Made by a program: the position numbers and the translations under genes. 64,000 nt of DNA, from positions 372,001 through 436,000 of the forward strand of contig NZ_FOKW01000003.1 of assembly GCF_900112205.1 (NCBI RefSeq), given 5' to 3'. How positions within the stretch are numbered: the stretch's first letter is position 1; each line of letters begins with the position of its first letter. Positions 1 to 64,000 of this stretch are shown here, one piece after another. Source of the stretch: Natronobacterium haloterrestre. GTDB lineage: Archaea > Halobacteriota > Halobacteria > Halobacteriales > Natrialbaceae. The notes under the pieces are model-generated. The model saw only the letters and a list, made by a program, of their open reading frames with translations, had not been told where the DNA came from and did not search any database.

Positions 1-2
1 AC

Positions 3-839
3 GCCGCGGCCGTCCTCGTCGGCGAACCCTACGACGGCGCGGTCATCGGCCGCGACGGCGCACGCGAGGGGCCGACGGCGATCCGGCGGTCGCTCGCGCG
101 GGTGAAGACCCACCACTTCGACGGCGGTCCCGTCCGTTCGGTGGCCGACCTCGGTGACGTCCGACGGCTCGTCGACGGCCCGGAGAACGAGGGATCCGTC
201 GCCGACGTCCAGTCGACCCTCGAGGCGACGACGGCGCTCGTCCACGACCGCGAGGCGCTCCCGGTCTTCCTGGGCGGGGACAACTCGCTTACGTACCCGA
301 ACGTCGCGCCGTTGCTCGAGGACGCCGCCGTCGGCGTCGTTAACCTCGACGCACACCTCGACGTCCGCGAACCCGTCGACGGGCCGACCAGCGGCACGCC
401 GTACCGCCAACTGCTCGAGGACGGACTCGACCGCTACGCCTGTCTCGGGGCGCGGCACTTCGAGACCTCGACGGCCTACCACGACTACGTCCGCGAGCAC
501 CGCGGCGAGGTCGTCACCGCCGAGGAGGTCGGCGAAGATCCGGTCGCGGCGACGGGACGCGCGCTCGAGGCGATGGACGACGTCGACCGCGTCTACGTCA
601 GCGTCGACTGCGACGTCCTCGACGCGGCGGCCGCGCCCGGTGTGAGCGCGCCGACGCCGGGCGGGCTGTCGACCCGCGAACTGTACCGGGTCCTGCGGGT
701 GCTCGCCGGCGACGACCGGATCGCCGGTTTCGAGGTCGTCGAGTGTGCACCCGAACTCGACCGGCGGGACCTCACCGTCGACGCGGCGGCGCGAGCGGTC
801 GCGCACTTCCTCGCCGGCTACCTGGAGGGGAGACGATGA
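3..839 (+). CDS. hutG: Formimidoylglutamase (partial, 5' end outside window)
   Basis: Arginase/agmatinase-family hydrolase that would cleave N-formimidoyl-L-glutamate to glutamate and formamide, the last step of histidine degradation. The frame is open from base 3, so 278 residues are seen and the start lies upstream; the first in-frame GTG at 102 is too late because family sequence ([13 protein letters not shown], then AREGP) precedes it. Metal-site motifs are DAHLD and SVDCDVLD, both canonical for the binuclear Mn centre. The first metal motif reads GGDNS where agmatinases have GGDHS. The stop overlaps the hutI start as ATGA, so it is translationally coupled within a hut operon. Family assignment is firm; formimidoylglutamate as substrate rests mainly on hutI and hutH next door. 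Confidence 0.88.
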
Positions 840-2071
840 CGGAGCGTACGTGCGTCGTCTACGGCGCGAGCGAACTGGTCGTCGGGCCGCCGTCCGGGGA
901 CGGGGACGACAGCCCCCTCGAGACCCTCGAGAACGGGGCCTTCGCCGCGGTCGACGGCGAGGTCGTCGCCGTCGGCGAGACGGCCGAAATCCTCCGTGAG
1001 CATCCGCCGGAGAACGCCGACGTCGCGGTCGACGCCGACGGGAACGCCGTCGTCCCCGGCTTCGTCGATCCCCACACCCACGCCGTCTTCGCCGGCGACC
1101 GCTCGGACGAGTTCGAGGCCAAACTCCGCGGGAAGAGCTACCAGGAGATCCTCGAGGACGGCGGGGGGATCCTGCGGACCGTTCGGGCCACCCGCGAGGC
1201 GGGCGACGACGAACTCCTCGAGAACCTGCTCGGCCACCTCGACGCCATGCTCGCGCGGGGAACGACGACCGTCGAGGTCAAGTCAGGCTACGGCCTCGAC
1301 ACCGAGACCGAACTGCGCCTGCTCGAGGCGATCGATCGGGCCGACGACGCCCACCCCGTCGACCTCGTCCCGACGTTCCTGGGCGCTCACGCGGTCCCGG
1401 AGGGCGAGGAAACCGACGACTACGTCGACCGCGTCGTCGAGGAACAGCTCCCGACGGTCGAATCCCAGGGGATCGCCGAGTTCTGCGACGTCTTCTGCGA
1501 GGAGGGCGTCTTCGACGTCGAGCAGTCCCGGCGGGTCCTCGAAGCGGGCCGCGAGGCCGGACTGACGCCGAAGGTCCACGCCGAGGAGTTCACGCGCCTG
1601 GGCGGGGCGGAACTGGCGGCCGACCTCGGGGCCGCGAGCGCCGACCACCTCCTGCACGCGACCGACGAGGACGTCGAGGCGATGCGCGCGGCGGACGTGG
1701 TCCCCGTCCTGCTGCCGGGGACGGCGTTCGGCCTCGGTGCCGACTACGCCGACGCGCGGGCGTTCCTCGAGGCCGGCTGGCCGGTCGCGGTCGCGACGGA
1801 CTTCAACCCGAACTGCCACTCACGGAGCATGGGGTTCGTCCAGACGCTGTCCTGCGTCGAGATGGGCATGACGCCCGCGGAGGCGCTGCGCGCGTCGACC
1901 AGCGCGGCCGCCCGAGCGCTCGACCGCGACGACGGCACCGGGACGCTGGGAGTCGGCGCGCCGGCCGACGCGGTCGTCCTCGAGGCGCCGTCGTACGCCC
2001 ACATCGCCTACCGGTTCGACACGCCGGCCGTCGATACGGTCCTGAAGGGCGGCGAGGTGGTTCGATCGTGA
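836..2071 (+). CDS. hutI: Imidazolonepropionase
   Basis: Amidohydrolase that opens the imidazolone ring of 4-imidazolone-5-propanoate to give N-formimidoyl-glutamate, the third step of histidine catabolism, in the cytoplasm. The protein has 411 residues, a normal length. The metal-binding HTH is at His80 and His82 ([18 protein letters not shown] context), HAEEF follows in the middle, and ATDFNPN supplies the metal-ligand Asp322. The ATG at 836 overlaps the hutG stop by four bases; a longer frame to 743 exists but the overlap and the MTERTC start fit an operon. Its own stop overlaps the hutH GTG. Nothing looks damaged. Confidence 0.95.
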
Positions 2072-3720
2072 GCGCGGTCGAACTCGACGGCGAGAGGCTG
2101 ACGCCCGAGGACGTCGTCGCGGTCGCCCGGGAGGACGCAAGGGTCGTCGTGCCCGAACCGGCCCGCGAGCGGGTGCGAGCGTCCCGTCGGCGCGTCGAGG
2201 ACGTCGTCGACGGCGAGGAGGCCGTCTACGGGCTCAACACCGGCTTCGGCGAACTCGTCGACGAGCGGATCCCGGCCGAGGACCTCGAGGCGCTCCAGCA
2301 CAACCTGCTTCGCAGCCACGCCGCGGGAGCTGGCCGCGAACTCGAGCGGGAGGAGGTCCGCGCGATGATGGTCGCCCGGATCAACGCCCTCGTGAAGGGC
2401 TACTCCGGGATCCGCGAGGACGTGATCGACCACCTGGTCGCGTGCTGTAACGAGGGCCTCCACCCGGTCGTCAAGTCCCGCGGCAGCCTCGGCGCGAGCG
2501 GCGACCTCGCGCCGCTGGCTCATATGGCGCTGGTGCTGGTCGGGGAGGGCGAGGCGGTCGTCGAACGCGGCGAGCGCACGGAGCGTCTCCCCGGCGACGA
2601 GGCGCTTTCCGAGATCGGCCTCGAGCCGCTGTCGCTGGCCCCGAAGGAGGGGCTCGCGCTCATCAACGGTACCCAGCTGACGGTCGGGCTGGCCGCGCTC
2701 GCGGTCGTCGACGGCGAACGGCTCGTCCGTGCGGCCGACGCCGCGGGCGCGCTGACGACCGAAACGAGCCTCGGCACGACGGCGACCTCCGATCCGGCGA
2801 TCCACGAGGTGCGACCACACACGGGACAGGCGGACAGCGCCGCGGCGATTCGCCGGCTCACCGCGGGGAGCGAGATCGTCGAGGCCCACCGGAACTGCGA
2901 TCGCGTCCAGGACGCCTACTCGCTGCGGTGTCTCCCGCAGGTCCACGGCGCGGTCCGGGACGCCCTCGAGCACCTCCGGGAGGCCGTCGCCGTCGAACTC
3001 AACAGCGCGACGGACAACCCGCTCGTGTTCCCCGCCGAGCGCGTCGCCGACCCCGGCCGCGCGTCGGGGACCGACCAGGCGTCGGTGCTGTCGGGCGGGA
3101 ACTTCCACGGCGCGCCGCTTGCCCTGCGCCTCGAGTACGTCCGCCTCGCGCTGACGGACCTGGCCGCCATCTCGGAGCGGCGAATCGACCGGCTGCTGAA
3201 CCCGAACCTGCAGGAGCCCCACCTCCCGCCGTTCCTGGCGGCCGACAGCGGCGTCGAGTCGGGGTTCATGATCGCCCAGTACACCGCCGCCGCCTTGCTC
3301 AACGAGATTCGATCGATCGACGCGGCCTCGAGCGACAACACGCCGGTCAGCGGCGGTCAGGAGGACCACGTCAGCATGAGTTCCCAGTCCGCACTCGGCG
3401 TGCGGACGGCCCTGGAGAACGCGACGTGGATCGTCGCGGCCGAACTCGTCTGTGCGACCGAAGCCGCCGAGTACGTCGACGACGCCTTCGACGCCGCGAC
3501 GGCGGCGAGCGACTCGACCGAGGTCGAAGACGGAGACGGGAACGGATCGGGGCTGTCACTCGGCGACGGAACCAACGCCGTCCGGAACCTCGTGCGGGAG
3601 GTCGTCCCACCCCTTACCGAGACGGGTGATCGCCCGGTGCATACCGACGTCGAGAGCGTCGTCGCGCTGCTCGAGGACGGACTCGTCGACGCGGCGGTCG
3701 ATGACGCACTCGAGTCGTAG
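2068..3720 (+). CDS. hutH: Histidine ammonia-lyase
   Basis: Converts L-histidine to trans-urocanate and ammonia, the first step of the hut pathway. The protein has 550 residues. The Ala143-Ser144-Gly145 triad within GSLGASGDLAPL cyclises to the MIO electrophile, and the conserved YGLNTGFG motif is near residue 54. Start is GTG overlapping the hutI stop (GTGA). The C-terminal part after about residue 470 carries an acidic low-complexity insertion (EDGDGNGSG region), common in halophilic proteins, before the conserved end. A short T-run follows the stop. hutU is not in the window and is presumably upstream of hutG. Confidence 0.96.
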   Translation: MSAVELDGERLTPEDVVAVAREDARVVVPEPARERVRASRRRVEDVVDGEEAVYGLNTGFGELVDERIPAEDLEALQHNLLRSHAAGAGRELEREEVRAMMVARINALVKGYSGIREDVIDHLVACCNEGLHPVVKSRGSLGASGDLAPLAHMALVLVGEGEAVVERGERTERLPGDEALSEIGLEPLSLAPKEGLALINGTQLTVGLAALAVVDGERLVRAADAAGALTTETSLGTTATSDPAIHEVRPHTGQADSAAAIRRLTAGSEIVEAHRNCDRVQDAYSLRCLPQVHGAVRDALEHLREAVAVELNSATDNPLVFPAERVADPGRASGTDQASVLSGGNFHGAPLALRLEYVRLALTDLAAISERRIDRLLNPNLQEPHLPPFLAADSGVESGFMIAQYTAAALLNEIRSIDAASSDNTPVSGGQEDHVSMSSQSALGVRTALENATWIVAAELVCATEAAEYVDDAFDAATAASDSTEVEDGDGNGSGLSLGDGTNAVRNLVREVVPPLTETGDRPVHTDVESVVALLEDGLVDAAVDDALES

Positions 3721-3723
3721 GAT

Positions 3724-3740
3724 CCCTTTTTCTCGTTCTT
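3724..3740 (+). terminator. T-rich terminator after hutH
   Basis: Immediately after the hutH TAG the + strand carries CCCTTTTTCTCGTTCTT. A pyrimidine/T-run just past a stop in otherwise GC-rich DNA is the usual archaeal terminator form. No strong hairpin is needed or seen. Confidence 0.5.
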
Positions 3741-4038
3741 CGCGGCAGGGCGCCCGCCGACTTCACTCCGGGTGCGATCGCCGTGACGAACGATCCGGCT
3801 CACACGTGTCTATCGGACAAGGTTATGCCTCTCCAGACCGTAGCCGCCGCTGCCTTCGGATATCCGGAGGCGTCGGGTGCGAGGAAATCCATTCGAATCC
3901 CCACCACCTACCGTCCTCGCGACCCGACCTACCACTCCTCTACAGCAATGAATGATTACGCACCCGATGTGACAAGTGTAGCTCCTAAAGAGTTAGGGGT
4001 AGCCAGGGGGCACACGGAACGGGTCCTCGAGCGGCCGC
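3741..4038. other. Convergent intergenic region
   Basis: This stretch separates hutH (+) from the Bat-type regulator (-). Open frames here are Arg/Pro/Ser-rich and lack acidic haloarchaeal composition, so I call no gene. A patch near 3955-4000 is less GC-rich than its surroundings and may hold the terminator of the minus-strand gene. I see no RNA gene. Confidence 0.5.
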
Positions 4039-6108
4039 TCACTCGCTCTCGTCCGGAGCGGGCCCGTGTTCCTCGAAGAACTCGCCGAGAACGGTCTTGA
4101 GGCCCTTCCGGAGGTGCTGGTGCATCGTCGGCGGCGAGACGTCCATCATTTCGGCGATCTCCTCGCCGGTACTCTCGCGGGGCCAGTCGAAGAAGCCGCC
4201 GTAGTATGCGAGCCTGAGCGTCGTGAGCTGACGGTCGGTCAGTTCGTCGAGAATGCGGTCCCGCCGCTCCGAGGCGGTCCTGACGGGTCGGTCGACCTCC
4301 CGGCGGGCCACGAGTTCCGTGTTCTCGTAAACGAGCGAGAGCGCGTCGGCGATCTCCCTGACGTCCGCGTTCTGCGGAACCTCGACGAGACAGGTTCCGA
4401 CGCCGTCGCTGACGGTGACGTCCCTGATCGTCGCGCCGTGGTTCGCGAGCGTCCGAACGCCCGACTCCGACAGCCGCAACTCGAGGGTGCACTGTTCGTT
4501 CCCGTCGTAGATGAGTCGGCACTCCTCGATCGACTCGTGGTTTCGCGCCTCCTCGAGGACCGTTTCCCCGCCGACGCCGTCGATGTTCACGAACTGGTAG
4601 GTGCGGCCGTTGGTACCGGTACCGGCCCACTCGAGCGAGCAGGTACAGCCGTACTCCTCGGAGAGGTCGAACGACAGCGAGTCGCCGCCGTCGATACGGA
4701 ACTCGAGTTCGACGACGGCGTCGGCGAACAGGAGTTGTCGGTTCCGGACCGCCATGATCGCAAAGCCCATCGTCTCGCCGAGGAGTTCGAACCCGGCCTG
4801 TTCGCTCTCGCTAAAGGCGTCTTCGCGGCTCGCGAGGACGGAGAGCACCCCGTAGGTGACGTCCTCGTAGATGATCGGTACGGAGATGGCCGCGCGCACG
4901 TCGTCCTCCCGGGCTGCCTCCTCGAGTTCGTCCGGCAGCGAGTTGCTCTCCAGCACGTGGTTGACCGCCTCGACCTCGCCCGTCCGGGCGACGCGTTCGA
5001 CCGGCCGCTCGTGGTCGATGTCGATCTCCCGGATCCGCTCGAGGTACGTCTCCGCGTCGCCCGCTCCCGTTCGGTAGGAGAGGGTGCCTTCGCCGGTCCG
5101 CCCGACGATCCACGATCCCGAGTACAGCTCCGAGGCGACGAGCTGTTCGCAGACGTCACACTCGATGGCCTCGCGGGTGGGGGCCTCGACGAGCGTCTCG
5201 ATCACCTGGCGGACGACCGCGTTGATCCGATTCAGCGTCTCGAGTTCGGCCCGCTGGGAACGTAACTGCCGTTCTCGCTCGACTCGCTCGGTGATGTCTC
5301 GGGCCAGCCAGACGACCGCCCGTTTGCCGTCGATGCGTTCGTCGACCGGCACGACGCGCCCCTCGAACCGGCGTAGCCCCTCGACCGTCGGCGCGTCGTA
5401 CTCCACCGTCTGGATCTCCTCGGTCGCTATCGCCCGCTCGATACACGCCATGAGCCGTTCCGCCTCTTCTTCCGGAAACGCGTCCGTCAGGTGGTTCCCG
5501 GTCAGCTCGCTGGGCGATATGGTATACAGTGCCACGGAGTCGGAACTCATCTTGCTCTCGAGGTACGTTCCGTCTTCGCTGATGACGAACGCCTCGTCCG
5601 GGAGCTCCTCGGCGATAATCCGGTGGAACTTCACACTCGGGTCGGAGCGCTCCGACCCGGACGAGACCGTCTCGAGGATGCGGTCGGCGGGATCGTTGCC
5701 CTCGATCGGAACGTAGTCGTCGGCGTCGGCCCGGACCGCGGTCGCCGCGAGTTCCTCGCTACCGCTCCAGGGTGAGACGATCGTCGGTACCCCGTCGTCG
5801 AACTCGTCGTCGAGTCGGGCGAGCAGCGCCTCGAGAACCTCCGGTCGGGGGTCGCGGAGTTCGATCACCAGCCCGTCCGGAGCGGTCGCCTCGCCCGTCC
5901 CTGTTCCCGCCGAACTCCCGTCGGGGACCGGCATCGACCCCAGGTCCGGATCGTGGTCGTCGCCGTTTTCCTCGAAATCCGGATCGACCGACCGGACGAC
6001 GACGTTAGCCGTGCCGCCCAGTCGCTCACGGAGACGACTCTCCTCCCGCGATGCGGTCGTGATAACGACGATCGTCTCGCCGCGAGACTCGTTTTGCTCC
6101 CGTGTCAT
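4039..6108 (-). CDS. Bat-type PAS-GAF-HTH-10 transcriptional regulator
   Basis: Cytoplasmic one-component sensor-regulator of 689 residues, of the bacterio-opsin-activator class. Order: an N-terminal receiver-like region (about 1-160) with no obvious phospho-acceptor, a PAS domain (about 170-290, starting FHRIIAEELPDEAFVISEDG and ending at VVWLARDITER), a coiled linker, a GAF domain (about 305-460), a bacterio-opsin-activator middle domain (about 465-610) and a C-terminal HTH-10 domain (about 625-680, with LTDRQLTTLRLAYYGGFFDWPRE and MDVSPPTMHQHLRKG). ATG at 6108. It stands alone, convergent with hut. The ligand is unknown; regulation of the hut genes is possible but nothing in the sequence shows it. 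Confidence 0.9.
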   Translation of the reverse strand: MTREQNESRGETIVVITTASREESRLRERLGGTANVVVRSVDPDFEENGDDHDPDLGSMPVPDGSSAGTGTGEATAPDGLVIELRDPRPEVLEALLARLDDEFDDGVPTIVSPWSGSEELAATAVRADADDYVPIEGNDPADRILETVSSGSERSDPSVKFHRIIAEELPDEAFVISEDGTYLESKMSSDSVALYTISPSELTGNHLTDAFPEEEAERLMACIERAIATEEIQTVEYDAPTVEGLRRFEGRVVPVDERIDGKRAVVWLARDITERVERERQLRSQRAELETLNRINAVVRQVIETLVEAPTREAIECDVCEQLVASELYSGSWIVGRTGEGTLSYRTGAGDAETYLERIREIDIDHERPVERVARTGEVEAVNHVLESNSLPDELEEAAREDDVRAAISVPIIYEDVTYGVLSVLASREDAFSESEQAGFELLGETMGFAIMAVRNRQLLFADAVVELEFRIDGGDSLSFDLSEEYGCTCSLEWAGTGTNGRTYQFVNIDGVGGETVLEEARNHESIEECRLIYDGNEQCTLELRLSESGVRTLANHGATIRDVTVSDGVGTCLVEVPQNADVREIADALSLVYENTELVARREVDRPVRTASERRDRILDELTDRQLTTLRLAYYGGFFDWPRESTGEEIAEMMDVSPPTMHQHLRKGLKTVLGEFFEEHGPAPDESE

Positions 6109-6436
6109 TCGCGACCTACCCTCAGTCGGCTCCCTTTCTATCCCGGATTACGCCGCGGACTAAGAATGTGGTGGTCCGGGGACCGCCCGGCGTCGACGGG
6201 TCGACGCGCAAGGTAGTAGTCGGGTAGGGGCTGGACGCTAAAAAGTCGGGACCGACTGCGGGAAATCGCTGCCGGTGGATCCGTCCCGGCTTCCCGGTTC
6301 CGTCTCCGGTATTCGCCCGAGTATTGGTTTCCGTCGACCCAGCGTTCGGGCGGCGACGCCGCGAGTCGCGGGTTGCGGGTCGCGGGTTGCGGGTTGCAGG
6401 TCACCGGCCTCCGTTCGCCGATCGAGGGCTTCCAGG
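6109..6436. other. Intergenic region with a heptamer repeat
   Basis: 328 bases between the Bat-type gene and the MTH865 gene, both on the minus strand. It must contain the promoter of the Bat-type gene. No frame has plausible haloarchaeal composition. The only structure I see is the short tandem repeat at 6361-6402. Confidence 0.5.
6361..6402. repeat. Six tandem 7-bp units, consensus GCGGGTT
   Basis: Consecutive heptamers read GCGAGTC, GCGGGTT, GCGGGTC, GCGGGTT, GCGGGTT, GCAGGTC. They lie downstream of the MTH865 gene stop (6437) in non-coding DNA. Probably slippage-generated; no function can be read from it. Confidence 0.8.
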
Positions 6437-6688
6437 TTACAGTTCGTCCTGTTCCTTGAGTTGTTCGATGATGTCGTCGACGAGCGTTTCCACGTCGTCG
6501 TACGGGAAGTCGCCCCCGGAGGCTTTCGTGTTCAGTTCCATTGCTGTCATCGAGAAGTCGCCGGACTCGAACTTCGTCCCGGGACCGTTCGGCAGCGCCG
6601 GAACGAGGTCCATCGGACTCGAGATCGGGTAGTCGGCTCCTTCGAACGCGTCGATCATCTGCTCGCGGATTTCGGCTTCGTCTGCCAT
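6437..6688 (-). CDS. MTH865-family small protein
   Basis: An 83-residue acidic soluble protein matching the MTH865 fold family (named from Methanothermobacter), seen from EIREQMIDAFEGADYPIS near the start, then ALPNGPGTKFESGDFSM in the middle and a C-terminal helix DDVETLVDDIIEQLKEQ. The family has a solved helical fold but no established function. ATG at 6688, with a clear AT-rich promoter 23-36 bases upstream. No operon partner; the divergent neighbour is a ribbon-helix-helix protein. Length is complete for the family. Confidence 0.8.
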   Translation of the reverse strand: MADEAEIREQMIDAFEGADYPISSPMDLVPALPNGPGTKFESGDFSMTAMELNTKASGGDFPYDDVETLVDDIIEQLKEQDEL

Positions 6689-6710
6689 TGCACCCCACAG
6701 TTGAGGGCGA

Positions 6711-6724
6711 TAAATAATAAATTT
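6711..6724 (-). promoter_or_regulatory. TATA element for the MTH865 gene
   Basis: On the minus strand this reads AAATTTATTATTTA, centred about 29 bases before the ATG at 6688. It is a strong A/T block in GC-rich DNA, at the distance of a TATA box for a leaderless or short-leader transcript. Confidence 0.65.
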
Positions 6725-6891
6725 GTAGGTAGTTGCGAGTGGCCGGCCGGATCGAGTACCCGTCGACGAGCAAATTACTCCCGTTCAACCCGGACTTCGA
6801 ACCGAAAAACTACGCCGCTTTCCGGCAGAAACCTATGCGTACCGATAATTCGCCGAAACAGTAATGAACGAGCAACGTGGAGATAGCCAGT

Positions 6892-7278
6892 ATGGCGAAA
6901 GATACCGTCAGGTACCCCGACGAGGTCGTCGAAGAGATCGACGCGCTCGTCGAAGACGGTATGTTCGAGAGCAAGTCCGAGTTCTATCGGTTCTCCGCGG
7001 AGTACGTGCTGACCCTCATCAACCCCGACCACGAGGTCGAGACGTTCAACTTCGACGAGATCAAAGCCGAGATCGACATCTCCGAGGAGGATCACGCGAA
7101 GGCGCTGGGTACCGACGGTGGGACGTTTTTCCTCGACGCGGTCATTACGGTCCGCAAACACGGCCTTCGCGGAGATTACGAGGCCGCAGAGCGGTTCATC
7201 GACACCCACTACGACTCGACCGACCAGGAGTGTATCATTCTCGAGGAGTTGCTGGGGACCTACCGCGGCAGCGCCTGA
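6892..7278 (+). CDS. Ribbon-helix-helix transcriptional regulator
   Basis: A 128-residue protein whose first 45 residues form a ribbon-helix-helix DNA-binding domain (DTVRYPDEVVEEIDALVEDG, then FESKSEFYRFSAEYVL). A C-terminal helical domain of about 75 residues follows, with HGLRGDYEAAERFIDTHY. The shape resembles the long haloarchaeal CdrL-type RHH proteins linked to cell-division control, but there is no ftsZ gene nearby and I do not assign that name. I chose the ATG at 6892, where the family-like MAKDTVRYP begins, over an in-frame GTG at 6877. It would bind DNA as a dimer. Confidence 0.8.
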   Translation: MAKDTVRYPDEVVEEIDALVEDGMFESKSEFYRFSAEYVLTLINPDHEVETFNFDEIKAEIDISEEDHAKALGTDGGTFFLDAVITVRKHGLRGDYEAAERFIDTHYDSTDQECIILEELLGTYRGSA

Positions 7279-7292
7279 GCGGCCCCGTTTCG

Positions 7293-8891
7293 TTATTGGG
7301 ACCGCGACGAGAACGGCTCGCCGAGCGCCTCGAGATCCACGTGTTCCGCGACGAGTGCGGCCGCCCGGTCGTACGGCGACGAACCGCCTTCCGCACTCGC
7401 CTGCGCTGACCTGTCGGTCCCCCCCACAGCGGGCAGATCGACGCCCGCCGACCGCGCGACCGCCTCGAGGAAGGCCCGTCGGACGTTCTCGTTGTCGAAC
7501 AGGCCGTGGAGGTAGGTCCCTAGCACCGTTCCCCGGGCCGCACTCGAGTCCTCGAGCGGCCGTGTCACGTCCTCGAGCGCCCGCGTCCGGCCGGCGTGGA
7601 TCTCGTAGCCGGAGACCGTCCCGGTCGCGCCCTCGAGCAGCGGCGTCGCCGACCCGTCGACGGCGACGGTCGTTCGTTCGAGTCGCTTCTCCGGGTCGAA
7701 CCGGGTCTCGACCGGGAGCAGCCCCAGCCCCTCGACGACGTCGACCGAGCCGGTGCCCTCGAGCGAGGCGTCGGTGATCCGCTCGCCGAGTTGCTGGTAG
7801 CCGCCACAGACGCCGACGATCGGCCCGTCGAACGCGGCGAGCGCGCGATCGAACCCCGCCTCCCGGAGCGCGAGCAGGTCGTCGACGGTGTTCTTGCTCC
7901 CGGGGAGGACGACGGCGTCGGGGTCGACGGCGGCGACCGGGCCTTCGCTGGCTACGTCCTCGAGGTCGGCGGCCGAATCGACCGGCACGAACTCCACCGA
8001 GACGCCCGGCTCGTCGGCCAGCGCCTCGAGGTCCGTGGCGTTCGAGATCCGTGGTAACCGGGGAACGGCGATCCGGACCCGTCGCTCCGCCGGAACGCCG
8101 TCGTCGTCGCCGAGCGTCCCCCGCTCGTCGGTCGCGGGGAGGCCGACGCTGTCCTCCTCGGGGAGTCCGGGATCGTCGTAGGGGACGACCCCCAGGATCG
8201 GAACGCCGGTCCGGGACTCGATCTCCGCGATTCCGGGCTCGAGTAGCGACGGATCCCCGCGGAACTTGGTGATGACCGCGCCAGCGACCCGCTCGCGGAC
8301 GTCGTCGGGGAGCAACTCGAGCGTGCCGTAGAGGCTGGCGAACGCGCCGCCGCGCTCGATGTCGACCAGCAGGAGGATCTCGGCGTCGGCGAACCGCGCG
8401 GTCTCGAGGTTCGCCAGGTCGCGGTCGTGGAGGTTGATCTCGGCGATGCTGCCGGCGCCTTCGGCGACGATCGCGTCGTGGTCGGCAGCGAGTCGGCGGT
8501 AGGACTCCTCGGCCGCCGCCCGCGCTCGTTCCCAGTGGTCCTCGTAGTAGGAACCGGCGGGAACGTGCTCTCGCGCCCGCCCCTGGATCACCAGTTGGCT
8601 CTCGCCGTCGCCGCGGGGCTTGAGCAGAACGGGGTTGCAGTCGGTCGTCGGCGTCGTCCGGGCCGCTCGAGCCTGGACGAACTGGGAGACGCCGATTTCG
8701 CCCCAGCGGTCGTCAGCCGCCGTCTCCGCCGCCGTGGAGCGAACGACCACTCGAGCGTTGTTGCTCATGTTCTGGGCCTTGAACGGGGCCACCGAGACGC
8801 CGCGGTCGGCGAGCAAGCGACAGAGTCCGGCCGCGACGGTCGACTTGCCGACGTGACTGGCGGTGCCGGCAACCAGCAGGGTTCGAGTCAT
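7293..8891 (-). CDS. cbiP: Cobyric acid synthase (amidotransferase)
   Basis: ATP- and glutamine-dependent amidation of the b, d, e and g carboxylates of adenosyl-cobyrinate a,c-diamide in cobalamin synthesis. The protein has 532 residues. The N-terminal dethiobiotin-synthetase-like ATPase domain begins [14 protein letters not shown], followed by the family motif [10 protein letters not shown]. The C-terminal triad glutaminase has nucleophile Cys in [11 protein letters not shown] and HGLFDN near the end. I start at the ATG at 8891; ten extra codons upstream are not conserved-looking. cobO lies 2.4 kb further on, separated by an ABC transporter, so the cobalamin genes are near each other but not one operon. 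Confidence 0.94.
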
Positions 8892-8937
8892 CCGCGTATA
8901 CTCGTCTGCCGGCGCGGACACTATCGTCCTGTCGGTT

Positions 8938-10428
8938 CTACCGGTCGGTCAGGTAGCGGCGCTCCCAGCGCGGGCCGGCGCGACTCGAGAGGACGTACCC
9001 GACGATTCCGAACCCGAGGCCGGCGGCGGCGAGCGCGGCCCCGGACGCGAGCGAGGGCGGTACGACGACGAAGCCGACCACCAGCGCGGGGACGAGCGCG
9101 ACGGCGACGCCGACGGTGAACGCGCCGAACCGCACGGCGTCGAAGAGGAACTCGTTCGGGTCGAAGCCGGCGACGTAGACGGTGAGCCCGTAGTAGTAGA
9201 GGCCGTAACCCCCGAGCAGGACGGCCCCCACGACGGCATCAAGCGCCGTCGCATCGAACCAGACGACCGCCGCGAGGTACGGGACGAGGACGGTCGGCGC
9301 GCCGACGAGGGCGAACGCCGTGCGCTTCGCGCGGAACACGTCCTCGACCGCGATCGGGTAGACCAGATACGACTCGAGGTCGTCGAACTGGGTCAGCCAG
9401 TTGTACGTCGTAAACGCCGACAGGCCGAGCACGCCGCCGAAGAAGACCCCTGGCGCAGGCTCGATTCCAGTGATCGCGTCCACGATACCGACCAGCGCCG
9501 CGACGAGGGCAAACAGGATCGTCGCCGAGACCAGCGGCTTCCAGACGCCGCCTGACGACCGGGAGAGGTCGAGCAGCGTCTTCGCGACGAGCGCGTCCGT
9601 TCCCGACTCGAGCGGAAGCCTGTCGCTGAGCGCGGCGAACCGGTCGCCGACCGTTCGCGTCGGTCGGCCGTAGGTCGGGTCGTACGCGACGAGAGCAGCA
9701 ATCGCGAGAAGGACGGTCCCGGCGGCGATCCCGACCGCGGCGAGCGGGCCGGCCTCGAGTGGAACGACGACGGCGCGAACGTACGGGACGGCCGTTCCGC
9801 TTCCACCGCTTACCCCAACGACGACGGCGACGAGGGCGACGGCGGCCGCGATGGCCCAGGTCGGAACGCCGCGGGTCCGGACCGCGATCGACGCGACCGT
9901 CGCGGTCATCCCCACCGCGAAGGCAATCGACAGCGAGAGCCACAGCCCGACGACGGCCGCCGCGATCGCCGCCGGAGTCCGGGCCGGCGCGAGGACGACC
10001 GCCGCCGCGGCCATCGGCAACACGAAGACGACGGCGTAGAAGAGTCCGTCCTTCAGCAGGAAGAGGCCGAGCAGCCGTCGCCGGGAGAGCGGGAGCGTCT
10101 CGGCCGAGCCGAGCAACAGCGACAGCTCCCCGAACACGTTCTCGAGCATGTCAGAGCCGGCGAAGGCCGCCGTCCCGCTGTAGAGGCCGAAGCCGGCCGC
10201 GAGGACGTGGACGCCGAGCAGGATCGTGCCGTCGGCGAGCCCGCTCTCGAGCAGGGCGACCGTTCCCGCGACCGCGACGGCGGCGACGACGAGCGGGAAG
10301 AACGCGAACCGCCAGCCGCCGAACAGTCGCGTGTGCAGCCGCCACTCCTCTCGCAGCAGAGCGACGAACAGGAGCCTCGCGTTCGACGACCGGTCGTCGT
10401 CCCCGTTCCCGTGTGCGTCCGTGCTCAT
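8938..10428 (-). CDS. ABC transporter permease, ABC-2-like
   Basis: Integral membrane protein of 496 residues, with an N-terminal cytoplasmic stretch ([18 protein letters not shown], the amphipathic entry of ABC-2 permeases) and about a dozen hydrophobic segments in two halves, joined by a soluble loop near 260-300. It overlaps the upstream ATPase gene by four bases, so the two form one transport complex, with the ATPase translated first. The direction is probably export, but the substrate cannot be told. cobyric acid synthase starts just downstream on the same strand and may be co-transcribed. Confidence 0.85.
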
Positions 10429-11261
10429 CGGCCCGTCGCCTCGAGTCGCGGATCGCGTTCGGAATCGCCCGCTTTGCCTTCGATCCGATCGTGGGCCGAC
10501 GACGGCAGGTCGCGGGCGTCCGCGTCGGTCACCTCCCGGAGGAACACCTCGAGCAGCGGGTCCGCATCCGCATCCGCGTCAGCGTCCGCGTCCTCGCCCC
10601 CCTTCGCGAGCGAACGTTCGGTCACCATCCGCCCGTCGGCGACGATTCCGACGCGCGTACAGATCGACTCGGCCACGTCGATGTTGTGCGTCGAGACGAA
10701 GACGGCGTTGTCGTCGGCCGCATATGCGACGAGGAACCGCTTGACCTGCTCCTGGACGAGCGGGTCGAGGTTCGCCAGCGGCTCGTCGATCAGGACCGCA
10801 TCCGGCTCGTGGAGGAACGCCTGCGCGATCATCACCTTCTGTTGCTGGCCGCGCGAGAGGTCGGTGTGCAACGTGTCGAGTTTCCCGCCGAAGCCGAGCC
10901 GATCCGTCCAGCGATCGATCCGCTCGGCGACGTACTCCGGCTCGAGGTCGCGGACGCTGCCGACGAACTCGAGGTACTCCCGTGGGGTGAGGAAACTCGG
11001 CGGCGAACCCTGTTCCGGAAGGATGCCGACGCGTCGCCGTGTCTCGATCGGTTCGGCCGTCGGATCACAGCCGAGGACCCGAACGTCGCCGCCGTCGGGG
11101 GCTATTTGCCCCGTCAGCGCCCGGATCGTGGTCGTCTTGCCGGCCCCGTTCGGGCCGAGAAAGCCGAATAGTTCCCCGCGCTCGACGCGGAAGTCCATCC
11201 CGTCCACGGCGCGGACGGACCCGTACGACTTGCACAACTCGTCGACCCGAATAGCAGCCAT
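10425..11261 (-). CDS. ABC transporter ATP-binding protein
   Basis: A 278-residue nucleotide-binding subunit. Walker A is GPNGAGKTT, the signature is LSRGQQQK (Arg in place of the second Gly of LSGGQ), Walker B is AVLIDEPLANLDP, and the switch His follows in FVSTHN. A C-terminal extension contains a (Asp-Ala) run, DADADADADAD, encoded by a short GC-rich repeat near 10560-10590. It overlaps the permease gene by four bases. The palindrome at 11320-11337 lies 59-76 bases before the start. It powers the neighbouring ABC-2 type permease; the cargo is unknown. Confidence 0.92.
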   Translation of the reverse strand: MAAIRVDELCKSYGSVRAVDGMDFRVERGELFGFLGPNGAGKTTTIRALTGQIAPDGGDVRVLGCDPTAEPIETRRRVGILPEQGSPPSFLTPREYLEFVGSVRDLEPEYVAERIDRWTDRLGFGGKLDTLHTDLSRGQQQKVMIAQAFLHEPDAVLIDEPLANLDPLVQEQVKRFLVAYAADDNAVFVSTHNIDVAESICTRVGIVADGRMVTERSLAKGGEDADADADADADPLLEVFLREVTDADARDLPSSAHDRIEGKAGDSERDPRLEATGR

Positions 11262-11319
11262 TCAATCGCCTCGGTTCGCAGCGATCGGTTATATCGATGG
11301 CGACACCGGCGAACGGGGC

Positions 11320-11337
11320 GGCCGAACCAGTTCGGCC
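11320..11337. promoter_or_regulatory. 18-bp palindrome between cobO and the ABC ATPase gene
   Basis: GGCCGAACCAGTTCGGCC, with 8-bp arms and a CA centre, sits 16-33 bases past the cobO stop and upstream of the ABC ATPase start at 11261. It can be a terminator hairpin for cobO or an operator for the transporter. Its core CGAAC-N2-GTTCG matches the repeat of the nitrite island 20 kb away. Confidence 0.5.
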
Positions 11338-11352
11338 GACGTCTTCTGGCAG

Positions 11353-12039
11353 TCAGAACTCCGTCCCGCGGCGGGCCCGCTGTCCGTCCTCGATCGGATG
11401 GGCCTGCTTGCGGACGTTCGTGATCAGGTCCGCACGGTCCTCGAGGTACGTCGGCTCCGTGTGGCTCCCCGAGAGCACGAGTTCGAGGTCCGCGGGCTTG
11501 TCGTCGATCAGCGCGAGCACGTCGTCCTCGGCGATCAGGCCGCGCTCCGCGGCGTACAGCACCTCGTCGAGGACGAGCATGTGGACGCCGTCGTCGGGGT
11601 CGCCGTCGAGGGCGATCGGTTCGTCGAGGGTCGCTTCGGCTGCTCCCGCGAGCAACTCGCGGGCCCGCTCGAGGCCCGCCTCGGCCTGGGCCTCGTGTTT
11701 CTCCTCGTCGCTGCCGTCGGGCATTCCGTGCCAGCCGTAGTGGCCGAGGTTCTCGTAGCTGAACCCGGGCAGTGCGGCGATGGCGTTGTACTCGCCGCGG
11801 ACGGCGTCGACGCTCGAGGCGCCGCCTTTCATGAACTGGAGCATGTGGACGCGGAAGCCGTGGCCGGCCGCGCGCATGCCCATCCCGAGCGTGGCGGTCG
11901 TCTTCCCCTTGCCGTCGCCCCACCAGACCTGGACGAGGCCGAACTCCTCGGGTGCCGACGGCTCGATGCGCTCCGGTTCCGGCGTTCGTCCCTCGCCGGG
12001 CGTGTCCTCGACCCCCGCAGCTGGCGTATCGTCGCTCAT
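11353..12039 (-). CDS. cobO: Cob(I)alamin (corrinoid) adenosyltransferase
   Basis: Transfers the adenosyl group of ATP to the cobalt of corrinoids, CobO/BtuR type. The protein has 228 residues; the first 35 or so are an acidic, Pro-rich extension. The phosphate-binding loop VWWGDGKGKTTATLGMGMRA is at about 40-60, followed by LQFMKGG, and the LVLDEVLYAAERGLI motif typical of the family lies in the middle. ATG at 12039. It is transcribed alone or with the ABC pair downstream (91-base gap) and lies back to back with the winged-helix gene at 12156. Confidence 0.93.
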   Translation of the reverse strand: MSDDTPAAGVEDTPGEGRTPEPERIEPSAPEEFGLVQVWWGDGKGKTTATLGMGMRAAGHGFRVHMLQFMKGGASSVDAVRGEYNAIAALPGFSYENLGHYGWHGMPDGSDEEKHEAQAEAGLERARELLAGAAEATLDEPIALDGDPDDGVHMLVLDEVLYAAERGLIAEDDVLALIDDKPADLELVLSGSHTEPTYLEDRADLITNVRKQAHPIEDGQRARRGTEF

Positions 12040-12155
12040 ATCGGGCCCCTCGTGCCGGCGCTACATGTAGACACCGACCGGCCGGACCCTCGCGAACGCA
12101 GCGGCCGTCGGTTCGACCACGCACGTCATTAGGCTCCGCTCCTAACCCGTCCGCA

Positions 12156-12527
12156 ATGTCACTCGGCGTTCCGTCGTCAGACGACGGGTCGGCGCCAGAC
12201 CTCGCGGCGATAGTCAGCGCCCTGGACGACGACGGCTGCCGCGAAATCGTCACCGTCCTCGAGGAGCCGCTGACCGCCCAGGAACTGGCCGGCCGGATCG
12301 GCCTCCCGCTGTCGACGACCTACCGGAAACTCGACCGGCTGACGGAGGCGGGCCTGGTCACCGAAACGGTCGGGGTTCGGTCGGGCAGCCACCACAAGTC
12401 CCGCTACGTCGCCGACTTCGAACGGGTCTCGATCGGGATCGGCGACGACGGCGATTTCGACGTCGACCTCGAGCGGTCGAAGGACCGCTCGGTCGGCATC
12501 TGGTCGGAGATCCAGCGCGAGTTCTGA
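12156..12527 (+). CDS. Winged-helix (ArsR-like) transcriptional regulator
   Basis: A 123-residue DNA-binding protein. A winged helix occupies about residues 15-75: IVSALDDDGCREIVTVLEE, then LTAQELAGRIGLPLSTTYRKLDRL as the recognition helix-turn-helix, then a wing with GSHHKSRYV. The C-terminal 35 residues are acidic and haloarchaeal in style. The ATG at 12156 fits the conserved start better than upstream codons. It diverges from cobO with 116 bases between, so it may act on that promoter; the sequence offers no direct proof. Confidence 0.82.
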   Translation: MSLGVPSSDDGSAPDLAAIVSALDDDGCREIVTVLEEPLTAQELAGRIGLPLSTTYRKLDRLTEAGLVTETVGVRSGSHHKSRYVADFERVSIGIGDDGDFDVDLERSKDRSVGIWSEIQREF

Positions 12528-12611
12528 CGCGTCCGATCGCGTCCCCTCTCGAACGTCGGTGCCGGAGACGTCGACCTACAAGTACTCGAGCGACGATACT
12601 CGCCCATAGCC

Positions 12612-13628
12612 ATGGTACGCGTACTCTCCGACGAGGACGTCGCCTCGGTCCTCGACCTCGAGGACCTGCTTCCCGTCGTCGCAGACGCCTTCCGGAAGAC
12701 GGAGGCCGACGAGGTCGAACGGCCGGAACGCCCCCACTACCCGATCGGGGCGGGACTCGAGTCCGACTCGAGTACGAGCGAGACGGCGGAGCCGACCGGC
12801 ACCGGACTCTGTATGCCCGCGTACGTTCACGGGGCCGACTACGCCGCGACGAAGCTCGTGACGGTCGTCGAGGACAACCCGGAACGGGGCCTGCCGACCG
12901 TCACCGCACAGATCGCGCTGGCCGACGCCGAAACGGGTCAGCCGGTCGGCTACCTCGCCGGCAACCGGATCACGGGCGCACGGACCGGCTGTATCGGCGG
13001 ACTGGCGGCCCGCGAACTCGCGCCCGAACCCGACGAGCAGGACACGCTCGACGTGGCCGTGATCGGCGCGGGCACGCAGGCCCGCTGGCAGACCCGTGCG
13101 ATCGCCGCGGCGACCGACGCCGACCTCGAGTCGGTCCGGGTCTACTCCCCGAGCGACTCGCGGTTCGACTGCGCCGCGGATCTCGAGGCCGAACTCGACG
13201 CGTCCGTGGACGCCGTCTCGTCGCCCGCCGCCGCCGTCGAGGACGCGTCGATCGTCGTTACCGCGACGACGAGCACGGAGCCGGTGTTCCCGGGCGACGC
13301 CCTGGAACCGAACGCGCTCGTGATCGCCGTCGGCGCGTACACGCCGGAGATGCGCGAACTGGACGCGACGACCGTCGAACGCGCCGAGCGGGTCGTCGCG
13401 GACGTCCCCTCGGAGGCCCTCGAGACCGGCGACTTGCGGGAGTTCCCGGCCCTCGAGGACGGGATCGAGTCGCTCGGTGCCGTTCTATCGGGCACCGAGG
13501 GGTCGGACCGGGGAGACGGGATCGTCGTCGTGGAAAGCGTCGGCTCCGCGGTGCTAGACGCCGCGGCTGCGTCCTTCGTCTTCGATCGCGCGGCCGAGCG
13601 CGGTGTCGGGACGACGGTCCCGCTTTGA
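12612..13628 (+). CDS. Ornithine cyclodeaminase / mu-crystallin family protein
   Basis: NAD(P)-dependent enzyme of 338 residues. It begins VRVLSDEDVASVLDLEDLLP, has the substrate lobe with AATKLVTVVEDNPERGLPTV, the RITGARTGCIGGLAA helix, then a Rossmann fold with AVIGAGTQARWQTRAI. Archaeal members include alanine dehydrogenases as well as ornithine cyclodeaminases, so the substrate is open. The gene is free-standing. Length and motifs are intact. Confidence 0.88.
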   Translation: MVRVLSDEDVASVLDLEDLLPVVADAFRKTEADEVERPERPHYPIGAGLESDSSTSETAEPTGTGLCMPAYVHGADYAATKLVTVVEDNPERGLPTVTAQIALADAETGQPVGYLAGNRITGARTGCIGGLAARELAPEPDEQDTLDVAVIGAGTQARWQTRAIAAATDADLESVRVYSPSDSRFDCAADLEAELDASVDAVSSPAAAVEDASIVVTATTSTEPVFPGDALEPNALVIAVGAYTPEMRELDATTVERAERVVADVPSEALETGDLREFPALEDGIESLGAVLSGTEGSDRGDGIVVVESVGSAVLDAAAASFVFDRAAERGVGTTVPL

Positions 13629-13801
13629 CCGACGACCGTCGCCCGAGCCGCGAGCGTCGAGCGTCGAACCGGCCACGACACTAAAGTAACCTGTCGGCCA
13701 AGTGCGACGAACCGTCAGTAGATCTTTCAAACGGGCTGTCTGTATATGGAGACGATGAACACCGATCGCGTTCGCGACGCGCGACTGGACCGCAGGCGAA
13801 G

Positions 13802-15949
13802 ATGCTGGCGCGCGAGCGAGCGCTCGAACAGCGCATCGGGGGGAGCGCGGTCGTGACGTCCCGCACCGTTCCGATCGTCGACCGCGTCACGGACGCGTTC
13901 TTCGCGCTCGACACCGACTTCCGGTTTACGTACCTCAACGAGCGAGCCGAGACCCTTCTGAAACGGTCTCGAGAGGACCTCATCGGCCGCGTCATGTGGG
14001 ACGAGTTTCCGCAAACGGTCGAGACGCAGTTCCCGGACGGGTTCCATCGGGCGATGGACGAACAGGTTCCGGTCTCGTTCGAAATCTACCATGCGCGCCT
14101 GGAGACCTGGTTCGAGGCCCGGGCCTACCCCTCCGAGACGGGGCTGTCGGTGTACATGCGCGATGTCACCGAGCGCAAGCAACAGGAGACCACCATCGCC
14201 CAGCACGCGGCCGTCATCGAGGCGATCAACGACGGCGTCGTTACGCTCGACCGGAACCGGGAGATCGTCTCGGTCAACGGCGCGATGGAGCGACTGCTCG
14301 GCCGCGACCGGGAGGCCCTGGTCGGCGAACACGTCGAGGTCGTCCCCGAACTCGCTGGCATCGACGACGAGGACGCAGTCGAGATGGGACGAGCTATCGC
14401 CGACGTGGACGTTGGCAACGCCGACAAACGGCAACTCGAGGCGACGATCACCGACGCCGACGGCGTCGACCGGATGGTCGAGATCAGGTTCGTTCCGATC
14501 GAGGACGACGCGGCGACGATCGCCGGCGTCCTCCGCGACATCACCGACCAGCACGAGTACGAACGGGTGGCCGCCTCGCTGCACGAGATCACCCGCTGGC
14601 TGCTCGAGTCCGACGACCCCGAGGAGATCTGTGCGATCGCCGTCCACTCGGGCAGCGACCTGCTCGATCTGCCGATCAGCGGGATCTGGCTCCTCGAGGA
14701 CGAACACGGCTATCTCGAGCCCGTCGCTGGCACGGCGGGGGCGTACGAGGAGTTCGGCGGCCTCCCCCGGTTCAACCCCGGCGAGGGACTCGTCTGGAAC
14801 GTCTTCGAGGCCGGCGAGGTCGAGCGGTTCGACGATCTCGAGTCCAACGAGGAAACCTACAACCCCGAGACACCCCTTCGCTCGGAGATCATCGCGCCGA
14901 TCGGTACTCACGGCGTGCTCATGACCGGCGCGCTCGAGCCCGGCCAGTTCGACGAGACCGACGTCGAACTGCTCTCGACGCTGGCGGAGAACATCCGTGC
15001 CGCGCTCGACCGGGCCGACCGCGAGCGGATCCTGCGGGAGCGCACCGAGGCCCTCGAGCGCCAGACCGAACGGCTCGAGGGGGTCGCCAACGTCCTCTCG
15101 AACGACCTGAAACAGCAACTCGAGACGGTCGCCGAGCGACTCGAGGACGACGACGCCGACGAACTGGGCTGGGAGTTCCCGCTCGCAGAGGACTCCGTCG
15201 AGACGACGCTCGACCGCGCCGAGCGACTGGTCGACGACGTCCGCGAGTTCGCCCGCAACGCCTCGGCGGTCGGCACCCGGAGCCGCGTCAGGCTCGACCG
15301 AGCCGTCGAAGCGGCTGCCAGGACCTCCCGGCTCGACGAGTCGAACGTGACCGTCGAACGCCGTGCCACCGTCCGGGCCGACGCCGACCGCCTCGTGAAC
15401 CTGCTGGAGACGGCGTTCGACGATGCAGCGGCTCGCGACGGCGTCTCCCCGGGCGACCCCGGAGACGAGACGGCGGACGTAACGGTCCGGGTGGGTCTTC
15501 TCGGGTTCGACGATCCCGGCCGGTCCCGCGGCTTTTACCTCCTCGACGACGCGGCTGCCTCGCCGGAGACCGCTCGAGATCGGCTGCTGGCGTCCCCGGA
15601 CGGGACGGGAAGCGGAGCGGGGGCCGCTGACGGGACACCCGACACCGGAACCGGCGCGATCGACGGTCTCGGACTCGCGCTCGTCCGCGCGATCGCCGAA
15701 GCCCACGGCTGGGAACTGACGGTCGAGACCGTCGAAGGCGACGGGACGAGCGAGTGCGGTGTACTCGACCACGAACCCAACTCCGACCCTGACCACGACT
15801 CGGACGAACTCGCGAACAGAACCCGGATCGAAATTCGGGACGTAACTACCCTCGAACTCGAGGGCAGCGATCGTCACAACGGGGACGAAGACGGCAAGCG
15901 GCAGCGAGACGGTCTTCCACGGCCCGGAGCGGGTCCGGGCGGTCCCTGA
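13802..15949 (+). CDS. PAS-PAS-GAF sensor with degenerate histidine kinase core
   Basis: A 715-residue cytoplasmic sensor: PAS 1 (about 25-125, DAFFALDTDFRFTYLNERAE), PAS 2 (about 135-260), GAF (about 265-410), a dimerisation helix region (about 420-495) and an HATPase-like fold (about 500-660). The catalytic parts are altered. The H-box reads LSNDLKQQL, with Asn434 at the phospho-acceptor His site. The N-box reads LLETAFDDAA, with Asp541 for the usual Asn. The G1 box reads DDAAAS (from Asp582) instead of DDGPGI. The G2 box GLGLALVRAIAEAHGW is kept. It is probably not an autokinase and may act as a scaffold or ligand-binding partner. No alternative in-frame start lies upstream. Confidence 0.86.
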   Translation: MLARERALEQRIGGSAVVTSRTVPIVDRVTDAFFALDTDFRFTYLNERAETLLKRSREDLIGRVMWDEFPQTVETQFPDGFHRAMDEQVPVSFEIYHARLETWFEARAYPSETGLSVYMRDVTERKQQETTIAQHAAVIEAINDGVVTLDRNREIVSVNGAMERLLGRDREALVGEHVEVVPELAGIDDEDAVEMGRAIADVDVGNADKRQLEATITDADGVDRMVEIRFVPIEDDAATIAGVLRDITDQHEYERVAASLHEITRWLLESDDPEEICAIAVHSGSDLLDLPISGIWLLEDEHGYLEPVAGTAGAYEEFGGLPRFNPGEGLVWNVFEAGEVERFDDLESNEETYNPETPLRSEIIAPIGTHGVLMTGALEPGQFDETDVELLSTLAENIRAALDRADRERILRERTEALERQTERLEGVANVLSNDLKQQLETVAERLEDDDADELGWEFPLAEDSVETTLDRAERLVDDVREFARNASAVGTRSRVRLDRAVEAAARTSRLDESNVTVERRATVRADADRLVNLLETAFDDAAARDGVSPGDPGDETADVTVRVGLLGFDDPGRSRGFYLLDDAAASPETARDRLLASPDGTGSGAGAADGTPDTGTGAIDGLGLALVRAIAEAHGWELTVETVEGDGTSECGVLDHEPNSDPDHDSDELANRTRIEIRDVTTLELEGSDRHNGDEDGKRQRDGLPRPGAGPGGP

Positions 15950-15970
15950 CCGCCCTGTTTCTTGTTTTGC

Positions 15971-16050
15971 CCTGTCTCGTCCTGTCTCGTCCTGTCTCGT
16001 CCCGTTTCGACCCGTTTCGACCCGTTTCGACCCGTTTCGTCCTGTTTCGC
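15971..16050. repeat. Eight tandem 10-bp units
   Basis: Eight contiguous decamers: three CCTGTCTCGT, three CCCGTTTCGA, then CCCGTTTCGT and CCTGTTTCGC. It fills the gap between two convergent genes (sensor stop 15949, response regulator stop 16139). The three subtypes are grouped in blocks, as expected from slippage or unequal exchange. The T-rich + strand could also serve as terminator. Confidence 0.93.
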
Positions 16051-16138
16051 TACGTTACTCCCAATTCCGCCCACCGCGTGCGATGCGCTACCTTCTCCGG
16101 AAGCTATCGCGCCGGTGTGTCGAGTTCGAGACCCCCCC

Positions 16139-16726
16139 TTACTCCTCGGGAACCGGATCGGCGGCGATGTCGCGACAGAGCTGACGGTACTTCCCCTCCT
16201 CGAGCAGTTCCGAGGTCGTCTCCGTGACGTGGGCCCGCAGCGCCGCGAGCCGGTCCTCGAGTTCGGCGTACTCCCGGCTCGACTCGAGTTCGGCCTCGGA
16301 CTTCTGGGCGTCGAGCAGGGCCTTCTTCGACGCGAGCGCGAAGAACTCCCGAAGTTGGTCGTCGTAGGACGAACGCAGCAGTAGCTGATCGACGATCCGC
16401 AACAGCTCTTCTTTCGAGACGGGTTTGACGAGATAGTCGTCGAACCCCATGCCGACGATGTCGAAATCGGGTTCGATCGCGGTCACCATCGCAACGTAGC
16501 AATCGAGATCGTGCTCGCGGATCGTCTCGAGCACGGTATCCCCCGACAGCCCCGGCATCCGGCGGTCTAAGAGAACCACGTCGATCGACTCGTCGATCGC
16601 CGCGAGCGCGTCGTCGCCGTCGTAGGCCGTCCGGACGTCGTACTCGCTCTCGAGCCACGCGGCATAGAGATTAGCGAGGTCGGGCTCGTCTTCGACGATC
16701 AGTACGGACGGGGTGTCTGTGGCCAT
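16139..16726 (-). CDS. Response regulator with HalX output domain
   Basis: A 195-residue cytoplasmic regulator. The receiver domain (1-115) has acidic pair Glu12/Asp13 (IVEDEPD), phospho-acceptor Asp54 (VVLLDRRMPG) and Lys101 (YLVKPVSKEE). The C-terminal HalX domain (about 120-190) is a helical coiled region (LREFFALASKKALLDAQKSEAEL) typical of haloarchaea, with no known DNA-binding motif. I start at the ATG at 16726; 13 upstream codons look unrelated. It is convergent with the degenerate kinase, so the pair may be related, but that kinase cannot phosphorylate it by the normal route. Confidence 0.92.
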   Translation of the reverse strand: MATDTPSVLIVEDEPDLANLYAAWLESEYDVRTAYDGDDALAAIDESIDVVLLDRRMPGLSGDTVLETIREHDLDCYVAMVTAIEPDFDIVGMGFDDYLVKPVSKEELLRIVDQLLLRSSYDDQLREFFALASKKALLDAQKSEAELESSREYAELEDRLAALRAHVTETTSELLEEGKYRQLCRDIAADPVPEE

Positions 16727-16853
16727 CGAGCGGAATCCTCCGGATCTGTCGTCCGGTCGAAGCACTCGCAGGCGGGCTATATCAAAATACCGGCACCGGA
16801 ATCGTCGTCAGGGCAGCATGCCCCGGAAGCGAGTGCCCGCCGCGTCCGGACGG

Positions 16854-19010
16854 CTACGCGAGTTCGTCCTCGATCGTCGACCGCAACTCGTCGATCGTCC
16901 CGGCATCCGTCTCGAGCAGTTCCGTTCCGTCCTCGGCCTCGAGCGCGAGCGCCCCGTCGTCGGTGGCGGAGCCGAGTGAGACGACGGGAGCGACGCCGTC
17001 GAACGCCTCGCGGACGGCCGCCGGCTCCGCGGTCTGGATCAGCACGCGGCCGGGCTGTTCGTGGAACAAGGCACCGGCAACCTCGCCCTCGGAAACCGGG
17101 AGCGTCGCCTCGAGGCCGGCCTCCTCGGTGACCATCTCGGCGAGCGAGACCGCGAGCCCGCCGTGACTGACGTCGTGGGTGGCGCGGGTCGCGTCGTCGT
17201 CCGCGACCTCGGCGATCGTCTCGACGAGGGCGGCCGGCTCCGCCGGCAGTTCGGGGAAGGCGTCGGTCCCGTCGAAGCGGGCGAGGTACTCCGAGCCGCC
17301 CAGGTCGAACGCCCCGGACTCGAGGCCGCGGTCGCCGACCAGCAGCAGTTCCGCGTCGGCCTCGGGCGCGAGCGACAGCGGCGGTGCGTCGTAACCGGCC
17401 TTCGCGCCGACCAGCGCGAGCGTCGGCGTCGGGGGGATCGGCCCCGCCGCGGAGTCGTTGTACAGCGAGACGTTGCCGCCCACGACCGGCGTCTCGAGGG
17501 TGGCACACATGTCGGCGAGGCCGTCGACGATCCCCTCGAAGCCGCCGTAAACCTCGGGCTTCTCGGGGTTGCCGCCGTTGAGACAGTCGACCGCGGCCAG
17601 CGGCGTCGCGCCCTTGGCCGCCACGTTGGTCGCGTTCTCGAGTGCGACGGCGCGTGCACCCTCGTAGGGTGCCGTGTCGGTCCAGTTGGGGGCAGCGCCG
17701 GACGATATCGCGAGTCCCTGCTCGGCTTCTCTGACCGCGATGAGCGCCGCGTCGTCGCCCGGACCCACGCTCGTGCGGACGCCGACCTCGTGATCGTACT
17801 GGCGGTAGACCCACCGCTTCGAGGCCGTGTTCGGGCTCGCGACGACGGTCTCGAACGCCTCCTCGAGGTCCACCTCGGGAAGATCAGTCTCGGGCTGCTC
17901 GACGTCGACGCTCTCGAGGTCGTTCATCGGCGCACCCTCGCCGAGGAACTCGGCGTCGACGTCGACGACCGTCTCACCATCAAAGGTCGCGACGTAGTTG
18001 CCCTCGGTGACCTCGCCGATCACGGAGCAGCCGAGGTCGAACCGCTCGGCGATCTCGCGGACGCGCTCGACGTTCTCGGGGGCGACCTCGTAGCACATCC
18101 GCTCCTGGGACTCGGCGAGCAGTATCTCGAGGGCGTTCATGTTGGGCTCGCGCTGGTGGACGCGCTCGAGTTCGATCTCGGCCCCCAGACCGCCCTTGGC
18201 GACCAGTTCGCTCGACGCACCGCCCAGGCCGGCCGCCCCGAGGTCGCGCGCGGACTCGATCAGGTCCTCCTCGATCAGTCGCTCGTTGGCCTCGATCAGC
18301 AGTTTCTCCGCGTAGGGGTCGCCGACCTGGACCGCGGGCCGGTCTTCGGTTTCGGCGTCCTCCGAGAGGTCCTCGCTGGCGAAGGAAGCACCCCCGAGGC
18401 CGTCCCGGCCGGTCGCGTTGCCCACGAGCACGAGTTTGTTCCCCGGTTCCTGGGCCTCGGCGGTGACGAGCCGTTCCTCGCTTGTCAGCCCGACGCAGGC
18501 GACGTTGACGAGCGGATTGCCCTCGTAGTCGGGATGGAAGTCGACGCTGCCCGCGACGGTGGGGACGCCGATGCAGTTGCCGTAGTGGCTGATCCCCTCG
18601 ACGACGCCCTCGAAGAGGTACTTCGAGTGTTCGCGGTCGAACTCGCCGAAGTACAGCGAGTCCGCCAGCGCGATCGGGTACGCGCCCATCGAGAGCGTGT
18701 CCCGGACGATGCCGCCGACGCCCGTGGCCGCGCCGTCGAACGGGTCCACGTAGGAAGGATGGTTGTGGCTCTCGATCCCTATCGTCACGTACGTCCCGTC
18801 GTCCCCGGGCAGCGAGACGACCGCCGCGTCGTCGCCCGGCCCGATCACGACCTCCTCGCCCTCGCTCTCGAACGCGGACAGCAGGGGCCTCGAGGAGCGG
18901 TACGCACAGTGTTCGCTCCAGAGGTTCTCGAACAGCGCCGCCTCCGCCGGAGTCGGTTCCCGGCCCAGCTCCTCGACGACGAGTTCGCGGTCCGAATCGG
19001 CAAGACTCAT
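16854..19010 (-). CDS. purL: Phosphoribosylformylglycinamidine synthase subunit PurL
   Basis: ATP-dependent subunit of FGAM synthase, fourth step of purine synthesis, working with PurQ and PurS, which are not in the window. The protein has 718 residues, the small-PurL length. Catalytic His34 is in [16 protein letters not shown]; the first ATP/Mg loop has [12 protein letters not shown] and [20 protein letters not shown]; the second half repeats the fold with [12 protein letters not shown] promoter-like element lies 35-46 bases before the ATG. The stop is convergent with nothing close; the response regulator follows on the same strand. Confidence 0.96.
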
Positions 19011-19044
19011 TCATCTAAGTGATGAAAGTCGGCCGGTAAAGGGG

Positions 19045-19056
19045 TTTCTATATACA
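19045..19056 (-). promoter_or_regulatory. TATA element for purL
   Basis: On the minus strand GTATATAGAAAC lies 35-46 bases before the purL ATG. It is the only A/T-rich block upstream and has TATA-box form. Confidence 0.55.
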
Positions 19057-19362
19057 CGTTCGTGTATTCCAGAACCGCTCGAGTCCGCGGAAGAAGCGAG
19101 CGAGGAGAGTTACCGAGTGACGGCCGCGCAGGTGTCGAGCTACCTCGAGCCGTAGTACCTGTTCTCGTACTCGTCGGGTCGTTCGGCGGTCCTGACGGCC
19201 CGTTTCGAGGACGATTCGTGTCTCTGTGTGGGAGATCACGGCCCTCACATCGGACCCGAACCCCGAGCGTCGACGGCGGAACTCGAGGCTTGAGTGCTCC
19301 GATCGATCACAGCAAGCGGGAGGACCGAGGCGCTTTTGATCAGGCGAAAGAAACGTACGCAC
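19057..19362. other. Intergenic region before the PHP gene
   Basis: About 300 bases between the purL promoter and the PHP hydrolase start. Open frames through it have Arg/Ser/Gly-rich shadow composition. GCTTTTGATC near 19332 could be the promoter element for the PHP gene, about 25 bases before its GTG. Nothing else recognised. Confidence 0.45.
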
Positions 19363-20049
19363 GTGCTGTCGGTCGAACTCCACGTCCACTCGTCGCTGTC
19401 CTACGACGGCCGGGACTCGGTCGAACTCCTCCTCGAGCAGGCCGAGGCCGTCGATCTCGACGCCATCGCGGTGACCGACCACGACGAGATCGACGCCAGC
19501 CTCGAGGCCGCCGAGCGCGCCGCCGAGTACGGCCTCGTCGGGATTCCGGGCATCGAGATCTCGAGCAAGGCGGGCCACATCCTCGGACTGGGCGTCGAGG
19601 AGGCGATCCCGCCGGGGCTCTCCTACGAGACGACGCTCGAGAAGATCCGCGAACAGGGCGGGCTGGCGGTGATCCCCCATCCGTTCCAGGAGTCGCGACA
19701 CGGCGTGATGGCCCGCATTTCGCGAGAGGAACTCGCAAAGGGCGACGCGATCGAGGTCTACAACTCGCGGCTGCTGACCGGCCGGGCCAACCGCCAGGCC
19801 GAACGGTTCGCCAAGTCCCGGAACCTGCCGATGACGGCCGGCAGCGACGCCCACATCGGCGAGATGGTCGGCCAGGCGGTCACCCGCGTCGACGCCGACG
19901 AGCGATCGGCCGACGCGATCCTCGAGGCGATCAGCCAGGGGAAGACCTCGGTGGAGGGCAAGCGGACGCCCTGGCACATCAGCTTTCGACAGTTCGCCGG
20001 CGGGGTTACGCGCCGGGTCAGGAACAGCGTCATGGGGTTGATGCGATGA
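19363..20049 (+). CDS. PHP-domain metal-dependent hydrolase
   Basis: A 228-residue PHP-fold phosphoesterase. Metal-binding motifs are visible in order: VELHVHSSLSYDG (HxH), AVTDHDEID, PGIEISS, VIPHPF and GSDAH near residue 160. Members hydrolyse phosphoesters such as nucleotides or 3',5'-bisphosphates; the substrate here is unknown. I choose the GTG at 19363, giving MLSVELHVH, because the 23 codons upstream are basic and unlike the family start. The stop overlaps the ATG of the asparagine-synthase-like gene (ATGA), so the two are coupled. Confidence 0.88.
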   Translation: MLSVELHVHSSLSYDGRDSVELLLEQAEAVDLDAIAVTDHDEIDASLEAAERAAEYGLVGIPGIEISSKAGHILGLGVEEAIPPGLSYETTLEKIREQGGLAVIPHPFQESRHGVMARISREELAKGDAIEVYNSRLLTGRANRQAERFAKSRNLPMTAGSDAHIGEMVGQAVTRVDADERSADAILEAISQGKTSVEGKRTPWHISFRQFAGGVTRRVRNSVMGLMR

Positions 20050-21221
20050 CCGCGAGCGAGACCCTCCGCGGGGCCGACGCCGACGTCGTCCGCAGGGCCC
20101 TCGAGTCCGGCGATCCGTTCCCGGGAACGGCCGGCTTCGCGGGCGACGTCGATGGGCTGCTCGTCCGGGACGTCCTCGGGCGGGAGCCGCTGTTTCTCGA
20201 GGGTGCAGGCGGTACGGAAAACGGGCCGGAGTGGGCCTTCGAACCCGCCGCCCTCGAGGATCCGGTTCCGTTCCCGGCGGGCGGCGTTCTCGAGACGACC
20301 GACCTCGGAGACACACCGATCGAGGGGGTCGACGACCACTGGACGCTTCCGGACCCCGAACCCGACACCGACACCGACACCGACGATCCCGAGGCCGCCC
20401 TCGAGGCGCTCGAGGACGCCATCCGGCGGGCGGCCGACGAGGCGCTCGCGAGCGACCGCGAGATCGCCGTCGCCTTCTCGGGCGGCGTCGACTCGGCGCT
20501 GGTCGCCGAACTCCTCGACGCCCCGCTGTACGTCGTCGGCTTCCCGAACAGCCACGACGTCGAGGCCGCCCGGACGGCCGCCGAGGCGATGGGCCGCGAG
20601 TTGACGGTCGTCGAACTCGAGCCCGCGGACCTCGAGCGGGCCGTCCCCGAGATCGCCCGCGCGACCGGGCGGACGAACGCGATGGACGTCCAGATTGCAC
20701 TGCCGCTGTACCTGGTCGGCGAGCGGGTCGCGGCCGACGGATTCGACGCGCTCGCGGTCGGCCAGGGCGCGGACGAACTGTTCGGCGGCTACGAGAAGGT
20801 CGTCCGGCTGGACCACCGCGTCGAGGCCGAGACGACCCGCGGCGCAGTGCGCGAACAGATCCGTAGCCTGCCCGACCAGCTCCCCCGGGACGTGCTCGCG
20901 ATCCGGGCGACCGGCCTCGAGCCCGTCGCGCCGCTGTTGCACGATGCAGTCGTCGACGCTGCACTGGGGCTGCCGGACGAGTTACTCGCCGACGAGGAGA
21001 CCCGAAAGCGCGGCTTCCGCCGAGTGGCGACGCGGTATCTCCCCGACGAGGTCGCCGAGAGGGACAAGAAGGCCGTCCAGTACGGGAGCCTCGTCGCCCG
21101 CGAACTGGACCGACTCGCCCGCCAGGCGGGCTACAAACGGCGGATGGACGACCACGTGACGAAGTACGTGGCGTCGCTGCTCGAGGATTCGGACGACACG
21201 GCTACGGCGGGCGAAACGTAA
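20046..21221 (+). CDS. Asparagine synthase-like PP-loop ATPase
   Basis: A 391-residue ATP pyrophosphatase-fold protein. The N-terminal 110 residues look like a shortened remnant of the glutaminase half of asparagine synthetase, without a Cys2 nucleophile, ending in an acidic run with the repeat PDTDTDTDD. The synthetase half starts with the PP-loop VAFSGGVDSALVAELL, and has GQGADELFGGYEK and KKAVQYGS. It may ligate using ammonia, or act on another substrate. It is coupled to the PHP gene. Haloarchaea commonly carry this form; the true substrate is not known to me. Confidence 0.85.
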   Translation: MTASETLRGADADVVRRALESGDPFPGTAGFAGDVDGLLVRDVLGREPLFLEGAGGTENGPEWAFEPAALEDPVPFPAGGVLETTDLGDTPIEGVDDHWTLPDPEPDTDTDTDDPEAALEALEDAIRRAADEALASDREIAVAFSGGVDSALVAELLDAPLYVVGFPNSHDVEAARTAAEAMGRELTVVELEPADLERAVPEIARATGRTNAMDVQIALPLYLVGERVAADGFDALAVGQGADELFGGYEKVVRLDHRVEAETTRGAVREQIRSLPDQLPRDVLAIRATGLEPVAPLLHDAVVDAALGLPDELLADEETRKRGFRRVATRYLPDEVAERDKKAVQYGSLVARELDRLARQAGYKRRMDDHVTKYVASLLEDSDDTATAGET

Positions 21222-21260
21222 CCGCGAGCGACGAAAACGATTTTCGGCGGATTCACGCCG

Positions 21261-22007
21261 TCAGGCAGACCGGTTCGCCCAGGGGACGAGCCACCGGTCG
21301 AGCCGACCGACCGCGGCCGTCGACGCCGCGCCCAGGGCCGCGATCGAGAGCATGCCGACGACGATGTGAGGGTACGAGCCGCCCGTGTAAGCGGACCACG
21401 TCAGGTAGCCCAGGCCGCTGCCGCCCGCGAGCATCTCCGCGGCCACGAGGTTGAGCCACGCCAGCCCCATCCCGACGGAGAGCCCGGTCGTGATCGACGG
21501 CAACGCGCCCGGCACGGCGACGTGGCGGAACGTCGACGCCGAGTCGGTGCCCAGCGACCGGGCCGCCTTCGCGTACTCCCGGTCGACGCTCCGGCCCCCC
21601 TCGAGCGCGTTCAGCAGGATGGGGAAGAACGCGCCCAGGAAGGTGATGAACATGATCCCGGGTTCGGTGCCGGGGATCAACAGGATCACCGCGGGAATCC
21701 ACGCGATCGGCGGGATCGGCCGGAGCAACTCGAGCGCCGGCAGCGTCAGGTCGGCGAACGGATCGTGCCACCCCGCGAGCAACCCGACGGGGACGGCGAG
21801 CGCGACAGCGAGGAGGAAGGGAACGTACACCCGGACGGCGCTCGTGGCGGCCGAGGCGAGAAACGACGGGTCGGTCGCCACGGTTGCGGCGGCACCGGCG
21901 ACGACCGGCGGCGTGGGCAGGCCGGGCGCGACGGTCGCACCGACGAGCCACCAGACGGTCCCGAGTCCGAGCAGCGACGTCGCCGGGCCGATCCGGTCGC
22001 CGGTCAC
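21261..22007 (-). CDS. ABC importer permease (second), NitT/TauT/Ssu type
   Basis: A 248-residue inner-membrane permease with about six hydrophobic segments. The EAA-type cytoplasmic loop is visible as EYAKAARSLGTDSASTFRHVAVPGALPSI, and LRPIPPIAWIPAVILLIPG is characteristic of SsuC/TauC/NrtB permeases. Start overlaps the ATPase stop by four bases. It is the last gene of a four-gene operon and resembles the other permease at 22888-23754, so the membrane channel may be a heterodimer. The substrate class (nitrate, sulfonate, taurine, cyanate or thiamine precursor) is not resolved. Confidence 0.88.
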   Translation of the reverse strand: MTGDRIGPATSLLGLGTVWWLVGATVAPGLPTPPVVAGAAATVATDPSFLASAATSAVRVYVPFLLAVALAVPVGLLAGWHDPFADLTLPALELLRPIPPIAWIPAVILLIPGTEPGIMFITFLGAFFPILLNALEGGRSVDREYAKAARSLGTDSASTFRHVAVPGALPSITTGLSVGMGLAWLNLVAAEMLAGGSGLGYLTWSAYTGGSYPHIVVGMLSIAALGAASTAAVGRLDRWLVPWANRSA

Positions 22008-22891
22008 GGGGATCCGCCTCCGCCGGAGCTGTCGGCTGCGTCGTCCCCGTCGCCGTCGTCACCGCCGTCCGCGAGAGTCGCGGGCCGCGCTCCCGCCTCG
22101 GCCGCGAACTCCGAGCCGGCCTCGTCGTGGATCGACGCCAGCAGCCGCCGCTTCAGGTCGGTGAAGGCCTCGGTCGTCCGGGCGTCGTGGCCTCGAGGCC
22201 GCTCCAGCGGGACGTCGACGACCGTCTTGACGGTTCCCGGCCGGGCCGTCATGACGACCACGCGGTCGGCAAGCAGGATCGCCTCCTCGACGTCGTGGGT
22301 GACGAAAAGCGCCGTCGCGTCCGTCTCCCGCCAGGCCGACAGCAGTTCGACCTGCATGCGCTGTTTCGTCATCGCGTCGAGCGCGCTGAACGGCTCGTCC
22401 ATCAGCATGATCGACGGCTCGTTTGCGAGCAGGCGGGCGAGTTCCGCCCGCTGGGCCATCCCGCCCGACAGGTCGCTCGGATAGGAGTCGGCGAACGAGG
22501 ACAGCCCCATCCGCTCGAGCAGTTCGGGCACTCGATCGGTCGAGCGACCCCGCACGGACGGCCCGAACGCGACGTTCTCACGGACGGTCTTCCAGGGGAA
22601 CAGCCGATTCTCCTGGAAGACGACCCCGCGGCTCGGATCGGGCCCGGTCACGGGGTCGCCGTCGACCGTGACCCGGCCCTCGGTCGGTTCGACGTGACCG
22701 GCGACGCAGTCGAGCAGGGTGCTCTTCCCGCAGCCAGAGGGGCCGAGCACGGTCACGAACTCGCCGGGTTCGATCTCGAGGTCCAGATCGTCGACGGCGA
22801 CGACCCGCTCGTCGTCGGCCTCGCCGCCGTAGGTCTTGGTCAGCCCCTCGATGGCGATCCGACCGCCAGAGGATTCGCGACCGGGGCTCAT
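22004..22891 (-). CDS. ABC importer ATP-binding protein
   Basis: A 295-residue ATPase of the NitT/TauT class. Walker A is GPSGCGKST, the Q-loop gives VVFQENRLFPWKTV (the FQ-xx-LxPW form of this class), the signature is LSGGMAQR, Walker B is SIMLMDEPFSALD and the switch His is in LFVTHDVEEA. The last 35 residues are acidic, Gly/Ser-rich and poorly structured. It is flanked by and overlaps both permease genes, which places one ATPase gene with two permease genes; it would form the homodimeric motor. Confidence 0.93.
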   Translation of the reverse strand: MSPGRESSGGRIAIEGLTKTYGGEADDERVVAVDDLDLEIEPGEFVTVLGPSGCGKSTLLDCVAGHVEPTEGRVTVDGDPVTGPDPSRGVVFQENRLFPWKTVRENVAFGPSVRGRSTDRVPELLERMGLSSFADSYPSDLSGGMAQRAELARLLANEPSIMLMDEPFSALDAMTKQRMQVELLSAWRETDATALFVTHDVEEAILLADRVVVMTARPGTVKTVVDVPLERPRGHDARTTEAFTDLKRRLLASIHDEAGSEFAAEAGARPATLADGGDDGDGDDAADSSGGGGSP

Positions 22892-23754
22892 CGCGTCACC
22901 CCCGTCGGCGCGCCCTCGAGCCAGGGAGCCGCCCGCTCGACGGCGGCCGACAGCAGGGCCGTCGAGGCAGCGCCGAGGAACCCGACGGCGATCATGCCGA
23001 CGACCACCGATTCGACGTCGATCAGCCGGTAGGCCTGGAAGACGACGTGGCCGAGCCCGTACTCGCCGGTGATCATCTCCGCGGCGATGACCGTCACCCA
23101 GCCGAGACCGACGCCGATGGTGACGCCGGTGAAGATTGCCGGGAGCGCCGACGGCAACACGACGTGACGAAGCACCTCGCGGTCGCCCGCGCCGAGGCTC
23201 GCCGCGGCACGGCGATACTCGTCGTCGACCGATCGAACGCCGTTGACTGTGTTGACTAGCACGGGGAAGAACGCCCCGAGGAACACCACGAATACGACGC
23301 CGAGCCGAACGGTGGGGAAGATCACGAGTACCAGCGGCACCCACGCGATCGGCGGAATCGGCCGCAGGAACTCGAGTGCCGGCAGCAGGAACCGCTCCCA
23401 GCGGCGCTGCGTGCCGATCACCAGCCCCAGCGGGATGGCGACCGTGACCGCGACCGCCACCCCGGCGAGCACGCGCGCCGTCGTGTAGGCGGCGTGCAGG
23501 TAGATCGTGCCGCCGTCGGCAACCGGTTCGCCGGTCAGGTGAGCGGCGACGGCGGCGGCCGTCTCGACCGGCGAGACGAAGAAGGCGAACCCGGCGACGC
23601 CGAACCGGACCAGCGCCCACCAGATCGCAAACACCGCGAGCACCGAGACGGCGCGGCGAGCGGAGCGCGGGACCGCCTCGAGACGGCGGGCGAACGTCGT
23701 CGCGCCGGTCGCGGCGGACCGGCGAACGCGGGCGACGGTCGCGGCCCCGCTCAC
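22888..23754 (-). CDS. ABC importer permease (first), NitT/TauT/Ssu type
   Basis: A 288-residue permease with an N-terminal extension of about 35 residues and six or more membrane segments. LRPIPPIAWVPLVLVIFPT and the EAA loop EYRRAAASLGAGDREVLRHVVLPSALPAI match SsuC/TauC permeases. It overlaps the binding-protein gene (23751-23754) and the ATPase gene (22888-22891) by four bases each. Its close relative at 21261 is the other half of a presumed heterodimer. Confidence 0.9.
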   Translation of the reverse strand: MSGAATVARVRRSAATGATTFARRLEAVPRSARRAVSVLAVFAIWWALVRFGVAGFAFFVSPVETAAAVAAHLTGEPVADGGTIYLHAAYTTARVLAGVAVAVTVAIPLGLVIGTQRRWERFLLPALEFLRPIPPIAWVPLVLVIFPTVRLGVVFVVFLGAFFPVLVNTVNGVRSVDDEYRRAAASLGAGDREVLRHVVLPSALPAIFTGVTIGVGLGWVTVIAAEMITGEYGLGHVVFQAYRLIDVESVVVGMIAVGFLGAASTALLSAAVERAAPWLEGAPTGVTR

Positions 23755-24926
23755 GATCGATCACCCGCGCGGCGGGGGTTCCAGTCGACCTCCGACTCGA
23801 GGTCGTCGGCCGCCTCCGACAGCAGGTCCGTGTCGTACCGGTCGCTCGGCGGCGTCCGATCGATCACCTCGGCCTCCTCGAGCAGGAACTCGGGGCCGGT
23901 GTCGGTAAGCAGGTCCCGGGCCGGCCCGACTGCGGAGAAGTCGGTGTAGAACCGCTGTCGGTCGACCTCGGGGTTGACCTCGAGGTTCTCGTACAGCGTC
24001 GTCCGGACCGTCTCGCGCTCGAGGTCGCGGCTCAGTTCCGACTCCTCCATCCCCAGATCCAGCGCGCGGTCGGGTTCGGTCGCGAGCAGGTGTTTGGCCT
24101 CGAGTTCGGCCTTCAGCCACCCCTTCGCGACCTCGGGCCGGTCCTCGATCAGCGAGTCGGGCATGACGAGCGCCCCCAGGTCGGGTTCGTCGTAGTCGGC
24201 GCCGGTGAACAGGTAGCGCCCGGACGAGGCCTGGTCGACGACGCGGGCCATCGAGGGCTCCCAGCCGAAGGCGACGTCGATCGACCCCTCGCGCAGGTTC
24301 GTGACGATCGTGTTGATGTCCTGGTCCCTGATCGTCACGTCGATGTCCTCCTGCTCGAGGACGGTCAGCAGGAAGCGATGCGAGAGCGTCCCCTGGGTGA
24401 CGTTGACCTCGCGACCGTCCAGATCCGCAGCCGACTCGAGGTCCGCGTCCTCGTGGACGACACAGAGGTTGCCCTGCTGGCCCATCGAGTAGCCGCTCAG
24501 CCCGACGATCCGGATCGGCGTGTCGTCGTTCGCCGCGGCGATGATCGCCGGGTTGTCGCCCATGTACCCCAGGTCGGTCTGGCCGGAGATGAGCCGGTTG
24601 ACCGTCGGGGCACCCTGCAACACGGCGTGCCACTCGACGTCGTACCCGTCCGGGAGGTGTTTCTCCCAGAGTTCGCCGTGGCGGATCACCAGCGCGGAGA
24701 AGGCCTCGCTGTAGTAGGGATGGTAGTCGACGGTGATCGTCTCGGAGCCCCCGACGGCACCGCCCAGACAGCCGGCGACGCCGGAGAGGCCGACGGCCGC
24801 GCCCGCCGCGCCGACGGTTTCGAGCACGCTTCGCCGCGAGCGTCCGCTGCCGTCGTCGCCGTTTCCTGCTCCACGCTCGAGAGGGGGGCGTGACCGATCG
24901 TCCCGCCCGGATCGTTCTCGTTCCAT
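23751..24926 (-). CDS. ABC importer substrate-binding lipoprotein, NitT/TauT type
   Basis: A 391-residue surface lipoprotein. The N-terminus has a twin-arginine region (GRSRRSVLETVGAAGAAVGLSGVAGC), Tat-exported with a lipobox Cys near residue 52. The mature domain has the SsuA/NMT1 features VLQGAPTVNRLISGQTDLGYMGDNPAI, GTLSHRFLL, and LREGSIDVAFGWEPSMA. I start at the ATG at 24926; an upstream ATG at 24944 adds only six residues. First gene of the operon. The ligand cannot be deduced. Confidence 0.9.
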   Translation of the reverse strand: MERERSGRDDRSRPPLERGAGNGDDGSGRSRRSVLETVGAAGAAVGLSGVAGCLGGAVGGSETITVDYHPYYSEAFSALVIRHGELWEKHLPDGYDVEWHAVLQGAPTVNRLISGQTDLGYMGDNPAIIAAANDDTPIRIVGLSGYSMGQQGNLCVVHEDADLESAADLDGREVNVTQGTLSHRFLLTVLEQEDIDVTIRDQDINTIVTNLREGSIDVAFGWEPSMARVVDQASSGRYLFTGADYDEPDLGALVMPDSLIEDRPEVAKGWLKAELEAKHLLATEPDRALDLGMEESELSRDLERETVRTTLYENLEVNPEVDRQRFYTDFSAVGPARDLLTDTGPEFLLEEAEVIDRTPPSDRYDTDLLSEAADDLESEVDWNPRRAGDRS

Positions 24927-25078
24927 ACCCGTTCCTCTCGCCACCGGGTCAAAGCGGCGCTGAAGGTGGTGACGCTCGCCTCCGCTCGGGGATTCGGTCG
25001 AAAGTTACCGCTTTCGACGAGACTGTAGGCGGTCGCGAGCCGTGACCCGCGAAGCGAAAGGATAGCGCGAGCGAGCGA

Positions 25079-25444
25079 TCAGGACGGCAACGGACACAGA
25101 CTCGCCGTGAATATCACCGTCTCCTCGGTCTCGTTTCGCGCCCCGTGGGCGACGCCCCGATCGTGCCGGACCACGCCCGGTGCCTCGATCGCCTGCTCGT
25201 CTTCCCCGCGGACGACCGTCACCGTCCCCTCGAGTACGTGGAAAACGTTCGTGCTGTCGGGGTGATCGTGAGCCTCGAGTTCCGCGCCCGGACCGAGCGC
25301 GAACGCCTTGACGAGCACGTCGTCGGTGACGACCAGTTCCGCGGTTTCGACCTCGCCGTCGCCCGGCTCGAGTCCGGAGTCGGCGAGCGCGTCGGCGTAT
25401 TCGTCGAGTCCGGATTCGCTATCGGAATCGCTATCGGATGACAT
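25079..25444 (-). CDS. Cupin-domain protein
   Basis: A 121-residue single-domain cupin. After an Asp/Ser-rich N-terminus (SSDSDSDSES) come the two cupin motifs: GAELEAHDHPDSTNVFHVLEGTV, with metal ligands His and His and a Glu position, and PGVVRHDRGVAHGARNET, with the last His. Small single-domain cupins bind metal and serve in many reactions, so no reaction is assigned. Free-standing between the ABC importer and the Mrp gene, on the same strand as both. Start ATG at 25444. Confidence 0.85.
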   Translation of the reverse strand: MSSDSDSDSESGLDEYADALADSGLEPGDGEVETAELVVTDDVLVKAFALGPGAELEAHDHPDSTNVFHVLEGTVTVVRGEDEQAIEAPGVVRHDRGVAHGARNETEETVIFTASLCPLPS

Positions 25445-25551
25445 GGCCGTGGCTACCTTCGACGACGAGTGGCAAAACGACTCCGTTCGCAGTCCTGGCG
25501 AGCCGAAGAGCGGATCGGCGATCGGAACGAAAGAGCGGAAAACCGGCGCGG

Positions 25552-26643
25552 TCAGTCTTCGGTCTCGGTCGGCAGAACGTCCGCCGGTTCGTCCGAGGTG
25601 TGCTCGGCGACCGTGCGACGGTTGGCCTCGCCGATCCGGTCGGCGATCTCGGCGACCACGTTCTCGACCGGCTCCTGGACCTCGCTGTCGTCGTCCTTGA
25701 CGATCGGTCCCTGGCTCCCGTCCGCGCCGAAGTCCGGGTGGATCGGGATCTTGCCCAGCAGCGGCACGTCGTACCGGTCGACGATGTCGTCCGCGCCGTC
25801 GGTTCCGAACAGGCCGTGCTGGTCGCCACAGGACGGACAGACGAACGAACTCATGTTCTCGACGACGCCCAGGACGGGCGTGTCGTGCTTGTTGAACATC
25901 TGGACCCCCTTTCGGGTGTCCTCGAGCGCCATTTCCTGGGGCGTCGTGACGACGACCGATCCCGTGACGGGCATCGACTGCAGGAGGTTCAGCGTCGCGT
26001 CGCCGGTCCCCGGCGGCAGGTCGACGACGAGGTAGTCGAGGCGGCCCCACTCGACGCCCTCGAGGAACTTCATCATGAACTTGTTGACCATCGGCCCGCG
26101 GAGGATCGCGGGGTCGTCGTCCTCCTCGGTCATGAAGCCCATGCTGATGACGCGGACGCCGTCCGAGCGCGGCGGGACGATGTCCTCGTTGGGCATCACG
26201 CCCGGTTCGCCCTCGACCGGCAGGATCTTCGGGATGTTCGGCCCGTGGATGTCGGCGTCGAGCAGACCGACCATCGCGCCGCGTTTCTCGAGGCCGGCCG
26301 CGAGGTTCGCGGCGACCGTGGTCTTGCCGACGCCACCCTTCCCGGAGGAGACGGCGATCACGTTGCGGACGCGGGGCAGCACTTCGTCGTCGAAGCCGTG
26401 TTCCTGGCCGACGTGGGCCCGGAGGTCGGCCTCGAGGCCGACCTCGTCACAGACCTCACGTACCCGGTTGCCGAGTTCCATCTCGGAGGGCGCGTAGGGG
26501 GCGTTGAGCGCGAGCGAGATGCGGGCGGTCTCGTCGTCGATCACGACGTCGTTGACTAGCCCGAGGGTGACGATGTCCTCGCCGATGTCGGGATCCTCGA
26601 TCTCCTCGAGTTTGATCTTGAGTTCGTGTTCTGTGATACTCAT
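25552..26643 (-). CDS. Mrp/NBP35-family iron-sulfur carrier ATPase
   Basis: Carries and transfers [4Fe-4S] clusters to apo-proteins in the cytoplasm. The protein has 363 residues. The N-terminal MIP18/DUF59 domain (1-80) has DPDIGEDIVTLGLV; the ParA-like ATPase has deviant Walker A SSGKGGVGKTTVAANLA (about 103-120), LLDADIHGPNIP, and VVDLPPGTGDATL. The CPSCG motif (CxxC) near residue 275 bridges the cluster at the dimer interface. ATG at 26643. Many Fe-S enzymes are encoded nearby, including the four-cluster protein at 28962, but that is only context. Confidence 0.94.
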   Translation of the reverse strand: MSITEHELKIKLEEIEDPDIGEDIVTLGLVNDVVIDDETARISLALNAPYAPSEMELGNRVREVCDEVGLEADLRAHVGQEHGFDDEVLPRVRNVIAVSSGKGGVGKTTVAANLAAGLEKRGAMVGLLDADIHGPNIPKILPVEGEPGVMPNEDIVPPRSDGVRVISMGFMTEEDDDPAILRGPMVNKFMMKFLEGVEWGRLDYLVVDLPPGTGDATLNLLQSMPVTGSVVVTTPQEMALEDTRKGVQMFNKHDTPVLGVVENMSSFVCPSCGDQHGLFGTDGADDIVDRYDVPLLGKIPIHPDFGADGSQGPIVKDDDSEVQEPVENVVAEIADRIGEANRRTVAEHTSDEPADVLPTETED

Positions 26644-26776
26644 GCTGCGTCGTTACCTAGAGCGAAAGGGGTCGACGGGGATACGTGTGATGGTTCCGCC
26701 CCGTAGCGGGACGAAGACGGTTTCGAGACGGGATAGCGGACGGTCAACGCGATTCGTAACGAGCGGCTTTCGGAGA

Positions 26777-27091
26777 CTACGGACCGGTCGCCCCGATCGG
26801 CTCCGGCGCGCCGCCGTAGAAGACGATACCGATGATGACGGTCAGGAAGAACATACTGATCCACATCCCCGAGGTCAGGCCAACGAGGTAGGTGACGCCG
26901 AGCAGTCCCGTCTTCGTGTTCCGCGGCGTACCGACGAACCACGCGATCACCATGACGTAGATCGGTACGAGGATCACTGCGAAAATCAGCCAGGTCCCCG
27001 TGTTCGGGAACCCGGTCAACCCCTGGGTCCCCTCGTAGCCGTGGTACAGCACCGTCGCGGTCACGGCTCTCGCGGCAGCGAGGGAAAGCAT
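26777..27091 (-). CDS. Small membrane protein, paralogue B of the redox complex
   Basis: A 104-residue protein with about two or three membrane segments (TWLIFAVILVPIYVMVIAWFVG, then a C-terminal hydrophobic part with MWISMFFLTVIIGIVFYGG). It is an evident paralogue of the protein at 27272: LYHGYEGTQGLTGFPNTGTWLIFAVILVP and the end YGGAPEPIGATGP are shared nearly residue for residue. It is last in the Fe-S/NrfD operon after a 180-base gap. The conserved PEPIGATGP tail suggests a contact site. Probable accessory subunit of the quinone-linked complex; no named family recognised. Confidence 0.82.
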   Translation of the reverse strand: MLSLAAARAVTATVLYHGYEGTQGLTGFPNTGTWLIFAVILVPIYVMVIAWFVGTPRNTKTGLLGVTYLVGLTSGMWISMFFLTVIIGIVFYGGAPEPIGATGP

Positions 27092-27271
27092 AGCCCGAGT
27101 ACCACGTCTTCCGTGGTTTCGCTACCGCCTGCACGTGCAAGGGGTTGGGATCGGGAGCAGAAAAGACGGGCAGGTGGCCGTCCCGAAGCGTTCGATACTC
27201 GAGTCCGGTAGCTACGGGAAGACGAAAATCGAAAGAGAAAACGAAAGCGACCGCGACAGCGACGCCGCCCG

Positions 27272-27601
27272 TTACGGGCCGGTCGCGCCGATCGGTTCGG
27301 GCATTCCGCCGTAGAAGACGATGCCGATGATCATGGTCAGGAAGAACATCCCGACCCACATCGACGTCGTCAGGCCGACGAGATACGAGACGCCGAGCAG
27401 TCCCGACTTGGTGTCCCGCGGTTCACCGACGAACCACGCGATCACCATGATGTAGACCGGCACCAGGATCACCGCGAAGATCAGCCAGGTACCGATGTTC
27501 GGGAAGCCGGTCAGGCCCTCGGTCCCGTCGTACCCGTGATACAGCAGTTCCGGGGACAGGAACGCAAGCGTTGCGGCGATGGACGTGAGGGTTGGACTCA
27601 T
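27272..27601 (-). CDS. Small membrane protein, paralogue A of the redox complex
   Basis: A 109-residue membrane protein with the same layout as paralogue B: an N-terminal hydrophobic stretch, LLYHGYDGTEGLTGFPNIG, a membrane segment, a short charged loop (GEPRDTKSGLLG), another membrane segment and the tail GGMPEPIGATGP. Its ATG overlaps the NrfD stop (ATGA), so it is made together with the complex. Likely a structural subunit of the Fe-S/NrfD assembly. Family unknown to me. Confidence 0.85.
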   Translation of the reverse strand: MSPTLTSIAATLAFLSPELLYHGYDGTEGLTGFPNIGTWLIFAVILVPVYIMVIAWFVGEPRDTKSGLLGVSYLVGLTTSMWVGMFFLTMIIGIVFYGGMPEPIGATGP

Positions 27602-28965
27602 GCTTTCACCTCCTTCTCTGCGGCGGTTTCACCGTGTTCCTCGTGTTCGTGGCCGTGGTCGCCACGAAGGTGTTCGATCGCGTGAAGTTCGACGACCGGA
27701 ACGACCTTCGAGACCGACAGGAAGATCAGCACTACCATGCCGATCGTGCCGGCAAGCGAGAGCCACTCGATGGCACTCGGGAAGTACTCCCCGGGCGTCG
27801 CGGCGTAGATCTCGAATTCCGGGTGCATGAACCCTTCGACGACGAACAGCAGCTTCTCGAGGAAGGTCGCGGTCAGCACGACGATCCCCGAGAGGATCGC
27901 TCGAGCCTTCGTGAACAGCGACGGGCGGATCGTCTGTGCGAAGATGTACGCGAGGGTCGCGAACACGAGGCCCATCGAGAGCAGGTAGATCGGGTGGTCG
28001 AGAGTGGCACCCTGTGCGGTGCTCGTCGAGAGCGGCGCCTTGAACAGCCCGGTGACGTTCTGCTGGAGCTGGAGCCAGAGGAACAGCAGGCAGAAGAACC
28101 CGAGCCACAGCAGCAGGCCGCGGAAGACGTCGTCGGTCATGATGTGTTCCCAGTCGTACGCACGACGGAAGGCGTAGGCGACGAGGATCACGCCGCTGAT
28201 CGCCGAGGTCAGTGCGATGGTGAGGAACTGCGGCCCCTGGACGGCGCCGAACCAGGCGGGCATGCCCGGTAGCACGGCGAACAGCCACGGAATGACGCCA
28301 CCGTGGAGCAGGAGCGGGGCCATGATGATGATCGCCAGGGCGAGCCACCAGACCATCCGTTCGATGACCCGATCCTCCTCTTTGGTGTAGCCGATCGTCA
28401 TGATCTTGTAGACCGGCTCGAAGAGGTCCGGCAGCTGGTCACGCAGTCGCGTGATGTCGTACCGGAGCGTCAGGGCGAGATAGGTGGCGGTCAGGACGAA
28501 GTAGGCGGTAATGACCGTCACGTCCCACACCAGCGGCGAGTTGTTGACCGTGATGTGGTAGTGGCCAAGGACGCTGGTGACCATCCGGTCGGGGCGACCC
28601 ATGTGGACCAGGATGTAGAACCCAGCGGCGGAGAGGCCGGCGATCGTCAGCAGTTCGGCGAGGCGGGCGACCGGCATGTAGCGGTCCATGCCGAGCAGAC
28701 GCACAGCGGCCGAGAGGATGATCCCGCCGTGTGCGATACCGACCCACCAGATGAACGCGCCGATGTACAGGCCCCAGGTGACGCCGCCACCGGAGCCCCA
28801 GTCGCCGAGGCCCGTGACGACCAGGCCCTTCTGGAGCTGGTAGGCCCAGGCGACGAGGAACGCGCCGAAGGCCAGTGCACACACGCCGAACAGCGCGATA
28901 TACTTCTTCGTGAACGTGTTGATCGGTCGAAGGATGTCGGCCTCGGAGGGAGTCTTCGTGCTCAC
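27598..28965 (-). CDS. NrfD/PsrC-type quinone-interacting membrane subunit
   Basis: A 455-residue polytopic protein with about ten membrane helices. NrfD/ActC-family features: GLYIGAFIWWVGIAHGGIILSA in the first half, LVWDVTVITAYFV, LHGGVIPWLFA, and near the end YFPSAIEWLSLAGTIGM followed by KVVPVVE. The subunit holds the quinol site and hands electrons to the Fe-S subunit or takes them from it. I choose the GTG at 28965, which overlaps the Fe-S gene stop by four bases as elsewhere in the operon; another GTG at 28974 is possible. The tail is His/Glu-rich (DHGHEHEEHGE). No molybdopterin catalytic subunit is adjacent. Confidence 0.9.
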   Translation of the reverse strand: MSTKTPSEADILRPINTFTKKYIALFGVCALAFGAFLVAWAYQLQKGLVVTGLGDWGSGGGVTWGLYIGAFIWWVGIAHGGIILSAAVRLLGMDRYMPVARLAELLTIAGLSAAGFYILVHMGRPDRMVTSVLGHYHITVNNSPLVWDVTVITAYFVLTATYLALTLRYDITRLRDQLPDLFEPVYKIMTIGYTKEEDRVIERMVWWLALAIIIMAPLLLHGGVIPWLFAVLPGMPAWFGAVQGPQFLTIALTSAISGVILVAYAFRRAYDWEHIMTDDVFRGLLLWLGFFCLLFLWLQLQQNVTGLFKAPLSTSTAQGATLDHPIYLLSMGLVFATLAYIFAQTIRPSLFTKARAILSGIVVLTATFLEKLLFVVEGFMHPEFEIYAATPGEYFPSAIEWLSLAGTIGMVVLIFLSVSKVVPVVELHAIEHLRGDHGHEHEEHGETAAEKEVKA

Positions 28966-30644
28966 AGCGACCACCCCGTGTCACCGACGGTTTCCTCGTC
29001 GAGCACTTCCTTGCGGTTGTCGACGAGGTCGATCGTTTCGCCGTTGACCGCTTCGTAGCTGAGCTGCTCGTACTCGAGGCTCGTCGCTCCGGTCGGTTCG
29101 GTCTGCTCGGCATGCGGGCCGGGCTCCTGACCGAGGTAGACGATGTTCGGGTTGGTGCCCATGTCCTCGAGCAGTCGGAAGTTCGACTCGGGCGAGCCGG
29201 TGAACGCTTCCAGACGCTGCTGGGCGTCCTCGACGCTCGGTCCGTCGAACTCCTCGTCCTCGTCGGTCTCGTCGGCGAGGTCGAGTTCGACGAGCACGTC
29301 TTCGCTGTCGAGGTCGAGTCCGTGGTCGGCGAGCGCGTCGAGCGCTTCCTGGAACTCGCGTTCGTATCCGGCGAGTTTGCCGTCGCCGGTGCCGAGTTCG
29401 CCGGTGATCTCGACGGCCTTCATTAGTGCGAGCGTGTCCTCGTCGAGGTCGGTCGCCTCGAGAACCGACTCGAGGTCGTCGTCGGCACCGTCGAGCGACT
29501 CCTCGAGCGCGTCGGCCGACGGCGGCGAGATACGCTCGAGCGTCCGACCCCGGCTCGGGTTCGCGGCGTACTTCTTGGGGTCGCTTTCCTCGTCGCTCAT
29601 GTTACCGAACTGGATCGCACCGGGCGGGCAGGCCTGCTGGCAGGCCGTAGTGCCGACGTATTCCTCGCCCATGTGACCGTCCTGTCGGCTGGGACACATC
29701 GTACACTTGCTCATGACGCCACGCGGGGCGCGGCTGTCGACCCAGCGACCGCGGTCGTCGGTCATGTGATCGCCCTGACCGAGTTCCTCGTGGTGCTCCG
29801 CGATGTCCTCGGTCGAGACGTCGGGTTCGTCCCACTGGAAGTAGTTGACGCCGTACGGACAGGCAACCTGACAGTATCGGCAGCCGATACAGACGTCGTA
29901 GTCGGTCAGGACGAGGCCGTCCTTGTCGCGGGTGTGGCGGGCAGTCGTCGGACAGACCTTCTCACACGGCGCGTCAGTACAGTGCTGACACGGCCGGATG
30001 AGGCGGTTCGGGCTCGGTCCGCTCGTGCGGGCGAGCGAGGAATTCGTGTTCGCAGACTCACCCGGGTCCTCGAACTCGAGGACGTACATCCAGTTGACCC
30101 CGCTGTCGAGCTGGTTCTCCGTCGCACAGGCAGTAACACAGGAGAGGCAACCGTCACAGCGCTCGAGGTCGAGGGCCATCCCCCACTGGGTGCGGTCGTG
30201 CTCGTAGGGGTCTTCTTCCTCTTCAGCGGCGGCGGCGACGTCGGGTTCCGGGTCGGGCTCGTTCCCGTTCTCGACCGTGCCCCACGCGCCGAGGCCGACG
30301 GCGGCCGCGCCAGCGCCCATCTTCTTCATGGCTTCGCGGCGGCCCTCCTCCCCGTCGCCCTCGAACTTCGAGAGCATGCGGGAGGCGGCCCCTTTCGCTT
30401 CTTCCTGGGCCGCTTCGAACGCCTCCGCAGTCGGGCGGTTGTCCTCGCCGAACTCCTCCATCACGTCTTCGTGATACTTCTCGTGGAATTCGGCTTCCGA
30501 CAACTCGCCTTTCGTGACGCGGAACGCGTCCTGGGCCATCTCCATACCGAGTTCCGTATCGTACTCGGTATCGTCGAGCATCGTCTCGAGTTCGTTTTCC
30601 CACTCGTTTCCGAGCGGGTGGAATGATTCGTCGTCCGTACTCAT
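28962..30644 (-). CDS. Four-cluster iron-sulfur electron-transfer subunit
   Basis: A 560-residue protein of the DMSO/tetrathionate/ActB ferredoxin-subunit class. Four Cys groups would hold four [4Fe-4S] clusters: CDGCLSCVTAC, CQHCTDAPCEKVCP, CIGCRYCQVACP and CTMC followed by CQQACP. The first 100 residues form a separate acidic domain, after which a twin-arginine-like segment (Arg102-Arg103, then GAGAAAVGLGAWG) occurs internally, not at the N-terminus. A long acidic C-terminal domain (about 370-560) follows the ferredoxin core. First gene of the operon; partner is NrfD at 27598. A 12-bp repeat shared with the nirK promoters lies 150 bases upstream. Confidence 0.9.
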   Translation of the reverse strand: MSTDDESFHPLGNEWENELETMLDDTEYDTELGMEMAQDAFRVTKGELSEAEFHEKYHEDVMEEFGEDNRPTAEAFEAAQEEAKGAASRMLSKFEGDGEEGRREAMKKMGAGAAAVGLGAWGTVENGNEPDPEPDVAAAAEEEEDPYEHDRTQWGMALDLERCDGCLSCVTACATENQLDSGVNWMYVLEFEDPGESANTNSSLARTSGPSPNRLIRPCQHCTDAPCEKVCPTTARHTRDKDGLVLTDYDVCIGCRYCQVACPYGVNYFQWDEPDVSTEDIAEHHEELGQGDHMTDDRGRWVDSRAPRGVMSKCTMCPSRQDGHMGEEYVGTTACQQACPPGAIQFGNMSDEESDPKKYAANPSRGRTLERISPPSADALEESLDGADDDLESVLEATDLDEDTLALMKAVEITGELGTGDGKLAGYEREFQEALDALADHGLDLDSEDVLVELDLADETDEDEEFDGPSVEDAQQRLEAFTGSPESNFRLLEDMGTNPNIVYLGQEPGPHAEQTEPTGATSLEYEQLSYEAVNGETIDLVDNRKEVLDEETVGDTGWSL

Positions 30645-31004
30645 CAGATCAGAACACCTCTGTACACGGCGTTTTCGTAGCGCAGTAACTCGCCGGTACC
30701 CACTTTAATATGTTCATCTGTGTCCCCTAGCCCGGATTCACAACCATATGCGGATGAAGTATAGAGCCGATTTCCAGCCGGTGAGAATCGGCACGAACAT
30801 ATTCGCATGTATATCAACTGGAGGAGCCAAAACCAGTTTCGTTTCGTGTTGGATGACACCACATCTCGTTACGAAGCTACGTCGCAAATTCCTCGCAAAC
30901 ACGAAGAAACGTCGTCTTACGACGGGTGGGGGCTGCCCGAGCAGTCGGGTCTACATCGACGGTGCAAACTGGAACGGCCCCTCGACTCCGACGACCTGCG
31001 AGTA
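30645..31004. other. Regulatory intergenic region of the Fe-S/NrfD operon
   Basis: 360 bases between the regulator stop (31005) and the Fe-S gene start (30644), both minus strand. It has lower GC than its surroundings between 30700 and 30850. It contains an A/T element CATATTAAAG (minus strand, 30703-30712) about 60-68 bases before the ATG, which I take as TATA, an imperfect copy of the shared repeat over it (30705-30716, 9 of 12 matches), and a perfect copy at 30794-30805. Open frames in it are not gene-like. Confidence 0.6.
30794..30805. promoter_or_regulatory. Shared 12-bp repeat, copy 1 (Fe-S operon)
   Basis: CGAACATATTCG, 150-161 bases upstream of the Fe-S subunit start. The same 12 bases occur at 35560, and in reverse complement at 31721. 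Half-sites are CGAAY and RTTCG separated by two bases. Confidence 0.7.
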
Positions 31005-31682
31005 TCAGCTCACTGCCAGTTGCTCCTCGAGGGACTCTTCGCCGTCGTCGAGGGCGGGCAGGTCCTCGACGAACCGTTTGATAATCGCCTCCTCGGCGCG
31101 GTGGAGGGTCTCGCTACAGGTCGACTTCGCGATGTCGAGGTGTTCGGCCAGTTCGGTCAGGGAACACTCGCGGGGCGTGTCGTAGTACCCCCGTTTCACG
31201 GCAGCGGCGACGACTTCGAGTTGGCGTTCCGAGAGTAGCTGACTCTCGTGGAGGCGCTCGCGAACGTTCTCGATGCGGTACTGGAGACCGAAGTGCTCGA
31301 GTTGCTCGGCCAGTTCCGCCAACCGGTCACGAGAGCCGGTGACCTCGATCGTCGCCTCGCCGTCCTGGATCTCGACGGGGAGTTCGATCGGCATCCCCGA
31401 CTCCTGGGACGAGAACATCAACAGCGGAGCCGTCGTCTCGAAGTGGATCGTCGCCTCGTTCTCGCTCCACTGGGCGAGGGTTAGCTCCGTGATCTGGGAG
31501 TGGTCGTTCATGGCGTCGACCACGTCGGGGACCTCCGGTCCCGTTACCCGAACGAGTGCGAACCCGCTGTCGGTGCCGGGGACCGCTGCGAGGACGCGGA
31601 ACGTCGCCGCCGGAAACTCGGTCGAAATCTGTTCGATCCAGACCTGCTCGGGCAGCGTGATAGTGAGCGTCGCTTGGGCCAT
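31005..31682 (-). CDS. HTH-10 (Bat/DmsR/NarO-type) transcriptional regulator
   Basis: A 225-residue regulator with an N-terminal sensory-like region (1-150, two beta-rich halves) and a C-terminal HTH-10 domain: LLSERQLEVVAAAVKRGYYDTPRECSLTELAEHLDIAKSTCSETLHRAEEAI. This is the architecture of DmsR and NarO, haloarchaeal activators of anaerobic respiration. The Cys-rich N-terminal motif described for NarO is absent: the only two Cys are in the HTH. It lies at the centre of the nitrite island, with a shared 12-bp repeat 39-50 bases before its ATG, so it may control itself and the neighbours. That it binds the repeat is inference. Confidence 0.88.
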   Translation of the reverse strand: MAQATLTITLPEQVWIEQISTEFPAATFRVLAAVPGTDSGFALVRVTGPEVPDVVDAMNDHSQITELTLAQWSENEATIHFETTAPLLMFSSQESGMPIELPVEIQDGEATIEVTGSRDRLAELAEQLEHFGLQYRIENVRERLHESQLLSERQLEVVAAAVKRGYYDTPRECSLTELAEHLDIAKSTCSETLHRAEEAIIKRFVEDLPALDDGEESLEEQLAVS

Positions 31683-31720
31683 ACGGATACCTTCTAAACG
31701 TGGCCATATACCCGTGGCGA

Positions 31721-31732
31721 CGAATATGTTCG
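31721..31732. promoter_or_regulatory. Shared 12-bp repeat, copy 2 (divergent promoter)
   Basis: CGAATATGTTCG, the exact reverse complement of copies 1 and 5. It lies between the HTH-10 regulator (start 31682) and the first DUF2249 gene (start 31818), so a single site could serve both. Confidence 0.7.
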
Positions 31733-31817
31733 GCGTAATTCCTACAGCGTGGGAACTCCGATGGCGCGAACACGTTCGAGTAAATATCCAATCCCGAGCA
31801 GACCGAAGTCCGGGGCG

Positions 31818-32045
31818 ATGCCCACGAAATCAGTCGACCGGACGATCGACGTGCGCGAGATCGACGGCCCGCCGTTCGACGACATCATGTCTGCTGTTGG
31901 CTCCCTCGAGGACGGTGAACGCCTGGAGTTGCTCGCTCCGTTCGAGCCGGAACCCCTCTACGAAGTACTCGATTCGCGCGGCTACACGCACGAGAGCGAC
32001 CGGCGAGATGAGGACCTCTGGCGAGTCCTCATCGAGCCCGCGTGA
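31818..32045 (+). CDS. DUF2249 protein 1
   Basis: A 75-residue protein of the DUF2249 family. TIDVREIDGPPFDDIMSAVGSLEDGERLELLAPFEPEPLYEVLDSRGY is the typical core: an initial D-[VA]-R strand, a helix, then a strand ending in a proline loop. The fold resembles TusA-like small proteins; function is not established, though members cluster with denitrification and hemerythrin genes. The ATG at 31818 gives the family-like start; 23 codons upstream are basic. It is the first of three DUF2249 genes in one direction. Confidence 0.82.
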   Translation: MPTKSVDRTIDVREIDGPPFDDIMSAVGSLEDGERLELLAPFEPEPLYEVLDSRGYTHESDRRDEDLWRVLIEPA

Positions 32046-32051
32046 ATATCC

Positions 32052-32063
32052 CGAACGGGTTCG
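32052..32063. promoter_or_regulatory. Shared 12-bp repeat, copy 3 (DUF2249 gene 2)
   Basis: CGAACGGGTTCG, flanked by C and G to give arms of six (CCGAAC and GTTCGG). It is 41-52 bases before the ATG at 32104, inside a 58-base intergenic gap. The same 12 bases recur at 33683. Confidence 0.65.
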
Positions 32064-32103
32064 GCCAAAGGCAAAGGACGCTTCGAGACCCACCAGCATT
32101 CGC

Positions 32104-32337
32104 ATGACGCGACTCGACGTCAGGGACATCCCGCCGGTGAACCGCCACCCCACAATCCACGAGGAATTCCAGGACCTTGAGCCGGGTGAGACGCTGACGA
32201 TCGTCAACGATCACGAACCAAAACCGCTGTTCTACGAGTTCCAGGCGGAAGTCGAGAGCTTCGACGCCGACGGCTACGAGGTCGAACGCGTCGACACAGA
32301 CGAGTTCGTCGCCAAGTTCCCCAAGCAAGAGGCCTAA
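32104..32337 (+). CDS. DUF2249 protein 2
   Basis: A 77-residue DUF2249 protein: RLDVRDIPPVNRHPTIHEEFQDLEPGETLTIVNDHEPKPLFYEF, then a C-terminal strand pair. Compared with protein 1 it has the fuller NDHEPKPL loop that is common in the family. ATG at 32104, preceded by its own copy of the shared repeat, so it can be transcribed separately from gene 1. Role unknown; association with the nitrite island is positional and by the shared site. Confidence 0.85.
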   Translation: MTRLDVRDIPPVNRHPTIHEEFQDLEPGETLTIVNDHEPKPLFYEFQAEVESFDADGYEVERVDTDEFVAKFPKQEA

Positions 32338-32447
32338 CGACCGCTTCGTCCGCCCTTTCCATCGCTTCTCTTTCCGCACGGACCGCGAATTCGGACCCTA
32401 ACATGTACGGCACGGGAGCTACGCCCGTCGGACGCGTCAGTACGCGT

Positions 32448-32717
32448 ATGCAGTCGTACGCTTCCGTCGTCGACCGTACCGACGCGCCCGGCGACAGCCC
32501 GCGCGAGGTCATCGACGTCCGATCGCTGGGTCCGCCGGAGCCGCTCAAGAACACCCTCGAGACACTCGTGGACCTCGACGACGGGACCGTGCTGGTCCAG
32601 CGAAACGACCGCGTCCCGCAGTTCCTCTTCCCGAAACTCGAGGATCGAGGCTACGCTCACGAGACCGTCGAACTCGAGGACGAGGTGGTGACCGTCATCT
32701 GGGATCCAGACGCCTAG
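32448..32717 (+). CDS. DUF2249 protein 3
   Basis: An 89-residue protein with the DUF2249 pattern: REVIDVRSLGPPEPLKNTLETLVDLDDGTVLVQRNDRVPQFLFPKLEDRGY. An Asn-Asp-Arg-Val-Pro loop replaces the NDHEPKP loop of protein 2. I choose the ATG at 32448; an in-frame ATG at 32403 would add 15 residues. It ends two bases before the stop of the convergent hydrolase gene. The three copies share little beyond the family pattern, so they are old paralogues, not recent duplicates. Confidence 0.78.
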   Translation: MQSYASVVDRTDAPGDSPREVIDVRSLGPPEPLKNTLETLVDLDDGTVLVQRNDRVPQFLFPKLEDRGYAHETVELEDEVVTVIWDPDA

Positions 32718-32718
32718 C

Positions 32719-33621
32719 TCAGCCGGACAGGTGGTCGACCAGCAGGTCGGTGAACCGCCCGGCCGCCTCGTGTTGGATCCAGTGGCTCGTTTCGGGGAAC
32801 AACTCGAGGCGGCCGTCCCGACAGAACTCGTAGCTGTCGACCGCGAGCGACGGGACGAGCGCCCGGTCGGCTTCTCCCCAGGCAACGAGTGTCGGGACGT
32901 CGACGTGTCCGCGCGACATCGCCGCCGGATACCGGCCGCTGGCACGGTACCAGTTCAGCATTCCGGTGAGCGCGCCGTCGTGACGCCACGCCCGGCGATA
33001 GCGCTCGAGGTCGACGTCCGAGAACGTTCCCGGCGCGGCGCTCTCCCGCAGGCCCCGCTCGAGGACCCGGAACTCGTCGTATCGACAGAGCCGTTCGGGT
33101 AGCCACGGCAGTTGGAAGACGTAAGCGTACCCGCTCCGCCACATCTGTTCCGGGTTCGACAGCCACTGTCGCAGGTACGCAGTCGGATGGGGCGCGTTGG
33201 CGACGACGAGTCGGTCGACGACGTCGGGACGGCGGAGGCCGAGCTCCCAGGCGACCATCCCTCCCCAGTCGTGTCCGACGACGTGGGCGACGTCTTCCCC
33301 CTCGCTTTCGATCAGTTCGACGATGTCCTGCGAGAGTGTCGACCGGCGATACGCGCGTACGTGTAATGGTTTATCGCTGCGGTTGTAACCCCGCTGGTCC
33401 GGCACCAGAACGCGGTAGCCGGCCCGGACGAGCGGTTCGATCTGATCCCGCCACCCGTACCAGAACTCCGGGAACCCGTGTAACAGCACCACCAGTGGGT
33501 CGTCCGGGTCGCCGGCGACCACCGCGTGCAGCCGAACGCCGTTGACCGTTCGAACGACTGATTCGGCCTCGCTCGAGGGTAGCGGTGCCGATATCGACGG
33601 TTCTGGAGGCCGCGTTACCAT
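32719..33621 (-). CDS. Alpha/beta hydrolase, epoxide hydrolase-like
   Basis: A 300-residue soluble hydrolase. The oxyanion-hole motif LLHGFPEFWYGWR (about 47-60) and the nucleophile motif VGHDWGG, with Asp in the nucleophile position, mark the epoxide hydrolase/haloalkane dehalogenase branch. The catalytic His is in ETSHWIQHE near the end, and a helical cap domain lies between. ATG at 33621. It is the only gene in this stretch on the minus strand and interrupts the nitrite island, with the nirK operator between it and nirK copy 1. A role in nitrite respiration is not suggested. Confidence 0.87.
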   Translation of the reverse strand: MVTRPPEPSISAPLPSSEAESVVRTVNGVRLHAVVAGDPDDPLVVLLHGFPEFWYGWRDQIEPLVRAGYRVLVPDQRGYNRSDKPLHVRAYRRSTLSQDIVELIESEGEDVAHVVGHDWGGMVAWELGLRRPDVVDRLVVANAPHPTAYLRQWLSNPEQMWRSGYAYVFQLPWLPERLCRYDEFRVLERGLRESAAPGTFSDVDLERYRRAWRHDGALTGMLNWYRASGRYPAAMSRGHVDVPTLVAWGEADRALVPSLAVDSYEFCRDGRLELFPETSHWIQHEAAGRFTDLLVDHLSG

Positions 33622-33682
33622 GGAATTACTACGACGGATCGGCATTTCAATCCCAGTTTCTGGGAATACCGTGCGATTTCGT

Positions 33683-33694
33683 CGAACGGGTTCG
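33683..33694. promoter_or_regulatory. Shared 12-bp repeat, copy 4 (nirK copy 1)
   Basis: CGAACGGGTTCG, with its last base 78 bases before the nirK copy 1 ATG. The nirK copy 2 site has exactly the same distance. Downstream, both promoters keep GTAGAAT, CGAGA and the GAGGAG ribosome-binding site in register. Confidence 0.75.
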
Positions 33695-33771
33695 GTTGCG
33701 TTCCATGGTCCGTAGAATCGTCGAGACCGATGTATGTACCTCCCCCCAATCGGCAAATGAGGAGAAGACCA

Positions 33772-34863
33772 ATGACCCAATTCGACGCTAACCGACGACG
33801 GTTTCTTCAGGGGATCGGGGCAGCGGGTGCACTTGCGGTCGCCGGCTGTCTCGAGAACGATGGATCGGCTACGACCGAAACGACGTCCGAAGACAGCGGA
33901 AACCAGGCGGGACTGTCGGCCGCGGAGAGCGTCGACGTCGATCGGATCGCCCGTGACCCGACGGACATCCCGGATCCGGTCGACTGGGACGAGCCCCGCG
34001 AACACGACATCACGATCGAGACCGAGCGGCTGACCGCCGAGATCGAGCCCGGCGTCACGTTCGACTACATGACCTTCGAGGGGCAGGTGCCGGGACCGAT
34101 GGTTCGGGTCCGACGGGGCGATCGGGTCAACCTCACGTTCGACGTCCCGGACGACATGAACATCGAGATGCACAACATGGACTTCCACGCGGTCTACGGC
34201 CCCGGCGGCGGCGCCGATGCGACGACGATCGCGCCGGGAGACGACCCCGCAGAGATCAGCTTCACGGCTGACTACGCGGGCGTGTTCATCTACCACTGTG
34301 CGGTCCCGAACATGGACCAGCACATCAGCTCCGGCATGTTCGGTTCGATCCTCGTCGAACCCGAAGACGGGCTGCCCGAGGTCGACCACGAGTTCTACCT
34401 CGGTCAGCACGAGATCTACACCGAAGGCGAGGCCGGCGAGGAAGGCCACCACGGGTTCGACTTCGACGCGATGAAGAGGGAAGATCCCACCTACGTGGTG
34501 TTCAACGGCCAGGCCTACGCCTTCACGGAGAACGGCGTCGGACCGATGGAAGCCGAAGTCGGCGACACCGCACGGGTGTATCTCGCCAACGGCGGTCCGA
34601 ACCTCCTGAGCTCCTGGCACCCGATCGGGAACGTCTGGAGTAACTTCTACCGCGACGGCGACCTGCTCTCCGAACCCGACAACAACATCGAGACGGCGCC
34701 GGTCGCACCCGGTACGACCGCGGCCGGCGAGATGGAGTTCCCCGTCCCTGGCCCGGTCAAGATCGTCGACCACGCGCTCAGCCGCGTCGTCCACAAGGGC
34801 GCACTCGGCGTCATCGACGTCCAGGGCGAGGAGAACCCCGAGATCTACGACGAAGATCCGTAA
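33772..34863 (+). CDS. nirK: Copper nitrite reductase, copy 1
   Basis: Two-domain cupredoxin that reduces nitrite to nitric oxide on the outer face of the cell. The protein has 363 residues. N-terminal Tat signal with RRRFLQGIGAAGALAVAGC, lipobox Cys near residue 26. Type 1 copper ligands His134, Cys176, His184 and Met189; type 2 ligands His139, His175 and His334 (VDHALSR); catalytic Asp137 (HNMDFHA) and His283 (SWHPIG). All sites intact. ATG at 33772 follows GAGGAG. Halocyanin follows after 45 bases, probably as electron donor. A second full copy with its own halocyanin lies 4.1 kb downstream. Confidence 0.95.
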   Translation: MTQFDANRRRFLQGIGAAGALAVAGCLENDGSATTETTSEDSGNQAGLSAAESVDVDRIARDPTDIPDPVDWDEPREHDITIETERLTAEIEPGVTFDYMTFEGQVPGPMVRVRRGDRVNLTFDVPDDMNIEMHNMDFHAVYGPGGGADATTIAPGDDPAEISFTADYAGVFIYHCAVPNMDQHISSGMFGSILVEPEDGLPEVDHEFYLGQHEIYTEGEAGEEGHHGFDFDAMKREDPTYVVFNGQAYAFTENGVGPMEAEVGDTARVYLANGGPNLLSSWHPIGNVWSNFYRDGDLLSEPDNNIETAPVAPGTTAAGEMEFPVPGPVKIVDHALSRVVHKGALGVIDVQGEENPEIYDEDP

Positions 34864-34908
34864 GCCCCAGTCCCATTCGGGACGGGCGAATTACGACTTT
34901 CCACACCC

Positions 34909-35490
34909 ATGACGCTCACGTCCCGCCGCCACGTGCTTCGATCGTCTGCGCTCGCAATAGCCGCCTTCGGGGGGTGTCTCGATACTGCAGCGGATCGCTT
35001 CGACGACGACGAGCAGGCCCCGGAAGACGCCGGGGAGTTGGGAGCGCCAGCCGAACGGGTCACGGTTACGATCAACTCCCAACCGTACCCCGAGTTCGAG
35101 CCCCAGGTCGTCCACGTCGTTCCCGGCGGGACCGTCGAGTGGCTCGTCGAAACTGGCCGTCACGACGTCACCGCCTACCACGAGGACGAGCACGGCCCCC
35201 ATCGGACGTCCGACGGCGTCGGGAGCTGGGGGAGCGACCGGCTGACCGGCGTGGGGTCGTCCTACGAACGGACGTTCGACCAGGCGGGCGTCTACGACTA
35301 CGTCGATACCCAGCAGGTCTGTACCTCCCACGAGATCGCGGGTAACATCGGCCGCGTCGTGGTCGGCTGGCCCGACACCGACGACGAACCCGCGATGGCC
35401 GAACCCCAGCCCGAACTCCCCTCCCAGGCCGCCCGGGCGATCGAGCAGTTCAACGAGGAGACCCGCCCCGTCCTCGAGGCCGGACCGTAG
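34909..35490 (+). CDS. Halocyanin-like blue copper protein, copy 1
   Basis: A 193-residue exported cupredoxin. Tat-type N-terminus SRRHVLRSSALAIAAFGGC with a lipobox Cys at 23, so membrane-anchored. Copper ligands visible are His85 (GRHDVTAYH), Cys138 and His141 (VCTSHEIAGNIG). At the axial position, five residues after His141, halocyanins usually have Met; here it is Asn146. The gene follows nirK by 45 bases and is presumably co-transcribed, as electron donor to NirK or as a copper carrier. Nearly identical in its C-terminal half to copy 2. Confidence 0.88.
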   Translation: MTLTSRRHVLRSSALAIAAFGGCLDTAADRFDDDEQAPEDAGELGAPAERVTVTINSQPYPEFEPQVVHVVPGGTVEWLVETGRHDVTAYHEDEHGPHRTSDGVGSWGSDRLTGVGSSYERTFDQAGVYDYVDTQQVCTSHEIAGNIGRVVVGWPDTDDEPAMAEPQPELPSQAARAIEQFNEETRPVLEAGP

Positions 35491-35559
35491 AGGAGGTTCG
35501 ACGACGGTGACGTCGCCGCGGTCCGGATCGGATGCTTCGTCACGGGGCCGGAACGGGAC

Positions 35560-35571
35560 CGAACATATTCG
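35560..35571. promoter_or_regulatory. Shared 12-bp repeat, copy 5 (SCO1 operon)
   Basis: CGAACATATTCG, identical to copy 1, 70-81 bases before the SCO1-family ATG. A CTTTAG element about 27-32 bases before that ATG may be the TATA box. Confidence 0.7.
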
Positions 35572-35640
35572 ATGGTTTCTAAGCGGGTGGGAATCCGAGC
35601 GGTGCTTTAGCCCGTCGAAGACCGACTTTCACTCGAGAAC

Positions 35641-36405
35641 ATGACCCCTACATCCACATCTACATCCGTCGACAGGCGAACGATCTTGCGCGCGACGGGA
35701 GCAGCGGCACTCGGTACGTCCCTCGCGGGCTGTTCACAGCTAACCAGTTCCGACAACGGGGCGGACGGCGTCGTCCTGGATCCGCCGGAGAACCACGAGC
35801 GAATCAAAGAATCGGATATTCCGCATCCGATCTATGGGGAGGAGATTCCCGAAGCCACCGTCCCGGCTCCGCTGCACGACCGGTCGGTCACGACCACGGA
35901 GTTCGAGGGCGATCGACACGTCATGCTGACGTTCATCTACACCAGCTGTACGACCGTCTGTCCCGGTTTGACCGCAGCCCTGCGGCGCGTTCAGGCCGAT
36001 GCCCACGAAGAGGGATACGAGGGCGAGATCGCGTTCCTCCCGATTACCTTCGACCCCGAGTACGATACGCCCGAAGTGCTCGAGGCGTACGGCGAGGACT
36101 ACGGCGTCGACTTCGATGCAGGTAACTGGTACTTCCTGCGGCCGGAGACACACGAAGACGCCAAAGGGGTCGTGGAGGACACGTTCGGCGTGGCGTTCGA
36201 GCACGGGGAAGAGTCCGGTGACATGGACCACGACGAATCGGACGAGATGGACGACGAGGAAATGAACCACGAGCGACACATCACTCACACGTCGCTAATC
36301 TTGCTCGTGAACAAGGACGGCCTCGTCGAACGGGCCTGGACGGGCGGCTCACCCGGCGGCAACGAAATCGTCGACGCCGCCCGCGCCGTCGTCGAGGGGT
36401 GGTAA
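35641..36405 (+). CDS. SCO1/SenC-family copper chaperone
   Basis: A 254-residue Tat lipoprotein (DRRTILRATGAAALGTSLAGC, lipobox Cys near 31) with a thioredoxin fold. Copper-site residues are Cys103 and Cys107 (TSCTTVCPG) and His216 (ITHTSLILL). SCO proteins load or reduce copper centres of oxidases and, in denitrifiers, of copper reductases; here the NirK copies on either side are the obvious clients. An acidic, Met/His-rich insertion (SGDMDHDESDEMDDEEMNHE, about 195-213) could bind extra copper. It starts an operon with the TlpA-like and CcdA genes. Confidence 0.9.
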   Translation: MTPTSTSTSVDRRTILRATGAAALGTSLAGCSQLTSSDNGADGVVLDPPENHERIKESDIPHPIYGEEIPEATVPAPLHDRSVTTTEFEGDRHVMLTFIYTSCTTVCPGLTAALRRVQADAHEEGYEGEIAFLPITFDPEYDTPEVLEAYGEDYGVDFDAGNWYFLRPETHEDAKGVVEDTFGVAFEHGEESGDMDHDESDEMDDEEMNHERHITHTSLILLVNKDGLVERAWTGGSPGGNEIVDAARAVVEGW

Positions 36406-36408
36406 TCG

Positions 36409-36939
36409 ATGCGCCGTCGTGAGGTCCTCGCGGGAGCCGCCGGACTCGCCGCCCTCGGCGGCGGCGCGATCGCAGTTAGCGAACGGAACCCGCTCGAGAG
36501 CGACGCGGCCGTCGATCCGATCGAACTGGAGACGATCGACGCGCCGGGGAGCGATGCCGGAACGGTGGCGGTGCCGGAACGCGGCCGGGTGACGTTCGTC
36601 GAACTGTTCGCTACCTGGTGTGGCGTCTGTCAGGACATGATGGAACCCCTCGGTCGAGTTCACGAGGACCTCGACGGGGACGTCCAGTTCGTCTCGGTGA
36701 CCGGCGAACCGATCGGGAACACCATCACTCGCGAGGACGTCGCGGACTGGTGGCGCGAACACGACGGTAACTGGCCGGTCGCGCTCGACTCCGACCTCGA
36801 ACTGACGGAAGCGCTCGACGGCTCCGGGGTGCCGTACGCGTACGTCCTGAACGAGGACAACGTCGTGACCTGGTCCGGACGGGGGCGAAAGTCCGCCGAA
36901 GAGATCCGATCGGCCATCGACACAGCAGGGGGTGAGTGA
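36409..36939 (+). CDS. TlpA/ResA-like thioredoxin-fold protein
   Basis: A 176-residue protein with a twin-arginine N-terminus (MRRREVLAGAAGLAALGGGAIA, no lipobox Cys, so secreted or anchored by this segment) and a thioredoxin domain with active site Cys71-Gly-Val-Cys74 (FATWCGVCQDMM) and cis-Pro in GVPYAYV. It likely keeps copper-binding Cys residues of SCO1, NirK or halocyanin reduced outside the membrane, receiving electrons through CcdA. Three bases after SCO1 and overlapping ccdA by eight bases. Confidence 0.9.
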   Translation: MRRREVLAGAAGLAALGGGAIAVSERNPLESDAAVDPIELETIDAPGSDAGTVAVPERGRVTFVELFATWCGVCQDMMEPLGRVHEDLDGDVQFVSVTGEPIGNTITREDVADWWREHDGNWPVALDSDLELTEALDGSGVPYAYVLNEDNVVTWSGRGRKSAEEIRSAIDTAGGE

Positions 36940-37603
36940 CGTGGCGACCGGCGAACTCCTCGGAACGATGCTGTTCGCCCTCGGGATCGGCGTAGCGACG
37001 TTCTTCTCGCCGTGTGCGTACGCGCTGTTGCCCGGCTACGTCGGCTACTACGTCGCCGCGACTGGCGAGGAGACGACCCCGCCGCTGTCCGGCACGCTGG
37101 CCCGCGGGATCGCGGCGGCCGTCGGCGCGATGAGCGTCCTCGGCGTCCTGTCGGTCGCCGCGATCCTCGCCGGCGAGACGGTCGAGCGGGCGTTGCCCCT
37201 CCTCGAGTACGGCGTCGGCGTCGCCCTGATCGTGCTCGGCCTGTGGGTGCTGTACGGCGGGAGCGGTGCCGTCCACGTCCTCCTGCCCGAGCGCCGATCG
37301 ACCGTCCTCGGGTTCGGACTCTTCGGCGCGATGTACGCCCTCGCCGCGACGGCCTGTGTCCTCCCCGTGTTCCTGGGACTGGCGTTTCGCTCGCTGACCA
37401 TGCCGCCACTCGAGACGGCGCTCGTCCTCGGGACCTACGCTGCCGGGTTCGGGACGCTCATGATCGCGGTCACGGTCGCGACGGCCTTCGGATACACGCT
37501 CGGAGCGGGGCGTATCGCGAACTACGTCGACCGTGTGATCCGTATTGCAGGCGTCGTACTGGTGATCGCCGGCGTCGGCCAACTGTACGTGGCTGCGGTC
37601 TGA
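36932..37603 (+). CDS. ccdA: CcdA/DsbD-like thiol-reductant membrane transporter
   Basis: A 223-residue membrane protein with about six helices that moves reducing equivalents from cytoplasmic thioredoxin to the outside. The first conserved Cys is in FFSPCAYALLPGYV and the second in LAATACVLPVFLG, the two redox Cys of the family. Start is GTG at 36932, overlapping the TlpA-like gene by eight bases. With SCO1 and the TlpA-like protein it makes a complete extracytoplasmic thiol/copper assembly set. Confidence 0.9.
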   Translation: MSDVATGELLGTMLFALGIGVATFFSPCAYALLPGYVGYYVAATGEETTPPLSGTLARGIAAAVGAMSVLGVLSVAAILAGETVERALPLLEYGVGVALIVLGLWVLYGGSGAVHVLLPERRSTVLGFGLFGAMYALAATACVLPVFLGLAFRSLTMPPLETALVLGTYAAGFGTLMIAVTVATAFGYTLGAGRIANYVDRVIRIAGVVLVIAGVGQLYVAAV

Positions 37604-37786
37604 GGTCGCCTCGATCGCGTCCGTTTGCCTTCGCATCGATCTACGAAAGGGGCTGCGTTCCGACGACCTCCACGCCGAACCGTCCAGGACCCTAGTAATA
37701 CGCAGTCGCCGTCGACCGTCGTCGATCGACCGTGCGAGGCGATCGACGACCGACCGCTGGGCCCGCCGGAAGAGCCCTCCACTGGC

Positions 37787-37798
37787 CGAACATGTTCA
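37787..37798. promoter_or_regulatory. Shared 12-bp repeat, copy 6 (nirK copy 2)
   Basis: CGAACATGTTCA, one mismatch in the outer arm, 78-89 bases before the nirK copy 2 ATG, the same distance as copy 4 from nirK copy 1. Confidence 0.7.
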
Positions 37799-37875
37799 CC
37801 AGTATTCCCTCTCGTGTAGAATTAGCGAGATCGTTCTACATATGGGGGGTGTTTATCCGAATGAGGAGAAGGACA

Positions 37876-38961
37876 ATGACCACGATCCAGGCCAACCGAC
37901 GGCAGTTCATGCAGGCGATCGGGGCAACCGGCGCTGTAGCGGTAGCCGGCTGTCTCGGCAACGACGACGTGTCGGGGAGCAGCACGACAACCGAAAGCGA
38001 GGAGGGACTGCCGGCAGCGGAGGCTGTCGACGTCGATCGGGTCGCTCGAGATCCGACCGACATTCCGGCTCCCGTCGACTGGGACGAGCCCCGGGAACAC
38101 GACATCACACTCGAGACGGAACAGATGACGGCCGAGATCGAGCCGGGAGTCACCTTCGACTTCATGACCTTCGGGGGGCAGATCCCGGGACCGATGGTCC
38201 GGGTCCGTCGTGGCGATCGGGTCAACCTCCGCTTCGAGGTCCCGGAGGACATCAACATGGACCTCCACAACGTGGACTTCCACGCGGTCTACGGGCCCGG
38301 CGGTGGTGCAGATGCCACGACCATCGCGCCGGGTGACGACGCGGCCGAAATCAGCTTCACGGCCGAGTACGCCGGCGCGTTCATCTACCACTGTGCGGTC
38401 CCGAACATGGACCACCACATCAGCGCCGGCATGTTCGGCACGATCCTCGTCGAACCCGAAGAGGGACTGCCCGAGGTCGACCACGAGTTCTACCTCGGCC
38501 AACACGAGATCTACACCGAAGGCGAGGCCGGCGAGGAGGGCCACCACGGCTTCGACTTCGACGCGATGCAGTCGGAGGACCCCACCTACGTGACTTTCAA
38601 CGGCCAGGCCTATGCCTTCACCCCGGACGGCCTCGGCCCGATGAAGGCCAATACGGGTGAAACCGCCCGGGTGTACTTCGCCAACGGTGGTCCCAACCTG
38701 ACCAGTGCGCTCCACCCGATCGGCAACGTCTGGAGCCGCTACTACCGCGACGGCGACCTCATCTCGGAACCCGACCGCAACATCGAGACGGCGCCGGTCG
38801 CACCCGGTACGACCACGGTCGGCGAGATGGAGTTCCCCGTCCCTGGCCCGGTCAAGATCGTCGACCACGCGCTCAGCCGCGTCGTCCACAAGGGCGCCCT
38901 GGCCGTCATCGACGTCGAGGGCGAAGAGAACCCAGAGGTCTACGAGGAGGATCCCCAATAG
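37876..38961 (+). CDS. nirK: Copper nitrite reductase, copy 2
   Basis: A 361-residue paralogue of the enzyme at 33772 with the same Tat lipoprotein signal (NRRQFMQAIGATGAVAVAGC). Type 1 ligands His131, Cys173, His181, Met186; type 2 ligands His136 and His172 plus the VDHALSR His; catalytic Asp134 (HNVDFHA) and the His of ALHPIG. Around the catalytic His the sequence is TSALHPIG against SSWHPIG in copy 1, next to the substrate pocket. A 78-base block near the 3' end is identical to copy 1. ATG at 37876 after GAGGAG. A halocyanin gene follows after 60 bases. Confidence 0.95.
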   Translation: MTTIQANRRQFMQAIGATGAVAVAGCLGNDDVSGSSTTTESEEGLPAAEAVDVDRVARDPTDIPAPVDWDEPREHDITLETEQMTAEIEPGVTFDFMTFGGQIPGPMVRVRRGDRVNLRFEVPEDINMDLHNVDFHAVYGPGGGADATTIAPGDDAAEISFTAEYAGAFIYHCAVPNMDHHISAGMFGTILVEPEEGLPEVDHEFYLGQHEIYTEGEAGEEGHHGFDFDAMQSEDPTYVTFNGQAYAFTPDGLGPMKANTGETARVYFANGGPNLTSALHPIGNVWSRYYRDGDLISEPDRNIETAPVAPGTTTVGEMEFPVPGPVKIVDHALSRVVHKGALAVIDVEGEENPEVYEEDPQ

Positions 38962-39021
38962 AGCGGAACCTCCCGCTCGCCACGCACAGAACCGCATACG
39001 ACCGATACCCACCCCAGGACC

Positions 39022-39600
39022 ATGACACCAGTTACCCGCCGTACCGTCCTACAGGCGTCCGCATCCGCGGTCGGAATCGCCCTCGCCGGCTGTCTCGAGA
39101 GCACAGCGGATCGCTTCGGCGCTGGGGAGGGCGACGGTACCGGCGAACTGGGATCGCCGACCGATCGGATCACGGTCACGGCGAACTCTCAGCCCTACCC
39201 CGAGTTCGAGCCCCAGATCGTCCACGTCGTTCCCGGCGGGACCGTCGAGTGGCTCGTCGAAACGGGCCGGCACGACGTCACCGCCTACCACGAGGACGGG
39301 CACGGCCCGCACCGAACGCCCGACGGCATCGAGGCCTGGGGAAGCCGCCGACTGACCGGCGTGGGATCGTCATACGAACGGACGTTCGATCGGGCGGGCG
39401 TCTACGACTACGTCGATACCCAGCAGGTCTGTACCTCCCACGAGATCGCGGGTAACATCGGCCGCGTCGTGGTCGGCTGGCCCGACCCCGACGACGAACC
39501 CGCGATGGCCGAGCCCCAGCCGGAGCTTCCATCGCAGGCCGCCCGGGCGGTCGAGCTGTTCAACGAGGAGACCCGCCCCGTCCTCGAGGCCGGACCGTAG
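39022..39600 (+). CDS. Halocyanin-like blue copper protein, copy 2
   Basis: A 192-residue exported cupredoxin (Tat-type TRRTVLQASASAVGIALAGC lipoprotein signal). The copper region is identical in protein sequence to copy 1: GRHDVTAYHED, then VCTSHEIAGNIG, again with Asn at the axial Met position. The N-terminal quarter is diverged from copy 1 while a 94-base block covering the Cys-His ligand loop is identical at DNA level. Follows nirK copy 2 and closes the nitrite island. Confidence 0.88.
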   Translation: MTPVTRRTVLQASASAVGIALAGCLESTADRFGAGEGDGTGELGSPTDRITVTANSQPYPEFEPQIVHVVPGGTVEWLVETGRHDVTAYHEDGHGPHRTPDGIEAWGSRRLTGVGSSYERTFDRAGVYDYVDTQQVCTSHEIAGNIGRVVVGWPDPDDEPAMAEPQPELPSQAARAVELFNEETRPVLEAGP

Positions 39601-39758
39601 GAGGGAGTCTCGAGTTCACTCCGGGTCCGAACGCGAGCGACCGGAGGTCGATTCCCGTGTCGTTGCGTCCCGTCACCCCGAATCGAAGCCCCGCTTCGTG
39701 TCGGCAGCCGGTATCCCGCGGCCGAAGACGCCGGCCGACGCGTCGCGCGTTCGGGCGC

Positions 39759-39884
39759 TCACGCCCAGACGTTGAGACAGTCCGCGGAGCAGAAGTGCAG
39801 ATCGACGTGCTCCATGCCGTCGTCCTCGGGGTAGGTCGTGAGGGTGTACGCTACCTCTTCCGAACGACAGTTAGCGCATTCCAT
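39759..39884 (-). CDS. Small zinc-finger protein (41 aa)
   Basis: A 41-residue protein: it starts MECANCRSEEVAYTLTTY, then a short acidic loop, and ends HFCSADCLNVWA. Two Cys pairs (CANC and CSADC) form a likely zinc knuckle, a common haloarchaeal micro-protein type. ATG at 39884 and TGA at 39759-39761. The two pairs in frame in so short a peptide make it credible, though it is below usual gene-calling length. It stands alone between halocyanin copy 2 and tfb. Function unknown. Confidence 0.72.
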   Translation of the reverse strand: MECANCRSEEVAYTLTTYPEDDGMEHVDLHFCSADCLNVWA

Positions 39885-40025
39885 ACCGTTCCCGACGTGA
39901 TCCCTACTGTTCAGTATAGACCGACTAACTGCGTGGCTGACCGGTTACGATCGAAATAACTCGAGTCAACAGGAGGTTGCCGCCGTTCCGGCGGGCGGTC
40001 CGATCCCAGCGGCGCGGGGAACGGG

Positions 40026-41015
40026 TCAGGCCGGCGCGCCGTCCTCGGCCTCGAGGAGTTCGTGGTACCGGTTGCGGATCGTGACCTCGGAGATGCTGGC
40101 GACCTCGCTGACGTCGTTCTGGGTGACCTTCTCGTTGGTCAGCAGGGCGGCGGCGTAGACCGCGGCGGCGGCGAGGCCGACGGGCGACTTGCCGCTGTGG
40201 ATCCCCTCGTCCTTGGCGGTCTTGAGCAGTCGCCGGGCGCGGCGTTCCGTCTCGTCGGGCAGTTCGAGGTCGCTCGCGAAGCGGGGGACGTAGCTCTCGG
40301 GATCGGCCGGCTGAACCTCGAGGCCGAGTTCGCGGACGACGTAGCGGTACGTGCGGGCGATCTCGTCCTTTTCGACGCGGGAGACGGCGCTGATCTCGTC
40401 GAGCGAACGGGGGGTGCCGGCCTGGCGGGCGGCGGCGTACAGCGACGCGGTCGCGACGCCTTCGATCGAACGGCCCGGGAGGAGGTCCTCCTCGAGGGCG
40501 CGGCGGTAGATCACCGATGCGGTCTCGCGGACGTTCTCCGGGAGGCCGAGCGCCGAGGCCATGCGGTCGATCTCGCCGAGTGCCTGCTTGAGGTTGCGCT
40601 CCTTCGAGTCACGGGTTCGGAACCGCTCGTTCCAGGTGCGCAGGCGCTGCATCTTCTGGCGCTGGCGACTGGACAGCGAGCGGCCGTAGGCGTCTTTGTC
40701 CTGCCAGCCGATGTTCGTCGACAGGCCCTGGTCGTGCATCATGTTCGTCGTCGGGGCACCGACGCGGCTCTTCTCGTCTTTCTCGGCGGCGTCGAACGCC
40801 CGCCACTCGGGGCCGCGGTCGATTTCGCCTTCGTCGACGACGAGCCCGCAGTCCGCACAGACCGTTTCGGCGTGCTCGGCGTCCGAGACGAGGCGACCGC
40901 CACATTCGGGACACTGTTCTCGCTCACGCTCGTCTTCCTCGGACGTCTCCTGCGACTCGGCGCGGTCCGCCTGGCGTCGCTGGTCGCTGCGGGTTCGGAT
41001 GGTGGAGTCGGTCAT
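40026..41015 (-). CDS. tfb: Transcription initiation factor TFB
   Basis: A 329-residue TFIIB homologue that recruits RNA polymerase to TBP-bound promoters and contacts the BRE. N-terminal extension of about 33 residues, zinc ribbon CPECGGRLVSDAEHAETVCADCG, B-finger/linker with DRGPEWRAFDAAEKDEKSRVGAP, then two cyclin-fold repeats (about 135-225 and 230-320), the second ending in the recognition helix NDVSEVASISEVTIRNRY. Haloarchaea have several TFBs; which one this is cannot be told. Its promoter lies 56-66 bases upstream. Confidence 0.96.
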   Translation of the reverse strand: MTDSTIRTRSDQRRQADRAESQETSEEDEREREQCPECGGRLVSDAEHAETVCADCGLVVDEGEIDRGPEWRAFDAAEKDEKSRVGAPTTNMMHDQGLSTNIGWQDKDAYGRSLSSRQRQKMQRLRTWNERFRTRDSKERNLKQALGEIDRMASALGLPENVRETASVIYRRALEEDLLPGRSIEGVATASLYAAARQAGTPRSLDEISAVSRVEKDEIARTYRYVVRELGLEVQPADPESYVPRFASDLELPDETERRARRLLKTAKDEGIHSGKSPVGLAAAAVYAAALLTNEKVTQNDVSEVASISEVTIRNRYHELLEAEDGAPA

Positions 41016-41070
41016 TGTTTTCGAAACGGCGCTGAAAACGCTCCGTAGTGCTGACTAGTAACGCAACTCA

Positions 41071-41081
41071 GTTACTTAAAA
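41071..41081 (-). promoter_or_regulatory. TATA element for tfb
   Basis: Minus strand TTTTAAGTAAC, 56-66 bases before the tfb ATG, implying a leader of about 30 bases. Best A/T block in the divergent tfb-gatC interval. Confidence 0.55.
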
Positions 41082-41211
41082 GCTCCGGTGACGGGAGCCG
41101 TAACTGAGAGCGGTTACACCCTGTCCGTGACGACCCGGGTCGACACCGGTCGACTCCGCGGCGTTCCGTCGTATCGAAACCCTTACTCCCCGGAGGCCGG
41201 TTTCAACAGGT

Positions 41212-41490
41212 ATGAGCGACGACGCCGTCAGCCCCGAGGAGGTCCGCCACGTCGCGGAACTCGCTCGCGTCGGCCTCGAGGACGACGAGGTCGACCAGTT
41301 CACCCGGCAGTTCGCGGACATCCTCGAGTACTTCGAGACGTTGGACGAGGTTCCGGAGGTCGATCGGGAGGCCGACCTCGTCAACGTGATGCGACCGGAC
41401 GAAGAGCGCGACTCCCTGGACAGCGAGGAAGCGCTCCGGAACGCCCCGGAAACCGAGGACGGCTACTTCAAGGGCCCGAACGTCTCCTGA
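41212..41490 (+). CDS. gatC: Aspartyl/glutamyl-tRNA amidotransferase subunit C
   Basis: A 92-residue GatC that stabilises GatA in the complex converting misacylated Glu-tRNA(Gln) or Asp-tRNA(Asn). Features: EEVRHVAELARVGLEDDEVDQFTRQFADILEYFETLDEVP, then the extended tail with VMRPDEERDSL. ATG at 41212. It precedes gatA by three bases. gatB is not in the window, as is usual where GatB is encoded elsewhere. Confidence 0.94.
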   Translation: MSDDAVSPEEVRHVAELARVGLEDDEVDQFTRQFADILEYFETLDEVPEVDREADLVNVMRPDEERDSLDSEEALRNAPETEDGYFKGPNVS

Positions 41491-41493
41491 TCT

Positions 41494-42765
41494 ATGTCGG
41501 ACGCAAACATCTTCATCACCGAGAAATCGATCGAAGGCGACGGGGACGGCCCCCTCGCCGGCACGACCGTCGCCGTCAAGGACAACATCTCCACCGAGGG
41601 CGTCCGGACGACCTGCGGCTCCGAGATGCTCGAGGACTACGTCCCGCCGTACGACGCGACCGTCGTCTCCAGCCTGAAGGAGGCTGGCGCGACGGTCGTC
41701 GGCAAGACGAACATGGACGAGTTCGGTATGGGAACGACGACCGAGACCTCCGCGTTCGGAGCGACCGACAACCCCGCCGCGCCGGGGCACGTTCCGGGTG
41801 GCTCCTCCGGCGGGTCTGCGGCGGCCGTCGCGGCGGGCGAGGCGGACGTCGCGCTCGGGTCCGACACCGGCGGCTCGATCCGCTGTCCCGCGGCCTTCTG
41901 CGGCGTCGTCGGCATCAAACCCACCTACGGCCTGGTCTCGCGGTACGGCCTCGTCGCCTACGGCAACAGCTTAGAGCAGATCGGTCCCTTCGCCAACACC
42001 GTCGAAGACGCGGCCGAACTGCTCGACGTGATTGCCGGCAGCGACGAGCGCGACGCGACCACCCGCGATGCGGGCGACGAAACCGATTACGCCGACGCCG
42101 CCACCGGTGACGTCGACGGGCTGTCGATCGGCGTCCCCACCGAACTGCTCGAGGGGGCCGACGAGGGCGTCGTCGAGACCTTCTGGGACGCCATCGCGGA
42201 TCTCGAGGACCGGGGCGCGGAGTATCACGAGGTTTCCCTCCCGTCGGTCGAGCACGCCGTCGAGGCCTACTACGTGATCGCGATGTCGGAGGCTTCGTCG
42301 AACCTCGCGCGGTTCGACGGCGTCCGGTACGGGAACTCCGGCGGCTACGAGGGCAACTGGAACGAGGCGTTCTCGAGGGCCCGCGAGGAAGGGTTCGGCG
42401 ACGAGGTCAAGCGCCGCATCCTCCTCGGAACCTACGCCCTCTCGGCGGGCTACCACGACAAGTACTACAAGAAGGCCCAGGACGCCCGCGCCTGGGTCAA
42501 GCAGGACTTCGACGAGGCCCTCTCCGAGGCCGACGTCCTGGCGTCGCCGACGATGCCCGTTCCCCCGTTCGAACTCGGGGAGAGCCTCGAGGACCCCCTG
42601 CAGATGTACCTCGCGGACGCGAACACCGTCCCGGTGAACCTCGCGGACCTGCCCGCGATCTCGGTGCCGGCGGGCGAAACAGACGGGCTGCCGGTCGGCC
42701 TGCAGTTGATCGGCCCGGCGTTCGGCGAACGGCGGCTGATCCGGGCCGCGAGCGCGCTGGCGTAG
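41494..42765 (+). CDS. gatA: Aspartyl/glutamyl-tRNA amidotransferase subunit A
   Basis: Glutaminase subunit of 423 residues with the amidase signature: catalytic Lys in VAVKDNIS, and the Gly/Ser-rich stretch HVPGGSSGGSAAAVAAGEADVALGSDTGGSIRCPAAFCG supplying the cis-Ser and nucleophile Ser. It releases ammonia from glutamine for GatB. It lacks the longer N-terminus of bacterial GatA (about 480 residues), which is common in archaea. Directly after gatC, one operon. Confidence 0.95.
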   Translation: MSDANIFITEKSIEGDGDGPLAGTTVAVKDNISTEGVRTTCGSEMLEDYVPPYDATVVSSLKEAGATVVGKTNMDEFGMGTTTETSAFGATDNPAAPGHVPGGSSGGSAAAVAAGEADVALGSDTGGSIRCPAAFCGVVGIKPTYGLVSRYGLVAYGNSLEQIGPFANTVEDAAELLDVIAGSDERDATTRDAGDETDYADAATGDVDGLSIGVPTELLEGADEGVVETFWDAIADLEDRGAEYHEVSLPSVEHAVEAYYVIAMSEASSNLARFDGVRYGNSGGYEGNWNEAFSRAREEGFGDEVKRRILLGTYALSAGYHDKYYKKAQDARAWVKQDFDEALSEADVLASPTMPVPPFELGESLEDPLQMYLADANTVPVNLADLPAISVPAGETDGLPVGLQLIGPAFGERRLIRAASALA

Positions 42766-42930
42766 CGACTCGAGGCGACGATCAGGGGCAGTGTTTCTTT
42801 CAGCTCTCGGGTCCCGAACTGAACCCCGAGCCAGCGGCTCGAGATCCGATCCAGGCGAAAAAACGATCGATCGTGGCCTCCCGACGGTTCCAGTTGCGCG
42901 ACCGTCTTCGTCTTCGTCTTCCTCTTACTC

Positions 42931-43290
42931 CTACTCCTCGTACGCCAGGTTCATGATCCACTGCGAGAAGGCGTCGCTCTGTGGATCGATCTCCTCCTCG
43001 CCGATAAACGGCGAGAGCATGTCGCCGGCCATCAGCAGCCGGAAGTCCAGATCGCGAGCCGTCGGGCTGATGTAGTACGTGTTGTGTCCGTCGTAAACCG
43101 TCTCCTCGCGGTCGACCAGGTCCTTCTCGACGAGCGACTCGACGATGCGGCTCCCCTTGCGCGAGGAGACGTCCAGTTCCTTCCAGAAGTCGCTCTGGTG
43201 GATCCCGCCGGTCTCGCGAACGAGCTCGAGCCCGGCGCGCTCGTCCTCGGTCAGCTCCTCTTCGGCCGCTGAGACGCTCACGGTGACCAC
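42931..43290 (-). CDS. Winged-helix transcriptional regulator
   Basis: A 119-residue DNA-binding protein. Winged helix from about 15 to 80: LTEDERAGLELVRETGGIHQSDFWKELDVSSRKGSRIVESLVEKDLVDREETVYDGHNTYYI. The C-terminal 40 residues hold MAGDMLSPFIGEEE and an acidic patch, possibly for dimerisation. Start is GTG at 43290 or GTG at 43281 (MSVSAAEEE); the second is equally plausible. Convergent with gatA across a pyrimidine-rich stretch. Target unknown. Confidence 0.82.
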   Translation of the reverse strand: MVTVSVSAAEEELTEDERAGLELVRETGGIHQSDFWKELDVSSRKGSRIVESLVEKDLVDREETVYDGHNTYYISPTARDLDFRLLMAGDMLSPFIGEEEIDPQSDAFSQWIMNLAYEE

Positions 43291-43353
43291 CCCTCCGTGT
43301 TCGACGCGACAGGCAGGAGTTCGTCCATGTCCATATGAGATGCGGGGAGCCGC

Positions 43354-44172
43354 TTAAATGTGCCCTTCGCCGTCGACTTCGCGGGAAACTTCGGCCTCGA
43401 GCGAACGCGCCGCGGGTTCGTACTCGGTCCGACAGGGCGGCCCGTCCGCGAACGAGTAGCGGGCCGGCGGAGCGTCGCCGTCGCCGCCCGAGCCGAGCGC
43501 GATCAGCGACGACGACCGCGTGCCGAACCCGTCCTCGTGGATACAGACGCCGTACTCGTGATCTCCGAGGACCTCACTCGCGCGCTCGAGCCAGTCGTCG
43601 ACCGTCTCGATCGGCTCGCCCGCGGCGTCGGTCTCGACGGCGAGTTCGCGACGCACCGTTCGGGCGTTTTCCGCCTGTGCCCGCGCGGCCTCGGTCCTGA
43701 CCGGTGGGATCTCCGCATCGTCGTCGATCGCGACGTTGACCACGACGTGGACCCCGGGCTCGAAGGTCGTCCGGGTTAGCTCGCCGTCCCAGGCGTAACA
43801 GTAGGCGTCGTCGGCGTCCGCCACGACCAGGTTGAACCCGTCGTACTCGGCTTCGCTGGTCGCCGACTCGACGACCTCGGCGGCCTCCCGCGCGGACGTC
43901 GCGGCGAGGACGTCGGCGACGAGCAGTCCGCGCGAGCGCTCCCCCGCGAGATCGGCCTCGAGCCATCGGTTCGTGATCCCGGCGAAGACGCCGTGTTCGT
44001 TGTAGCCGATCCAGGTGCCGCCGGCCTCGGCGTCCCGCGGTGCGATGACGAGCGGCTCCTCCCGATAGACGTCGGGCGGCAGCGAGTCGCGCTCGAGGGC
44101 CTCGTCGCGGTTCGCCGCGACGGCGACCGGTGCGTCCTTGAACACCTGCCACGCGAGCGTAAGCGTACACAC
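43354..44172 (-). CDS. NRDE-family (TANGO2-like) protein
   Basis: A 272-residue protein of the NRDE family, an Ntn-hydrolase-like fold. It starts MCTLTLAWQVF, exposing Cys2 as possible nucleophile after Met removal, followed by the family tag Asn21-Arg-Asp-Glu24. GGTWIGYNEHGVFAGITNRW and SRGLLVADVL are conserved blocks. Eukaryotic TANGO2 is linked to haem or lipid handling; the prokaryotic activity is unproven. Single gene, last in a minus-strand run after menE with 52 bases between. Confidence 0.9.
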   Translation of the reverse strand: MCTLTLAWQVFKDAPVAVAANRDEALERDSLPPDVYREEPLVIAPRDAEAGGTWIGYNEHGVFAGITNRWLEADLAGERSRGLLVADVLAATSAREAAEVVESATSEAEYDGFNLVVADADDAYCYAWDGELTRTTFEPGVHVVVNVAIDDDAEIPPVRTEAARAQAENARTVRRELAVETDAAGEPIETVDDWLERASEVLGDHEYGVCIHEDGFGTRSSSLIALGSGGDGDAPPARYSFADGPPCRTEYEPAARSLEAEVSREVDGEGHI

Positions 44173-44224
44173 GGCCTCGCGTAGGACGGCCAGCGTCTTT
44201 ACACCGGCGACGACGCGGATCCGC

Positions 44225-45862
44225 TCACCGTCCGGAACCGGACCGATCCTCGAGGTCGGCCGCGTCGACCCCGCTCCGGAGCAGGCGCTCGCGGACCGCG
44301 TCGCGGTCGACCGTCCCCGAGGCCGTCCGCGGCAACTCGTCGGCGACGGCGAGGGTCTTCGGTCGCTTGAACCCCGCGAGGCGGTCGTCGCAGTGTGCGA
44401 GCACCGACGCGTACTCGAGGCCGTCGCCGGTCGAAACGAGCAGCGCGCTCACCCGTTCGCCCCACTCCTCGTCCGGGAGGCCGACGACGGCCGCCTCGTC
44501 GACGGCCGGGTGCTCGCGAAGCGCCGCGACGACCTCGCCCGGGTCGACGTTCTCGCCGCCCGTGACGATGCGATCGCTGCGCCGGTTGAGGATCCGGAGG
44601 CGTCCGCCTTCGTCGCGGTACCCCACGTCGCCAGTGTGCAGTCCGCGGTCGTCGAACGCCGCTTCCGTTATTGCGGGCTCGAGATAGCCCGGCGTCACCG
44701 TCGGGCCGGCGACGACGAGTTCCCCCGGCTCGCCCGGTTCCACGGGGTCCCCGTCGTCGTCGACGACCGTCACCTCGGTGCCGACCAGCGGCCGGCCGAC
44801 GGTGCCCTCGTACCGGCGGACCTCGTCGGGGGTCGCCGTCGCGATCTGGGAGGCCGTCTCGGTCATCCCGTAGGTCGGGTGGACGGGCACCCCGCGATCG
44901 AGACAGCGCTCGAGCAACTCGTCGGTGGCGGGCGCACCGCCGAGGAGGACGAACCGCAGCGTGTCGGGTGGCTGCCACCCGTCCTCGTCGTCACCGCCCC
45001 CGTCGCCGTCCCTGTCGCACTCGAGCAGGCGTTTACACATCGTCGGGACGAGCGAAACGCCGGTCACGTCGTACTCCTCGAGCACGCGGGCGACCTCGCC
45101 GGCGTCGAACTCGCGCTGGATCACGACGGTCGTCCCGTACAGCGTCGAGCGAATCACGGGCGCGAGCCCGCCCATGTGGTACATCGGGAGACAGCAGAGC
45201 CAGCGGTCCGCGGGGTCGACGCCCAGTCGGAAGGCCGAGGCCGTCGCGCTGGCGACGAGGTTCGCGAGGGTCAGTTCGACGCCCTTCGGGTCGCCGGAGG
45301 TCCCCGACGTGAACATGATCAACTGGGTGGTTTCGGGGTCGATCCCGCCGCGCGTGTCGGGTGCGGAAGCGTCGTCGCTCGCGTCTCCGCCCTCGAGTCC
45401 GGTCAGCAGTCGAACGCCGACGTTCGCCCGCTCGGGGTCGTCGACCGATGCGACCGAACACCCCCCGGCGCGGTCGGCGAGTTCGACCGCCGTCGACTCG
45501 GTCCCGCGCTCGCAGACGATCGCCTCGAGGACGGTGCGCTCGACCTTGTCGGCGAGTTCCGGCACCGTCTCGCGGACGTTCAGCGGGACGACGGTCGTCC
45601 CCGTCCGCACCGCGGCGAAGAAGACGACGGCGAAGGCGGGCCGGGTGTCCATGAGGACGCCGAGTCGATCGGGCGGGGTTTCGCCGTCTCCCAACTCGCC
45701 GAGGGCTCGAGCGACCCGGTCGACCCGTCGATCGAACGCCATGTAGGTCCACTCTCGGTCGGTCTCGACGTCGATCACTGCTGTGGCGTCCGGCGTCGCC
45801 GCCGCGCGCGCCGAGAGCGGATCCCGTTCGGGGACCTCACCCGGATTCGAGAGGGGGATCAT
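44225..45862 (-). CDS. menE: 2-succinylbenzoate-CoA ligase
   Basis: Acyl-CoA synthetase of 545 residues activating o-succinylbenzoate in menaquinone synthesis. Motifs: AMP-binding FTSGTSGDPKGVELT, GGAPATDELLERCL, YGMTETASQIA, the hinge LHTGDVGYRDEGGRLRILNRRSDRIVTGGENV, and the C-terminal catalytic Lys in LPRTASGTVDR context (Thr at the usual Lys+2 region). Start ATG at 45862 overlaps the menC stop by four bases, so menA-menC-menE is one operon on the minus strand. An acidic Gly/Asp insertion lies near residue 285. Confidence 0.93.
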   Translation of the reverse strand: MIPLSNPGEVPERDPLSARAAATPDATAVIDVETDREWTYMAFDRRVDRVARALGELGDGETPPDRLGVLMDTRPAFAVVFFAAVRTGTTVVPLNVRETVPELADKVERTVLEAIVCERGTESTAVELADRAGGCSVASVDDPERANVGVRLLTGLEGGDASDDASAPDTRGGIDPETTQLIMFTSGTSGDPKGVELTLANLVASATASAFRLGVDPADRWLCCLPMYHMGGLAPVIRSTLYGTTVVIQREFDAGEVARVLEEYDVTGVSLVPTMCKRLLECDRDGDGGGDDEDGWQPPDTLRFVLLGGAPATDELLERCLDRGVPVHPTYGMTETASQIATATPDEVRRYEGTVGRPLVGTEVTVVDDDGDPVEPGEPGELVVAGPTVTPGYLEPAITEAAFDDRGLHTGDVGYRDEGGRLRILNRRSDRIVTGGENVDPGEVVAALREHPAVDEAAVVGLPDEEWGERVSALLVSTGDGLEYASVLAHCDDRLAGFKRPKTLAVADELPRTASGTVDRDAVRERLLRSGVDAADLEDRSGSGR

Positions 45863-46974
45863 TCCGGCCACACCCCGTCGACGCCGATCCCCTTCGCCTG
45901 CGGAACGAGCGCGGCGCCGTTCTCGAAGACGACCGGATCCCGCCCGAGATCTTCGGCCAGCAGGTCCGCAGTTGCGAGCCCGCAAGCCGGGACGTCCGGG
46001 ATCGCCGCCGCGAGGTGGACGGCCGCGGTCCGAGCGACCACCCCGTCGATCGTCGTCGTCACGAGCGGCGTCAGCCCGAACTCGCTCACCCAGGCCGCGA
46101 CCTCGCGGGCGACGTCGACCCCGCCCAGGGCCATCGGTTTCAACACCACGACGTCGGCCGCACCGGCCTCACAGATGCGATCGACGCCGTGCTCGAGCAG
46201 CCCCTCGTCGAGCGCGATCCCGACCTCGCCCGCCTCCTCGCGGAGCGCGGCGTGGCCCCCTAACGCGCCCGCCGGGAGCGGCTGTTCGAGGACGGAAACG
46301 CCGAGGTCGTCGAGCGTCTCCAGGGCGCGTTCGGCCTCTTCGTAGGTCCAGGCCTCGTTGGCGTCGACGCGGAGTTCGACATCGGACCCGACGGCGTCCC
46401 GGACGCGGCGGACGCGCTCGAGGTCGTCCTCGAGCGAGCGCATGCCGACTTTCAGTTTACAGCAGTCGAAGCCACCGTCGACCGCTTCGTGGGCCGCCGC
46501 GGCGGTTTCCGGCGCGGCGGCGTCTCCGACGGTCGCGTTGGCCCGGACCCGACCGACCATCGACTCCTGGCCGAGGTGGCGGTACAGCGGCGTCGCCGTA
46601 CGGGACGCCTCGAAGTCCGCGAGGGCGAGCGAGACGGCGTGGCGCGCCGCGACCTGCTCTTCGACCGCGGCCAGCGCCGCGCCCGGACCGTCGTTGCGGA
46701 TCGCCGTCCGGGCACGCTCGAGGGCGGCTTCGCAGTCGTCGTCGGACTCTGTCCAGCCGGTGAGGGGGGTCGCTTCGCCGTAGCCGACGGTCGACGTCGG
46801 GTGGTCCTCGCTCCCATCCGATCGCTCCGCGATACGGACCAGGAACCCGTCGCGGGACTCGATCGCGCCGCCCGCGGTCTCGAGCGGCTCCGCGAGCGGC
46901 AGGGAGAACGACCGGACCTCGAGTTGGAGGTCGAGATCGTCCAGTCCCGTGTCGCCGTTCGTCTCAGTAGTCAT
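45859..46974 (-). CDS. menC: o-Succinylbenzoate synthase
   Basis: Enolase-superfamily enzyme of 371 residues that dehydrates SHCHC to o-succinylbenzoate. Motifs: catalytic Lys pair in CCKLKVG (KxK), metal ligand Asp in LRVDANEAW, Glu in SVLEQPLPAG, Asp in GIALDEGL, and the second-barrel Lys in VVLKPMALGG. Coupled to menE by a four-base overlap, and one base separates it from menA. The superfamily is catalytically promiscuous, but the neighbours fix the role. Confidence 0.93.
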   Translation of the reverse strand: MTTETNGDTGLDDLDLQLEVRSFSLPLAEPLETAGGAIESRDGFLVRIAERSDGSEDHPTSTVGYGEATPLTGWTESDDDCEAALERARTAIRNDGPGAALAAVEEQVAARHAVSLALADFEASRTATPLYRHLGQESMVGRVRANATVGDAAAPETAAAAHEAVDGGFDCCKLKVGMRSLEDDLERVRRVRDAVGSDVELRVDANEAWTYEEAERALETLDDLGVSVLEQPLPAGALGGHAALREEAGEVGIALDEGLLEHGVDRICEAGAADVVVLKPMALGGVDVAREVAAWVSEFGLTPLVTTTIDGVVARTAAVHLAAAIPDVPACGLATADLLAEDLGRDPVVFENGAALVPQAKGIGVDGVWPE

Positions 46975-46975
46975 C

Positions 46976-47923
46976 TCAGATCACCAGTCCCGCCGCGAAC
47001 AGAACCGAGTGGATCGCGAGCAGTTTGCCGGTCCCCTCCAGTGCGGGGTTCAGCGCATCGCCGTCGGTTCGCGTACAGACCGTTCGGGCGACGGCGGCGG
47101 CGTAGGGCAGGGTCAGGAGGGGCAACAGGACGGACGGCCCGAACCCGTTCGCCCTCGAGACGGGCCAGAACCACAGGGGAGCGAGGTACGCGAGCGCGAT
47201 CAGCGCGACGTACTCGACGCGGCTCACCCGGTAGCCGAACCGCACCGCGAGCGTACGCTTCCCGGTTTCGGCGTCGGTTTCCCTGTCGCGGATGTTGTTC
47301 ACGACGAGGATCGCCGTCGAGACCCCCGCCACGGGGAGGCTGGCGACGAACGCCTCGAGCGTGACGGTTCCGTCCGGTACCGACGTCATCAGCGGCCCGA
47401 CCGGGGCGACTGCGGCCGCCTGTACGTAGAAGGTACCCATCACGGCGACGATCCCGAAGAAGACGAAGACGAAGAGATCGCCCAGGCCGTGGTAGCCGAG
47501 CGGGTACGGGCCGCCGGTGTACGCCCAGCCACAGAGAACGCTGACGAGTCCGATGACGAGGATCGGGAGGCCGCCGACGTAGACGAGATACGTGCCCGAG
47601 AGGATCGCCAGGCCGAAGGTGACGATCGTGGCGAGTTTGACCCGTTCGGGCGGGATGAGTCCGGATTGCGTGACTCGAGTGAACCCGTCCCGGTCCTCCG
47701 TGTCCGCACCCTTGATCGCGTCGTAGTAGTCGTTCGCGAAGTTGGTCCCGATCTGGATCAGCGCCGCACCGACGAAGGCCATCAGGGCCGGCAGCGGCGC
47801 GAAAACGCCCTCGTGGACCGCAAGCCCTGTCCCGACGATGACGGGACCCGCGGCAGCGGGCAAGGTCTGGGGGCGTGCCGCCATCAGCCACGCCTTCGTT
47901 CGTGACGTCTCGACCTCGGTCAT
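46976..47923 (-). CDS. menA: 1,4-Dihydroxy-2-naphthoate polyprenyltransferase
   Basis: Membrane prenyltransferase of 315 residues with about nine helices, joining the naphthoate head to the isoprenoid chain. First Asp-rich motif NFANDYYDAIKGADTEDRDG (about 63-82), second VNNIRDRETDAETGKRTLAVRFG, both needed for Mg-diphosphate binding. Start MTEVETSRTKAWLMAARPQTLPAA is family-like. First gene of the menA-menC-menE run. Confidence 0.95.
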   Translation of the reverse strand: MTEVETSRTKAWLMAARPQTLPAAAGPVIVGTGLAVHEGVFAPLPALMAFVGAALIQIGTNFANDYYDAIKGADTEDRDGFTRVTQSGLIPPERVKLATIVTFGLAILSGTYLVYVGGLPILVIGLVSVLCGWAYTGGPYPLGYHGLGDLFVFVFFGIVAVMGTFYVQAAAVAPVGPLMTSVPDGTVTLEAFVASLPVAGVSTAILVVNNIRDRETDAETGKRTLAVRFGYRVSRVEYVALIALAYLAPLWFWPVSRANGFGPSVLLPLLTLPYAAAVARTVCTRTDGDALNPALEGTGKLLAIHSVLFAAGLVI

Positions 47924-48000
47924 GCCTATACCTCGAGTGTCCGACTCGCGAGAGTGTCAACGTTGGCATTGCGACCGACGAACCGGGTGGGACGGGTTCG

Positions 48001-48696
48001 TCAGCGCCGCCACATCGCCCGACGAGCGCCGATCGCCGCCAGGGTCGCGGTGAGGGCGACGGCCGCGAGAACCGCACCGGCTCCGAACCCGGGAGCGGGG
48101 ATGGCGTCGGTGACTCCACCTTCGGCCTCGCCCGCGTTCTCGACGGCCTCGACCGCGACAGTGGCGTCCCGGACCGTCGTCCCCTGCGGATAGTCGGTAA
48201 CGAGGATCGCCGACGCCTCCGTCACCTCGATCGTCTCGTTCGCCGTCCGCGCGTTCGGCGCGACGTCGAACCGAACGGTCGCCGCCGGGGCCGTCGTCGC
48301 CGCGCCGTCTCCTGACGGATCGCGCTCCTGTTCGATCGTCACCGTGCCGTCCCCGTCGTCGACGGTCGCCGAGCCGTCGACCGACGCGTCCGGGCCGCCG
48401 TGGGCGAGCATCCCCTCGTGTGTGACCTCCGCGACCGAGAAGACCGCAGGGTCGTAAGCCAGCGTCGCCGACAGTTCGTCGATCCCGTTGCCGGCGTAAT
48501 CGCCGTGGGTGCCGACGACGAGCGACAGCTCGACCGTCTCGCCTGCCTCCGCGTCGACCTCGGCCGGCTCGAGGGCGAAGATCGCGACGTTGTCGCCCGC
48601 CGCAGCCGGGACCGCGAACGTGCCCGTGACGATGGCGAGAGAACAGGCGAGCGCCAGGGCGAGCGCGACTCCAGCGCGACCGAACGCTCCGCTCAC
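48001..48696 (-). CDS. Surface protein with cohesin-like domain and PGF-type C-terminus
   Basis: A 231-residue secreted protein: N-terminal signal (VALALALACSLAIVTGTFAVPAAA), a beta-rich domain of about 130 residues with cohesin-like pattern (AGETVELSLVVGT, LAYDPAVFSVAEV, ATVRFDVAP), an acidic linker, and a C-terminal PAPGFGAGAVLAAVALTATLAAIGARR segment of PGF-CTERM form, probably processed by an archaeosortase for lipid anchoring. It overlaps the P19-like gene by four bases, so it belongs to that group. It may present or dock the other exported proteins; this is inference. Confidence 0.82.
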   Translation of the reverse strand: MSGAFGRAGVALALALACSLAIVTGTFAVPAAAGDNVAIFALEPAEVDAEAGETVELSLVVGTHGDYAGNGIDELSATLAYDPAVFSVAEVTHEGMLAHGGPDASVDGSATVDDGDGTVTIEQERDPSGDGAATTAPAATVRFDVAPNARTANETIEVTEASAILVTDYPQGTTVRDATVAVEAVENAGEAEGGVTDAIPAPGFGAGAVLAAVALTATLAAIGARRAMWRR

Positions 48697-49889
48697 CGGT
48701 CGGTCACCTCGAGTTCGACCGGCGGCATCTCGAGGAACGCGGTCTCGTACCCCTGGTGGCGGGCGACCTGCGGCGGCGACTCGAACGCGATCGTCACGGC
48801 GTCGCCCGGTCGGACGTCGGCGAGCGACGCGCCGTAGTGGTGGCCGACCTCGCCGTCGACGGCCCCCTCGAGGGGGACCTCCGACGCGATGGGGTCGCCA
48901 TCGCGTTCGACCGTCGCGGAGGGCGACGCGTGGGGCAAGGGAACGCCGTTGTAGGGCGTCCGCAGCGAGACGAGCAGGTATGGATCGTCCGCAGCGAACC
49001 GGTTGCCGGACTCGACAAGGGTCCCGAGAACGGCTGCGTCACCGCTCCGCGGAGGGCCCGCGCCGTCCTCCGATCCGCCGTCGGGAGCGACGAGCGGCCT
49101 CCCGGGGTAGTCTGCGATGGTCGGCCCGCCAGCGACCGCGTTCCCCATCGGCTCGAGCGCGTCCCGCCGCCCCCACTCCTCTTCCTCGAGGTAGTCGACG
49201 CCGCCGACGACCGCCTCGCGGAACGCGTCGTCGTAGACGAACTCGAAACTCGCGGTCGCTCGTTCCCCGAACCGTCCCTCGAGGTCGCCGGTCGTCCGGG
49301 CCGAGAGCGGCGCCAGCGTGATCTCGACGCGGTAGGTCCCGTCCCCGGGCAGCGAGACGTTGTCCCCGAAATGGAACCCCATCTCCTGGGAGATCATCGG
49401 CCACGGGGAGCGCGGACCGTCGACCGGTTCGCCGTCCGCGAAGATTTCGATCCTGGCTCCGTCTTCGACCGGGAGCACGATGTCGGTCTTCGCGTCCCGA
49501 AGGACGAACATCAGGTGGACGCCGCGGCCGTCGTCGGGCACCTCGCGGGACACGTCGTCCTCGCCGGTCCCGCCCGTCACGAGCCAGAACGGGTGCGGAT
49601 AGGAGAGCATCGGGACGAGGATGTAGTCTCCGGCCTCGAGCGGGTCGACGGTCCGCATCGCCTCCCGGTGGGTCGGCAGGTAGACCGCGTCCGGCGGGTC
49701 GTCGACCTCGCGGAAGGCGGGGCCGACCTCGAAGTCCGCGTCTTCACCCTCGTCTCCATCGCCGCCCTCGCTCGCGTCGTCGCCTTCCGATCCTTCGTTC
49801 GTACACCCCGCCACCGCGAGGCTACCGGCTGCGACGCCGGTCACGAACGTCCGTCGATCGATTCCCTCTGAGGTAGTCGGGTCTCGCAT
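48693..49889 (-). CDS. Exported lipoprotein, P19/Tpd-like iron-transport family
   Basis: A 398-residue Tat lipoprotein (DRRTFVTGVAAGSLAVAGC) with an acidic linker, then a domain resembling the periplasmic P19 Fe(II)-binding proteins: SYPHPFWLVTGG, LMFVLRDAKTDIVLPV, and MGFHFGDNVSLPGDGTYRVEITLAP, the last being the clearest match. A second beta domain fills the C-terminal half. His and Met residues in these blocks could bind metal. It sits between the DyP-type peroxidase and the cohesin-like gene, ten bases after the former. Iron or copper handling is inferred from family and neighbour. Confidence 0.72.
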   Translation of the reverse strand: MRDPTTSEGIDRRTFVTGVAAGSLAVAGCTNEGSEGDDASEGGDGDEGEDADFEVGPAFREVDDPPDAVYLPTHREAMRTVDPLEAGDYILVPMLSYPHPFWLVTGGTGEDDVSREVPDDGRGVHLMFVLRDAKTDIVLPVEDGARIEIFADGEPVDGPRSPWPMISQEMGFHFGDNVSLPGDGTYRVEITLAPLSARTTGDLEGRFGERATASFEFVYDDAFREAVVGGVDYLEEEEWGRRDALEPMGNAVAGGPTIADYPGRPLVAPDGGSEDGAGPPRSGDAAVLGTLVESGNRFAADDPYLLVSLRTPYNGVPLPHASPSATVERDGDPIASEVPLEGAVDGEVGHHYGASLADVRPGDAVTIAFESPPQVARHQGYETAFLEMPPVELEVTDR

Positions 49890-49899
49890 AGCTGTCCTC

Positions 49900-51207
49900 T
49901 CAGTTTCCGTCCGGGTTCGCCGGCGGCAGCGCCCGCAGCGACCGCGGCGGCAGCAGGTAGTTCCCGCGCCGGTCGACGAAGACGTAGTGGCGGATGCCGT
50001 CGTTCGCCGTCGGGACGTCCAGTTCCTCGTCGACCATCGCCTCCCGGACGCGAGCGAAATCAGCGATCGTCCGCTGCAGCGAGAGGAAGTGTATTCCCGG
50101 CCGGTCGCCGTCGACCGTGTTGAAATCGCGGCGCAGCAACGGTGGCTCGCCGTCCTCCCTGGCGCGGGCCGCCTTCTGGGCGTGGCCGACCACGCCGTGC
50201 TCGCGGGCGTCCGCGGCGGTCGAGTCGATCCGCTCCGCTGTCAGTCCGTTCGAGGCCTCGAGCGCCTCGCCGTACTCGCCGACCAGGTCCGCCGCGGCGT
50301 GTTCCCGGCTGAACAGCTTCGAGACGCGCTGGAAGTGGTTGTCCTGTTCGAACCAGGCCTCGAGTTGCAGGGCCGTCGTCGAGATCTGCTGTGTGGTACC
50401 GCCCGCGAACGGCCCCGACTCGATCGTCACCCGGTCCTCGGTCGCCTGGCTGCGCCGGAACCCAGAGCGAAAGCCCATGAAGAACGGTGCTTCCGCCGGG
50501 ATCGAATCCGGGACCCCCGGGACGTCGGTGTGTTCGGCCGGGAGCCCCGCACCGACGAACCCGGTCCGACGCCGCTCCGCGAGCGGGTCGAAGACCGCCG
50601 TCGCGTCCGCCTCGAGGGGGACCCCGTTGACGGTCTCGCGGTCGCCGAACAGCGCCTCCTCGGCCTCGAGGACGACCGCCGCCTCGTCGCTCGCCAGGTG
50701 GAGGACGGCGTCGTGTGCGTCGACCGCGGGGTCGCCGCCGGGAAACAGCGGTCCGGGCTCGGGGAGGGAGAGGTCGTCGGGCAACGGCTCGTCGAACCGA
50801 TCGAAGTATCCCGGAGTGTACCCCAGCGTAAACAGCAGTCCCTCGTTGCTGCGTTCGTACGCGCGCTCGAGCGTTCGCAACGCGGCCTCTAGGGTCTCCC
50901 GAGCGTCGCCGCTCGGCGGGACGTCGACCCCGTCCGCGAGGGACAGCGCGACCAGCACGTGGTGTTCCGGCGGTCGAACGTTCCCGTGCTCGTCGGTCGG
51001 GAGGGCTTCGTTCCAGGCGTGCTGGCGCTCCGGCAGCGCGTCCGGGTCTGTGCCGGACGGCACGGACACGGCGTTCGGATCCCCTGCTCCGTCGCCGTCG
51101 GCCCCGAGGTCGAGACACGCGCCGAGCGCGCTCGTACCGCCGACGGCGACAAGCGCCCGGAGATGCTCGCGCCGGGAGGGGTCTTCGGGGAGCGTCACGG
51201 CACGCAT
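49900..51207 (-). CDS. DyP-type peroxidase-like exported protein
   Basis: A 435-residue protein with a Tat-like N-terminus (SRREHLRALVAVGGTSALGAC). The C-terminal half has the haem-binding layout of DyP/EfeB peroxidases: proximal His in GVVGHAQKAARA, then LLRRDFNTVDGDRPGIHFLSLQRTIADF. N-terminal half is a diverged ferredoxin-like domain. I start at the ATG at 51207 because the 11 codons before it do not belong to a signal. With the P19-like protein it recalls the EfeO-EfeB pair of ferrous iron uptake, but no EfeU permease is present. Confidence 0.8.
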   Translation of the reverse strand: MRAVTLPEDPSRREHLRALVAVGGTSALGACLDLGADGDGAGDPNAVSVPSGTDPDALPERQHAWNEALPTDEHGNVRPPEHHVLVALSLADGVDVPPSGDARETLEAALRTLERAYERSNEGLLFTLGYTPGYFDRFDEPLPDDLSLPEPGPLFPGGDPAVDAHDAVLHLASDEAAVVLEAEEALFGDRETVNGVPLEADATAVFDPLAERRRTGFVGAGLPAEHTDVPGVPDSIPAEAPFFMGFRSGFRRSQATEDRVTIESGPFAGGTTQQISTTALQLEAWFEQDNHFQRVSKLFSREHAAADLVGEYGEALEASNGLTAERIDSTAADAREHGVVGHAQKAARAREDGEPPLLRRDFNTVDGDRPGIHFLSLQRTIADFARVREAMVDEELDVPTANDGIRHYVFVDRRGNYLLPPRSLRALPPANPDGN

Positions 51208-51280
51208 TTCGAGTGTCGGGTGGAAATGGTTTGCTCCCAACGGCTACCGAACGAGCGAGCTCCCTACCGGGCGAGGCCCG

Positions 51281-52174
51281 TCAGTAGTGCCACGGGTAGT
51301 CGTCGAACTCCGGTTCGCGGCCCTCCACGAACGCGTCCCGCCCCTCCTTCGCCTCGTCGGTCATGTAGCCGAGTCGGGTCGCCTCGCCGGCGAAGACCTG
51401 CTGGCCGATCATGCCGTCGTCGGTCATGTTGAACGCGTACTTGAGCATCCGCATCGCCGTCGGGCTCTTGGAGTTGATCCGCTCGCCCCACTCGAGAGCG
51501 GTCTCCTCGAGTTCTTCGTGGGGGACGACCTCGTTGACCATGCCCATCTCCTCGGCTTCCGCGGCGTCGTAGGTCTTCCCGAGGAAGAACACTTCCCGAG
51601 CCTTCTTCTGGCCGATCTGTTTGGCGAGGTACGCCGAACCGAAGCCGGCGTCGTAACTCGCTACGTCGGGATCGGTCTGGAGGAACTTCGCGTGGTCCTC
51701 GCTCGCCAGGGTCAGATCGCAGACGACGTGCAGCGAGTGGCCGCCGCCGACCGCCCACCCGGGGACGACGCAGACGACCACCTTCGGGATGTGGCGGATG
51801 AGTCGCTGGACCTCGAGGATGTGCAGGCGTCCCTGTTCGGACGCTCGTTTTTCGTCACCCTCGTACTGGTATCCGTCCTCGCCGCGGATCGTCTGATCCC
51901 CGCCGGAACAGAACGCCCAGCCGCCGTCCTTCGGTGAGGGACCGTTCCCCGTCAGCAACACGCAGCCCACGTCGGTCTGGCGCTTCGCGTGCTCGAGGGC
52001 GTCGTAGAGTTCGTCGACCGTCCCGGGACGGAAGGCGTTGCGCACCTCGGGGCGGTCGAACGCGATCCGGACCGTCCCGGAGTCGACCGCGCGGTGGTAC
52101 GTGATATCCCGAAAATCGGCGTTCAGGTCCTCGATCGGCTCCCAGCGATCGGGGTCGAAGAGTTCCGATACCAT
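51281..52174 (-). CDS. menB: 1,4-Dihydroxy-2-naphthoyl-CoA synthase
   Basis: Crotonase-fold enzyme of 297 residues that closes the second ring of menaquinone. Features: ITYHRAVDSGTVRIAFDRPEVRNAFRPGTVDEL, AFCSGGDQTIRGEDGY, VVPGWAVGGGHSLHVVCDLTLAS with the oxyanion hole, DVASYDAGFGSAYLA and the C-terminal EGREPEFDDYPWHY. ATG at 52174. It lies apart from menACE and from menDF but on the same strand, with other genes interspersed. Confidence 0.95.
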   Translation of the reverse strand: MVSELFDPDRWEPIEDLNADFRDITYHRAVDSGTVRIAFDRPEVRNAFRPGTVDELYDALEHAKRQTDVGCVLLTGNGPSPKDGGWAFCSGGDQTIRGEDGYQYEGDEKRASEQGRLHILEVQRLIRHIPKVVVCVVPGWAVGGGHSLHVVCDLTLASEDHAKFLQTDPDVASYDAGFGSAYLAKQIGQKKAREVFFLGKTYDAAEAEEMGMVNEVVPHEELEETALEWGERINSKSPTAMRMLKYAFNMTDDGMIGQQVFAGEATRLGYMTDEAKEGRDAFVEGREPEFDDYPWHY

Positions 52175-52315
52175 CTGTCTTGCCTCGAGTTTGGCGACGG
52201 CGACGTGAAATAGGTTCGCGTGTCGGTTCGCGACGCGTCGGACGGTCCGGTGTAACGACGTACCGGTGTACCCGGTAGTCACGGGTACACCGAATATGAC
52301 GGACAGCAGACCGTT

Positions 52316-52441
52316 TCAGGCTTCGACGCCGCGGTCGGATCGAGCCTCGCGCTGGCGGTAGAACCGGTCGAACGCGATGCCCGCGAGGAACGAGAGGACG
52401 CCCGTCAGGCCGATCAGTCCGTACGCCGTTGCTTCGCTCAT
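52316..52441 (-). CDS. Small single-pass membrane protein (41 aa)
   Basis: A 41-residue protein with the order MSEATAYG, a membrane helix LIGLTGVLSFLAGIAF, then a basic/acidic tail DRFYRQREARSDRG. ATG at 52441, TGA at 52316-52318. The tight pattern of one helix and a positive-inside flank, with a TATA-like element 60 bases upstream, supports it. It lies just upstream of menB on the same strand. Function unknown. Confidence 0.65.
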   Translation of the reverse strand: MSEATAYGLIGLTGVLSFLAGIAFDRFYRQREARSDRGVEA

Positions 52442-52789
52442 GCCGTGATGCAAGAGAGTTGGGTCCATCGTGTGATCCATCCGAACGGTTCCGCTCCACC
52501 GTATAAAATATACTTATTTACTTGTGCAAGAGAAAATATAGTTGGATTAGGCCGGGGATACGCCACGGTCGGCCACCGTCGTGGGTCAGCCGTCGGCTCC
52601 GAGCGAGTCCGAACGGCGGCCTGCAGCTCCGTCGCTCACTCGAGGAACCGGATCGCGAGCACGACTCCAGACGTCACCCCAGTACGCGATTCTGTATACC
52701 ATCATGGGGTGTATTCGTACGGAATCCCACGAACGGACGTCGAGTCGGTCGACGGTAGCGTTTTTATTGCGGCGACGGAATCCGCGGAC
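52442..52789. other. AT-rich divergent promoter region
   Basis: 348 bases between the 41-aa membrane gene (-) and the J-domain gene (+). A/T-rich block at 52501-52546 holds GTATAAAATATAC (52501-52513, near-palindromic TATA element), and TTTTTATTG at 52761-52769 precedes the J-domain GTG. Frames through the middle are shadow-like. No gene recognised. Confidence 0.55.
52761..52769 (+). promoter_or_regulatory. TATA element for the J-domain gene
   Basis: TTTTTATTG ends 20 bases before the GTG at 52790, the spacing of a leaderless haloarchaeal transcript, and decides that start over longer frames reaching to 52445. Confidence 0.6.
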
Positions 52790-53764
52790 GTGGCCGAGAC
52801 GTACTACGACGTCCTCGAGGTCGATTCCGACGCGACCGCGGCGGAGATCGAAGCCGCCTATCGGGAGCGCGTCCTCGAGACCCACCCGGACCAGAGCGAC
52901 GACCCGGACGCCGCCGAGGAGTTCCAGCGGGTCGCCGAAGCGGAGGCGGTGCTCGGGGACGAGGCCGAACGCGCTCGGTACGATCGCCTCGGCCACGAGG
53001 CGTACGTCGAGTTAGCCGACGGACCGGCGACGGGCGATAGCGGCGAGTGCGCCTGGTCGACTGGAGACGAGGATCCGTCGGCCGACCCTGGCCACGGGAG
53101 CGCCGACGACGCGCACGGAACAAATACTCGCGGGACTGGTCGACGCGGATCGACCACCACCCACTCCGGAACCTCGAGCGGCAGATCCAGCCGCCGAGGG
53201 GGCCGTCGACGTACCGGCAACCGGAGTCGGTGGCAGGAGGTCTACGAGGAAGTCAACCGGGAAACGGGTGGGTCCGGGACGTCCGAGCGGGCGGACCCGG
53301 GGAAGGAGTTTTCGACGGCCGAGGGTACGTCGGCGGCGGAAACGGGCGCTGGGACCGGCGAAGCCGGGACCGAATCCGCCGCGGACGACGGCTACGCCGT
53401 CCACGACTGGAACGACGACGTCGACCTCGAGTGGCAGGGACGACCGCTTACGCGATCCGCGGCGGTGACGCTTGCCTGTATCTGGGCGCTGTACCCGCTT
53501 TTCGTCTACTCGAGCGTCGCACCTGGATTCGCGACCTGGACCAACGCGATCGTGGCGGCATGTACGCTCGCGCTCGTAGGCTATGCACTCACGTTCCCGC
53601 GTGTCGCGACCGCGATGTTCGGGTTCTGGAGCCTGGCGATCCCGGCCGTGGTGGTCCGGACCGCGATACTGTCGCCGTTCTCGCTTTCCGGCGCCGCGAC
53701 GATCGGCCTCGCCTGGATCCCGTTCGGGTACGCCATCGTCGTCTGGTGGGCGTTGCGGCCCTGA
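52790..53764 (+). CDS. Membrane-anchored J-domain protein
   Basis: A 324-residue protein. An N-terminal J domain (1-65) has ETYYDVLEVDSDATAAEIEAAYRE and the HPD motif in LETHPDQSDD, so it can stimulate an Hsp70 ATPase. A long low-complexity Gly/Ser/Thr/Arg linker (about 75-210) follows, then a C-terminal block of about four membrane helices (TRSAAVTLACIWALYPLF to WALRP). No Zn-finger or DnaJ client domain. GTG start chosen from the TATA spacing. It is the only plus-strand gene inside the men region. Client unknown. Confidence 0.86.
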   Translation: MAETYYDVLEVDSDATAAEIEAAYRERVLETHPDQSDDPDAAEEFQRVAEAEAVLGDEAERARYDRLGHEAYVELADGPATGDSGECAWSTGDEDPSADPGHGSADDAHGTNTRGTGRRGSTTTHSGTSSGRSSRRGGRRRTGNRSRWQEVYEEVNRETGGSGTSERADPGKEFSTAEGTSAAETGAGTGEAGTESAADDGYAVHDWNDDVDLEWQGRPLTRSAAVTLACIWALYPLFVYSSVAPGFATWTNAIVAACTLALVGYALTFPRVATAMFGFWSLAIPAVVVRTAILSPFSLSGAATIGLAWIPFGYAIVVWWALRP

Positions 53765-53786
53765 AACGGCCGTCGAGAAACCCCGC

Positions 53787-55589
53787 CTATCCGTCGTCTT
53801 CGACCGCGTTCGAGACCCGTCGCGCGAGTTCTTCGCGTCGGCGGTGGCTCGTCTCCGCGTCGAACGAGACCGAAAGCACCTGCGTTCCCGACCGCTCGAG
53901 CGACCGTTCGTAGGCGTCCGCGAACCCGGCGGGCGAGACCGACTCGAACTCGAGGCCGTAGAGGTCCGCGAGCGCGTCGAACTCGAGGCCGTGAGGCGTC
54001 TTGAACTGGTCCGTAAACGGCGGATCGAACTCCTCGATCGGGAGTTTGTGGAAGATGCCGCCGCCGTCGTTGTCCAGCAGGACGATCGTCGCGTCCACGC
54101 CGCAGCGATCGACCGCGAGCAACCCGTTCGAGTCGTGGTAGAAGGCGAGGTCGCCGGTGACGAGCACAAGCGGTTCGTCGGCGGCGCTCCCGGCGCCGAG
54201 GGCCGTACTCGCGATGCCGTCGATCCCGCTCGCGCCACGGTTCGAGAGAACGGTCAGGTCGGCGTTCCGTGGCTTGCCGAACCGATCGGCGTCCCTGACG
54301 GGCATGCTGTTCGAGACGAAAATCGTCGCGGGGTCGGGCGCGCGCTCGAGGACGGACGCGAGGACGGCCCCCTCGAAGGGCGTCTCCGCGAGGGACTCGC
54401 GGGTCCGGGCGTCGTCCCGGAGCTTCCAGTGGCGGCGCTCCGCGGCGTCGAAGCGGGATCGCCACGCATCGTCGGCTCGTTCTCCGTCGACCTCGAGTCC
54501 GTCCAGTGCCTCGAGGACGGCTTCGACGACCGACTCCGGCCGTGCGGCGAGCAGATCGGTCGCGGTGAACGTCGCCTCGCGCCACGCGCCCGCGGGGTCG
54601 ATCAAGAACTGGCGCGCGTCGGCGTCCCGCAGCGCGTGGCGCAGCGATTTCGAGGTCGGGGACGCGCCGAATCGGAGGACGACGTCGGGATCGACGACCG
54701 CGTCGGCGTATACGTCGTAGCCGCCGTAGACCGGGCCGTCCCCGTCGACGTGCGGGCCGAACCGGAGCCCGGAGAGGGGGTCCGCGAGGAGCGGCGCGCC
54801 GACCCGCTCGGCGAGTTCGACCGCACGATCGGGCTCGAAGTCCCGGAGATCGGTCGGATCGGCCGGCCCGGCGACGATCAGCGGGCGGTCGGCGTCCGCG
54901 AGCGCGTCCGCGACGGGGCCGCCCCGCTCGAGTGCGAGAGTGACGTCCCCGCGCTCGACGTCGACGAACGGTCCCTCTCGCCCGCGGGCGGCCTGCGTTT
55001 CCGCGAACGACTCCGGGACTGAGCCGGGGAGTTCGGTCGGCTCGAGCGGTTTCCGGAACGGGCAGTTCAGGTGGACCGGTCCGGGTTCGGGGCCGCCGGT
55101 CTCGGCGAGGGCGCGCGCGGCGGTCGTCCGGAGGCTCCTGACTTTCCGCTCGTCTGCCTCCGGTTCGGGTAGCTCGGCGAACCAGCGGACGGCGTCGCCG
55201 TAGAGCTTGGTCTGATCGATCGTCTGGTTCGCGCCGCTGTCGCGCAGTTCGGGCGGCCGATCCGCCGTCAGCACGAGCAGCGGGACGCGGGCCTGGTTGG
55301 CCTCGATCACCGCGGGGTGGAAGTTCGCCGCGGCGGTGCCGGACGTACAGATCAGCGCTGTCGGCTCTCCCGTCCGGCGCGCGCGGCCGAGCGCGAAGAA
55401 GGCGCTCGATCGTTCGTCCAGGTGCGAGTAGACGTCGATCTCCGGGTGTTGCGCGAAGGCGACCGTCAGCGGCGTCGAACGGCTTCCCGGGGCGATACAG
55501 ACGGCCTCGAGGCCGCCGGCGGCGAGTTCGTCGGCGAGCGTCCGTCCCCACAGGGTCGCGGGGTTCGGGCTCGGGTTGGGATCGGTCAT
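53787..55589 (-). CDS. menD: SEPHCHC synthase
   Basis: Thiamine-diphosphate enzyme of 600 residues that adds 2-oxoglutarate-derived succinic semialdehyde to isochorismate. Pyrimidine-binding half: VCIAPGSRSTPLTVAF and the catalytic-type Glu region HLDERSSAFFALG; middle domain; pyrophosphate-binding half: VTGDLAFYHDSNGLLA, followed by DNDGGGIFHKLP (GDG-N motif). All family blocks present. Four bases after menF on the same strand. Convergent with the J-domain gene. Confidence 0.96.
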   Translation of the reverse strand: MTDPNPSPNPATLWGRTLADELAAGGLEAVCIAPGSRSTPLTVAFAQHPEIDVYSHLDERSSAFFALGRARRTGEPTALICTSGTAAANFHPAVIEANQARVPLLVLTADRPPELRDSGANQTIDQTKLYGDAVRWFAELPEPEADERKVRSLRTTAARALAETGGPEPGPVHLNCPFRKPLEPTELPGSVPESFAETQAARGREGPFVDVERGDVTLALERGGPVADALADADRPLIVAGPADPTDLRDFEPDRAVELAERVGAPLLADPLSGLRFGPHVDGDGPVYGGYDVYADAVVDPDVVLRFGASPTSKSLRHALRDADARQFLIDPAGAWREATFTATDLLAARPESVVEAVLEALDGLEVDGERADDAWRSRFDAAERRHWKLRDDARTRESLAETPFEGAVLASVLERAPDPATIFVSNSMPVRDADRFGKPRNADLTVLSNRGASGIDGIASTALGAGSAADEPLVLVTGDLAFYHDSNGLLAVDRCGVDATIVLLDNDGGGIFHKLPIEEFDPPFTDQFKTPHGLEFDALADLYGLEFESVSPAGFADAYERSLERSGTQVLSVSFDAETSHRRREELARRVSNAVEDDG

Positions 55590-55593
55590 CGTG

Positions 55594-57006
55594 TTAGCGG
55601 AGTTCGTCGAGAATCGAGCGCAGCTTCAACTGGACTTCCTCCCACTCGTCGTCCGGGTCGCTGTCGGCGACGATGCCGTTGCCGGCGAACAGCGTGATCT
55701 CGGCCTCGCGGGCGACGCCCGAGCGGATGCCGACCGCGAACTCGCCGTCGCCGTGGGCGTCGAACCAGCCGACCGGCGCGGCGTACCAGCCGCGAGCGAA
55801 CGATTCAGTCTCGCGAATCGTCTCCCAGGCAGTCGCGGGGGGAACGCCCCCGACGGCCGGGGTCGGGTGCAGCGCCTCGGCGAGTTCGAGGACGTGCCGA
55901 TCCGCGTCGAGTTCGGCCTCGATCGGCGTCCGGAGGTGCTGGATCGTCGCCAGCTTCCGGACCTCCCGCTCGGCGATCGTGAGTTCGCGGGCCAGGGGCT
56001 CGAGTTGCTCCCGGATCGACTCGGCGACGAGACCGTGCTCGCGCCCGACTTTGTCGCTTGCGAACAGGTGTTCGGCGTGTTCGTCGTCCTCCTCGGGCGT
56101 CTCGCCGCGGGGGACCGAGCCGGCCAGGGCCTCGGTCTCGACCCGAGTTCCGGTTTTCGCGACCAGCCGTTCGGGCGGCGCGCCGAAGAAGGTCCTGCCG
56201 ACCTCGTGGCCGACGAGGAAGCGATAACAGTTCGGGTAGCGACGACGCAGCCGCTCGAGGGCCGCCGCGACGTCCAGTTCGGCCGCCAGCTCGACCGAAA
56301 GCGCCTGCGCGAGCACGACCTTGGTGAGTCGGCCATCGGCGATCCGCTCGAGCGCGGTCTCGACCTGGTGGGTCCACTCGGCGGGCGAGGTGCTGCGGCG
56401 GGTGTCCGTGATCCCGGGACCCGACCCGCTCGGTCGCATCGCGGGCATGTCGGCCAGCCGGTCGGTCCACCGCTCGAGGCGGTCCTCGGCCGCGTCGGCC
56501 GTCTCGGCGACGGCCGTCAGCCAGGTTCCCTCGTCGCTCCTGACCACGAGAACCGCGGGGATGACGAAGGAAGCCGCGTCGAACCCGGTCCACGGGGCGG
56601 CGTCCGGGTCGTGTTCGTCGTGGAAGGCGAACCCGCCGAACGCGCGCGGTCGGGCGACCGCCGGCCCGTCGTGCTCGAGGGTCGCGAACAGTCGATCCGC
56701 GCGCCGGCGAACGGTATCGAACCGGTCGGGGCCGGTCGCCGTGATCTCGGCGACTGCCCCGCGACCGACGACCTCGAGGCCAGCGGGCGTCGCCCACTGG
56801 ATCCGCGTCTCGGCGTCCGTATCGACTATCGCGCCGAAAGAAACGTCCTCGTCCTCGAGGTCCCGACTCCGGGCGACGAGTTCGCGAGTGTCGCCCGCGG
56901 ATTCGGTCCCGCCTTCGGTTCGGGTGTCGGTCTCGGTGTCGGTATCGGCCGTAACTCGGCCTCGCTCCGACTCCCGATTCCGGCCCTCGCCCGACGTCCT
57001 CTCCAT
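55594..57006 (-). CDS. menF: Isochorismate synthase
   Basis: Chorismate-utilising enzyme of 470 residues, committing chorismate to menaquinone. The C-terminal catalytic domain starts near residue 205 with WTHQVETALERIADGRLTKVVLAQ, and has FFGAPPERLVAKTG, EALAGSVPRG, LFASDKVGREHGLV, HLRTPIEAEL, LHPTPAVGGVP and GWFDAHGDGEFAVGIRSG. Acidic Asp/Thr-rich N-terminus. First gene of menF-menD. Confidence 0.95.
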   Translation of the reverse strand: MERTSGEGRNRESERGRVTADTDTETDTRTEGGTESAGDTRELVARSRDLEDEDVSFGAIVDTDAETRIQWATPAGLEVVGRGAVAEITATGPDRFDTVRRRADRLFATLEHDGPAVARPRAFGGFAFHDEHDPDAAPWTGFDAASFVIPAVLVVRSDEGTWLTAVAETADAAEDRLERWTDRLADMPAMRPSGSGPGITDTRRSTSPAEWTHQVETALERIADGRLTKVVLAQALSVELAAELDVAAALERLRRRYPNCYRFLVGHEVGRTFFGAPPERLVAKTGTRVETEALAGSVPRGETPEEDDEHAEHLFASDKVGREHGLVAESIREQLEPLARELTIAEREVRKLATIQHLRTPIEAELDADRHVLELAEALHPTPAVGGVPPATAWETIRETESFARGWYAAPVGWFDAHGDGEFAVGIRSGVAREAEITLFAGNGIVADSDPDDEWEEVQLKLRSILDELR

Positions 57007-57038
57007 CGAACGAGGTTCAGGACCGCCGCGCCTTCAGC

Positions 57039-57641
57039 CTAACTATATCGCTCTTCTTCCCAGGGGTTGGCCGTCTCCGAGTAGCCGCGACGCTCCCAGT
57101 AGCCGAGTTCGGGTTCGGTGAGGAACTCGACGCCGTCGACCCATTTGGCCCCCTTGTAGGCGTACTTGTGCGGGGTGACGACCCGGAGCGGGCCGCCGTG
57201 GTCCGCCGGCAGTTCCTCGCCGTCGAACGCCCACGTGAACAGGACCTCCTCGCGCATGCAGTCCTCGAGCGGGAGGTCCGTCGTGTACCCGTCGAGCGCC
57301 GAGAACAGGACGTGGCAGACGTCGTCGTCGAGGCCGGCCCGCTCCGCGAGTTCGGTGAACGGGACCCCGGTGAACTCGCAGTCGAACTTGCTCCAGCCCG
57401 TTACGCAGTGAAAGTCCTGGCGCTGGGTCTCGCTCGGCAGGTCGCGGAACTCCTCCCAGGAGAAGGTCAGTTCCTCGTCGACGGCCCCGGTGACGGTGAA
57501 CTCCCAGGTTTCGGGATCCCAGTCGGGAGTGGAACCCTTCGAGAGGACCGGAAACGCGGTCGTCTCCCGCTGTCCCGAGGGGAGCCGGTCGTCGCCGAAC
57601 TCCTGGTAGAGGTCCGTGACGTCGGTGACGTCGTCAGTCAT
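57039..57641 (-). CDS. Sulfite oxidase-like molybdopterin protein
   Basis: A 200-residue protein with the molybdopterin-binding fold of sulfite oxidase/MsrP. The Mo-ligand Cys is in DFHCVTGWSKFDCEFTGVPF, and FSALDGYTTDLPLEDCMREEVLFTWAFDGEELPADHGGPLRVVTPHKYAYKGAKWV is the family core. No signal sequence or dimerisation domain, so it is a short cytoplasmic form of unknown substrate. Single gene. Confidence 0.9.
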   Translation of the reverse strand: MTDDVTDVTDLYQEFGDDRLPSGQRETTAFPVLSKGSTPDWDPETWEFTVTGAVDEELTFSWEEFRDLPSETQRQDFHCVTGWSKFDCEFTGVPFTELAERAGLDDDVCHVLFSALDGYTTDLPLEDCMREEVLFTWAFDGEELPADHGGPLRVVTPHKYAYKGAKWVDGVEFLTEPELGYWERRGYSETANPWEEERYS

Positions 57642-57911
57642 ACGCGTAGGTTAGTGGGGACGACCGTAGATGTGACGCCTTCCGGTTCGACCGAAGGCGG
57701 CGAACCGTTCACCGTATCGACGTGTCGCCTGCGAGTGACGTCGGCCCCCTCGAGCAGGACGATCGGAACGCGTAACGACGAATTTCCGTCCCGGTGGCGG
57801 GATCGAAACGATTCGAAACACGTCGAAACGGTCGTCTCCTCGTCACAAGTCGAGGGATTCCTCACGAAACCCTCGCCACCCCTTAGTACAGTCTCGACTA
57901 CGCTCATCTGT

Positions 57912-58211
57912 ATGGCAAGTAGACAGCAGCTACCCGAACGGGAAGTCACGGAACAGGCAGCAGAAGAAGTCGGCGAGGAAGCCATGGGCCCTGCGGCCAT
58001 CGCGTCGGCGGCATCCGTGGGCCTCTCCCTTTACTACTTCTTCATCCGCGGAGAGCGCCAGCTCGGCACGTTCATCGGCCTCTGGCCGCCGACGATTCTC
58101 GCGTTCGCGAGCTACTTCAACCAGCGGAAGATGCTCAACAAGCTGCAGTCGATCACCCAGCCGGGGACGTCGCTGCGGAACGCCATCGACTCGATGATGG
58201 GGAACCGCTAA
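57912..58211 (+). CDS. Small membrane protein, unknown family
   Basis: A 99-residue protein beginning MASRQQLPEREVTEQAAEEVGEE, an acidic helix, then two hydrophobic segments (AAIASAASVGLSLYYFFI and GTFIGLWPPTILAFASYF) and a polar tail NQRKMLNKLQSITQ. ATG at 57912; a longer frame upstream is a shadow of the sulfite-oxidase-like gene. Composition is gene-like. No function recognised. The TnpB element follows about 190 bases downstream. Confidence 0.78.
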   Translation: MASRQQLPEREVTEQAAEEVGEEAMGPAAIASAASVGLSLYYFFIRGERQLGTFIGLWPPTILAFASYFNQRKMLNKLQSITQPGTSLRNAIDSMMGNR

Positions 58212-58404
58212 CGCCGGGGGCCCGATTCGGGCCGCACGGACGCGGGCCTGCAGGTTCGGTCGACGGAGAGTCGGAAATCGCAACTGTCACCGTGTCCAGC
58301 TCTGCGACTTCACCCTGATCAGCGGACGGAATCGGTCGATCGCTGCGGGGCCGGGGCGGTCCGTCGACGCCGTTTTTCGATCTATCTTTGGACAGCGAGA
58401 GAAT

Positions 58405-58422
58405 CCCACCGTTTACGGTGGG
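58405..58422. repeat. Left-end hairpin of the TnpB element
   Basis: CCCACCGTTTACGGTGGG, seven-base arms and a TTTA loop, about 100 bases before tnpB. IS605-group ends are recognised as subterminal hairpins of this size. Confidence 0.65.
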
Positions 58423-58523
58423 CGTGAATCGCGTCGTTGGATGACACAATCCACTGTCGGTAGCAGGCTGGATATTCCACGATAATCCGCACCATTAAGT
58501 TGGATTATCAACATAGGCTATAC

Positions 58524-59774
58524 ATGGCGATCGAGGTCACTCGTACTTACGTTGGCTCTATCCAGAACCAGCGACAGGTCTGCGATGGCCTCGATTCGCT
58601 CGGAGACTCCGCCTCGAAGATCTGGAACGTCGCACGCTGGACAGCCGACCGCATCTGGAACGCAACAGGAGAAATCCCATCTGAAGGCGTCCTGAAAGCG
58701 TATATGAAGACCCAATCATGCTGGAAAGATTTGAACGCACAATCCAGTCAGAAAGTCATCGAAGAACTTTCTGATGCTTTCCAGTCGTGGTTCGATCTGC
58801 GACAGACAGACGACGAGGCGAATCCGCCCGGCTACCGCAAACACGGCGATGACCGACCCAAGAGTACGGTCACGTTCAAAGCAGACGGGTTCAAACACGA
58901 CCCAGAGAACAACCGCGTCCGACTCTCGAAAGGGTCGAACTTGAAAGAAGGGTGGTCGGACTTCATCCTCTGTGAGTACCAGACCCGGCCAGACGTTGAC
59001 CTCTCGGAAGTCACCCGAGTGCAGAACGTTCGTGCCGTCTGGAACGGTAACGAGTGGGAACTGCACTTCGTCTGCAAAGTCGAACGCGAGACCAATGACT
59101 CGGCAGGCGACAGCGTAGCAGGGATCGATCTCGGAATCACGAATATCGCCACGGTTGCATTCCCTGACGAGTACGTCCTGTACCCCGGGAACTCGCTTAA
59201 GCAAGACAAGCACTATTTCACCCGAGCAGAGTACGAGACTGAGGGTGAGAACGGCCCGTCAGAGAAGTCGATGTGGGCACGCAGGAAACTCGCAGACCGC
59301 GAGACGCATTTCTACCACGTTCTCACGGACACCATCATCACCGAGTGTGTCGAACGTGATGTTGGCACGCTCGCGGTGAGCTGGCCTGAAGACGTGCGGA
59401 ACTCAGACTGGGGCAAAACGGGGAACAAGAAGTTGCACTCGTGGGCGTTTGACCGCATCTACCAGTACCTCGCGTACAAGGGTGAGATCCGTGGCGTCGA
59501 GGTGCTGAAGGAGAACGAGTGGAACACCTCGAAGACCTGCTCACGGTGTGGTGACGACACGAAGTCGAACCGTGTCGAACGTGGCCTGTACGTCTGTTCG
59601 TCGTGTGAGTTGGTAGCCAACGCAGATTGTAACGGAGCGGAGAACATGCGCCAGAAGATAACTCCGAGTCCTCACGGCGAGGATAGGAGTAACGGCTGCG
59701 TGTCACAGCCCTCGACACACCTGTTCGACCGCGAGAGCGGGACATTCAAACCGAGAGAACAGGTCGTGTCGTAG
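58524..59774 (+). CDS. tnpB: TnpB RNA-guided endonuclease of an IS605-group element
   Basis: A 416-residue TnpB, ancestral relative of Cas12. N-terminal wedge/REC region (1-195), then a RuvC nuclease split by insertions: Asp202 (VAGIDLGITN), Glu289 (SWPEDVRN) and Asp368 (ANADCNGAEN) are all present, as is the zinc ribbon (TCSRCG and VCSSC). It should therefore be catalytically intact, cutting DNA with an omega-RNA from its own 3' end. ATG at 58524. Codon and base usage are less GC-rich than the host genes. No tnpA adjacent. Confidence 0.93.
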   Translation: MAIEVTRTYVGSIQNQRQVCDGLDSLGDSASKIWNVARWTADRIWNATGEIPSEGVLKAYMKTQSCWKDLNAQSSQKVIEELSDAFQSWFDLRQTDDEANPPGYRKHGDDRPKSTVTFKADGFKHDPENNRVRLSKGSNLKEGWSDFILCEYQTRPDVDLSEVTRVQNVRAVWNGNEWELHFVCKVERETNDSAGDSVAGIDLGITNIATVAFPDEYVLYPGNSLKQDKHYFTRAEYETEGENGPSEKSMWARRKLADRETHFYHVLTDTIITECVERDVGTLAVSWPEDVRNSDWGKTGNKKLHSWAFDRIYQYLAYKGEIRGVEVLKENEWNTSKTCSRCGDDTKSNRVERGLYVCSSCELVANADCNGAENMRQKITPSPHGEDRSNGCVSQPSTHLFDRESGTFKPREQVVS

Positions 59775-59852
59775 ACCAGCAAATATCCCACCCACGGTAC
59801 GGGAAGCCGCGTCCTTCAGGGCGCGGAGGATGTCACGTTTGTTCCCCGTCAA
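59700..59852 (+). ncRNA. Predicted omega-RNA (reRNA) at the tnpB 3' end
   Basis: By analogy with characterised TnpB elements, the RNA starts within the tnpB 3' end and runs through the right-end hairpin CCGCGTCC-TTCA-GGGCGCGG (59807-59826) to the element border near 59836, followed by a guide of about 16 bases from the flanking DNA. The hairpin is visible; the RNA and its exact ends are inferred. Overlapping sense RNAs are known from haloarchaeal tnpB genes. Confidence 0.45.
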
Positions 59853-59854
59853 AC

Positions 59855-59861
59855 CTAAATA
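59855..59861 (+). promoter_or_regulatory. TATA element for the RHH gene
   Basis: CTAAATA lies 25-31 bases before the ATG at 59886, typical of a leaderless transcript. The TnpB element ends less than 20 bases upstream, so the BRE side of this promoter is close to or inside the insertion junction. Confidence 0.65.
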
Positions 59862-59885
59862 CCCCCTCGCCGAAAGCGGAATCAG

Positions 59886-60116
59886 ATGCCGAAAGTAGAG
59901 ATCACCATCCCGGAACACCTCGAGATGCAGATCGCCCAGATGGTCGAACGCGGTGAGTTCGTCAACCGCGAGGAGGCCATCGAGGACCTCCTGTCGACGG
60001 GCATCAAAGCCTACAAGACCAGCGGGCCGATGGACGAAGAGGAGGGAGCTACCGGTGGCGGTACCGGCCTCGAAGACGACGGAATGATGGGCCACGACGA
60101 CGAGTACGTCTTCTAA
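59886..60116 (+). CDS. Small ribbon-helix-helix (CopG-like) protein
   Basis: A 76-residue protein. Residues 1-45 form an RHH DNA-binding fold: MPKVEITIPEHLEMQIAQMV, then RGEFVNREEAIEDLLSTGIKAY. The tail is Gly-rich and acidic (EEEGATGGGTGLEDDGMMGHDDE). Dimeric DNA-binding is expected. No toxin gene is adjacent, so it is not an evident antitoxin. Its TAA overlaps the stop of the convergent small membrane gene. Confidence 0.85.
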   Translation: MPKVEITIPEHLEMQIAQMVERGEFVNREEAIEDLLSTGIKAYKTSGPMDEEEGATGGGTGLEDDGMMGHDDEYVF

Positions 60117-60283
60117 AACGCGATCAGCGGTATTCCGAACGCGACCGCGACGCCGATCAGCATGACGACGAAGCCGACGGTGACGTCGCTCGCCGTGTAC
60201 TCGCTCATCGGTGCCGTCGTTCGTTCGTCCTCGAGGTCGTGACCGACGTCTGCGGCCGAGTCGTGGTCGGTGTCGTCTGCCAT
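60113..60283 (-). CDS. Small haloarchaeal membrane protein (56 aa)
   Basis: A 56-residue protein: acidic N-terminus (MADDTDHDSAADVGHDLEDE), then a hydrophobic helix VTVGFVVMLIGVAVAFGIPLIAF at the C-terminus, a tail-anchor layout seen in many haloarchaeal micro-proteins. ATG at 60283; TAG at 60113-60115 overlaps the stop of the RHH gene on the other strand. Strong composition bias supports coding. Function unknown. Confidence 0.72.
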   Translation of the reverse strand: MADDTDHDSAADVGHDLEDERTTAPMSEYTASDVTVGFVVMLIGVAVAFGIPLIAF

Positions 60284-60439
60284 GTCCGGGCGTTGTCCCC
60301 TCGAGGTCTTAAAAACACCTACACGCCGCGAGCGGCGGCTCCGGCCGACGCGGTCGGTCGCTGACGGGGAAGATCGGACGCGAGGCGAAGCGTCGTGTCA
60401 CCCGGAGATATTTACCGCTCTGGCGACGAGTCGGCACCG

Positions 60440-61216
60440 ATGCCCTCCACGTTCGGATCGACGTCTCCATCCCAGTCCCCATCGCGGTCACGGTCGCGAA
60501 GGCGGCTGCTCGCCGCCGCAGGCGGCTGTCTCGCGACGGTATTTGCCGGCTGTGCCGGCGACGGAAGCGAATCCACGACCGAATCGTCGGCGAGCGAAGG
60601 TCCTCCGGACGGTGGGTTCGACTCCACCCACGAGTACGAGTCGCTGTTCGTCCGCGCCGACGACCCCGACCCGTTCGTCTATCGGTCGGAAGACGAGGCC
60701 GAGGATGCCCAGGACGACGAGACCGTCGCTCATCGACTCTCGAGGCTGTTCGTCGTCGACGAATCGGCGGCCGCCGACCTCTGGATCGAGCCCGGCCTCG
60801 CCGACGAGGACGAGAGTGAGATCCGGGACTTCCTCGAGGCTACCGACTTCGAGAGCCAATCGGTCGTCGTCCACCAGCGAACGATCGAGGACTGCTACGA
60901 ACGGCGATTGCTCGGGATCGAAGCCCGGGACGACGAGTATCGGGCGCGGTTCTGTCAAACCCTGAAGGCTCCGATGACGCCGTGTGAAGCCGACAGGGAA
61001 CTGATGGAGGCGATCCTCGTCAGGATCGACCGGTCGTACGCGGAACGGCCCTCGACTAGCGGAGGTTCCGAACACATGTCGTGTCCCGATTCGACGACCC
61101 CCGACGCCGGGGAATCCGACGGGTCCGAAAGCGATCGGGGCGGCGGGACCGACACCGACGGGAACGACTCGAGCACCGGATCGAGCGAGACGACCGACGG
61201 AGGTGAGGACGAATGA
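60440..61216 (+). CDS. Tat lipoprotein of unknown function
   Basis: A 258-residue exported protein: Ser-rich N-terminus, SRRRLLAAAGGCLATVFAGC signal with lipobox Cys near 37, a mixed alpha/beta core (YESLFVRADDPDPFVYRSED to EAILVRIDRSYAERP) with four Cys in the second half (DCYERR, FCQTL, PCEAD, MSCPD) that could pair as disulfides, and an acidic Ser/Gly/Asp tail. ATG at 60440 places the signal near the N-terminus. It overlaps the next lipoprotein gene by four bases. I do not recognise the family. Confidence 0.8.
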   Translation: MPSTFGSTSPSQSPSRSRSRRRLLAAAGGCLATVFAGCAGDGSESTTESSASEGPPDGGFDSTHEYESLFVRADDPDPFVYRSEDEAEDAQDDETVAHRLSRLFVVDESAAADLWIEPGLADEDESEIRDFLEATDFESQSVVVHQRTIEDCYERRLLGIEARDDEYRARFCQTLKAPMTPCEADRELMEAILVRIDRSYAERPSTSGGSEHMSCPDSTTPDAGESDGSESDRGGGTDTDGNDSSTGSSETTDGGEDE

Positions 61217-62628
61217 CCGCGAACGACCGCGGCGCGGCCGGTCGGTCGTCCCGTCGGCGCTTCCTCGCCGGCCTCGCGGGCGTCGGCGGGGTCGCCCTCG
61301 CGGGCTGTAGCGCCCTCCCCTGGAACGACGAGACGAGTTCGTCGGTCCGGTTCAGCGCGGGGGACGTCGAGGCCGCCCTCGAGGACGTCGATCCCGTCGA
61401 GTTCTCGTGGCCGGTCCCCGTCCGGCCCGACTCGACCGCGCTCGAGGCCGCCCTCGAGCGCGTCGATACCTTGCTGGCCGAGGTTCCCGACGGCCTGGAT
61501 CCCGAGGACGTCCCCAACGGCGTCGTTCGGAATGGAATCGTCGAGCAACGCGACGAGGCGGTCGCGGGACGCGACGACGCCGCCGACGCGACCGGCGACG
61601 CGCAGTACCGCGCCCTGCGGGAGAGCCGTAGCGCCCGGCAGGCGGCCCGCCACGCGCTGACGAGTTGGCTCGCGGTCAGGTTCGAGGACGAAGACGACAC
61701 GGACCGGCGAACGCGCCTGCTCGAGGAACTCCGCGACGAACGAGGGTCGGTTCGGTCCGTCGCGCGGGACCGCCACGACGGGATCGAGTACCGCGGGACA
61801 GACACCGGGGACGGCCGACTGCGGGCGTCGCTGTACGCCTATCGCCGCGAGTCCGACCTGGGACGTGCCGCCGCGACCCTCGACCGCTGGAGCGTCGCCG
61901 CGAGCGACGACCCCCTCGAACTCGGCGAGGGCGCGGGTACCCTCGAGCACGCGACGGCGACCGTCGACGTCTGGGAGCACCTCGACGAACGCTACCGGGC
62001 GGACCTCCAGGACGACGGGGCCGACCTCGAGCCGGCCTTCGAGGACGCCCTCGAGCGGTCGATCGAGGCCGCCGACGCGGCCGATTTTCCCGAACAGGAC
62101 GAGGAGTGGCTCGAGGGGGTCGGCCTCGGCGACCTCGACGACTCGTACCTCGAACTCACCGTCTGGCGTGCCGGTCAGCCGGTCGACAGCGCCCGCAAGC
62201 GGCTGAAGACGGCCGCGGACGACGGCGAGTTGGGGACCGCGCTCTACCGCGGGCTCGAGTTCGAAGTCGCCCACCGGGCGTTCGAGTCGGTTCGCGACCG
62301 GATCGCCGGCGGCGAGTTCGGCGATCCCTCCCTCGAGGACGTGCTGGCGGAGCGGACGGCGGCCCTGGCGGCGGCCGAGGAGATCCGCGACCTCGAGGTG
62401 GCCGGCGAACCCGTCTCGCCGTCCTCGCCGTCTCTGGCGGCCTACGTCCTCGCGGAGACGCTGCGCGGGATCGAGTGGGCCGACGACGGCCTCCGCCGGG
62501 CCGCCGAGCGGGACCCGGAAACGAACGTCTCGCTGGGCGACCAGTACCGCGACTACGCGATCGCTCGGGGGCGACTCGAGGGCTTCGGAGAAGCAGTCGA
62601 GACCTTCCGCGGGCGAGTGCTCGAGTAA
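61213..62628 (+). CDS. Tat lipoprotein, helical, unknown function
   Basis: A 471-residue exported protein with [22 protein letters not shown] (lipobox Cys near 32). The mature part is rich in helices with Ala/Glu/Asp/Arg heptad-like patterns ([60 protein letters not shown]). No catalytic motif or metal site is evident. Translated with the preceding lipoprotein (ATGA overlap), so the two probably form a surface complex. Family not recognised. Confidence 0.82.
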
Positions 62629-62749
62629 CGGCACCCGCGGGTACCGACGGCCGAAACGGACGGCGAGCGAGCGCCACGCGACGGCGGCCGCAATCGCCCG
62701 ATCCAGACCCCTTTACTACCCTCGGAACGAACCCTCGCGTAACAGCGAC

Positions 62750-63565
62750 ATGGCACTGACCAAACGAATCATCCCCTGTATCGACGTCGACCTGGACGAG
62801 GACGGGAACCCGGCGGTCTACACGGGCGTTAACTTCGAGGACCTGAAGTACACCGGCGACCCCGTCGAGATGGCCAAGGCCTACAACGAGTCCGGGGCCG
62901 ACGAGTTCGTCTTCCTCGACATCACCGCCTCCGCGGAGGGTCGCGAGACGATGCTCGACGTCGTCCGCGACGTCGCCGACGAAGTGTTCATTCCCCTTAC
63001 GGTCGGCGGCGGCATCCGCAGCACCGACGACATCAAAGAGACCCTCCGGGCCGGCGCGGACAAGGTGTCCATCACTACGGGGGCGCTCGAGCGACCCGAA
63101 CTGGTCAACGAGGGTGCCTCGGCCTTCGGCAGCCAGTGTATCGTCATCAGCGTCGACGCGCGCCGCCGGTTCGACGAGGAGGGCGAGCACTACGTCGAAA
63201 TCGACGGCGAATCCTGCTGGTTCGAGTGCACGAAGAAGGGCGGCCGCGAGGGAACCGGTATCGACGTCCTCGAGTGGGCCGCCGAGGCCGAGTCCCGCGG
63301 CGCGGGCGAACTGTTCGTCAACTCGATCGACAAGGACGGCACGAAGGATGGCTACGACCTGCCCCTGACGGAGGCGGTCTGTGACGTCGTCGACACGCCG
63401 GTCATCGCCTCTTCGGGCTGTGGCGGCCCCGAGGACATGTACGACGTGTTCACCGAGGCCGGCGCGGACGCGGGGCTGGCGGCCTCGATCTTCCACTTCG
63501 ACGAGTACTCGATCGCCGAGACGAAGGAGTACCTCGACGAGCGGGGCGTTCCGGTTCGGCTGTGA
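62750..63565 (+). CDS. hisF: Imidazole glycerol phosphate synthase cyclase subunit
   Basis: TIM-barrel enzyme of 271 residues closing the imidazole ring in histidine synthesis with ammonia from HisH. Catalytic Asp12 ([13 protein letters not shown]) and Asp136 (VISVDARRR); phosphate-binding loops VGGGIRS and [14 protein letters not shown] at 62750; CCTTTACTA about 35 bases upstream is a plausible TATA. It is separated from other his genes. The cell thus makes histidine and can degrade it (hut genes). Confidence 0.96.
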
Positions 63566-63643
63566 GCCGGTCTCCCGTCTCGTCTCCCCCGTAACGTTCG
63601 TCGTTCCAATACGCTTATCCCGACGGAGTCGACCGTTTTACTA

Positions 63644-64000
63644 GTGAAGTGGCGGTGCACGTGGTGTGGCAAACCACACGAGGAAAACGACCCGCCCTGT
63701 GACAACTGCGGGCACAACAAGTTCGAGAAGGCGATCGTCCGCGAGGACGACCCCGGCAACCGGCAGTCGACCGACACCGTCGACACCGGCACGACCTACG
63801 TCTGGAAGTGTCCCAACTGCGGGCGCGAACACGTCAGGAACAACCCGCCCTGCTCGCGGTGTGGCAACCCCGAACTCGAGAAGACCGAACAGACCTACGA
63901 CGACGTCGAACGGGAACTCGACACGCCGGGCTGGTTCGAGGTCGCCAGACCGTACCTCCCGGTGTTCGCCGTCGTCGGCGTCGTCGTCCTGCTGTTTGTG
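63644..64000 (+). CDS. Double zinc-ribbon membrane protein (partial, 3' end outside window)
   Basis: The frame opens with GTG at 63644 and runs off the window after 119 codons. Two zinc ribbons are seen: CTWCGKPHEENDPPCDNCG (about 5-23) and CPNCGREHVRNNPPCSRCG (about 57-75), each followed by a charged stretch. Then ELDTPGWFEVARPYLPVF leads into a membrane helix at the window edge. Haloarchaea have a family of such proteins of unknown role. TATA-like CTTATC about 28 bases before the GTG supports the start. Confidence 0.82.
   Translation, partial: MKWRCTWCGKPHEENDPPCDNCGHNKFEKAIVREDDPGNRQSTDTVDTGTTYVWKCPNCGREHVRNNPPCSRCGNPELEKTEQTYDDVERELDTPGWFEVARPYLPVFAVVGVVVLLFV

Follow-up and report, generated by a model that had tools for sequence, protein, structure and literature searches.

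The locus considered here comprises a pseudo-histidine kinase gene, a convergent gene for a receiver-HalX response regulator, and one flanking gene on either side of this pair, all within the window, i.e. the whole stretch of 64,000 nt of DNA that was analysed (Table 1). The names ornithine cyclodeaminase-like and purL-like for the flanking genes come from sequence recognition and are presumptive. Direct reading of the translation confirms that the frame of the kinase homologue is open from end to end, as the first-pass annotation had reported. Translation probably starts at the GTG codon of V18, which would give a product of 698 rather than 715 aa. The two PAS domains and the GAF domain are strong Pfam matches. 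HATPase_c reaches 18.9 bits against a cut-off of 26.4, and there is no Pfam match to HisKA in the protein. A minus-strand ORF of 716 aa (13727–15877) runs antisense to the whole gene; it is put down to high GC content and was rejected, since the plus frame is the one with the PAS and GAF matches. The interval separating the pseudokinase gene from the convergent HalX gene holds a 10-bp tandem repeat (TCGTCCCGTT; 7.3 copies, 15977–16049).

Table 1. Features of the pseudokinase locus, with positions in the window (residue numbers count from the first ATG)
Feature	Coordinates	Strand	Remarks
Ornithine cyclodeaminase-like gene (presumed), upstream, co-directional	12612..13628	+	Synteny; present at many orthologous loci, not at most Natrinema loci
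Pseudo-histidine kinase gene	13802..15949	+	715 aa from first ATG; coordinates include stop
Likely true start, GTG (V18)	13853..13855	+	698 aa product; VTxRSVP start in most homologues
PAS domain 1, residues 24–127	13871..14182	+	Pfam PAS_4; dN/dS 0.04, lowest of the protein
PAS domain 2, residues 134–255	14201..14566	+	Pfam PAS_9; model
GAF domain, residues 270–403	14609..15010	+	Pfam GAF_2; fold matches GAF structures, Z up to 20.6
C277 in GAF, sole conserved Cys	14630..14632	+	Invariant, 97/97; Ala in 8/10 canonical sister kinases
DHp-like helical hairpin, residues 405–495, phospho-accepting His absent	15014..15286	+	Models; structural match to kinase cores
H-box position, Asn434 for His	15101..15103	+	N/S/T/G/E/R/D/K/A, never His, in 97 sequences
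CA (ATPase-like) domain remnant, residues 496–682	15287..15847	+	HATPase_c below cut-off; fold kept in model
N-box position, Asp541 for Asn	15422..15424	+	Asn retained in just 3/97 sequences
N-box His replaced by Arg545	15434..15436	+	Arg in 58/60 clade members; His in 10/10 canonical sisters
G1 box DDAAAS, residues 582–587	15545..15562	+	D582 kept in 90/97; Gly584 to Ala in 87/97
G2 box GLGLAL, residues 622–627, retained	15665..15682	+	Direct reading; alignment
Terminator-like hairpin spanning pseudokinase stop codon	15937..15955	+	Consensus match only
Receiver-HalX response regulator, convergent	16139..16726	-	Pfam Response_reg and HalX; E12, D13, D54, T82, K101
purL-like gene (presumed), conserved next neighbour	16854..19010	-	Synteny

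The first-pass annotation described a histidine kinase homologue that had lost three catalytic boxes, with Asn434 in place of the H-box His, Asp541 in place of the N-box Asn and DDAAAS as the G1 box, while the G2 box, sensor domains and helices remained. All three replacements are exact when read directly from the sequence, and the retained parts are equally apparent in the GLGLAL motif, the Pfam matches and the helical hairpin kept in the models. The list of losses was incomplete, as comparison with ten canonical sister kinases shows that R437, N537, H545, G586 and G620/T621 at the start of the G2 box have also been replaced. Canonical relatives read VVSHDLRNPL around the H box, LENLFRNAVEH around the N box and DDGPGI in the G1 box, whereas the pseudokinase reads VLSNDLKQQL, LETAFDDAAAR and DDAAAS. 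Alignment of orthologues, which had been proposed as a test of whether the losses are conserved, covered 97 sequences (96 distinct orthologues and the query), and the H-box His is found in 0/97. Chance can be set aside, since all the orthologues examined share this loss. Of the G1 glycines, G584 is retained in 6/97 and G586 in 1/97, and at H+4 the Asn or Thr customary for phosphatase activity is likewise missing, except in 6/97. The H-box His, the N-box Asn and the G1 glycine are all present in the ten canonical relatives outside the clade, and the other histidine kinases read in the query genome have the H-box His in 26/26 cases.

AlphaFold2, with 52 aligned sequences as input, gave a model of the whole protein with a pLDDT of 83, in which a helix continues from the GAF domain into the DHp hairpin. 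The DHp–CA half (pLDDT 79.5) was folded separately, since GAF and PAS matches filled the full-length fold search. Its model matches solved kinase cores, with DivL (4q20_B; rmsd 4.3, 209 residues aligned) and the kinase HprS as joint best matches at Z 13.2 each, and RetS structures are also among the matches. Profile matches of the pseudokinase to PDB kinases were found as well. The match of the modelled core to DivL is suggestive only, its Z score being nearly tied with those of many kinases. Of the features of an active HisKA-type kinase, the DHp–CA fold is thus kept, and the H-box His and proper N and G1 boxes are missing.

An orthologue, normally single-copy and matching over most of its length, is present in 121 of 125 Natrialbaceae genomes, 110 of the 111 good ones, and in 29 of 29 genera. 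Beyond the family but within the order, nine more genomes from three family-level groups carry it. Among the taxa that carry it are Natrinema, Natrialba, Natronorubrum, Natronococcus, Halovivax, Haloarchaeobius, Halorubellus, Halostella and Salinarchaeum. A tenth order-level match, the weakest (G359, L073), was rejected, being non-syntenic and an ordinary kinase with a fused receiver. The order of the locus, with the pseudokinase facing HalX, then purL, and PHP and asnB farther out, is kept at 38–48 % identity, and orthology is therefore confirmed. At the same locus, G181 (L100, 7308–8580) encodes a 424-aa orthologue that has lost both PAS domains and kept GAF, DHp and CA, likewise with no His.

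In a maximum-likelihood tree, drawn with a midpoint root, the proteins without the His form one side of a branch supported at 100/100, apart from the canonical relatives with intact boxes. A single loss of the H-box His is the simplest reading of this topology, not proof of it. Three sequences from Salinarchaeum and sister genomes (L070, L071, L206) have no H-box His, yet retain the N-box Asn and DDG in the G1 box. Their residues suggest either a loss of the His ahead of the other losses or fewer losses on this branch, and the state they display may be an intermediate one.

Median dN/dS across 37 disjoint close pairs is 0.15 for the pseudokinase overall, rising from PAS1 (Table 1) through GAF (0.09), PAS2 (0.14) and DHp (0.16) to CA (0.26). 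The GAF domain is the best conserved in the family alignment (conservation 0.82). In pairs at 55–65 % overall identity, GAF is 76 % identical vs 49 % for CA; CA identity is below GAF identity in 99.8 % of pairs, with a smaller gap in a canonical control kinase. Judged by these values the CA domain is relaxed but not free, because T537, R545 and A584 are largely fixed replacement states in the H-less clade.

The high dN/dS of the CA domain could also be taken as the mark of a decaying gene heading to loss, as could a few individual genomes. The G053 copy (L054, about 2052–3914) is the sole split orthologue, a frameshift dividing it between two overlapping frames although its genome is otherwise good, the G120 copy is N-terminally truncated, and G021 and G055 have no orthologue. 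Decay is nevertheless rejected as extremely improbable on conservation, dN/dS and core distribution. The lost constraint and disrupted frames of a pseudogene are not what is seen: dN/dS is 0.15, and the frame is open in nearly all of the 121 genomes; the replacement residues are fixed, and the gene was already conserved before at least three families diverged. The pattern named beforehand as speaking for decay, premature stops in the present gene and normal boxes in its orthologues, is the reverse of what was found: no orthologue has the His, and almost all have open frames.

A kinase-like core, lost catalytic residues and a maintained gene, the marks of a pseudo-histidine kinase, are thus found together. 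The sequences show that an ancestral cytoplasmic PAS-PAS-GAF kinase lost its His, both N-box Asn residues and the G1 glycines, that the losses became fixed, and that the product has been held under purifying selection as a core gene. The proposal in the first-pass annotation that an intact protein is kept as a non-kinase sensor gains support from the missing His in orthologues, the purifying selection and the core status in the family.

In histidine kinases the first Asp of the G1 box, here D582, contacts adenine, and the N-box Asn is a Mg2+ ligand. From its residues the pseudokinase is predicted to act neither as a kinase nor as a phosphatase. Some residual nucleotide binding would still be possible through the retained G1 Asp and G2 glycines; given the degenerate boxes, ATP binding is predicted to be weak or none. 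An enzyme of a different kind can also be conceived, in which ATP would be bound and hydrolysed and a non-histidine target phosphorylated, as in the MA_type 2 kinases RdmS and MsmS. H-box-less archaeal kinases that bind and hydrolyse ATP do exist (PMC11784639), and the G1 Asp and G2 box are retained in the pseudokinase. However, very few members retain the N-box Asn, the N-box His or either G1 glycine, and constraint on the protein is weakest in the CA domain, which makes such an enzyme improbable.

The HalX protein facing the pseudokinase is intact, as first described, with its five receiver residues in place (Table 1), and the phospho-accepting D54 is present in 47/47 sequences covering that position. 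The HalX/pseudokinase/purL neighbourhood is retained beyond Natrialbaceae, as far as Halostella and Salinarchaeum. Within 6 kb of the pseudokinase, a close HalX orthologue is found in 87 of 121 genomes; nine more, eight of them from a single genus, have it elsewhere in the genome. The other 25 are without a close HalX orthologue, and some of these carry a divergent HalX at the locus. At loci without HalX the pseudokinase still adjoins purL, and in HalX-less pairs (L185–L196, L013–L014, L181–L058 and L176–L082) its dN/dS is in the same range as in the rest. Two good genomes keep HalX and purL with the pseudokinase absent. In genus g24 (G111; L111, L112), HalX stays with purL and the pseudokinase is found elsewhere in the genome.

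HalX as an obligatory partner is rejected on this co-occurrence. HalX may be one partner of the pseudokinase; it cannot be the only one, because in many pseudokinase-bearing genomes HalX is missing or has moved, and it cannot be the sole reason for which the pseudokinase is kept. The suggestion that the two work together is therefore weakly borne out, by the age of the neighbourhood, and is set against this loss or separation of HalX. A stricter form of this pairing would follow DivL, with the dead DHp–CA module specifically binding the phosphorylated form of the facing HalX, so that information would flow from receiver to pseudokinase. The conserved convergent order and the invariant D54 agree with such binding, as does DivL itself, a joint best structural match that has neither kinase nor phosphatase activity, binds ATP weakly and binds DivK~P (PMC4211667). 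However, the genes are unlinked in the eight genomes of one genus, 25 more have no close HalX orthologue, pseudokinase dN/dS in the HalX-less pairs is in the usual range, and inertia can preserve convergent neighbours. This specific pairing is possible but, on the whole, doubtful.

The partner could instead be an active histidine kinase, with which the pseudokinase would form a heterodimer that raises or lowers kinase output in the style of RocA-CovS, ChrS-HrrS or RetS-GacS. The dimerization hairpin and signalling helix are kept in the models, precedents exist (PMC7028121, PMC9491836), and RetS is among the structure matches. Against this, three active kinases of the query genome, out of 26, were tested and are far too patchy for a universal partner: counted at a strict threshold (E<=1e-140), which the pseudokinase passes in nearly all genomes, they have relatives in 7/71, 3/61 and 3/61 genomes of the family. 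A heterodimer of this kind is tentatively retained, although it seems rather unlikely. A near-universal pseudokinase alongside three patchy active kinases in the same genome is the inverse of the usual expectation.

As to the signal, C277 is accompanied by an invariant H261 and by H282 and H370, each present in 92/97 sequences of the clade alignment; of these, H261 and H370 are shared with some of the canonical sisters. That C277 and the nearby His residues make up a redox, metal or haem site is a guess from their conservation. In Methanosarcina, the sensors RdmS and MsmS have been described as thiol- and haem-based.

The explanation considered probable, with good confidence, is that the locus encodes a pseudo-histidine kinase, peculiar to one group of families of haloarchaea, that serves as a cytoplasmic sensor and acts by protein binding without phosphotransfer. 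The PAS and GAF domains would detect some cytoplasmic cue, which may be redox, a metal or haem perceived at C277, the Cys specific to the clade, and the long signalling helix would relay the state of the sensor to the dead DHp–CA module. Without phosphotransfer, this module would change its binding to a partner, which may be a receiver, with HalX as the first candidate, or a paired active histidine kinase. A bolder version has the protein as a core haloarchaeal redox, metal or haem sensor at the GAF Cys/His residues and as a binding-only hub on several receivers or kinases, with the active kinases turning over fast; taken as a whole, that version is unlikely.

Nearly every Natrialbaceae species would, on the preferred explanation of a binding-only sensor, be a natural test of kinase core function without catalysis. 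Pseudo-histidine kinases are known case by case and are mainly bacterial. In the literature searched, mostly outside subscription journals, no description of haloarchaeal pseudokinases of this family was found. The function of HalX receivers is undocumented (PMC5847659), and the pseudokinase offers a concrete protein for asking what they do. The same archaeal census lists ‘nonenzymatic HK-like proteins’, which likewise combine PAS/GAF sensors with an incomplete kinase core, but with the opposite loss, the His being kept and the HATPase domain absent (PMC5847659). Ordinary haloarchaeal PAS-GAF kinases, such as those of Halopenitus (L207, L208), have a related sensor and core, with intact boxes and no synteny.

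Several characterized systems share parts of this makeup. RdmS and MsmS of Methanosarcina acetivorans (PMC11784639, PMC6944256) are, by description, archaeal sensors with multiple PAS/GAF domains and an H-box-less kinase module, as is the pseudokinase. RdmS has no autokinase activity, as predicted here; redox-dependent autophosphorylation, once reported, was later revised by the same authors (PMC11784639, PMC6944256). Unlike the pseudokinase, whose N and G1 boxes are also degenerate and which belongs to another lineage, RdmS binds and hydrolyses ATP. In DivL of Caulobacter (PMC4211667), PAS sensors likewise sit on a dead DHp–CA core in which the His is replaced, by Tyr; DivL is, however, bacterial, about 20 % identical in the aligned core, and regulates CckA. 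NifL of Azotobacter likewise joins a pair of PAS domains to a kinase-like module (H and GHKL) and acts by direct binding rather than as a kinase, yet it keeps a conserved H motif and has its partner NifA in the same operon (PMC8063818). RocA of group A Streptococcus (PMC7028121) and the ChrS pseudokinase of C. glutamicum (PMC9491836) are pseudo-histidine kinases too, which act via an active kinase; they differ in that the partner is known, that RocA is a membrane protein and that the ChrS variant is a product of experimental evolution in the laboratory. By analogy, the pseudokinase would most resemble DivL, RocA and NifL in its mode of action, and the MA_type 2 kinases in its architecture.

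Follow-up and report, generated by a model that had tools for sequence, protein, structure and literature searches.

The two cupredoxins described here most closely resemble plastocyanin and azurin (PF00127) and the haloarchaeal halocyanins, with which they share a family by sequence, the His-Cys-His ligand set and the C-x2-H-x4-axial spacing of the copper loop. Unlike these proteins, they belong to a branch that is without the axial Met and carries five extra residues ahead of the ligand Cys, and both score far under the halocyanin cut-off. Halocyanins linked to nirK are the electron donors proposed in the accessible parts of two studies (PMC8301774, PMC11218638), the first of which calls the NirK electron donor of Haloferax mediterranei still unknown. 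The halocyanins at other haloarchaeal nirK loci are likewise nirK-linked copper proteins, but unlike the branch they keep Met and are without a nearby SCO module. A natural amide also replaces Met in stellacyanin (PMC4059628) and TsNirK (PMC6400189), although in the accessible text of both sources that amide is Gln and not the Asn, Ala, Gly or Ser of the branch. The azurin variants M121N and M121G likewise have an axial Asn or Gly, but they are laboratory variants, and the potential shifts given in the available part of PMC5698706 are only +28 to 48 mV for M121N and +7 mV for M121G. According to the available part of PMC13006917, a related NirK, AniA, receives its copper from the accessory protein AccA, a PCuAC protein and thus of a different family. 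Finally, the genes E6P09_05575-05560 of H. mediterranei, compared here by gene order, have the same arrangement of cupredoxin, SCO, thioredoxin and cytochrome c biogenesis protein, with log2FC values in denitrification of 7.35, 7.56, 6.51 and 3.05, respectively (accessible part of PMC11218638).

The window, by which we mean the whole 64,000-nucleotide stretch of DNA analyzed, contains two copies each of the cupredoxin gene and nirK, with the following features:

33772–34863, + strand: nirK copy 1, copper nitrite reductase (TIGR02376, 366.7 bits, cut-off 296.3); T1 loop CAVPNMDQHISSGM; T2 motifs
34909–35490, + strand: cupredoxin copy A, Met-less and insertion-bearing open reading frame (PF00127, 30.8 bits, cut-off 21.2)
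35283–35376, + strand: 94-base block identical to 39393–39486, with mismatches flanking both sides
35302–35316, + strand: insertion VDTQQ of copy A, holding Asp133
35317–35352, + strand: copper loop of copy A, VCTSHEIAGNIG; Asn146, codon AAC at 35344–35346
35641–36405, + strand: SCO1/SenC copper protein (PF02630, 7.6e-17); CxxxC present; His/Met/acid-rich stretch
36409–36939, + strand: TlpA/ResA-like thioredoxin (PF08534, 6.4e-11); CxxC present
36932–37603, + strand: membrane protein with several hydrophobic segments; orthologues hold the same place
37876–38961, + strand: nirK copy 2 (TIGR02376, 374.3 bits); best solved relative AniA (1kbv)
39022–39600, + strand: cupredoxin copy B, Met-less and insertion-bearing (PF00127, 26.3 bits)
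39412–39426, + strand: insertion VDTQQ of copy B
39427–39462, + strand: copper loop of copy B; Asn145, codon AAC at 39454–39456

The SCO, thioredoxin and membrane-protein neighbors did not figure in the original prediction. The membrane protein matched zero Pfam or NCBIfam families at E 0.001; from its gene order and motifs only, it may be CcdA-like.

Both cupredoxins were expected to carry Asn at the usual axial Met position, and the open reading frames, loop and codons all agree. The loop VCTSHEIAG-N-IG is common to copies A and B and places Asn at +5 relative to the ligand His; a degenerate pattern for it matched the window twice, at 35317 and 39427, where 100 shuffles gave an expectation of 0. 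In the alignment, this position is that of Met in the solved plastocyanins matched by the protein, and 36 of the 44 insertion-free relatives also have Met there. The equatorial type 1 ligands His85, Cys138 and His141 are present; the classical axial Met is replaced by Asn146, and no conserved Met stands elsewhere. A shifted Met or Gln ligand, which could have overturned the assignment, was sought in 44 insertion-bearing proteins, and none is conserved: there is no conserved Met column, the best one (residue 163) being Met in 25 and Leu in 14 of the 44, which rules out Met163, and Gln135 is ruled out as axial ligand with Gln in only 33 of 44. AlphaFold was run on two 12-sequence alignments (A2 and A3); because mean pLDDT was low (52.0 and 53.8), we draw nothing from these models on copper-site geometry. 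A Foldseek search with the second model (mean pLDDT 53.8) returned zero matches at E 0.001 or better.

By the curated test, copies A and B are plastocyanin/azurin-family proteins and not halocyanins, as far as sequence models can assign them. PF00127 (Copper-bind, plastocyanin/azurin) is the only Pfam family that either matches, above its gathering cut-off, and the same Pfam search found no PCuAC domain (PF04314) in them. The label halocyanin originally given to them does not pass this test, their TIGR03102 scores being 31.7 and 30.9 bits against the NCBI cut-off of 93.8. Nor does any of the six halocyanin-model matches in the source genome exceed that cut-off.

We next consider a feature on which the original prediction was silent, the five residues VDTQQ inserted just before the ligand Cys, a gap in solved plastocyanins. 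Relatives were taken from 80 stretches, the better-scoring matches listed, and their 97 proteins were reduced to 88 unique ones after identical ones were removed; the insertion is present in 44 of these 88. On a quick tree (141 columns, many open forks), the 44 form a single branch with one gain of the insertion, and the branch occurs in at least 38 of 391 genomes, the window's genome included. The axial residue is N in 33, A in 6, G in 3, S in 1 and M in 1 of the insertion-bearing proteins, as compared with M in 36, A in 6, Q in 1 and L in 1 of those without it. Met is therefore missing from 43 of the 44 branch members, the one protein that combines insertion and Met being L086. A Fisher p of 1.8e-15 for insertion versus Met was set aside, because a single gain makes the rows non-independent; the independent-pairs test had one pair. 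Taken together with the neighboring copper-delivery genes, the sequences set these proteins apart as a branch of their own within the family, with the five-residue insertion and loss of the axial Met as its marks; most of its genes sit between nirK and SCO. To our knowledge, no comparable insertion accompanies Gln-axial type 1 sites. No relatives were found in viral contigs, and the 33 matching plasmid records all had <60% identity.

Within the branch, the constant is the loss of Met; Asn itself is probably dispensable as a ligand, because sister proteins have Ala or Gly in its place. The proposal that Asn was chosen as a ligand to tune the potential is weakened by the 10 of 44 members that have A, G or S there and by the small shifts of the azurin variants. 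That the Asn is no random mutation had been argued from its presence in both copies within the 94-base identical block. The block itself is confirmed, but it is a product of concerted evolution and not independent evidence, since a pair of copies within a single genome cannot be counted separately. Concerted evolution is seen in the relative G085, where alignment columns 240-420 show 100% identity between the two copies but the signal-peptide parts remain copy-specific. The claim stands on other grounds, since Asn is fixed in 28 of 28 rows, across several genera, of the sub-branch holding the window's proteins.

The same conservation bears on the possibility that the axial position drifted neutrally once the site had lost importance, in a protein heading for decay. 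Cys and His are lost in L095, L099 and L102, members of a related group that lacks the insertion, and G200 has an apparent remnant; a transposase-like gene there occupies the position of nirK in a sister genome. In the branch, however, all 44 members retain Cys138 and His141, and all of the core retains Asn; we regard such drift as very improbable.

We tentatively favor, at somewhat less than an even chance, the reading that the Met-less protein is a His-Cys-His electron donor to the adjacent NirK, with SCO, thioredoxin and membrane protein loading copper. Accordingly worded as a mechanism, the branch protein would still bind one copper through His-Cys-His, its axial bond to copper would be weak or missing, and it would pass single electrons to NirK; the three neighbors would load copper into both the branch protein and NirK. 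This reading is supported because 30 of 41 sampled branch genes directly follow a nirK of the same strand, and 3 further genomes have nirK about 10-11 kb from the gene within one contig; because the equatorial ligands are kept (His85 in 41 of 44); because the Met halocyanins found close to nirK of other lineages are similarly placed; and because the source genome has no protein above the curated halocyanin cut-off. A redox-active Met-less site is possible, since azurin M121N and M121G have measured potentials.

Three observations count against the donor reading. Of 41 sampled branch genes, 38 have SCO downstream, and two of the three exceptions are second tandem copies; adjacency to SCO is tighter than adjacency to nirK. 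Intact branch proteins persist beside SCO without an adjacent nirK, in G151, where no nirK exceeds the cut-off, and in G113, G211 and G185, where nirK lies elsewhere (in G113 and G185, at a separate locus of the other lineage). His85 is lost in three members, two of them within full nirK clusters, which is odd for an electron carrier.

The SCO adjacency and the His85 losses also suit a cupredoxin turned metallochaperone that would carry copper from SCO to NirK, in the role of bacterial PCuAC proteins such as AccA, an explanation we consider quite possible but on balance doubtful. The near-constant SCO neighbor favors it, and a labile site would be in keeping with the lost Met and the tolerated changes at His85. 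PCuAC was found in 0 of 38 branch-carrying genomes versus 3 of 14 controls; AniA, served by AccA (PMC13006917, accessible part), is the closest solved NirK relative; and the same-order operon of H. mediterranei, matched by gene order, is induced in denitrification (PMC11218638, accessible part). Against it, the full equatorial type 1 set is intact in most members, and the nirK-SCO locus L188 has no cupredoxin in between. Moreover, 54 of 54 further SCO-thioredoxin-membrane protein loci (34 by profile search, the other 20 by text pattern) are without such a cupredoxin, indicating that the module does not need it and ruling out that the cupredoxin simply goes with the module. The stricter version, a dedicated NirK copper loader that lost Met, gained the Asp segment and with SCO replaces the missing PCuAC, we judge rather unlikely.

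The comparison with nirK-linked cupredoxins elsewhere had originally been put forward as a check. Among 40 nirK loci picked for spread from the best matches listed, 20 have cupredoxins anywhere in a roughly 13 kb stretch, Met occurs in 31 of 31 loops, and SCO is near 0 of the 40. By itself, nirK adjacency thus predicts no Met loss, and the idea that Met loss goes with nirK is ruled out by the Met cupredoxins near nirK of other lineages.

The insertion allows one further explanation, in which Asp133 would take over as axial ligand; the copper-thiolate site would then be red or type 2-like, comparable to that of nitrosocyanin, and its open position could bind NO or nitrite. Nitrosocyanin, the red copper protein, has a carboxylate axial ligand. 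Asp133 is invariant in 44 of 44 members and is the only residue, among those invariant in and specific to the branch, whose side chain could act as a ligand, the small N, A, G or S residues would leave axial room, and the insertion was gained once, at or near the loss of Met. Conversely, L086 combines the insertion with Met, five residues of extended strand would put Asp133 far from copper, and a salt bridge with Arg149, equally invariant and branch-specific, explains Asp133 as well; we find this explanation improbable. Under the donor reading, Asp133 would probably anchor the insertion to the strand that follows, with Arg149 as a possible partner.

No description of Met-less nirK-linked halocyanins was found in the partly accessible literature, from which subscription journals were mostly absent. 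As far as we know, such axial variants are known mainly from mutagenesis, and in the branch, Asn, Ala, Gly and Ser occur naturally at this position. Its Met-less site, Cys-adjacent insertion and nearly fixed SCO neighbor make it a testable candidate for the supply of electrons or copper to NirK.

The window's two Met-less cupredoxins lie beside nirK1 (copy A) and nirK2 (copy B); residue numbers follow copy A.

34909-35490, cupredoxin copy A, open reading frame of 193 aa
39022-39600, cupredoxin copy B, open reading frame of 192 aa

Both copies contain VCTSHEIAGNIG, found twice in the window against zero occurrences expected from shuffling. As originally predicted, each has Asn (Asn146 in copy A, Asn145 in copy B, both encoded by AAC) at the axial position, the fifth residue after the ligand His, and they share an identical 94-base block (35283-35376 and 39393-39486). 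The halocyanin label held only at family level: both pass the Pfam plastocyanin/azurin cut-off, but fall far below that of the NCBI halocyanin model, which none of six matches in the window genome exceeded.

A phmmer alignment of the window protein with solved plastocyanins leaves a gap of five residues directly before the ligand Cys. Among 88 unique relatives (97 proteins before identical ones were removed), 44 carry the corresponding insertion, V/A/T/L-D-T/R/K-Q/R/V/T-x, and 44 lack it. The axial residue is Asn in 33, Ala in 6, Gly in 3, Ser in 1 and Met in 1 of the insertion group, versus Met in 36, Ala in 6, Gln in 1 and Leu in 1 of the others (Met 35, Ala 2, Gln 1 and Leu 1 in the 39 with all other ligands intact). 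On a quick tree, built with the insertion and axial columns left out, one branch (SH-aLRT 94) separates the 44 rows from the rest, and a single change explains the insertion, so that insertion and Met loss are linked through essentially one historical event, kept afterwards. The sole Met-bearing member (L086) sits on a long end branch in the smaller subgroup, and Asn is fixed across the 28-row core branch that includes the window's proteins. Three proteins without the insertion (L095:4605-5126, L099:4294-4812, L102:629-1153) have lost the ligand Cys and second His with the remainder conserved, and are candidate copper-free cupredoxins; two Met-type proteins (L104:4176-4823, L113:4299-4967) carry a long insertion within the copper loop, between Cys and second His.

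Cys138, His141, Glu142 and His91 are each kept in 44/44 of the insertion group, in which no Met column is conserved. Asn is probably not an indispensable ligand, since sister proteins tolerate Ala and Gly there. Near-invariant branch-specific columns are Pro59, Pro97, Asp133 and Arg149, of which only Asp133 could readily bind metal; copper ligation by its carboxylate is nevertheless improbable, a salt bridge to Arg149 accounting equally well for its invariance. In azurin, M121N shifts the potential by only +28 to 48 mV and M121G by +7 mV (partial text of PMC5698706). By analogy, we infer that the axial change alone would not move the potential of the copy A/B site far. Taken alone, the axial change is minor chemistry.

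The original prediction also held that an Asn shared by both copies is not random. Conservation across genera tests selection and favors this claim. Agreement between copies A and B is no such test, because the patchwork they show is the one expected from concerted evolution. We compared copies A and B with both copies of G085, a genome with the same seven-gene array. In the signal-peptide part, copy A is 95-100% identical to the G085 copy beside nirK2 and copy B 93-98% to that beside nirK1, versus only 60-70% between A and B; relative to nirK, the copy-specific signal peptides of G085 are swapped. The G085 copies are identical to each other over alignment columns 240-420. In columns 360-480, which surround the 94-base block, the window copies are 97-98% identical mutually versus 90-96% to either G085 copy, and in columns 240-360 they are no closer to each other than to the G085 copies. 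The array nirK-cupredoxin-SCO-TlpA-CcdA-nirK-cupredoxin (33772-39600) recurs in G085 and Halopiger goleimassiliensis (L047; L052).

The window's gene order is nirK1, cupredoxin A, SCO, a TlpA-like thioredoxin, a membrane protein, nirK2 and cupredoxin B. The membrane protein, which we take to be CcdA-like from sequence motifs and its place, has no family match in profile searches; both NirKs exceed the NirK cut-off, and AniA is the nearest relative of copy 2 with a solved structure. Flanking the array, both on the minus strand, are an alpha/beta hydrolase and a transcription factor B gene (32719-33630 and 40029-41015); a hydrolase-like gene likewise flanks a nirK-less locus (L055). The window SCO (35641-36405) has an acidic His/Met-rich stretch, HGEESGDMDHDESDEMDDEEMNHERH, ahead of its conserved His that may serve as an additional segment for binding copper. 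One cluster (L063:5222-10387) has cupredoxin and SCO both tandemly duplicated (nirK-hcy-hcy-SCO-SCO-TlpA-CcdA).

Across 37 other genomes, 41 genes carrying the insertion were examined: nirK lies directly upstream of 30, while SCO follows 38, TlpA 35 and a CcdA-like gene 31. Ten genomes have no adjacent nirK: it lies about 10-11 kb off on the same contig in G321, G091 and G004, on a different contig in G025 and G034, and elsewhere in G113, G211 and G185 (of another lineage as read in G113 and G185). No nirK above cut-off was found in G151 or G200. From our reading of the ORFs, G151 seems to have lost nirK with cupredoxin and SCO intact, as drawn from a hydrolase-like gene that adjoins its cupredoxin as the window's adjoins nirK1; in G200 a transposase-like gene fills the spot that nirK takes in a sister genome (L188), and only a remnant of the cupredoxin seems to be left. 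At L085:1-4400, SCO, TlpA and CcdA are still there beside the remnant and the transposase-like gene that adjoins it.

At 40 control nirK loci spread across other lineages, where cupredoxins are not always immediate neighbors, SCO, TlpA or CcdA occurs at none; 20 have cupredoxin loops, with Met in 31/31. A branch-type cupredoxin is missing from all 54 additional TlpA loci that lie outside the branch (profile and pattern searches at 34, pattern alone at 20). nirK adjoins two of these loci (L181, L188), and both contradict a strict nirK-cupredoxin rule.

Published work calls the donor to NirK in haloarchaea unknown and proposes halocyanins encoded nearby (partial texts of PMC8301774, PMC7754194, PMC11218638). 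Because of nirK adjacency, retained equatorial ligands and analogy, the branch cupredoxin is quite possibly, if short of probably, that electron donor. Close to this reading, and only somewhat less likely, stands a role as copper-loading partner, for which SCO adjacency tighter than that of nirK, persistence of the cupredoxin without nirK, and the three members lacking His85 (Asn in L081, L085 and L088; His in 41/44) all speak. So does the absence of PCuAC, found in 0/38 branch-carrying genomes and by the same search in 3/14 controls. In Neisseria, AniA receives copper from AccA (partial text of PMC13006917). A cupredoxin-SCO-thioredoxin-cytochrome c biogenesis protein operon of H. mediterranei is reported to be induced in denitrification, with log2FC values of 7.35, 7.56, 6.51 and 3.05, respectively (partial text of PMC11218638); its gene order matches that in the window.

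The branch is a well-delimited, new variant within a known protein family, and its insertion, single origin and SCO-linked context make the protein worth bench testing.
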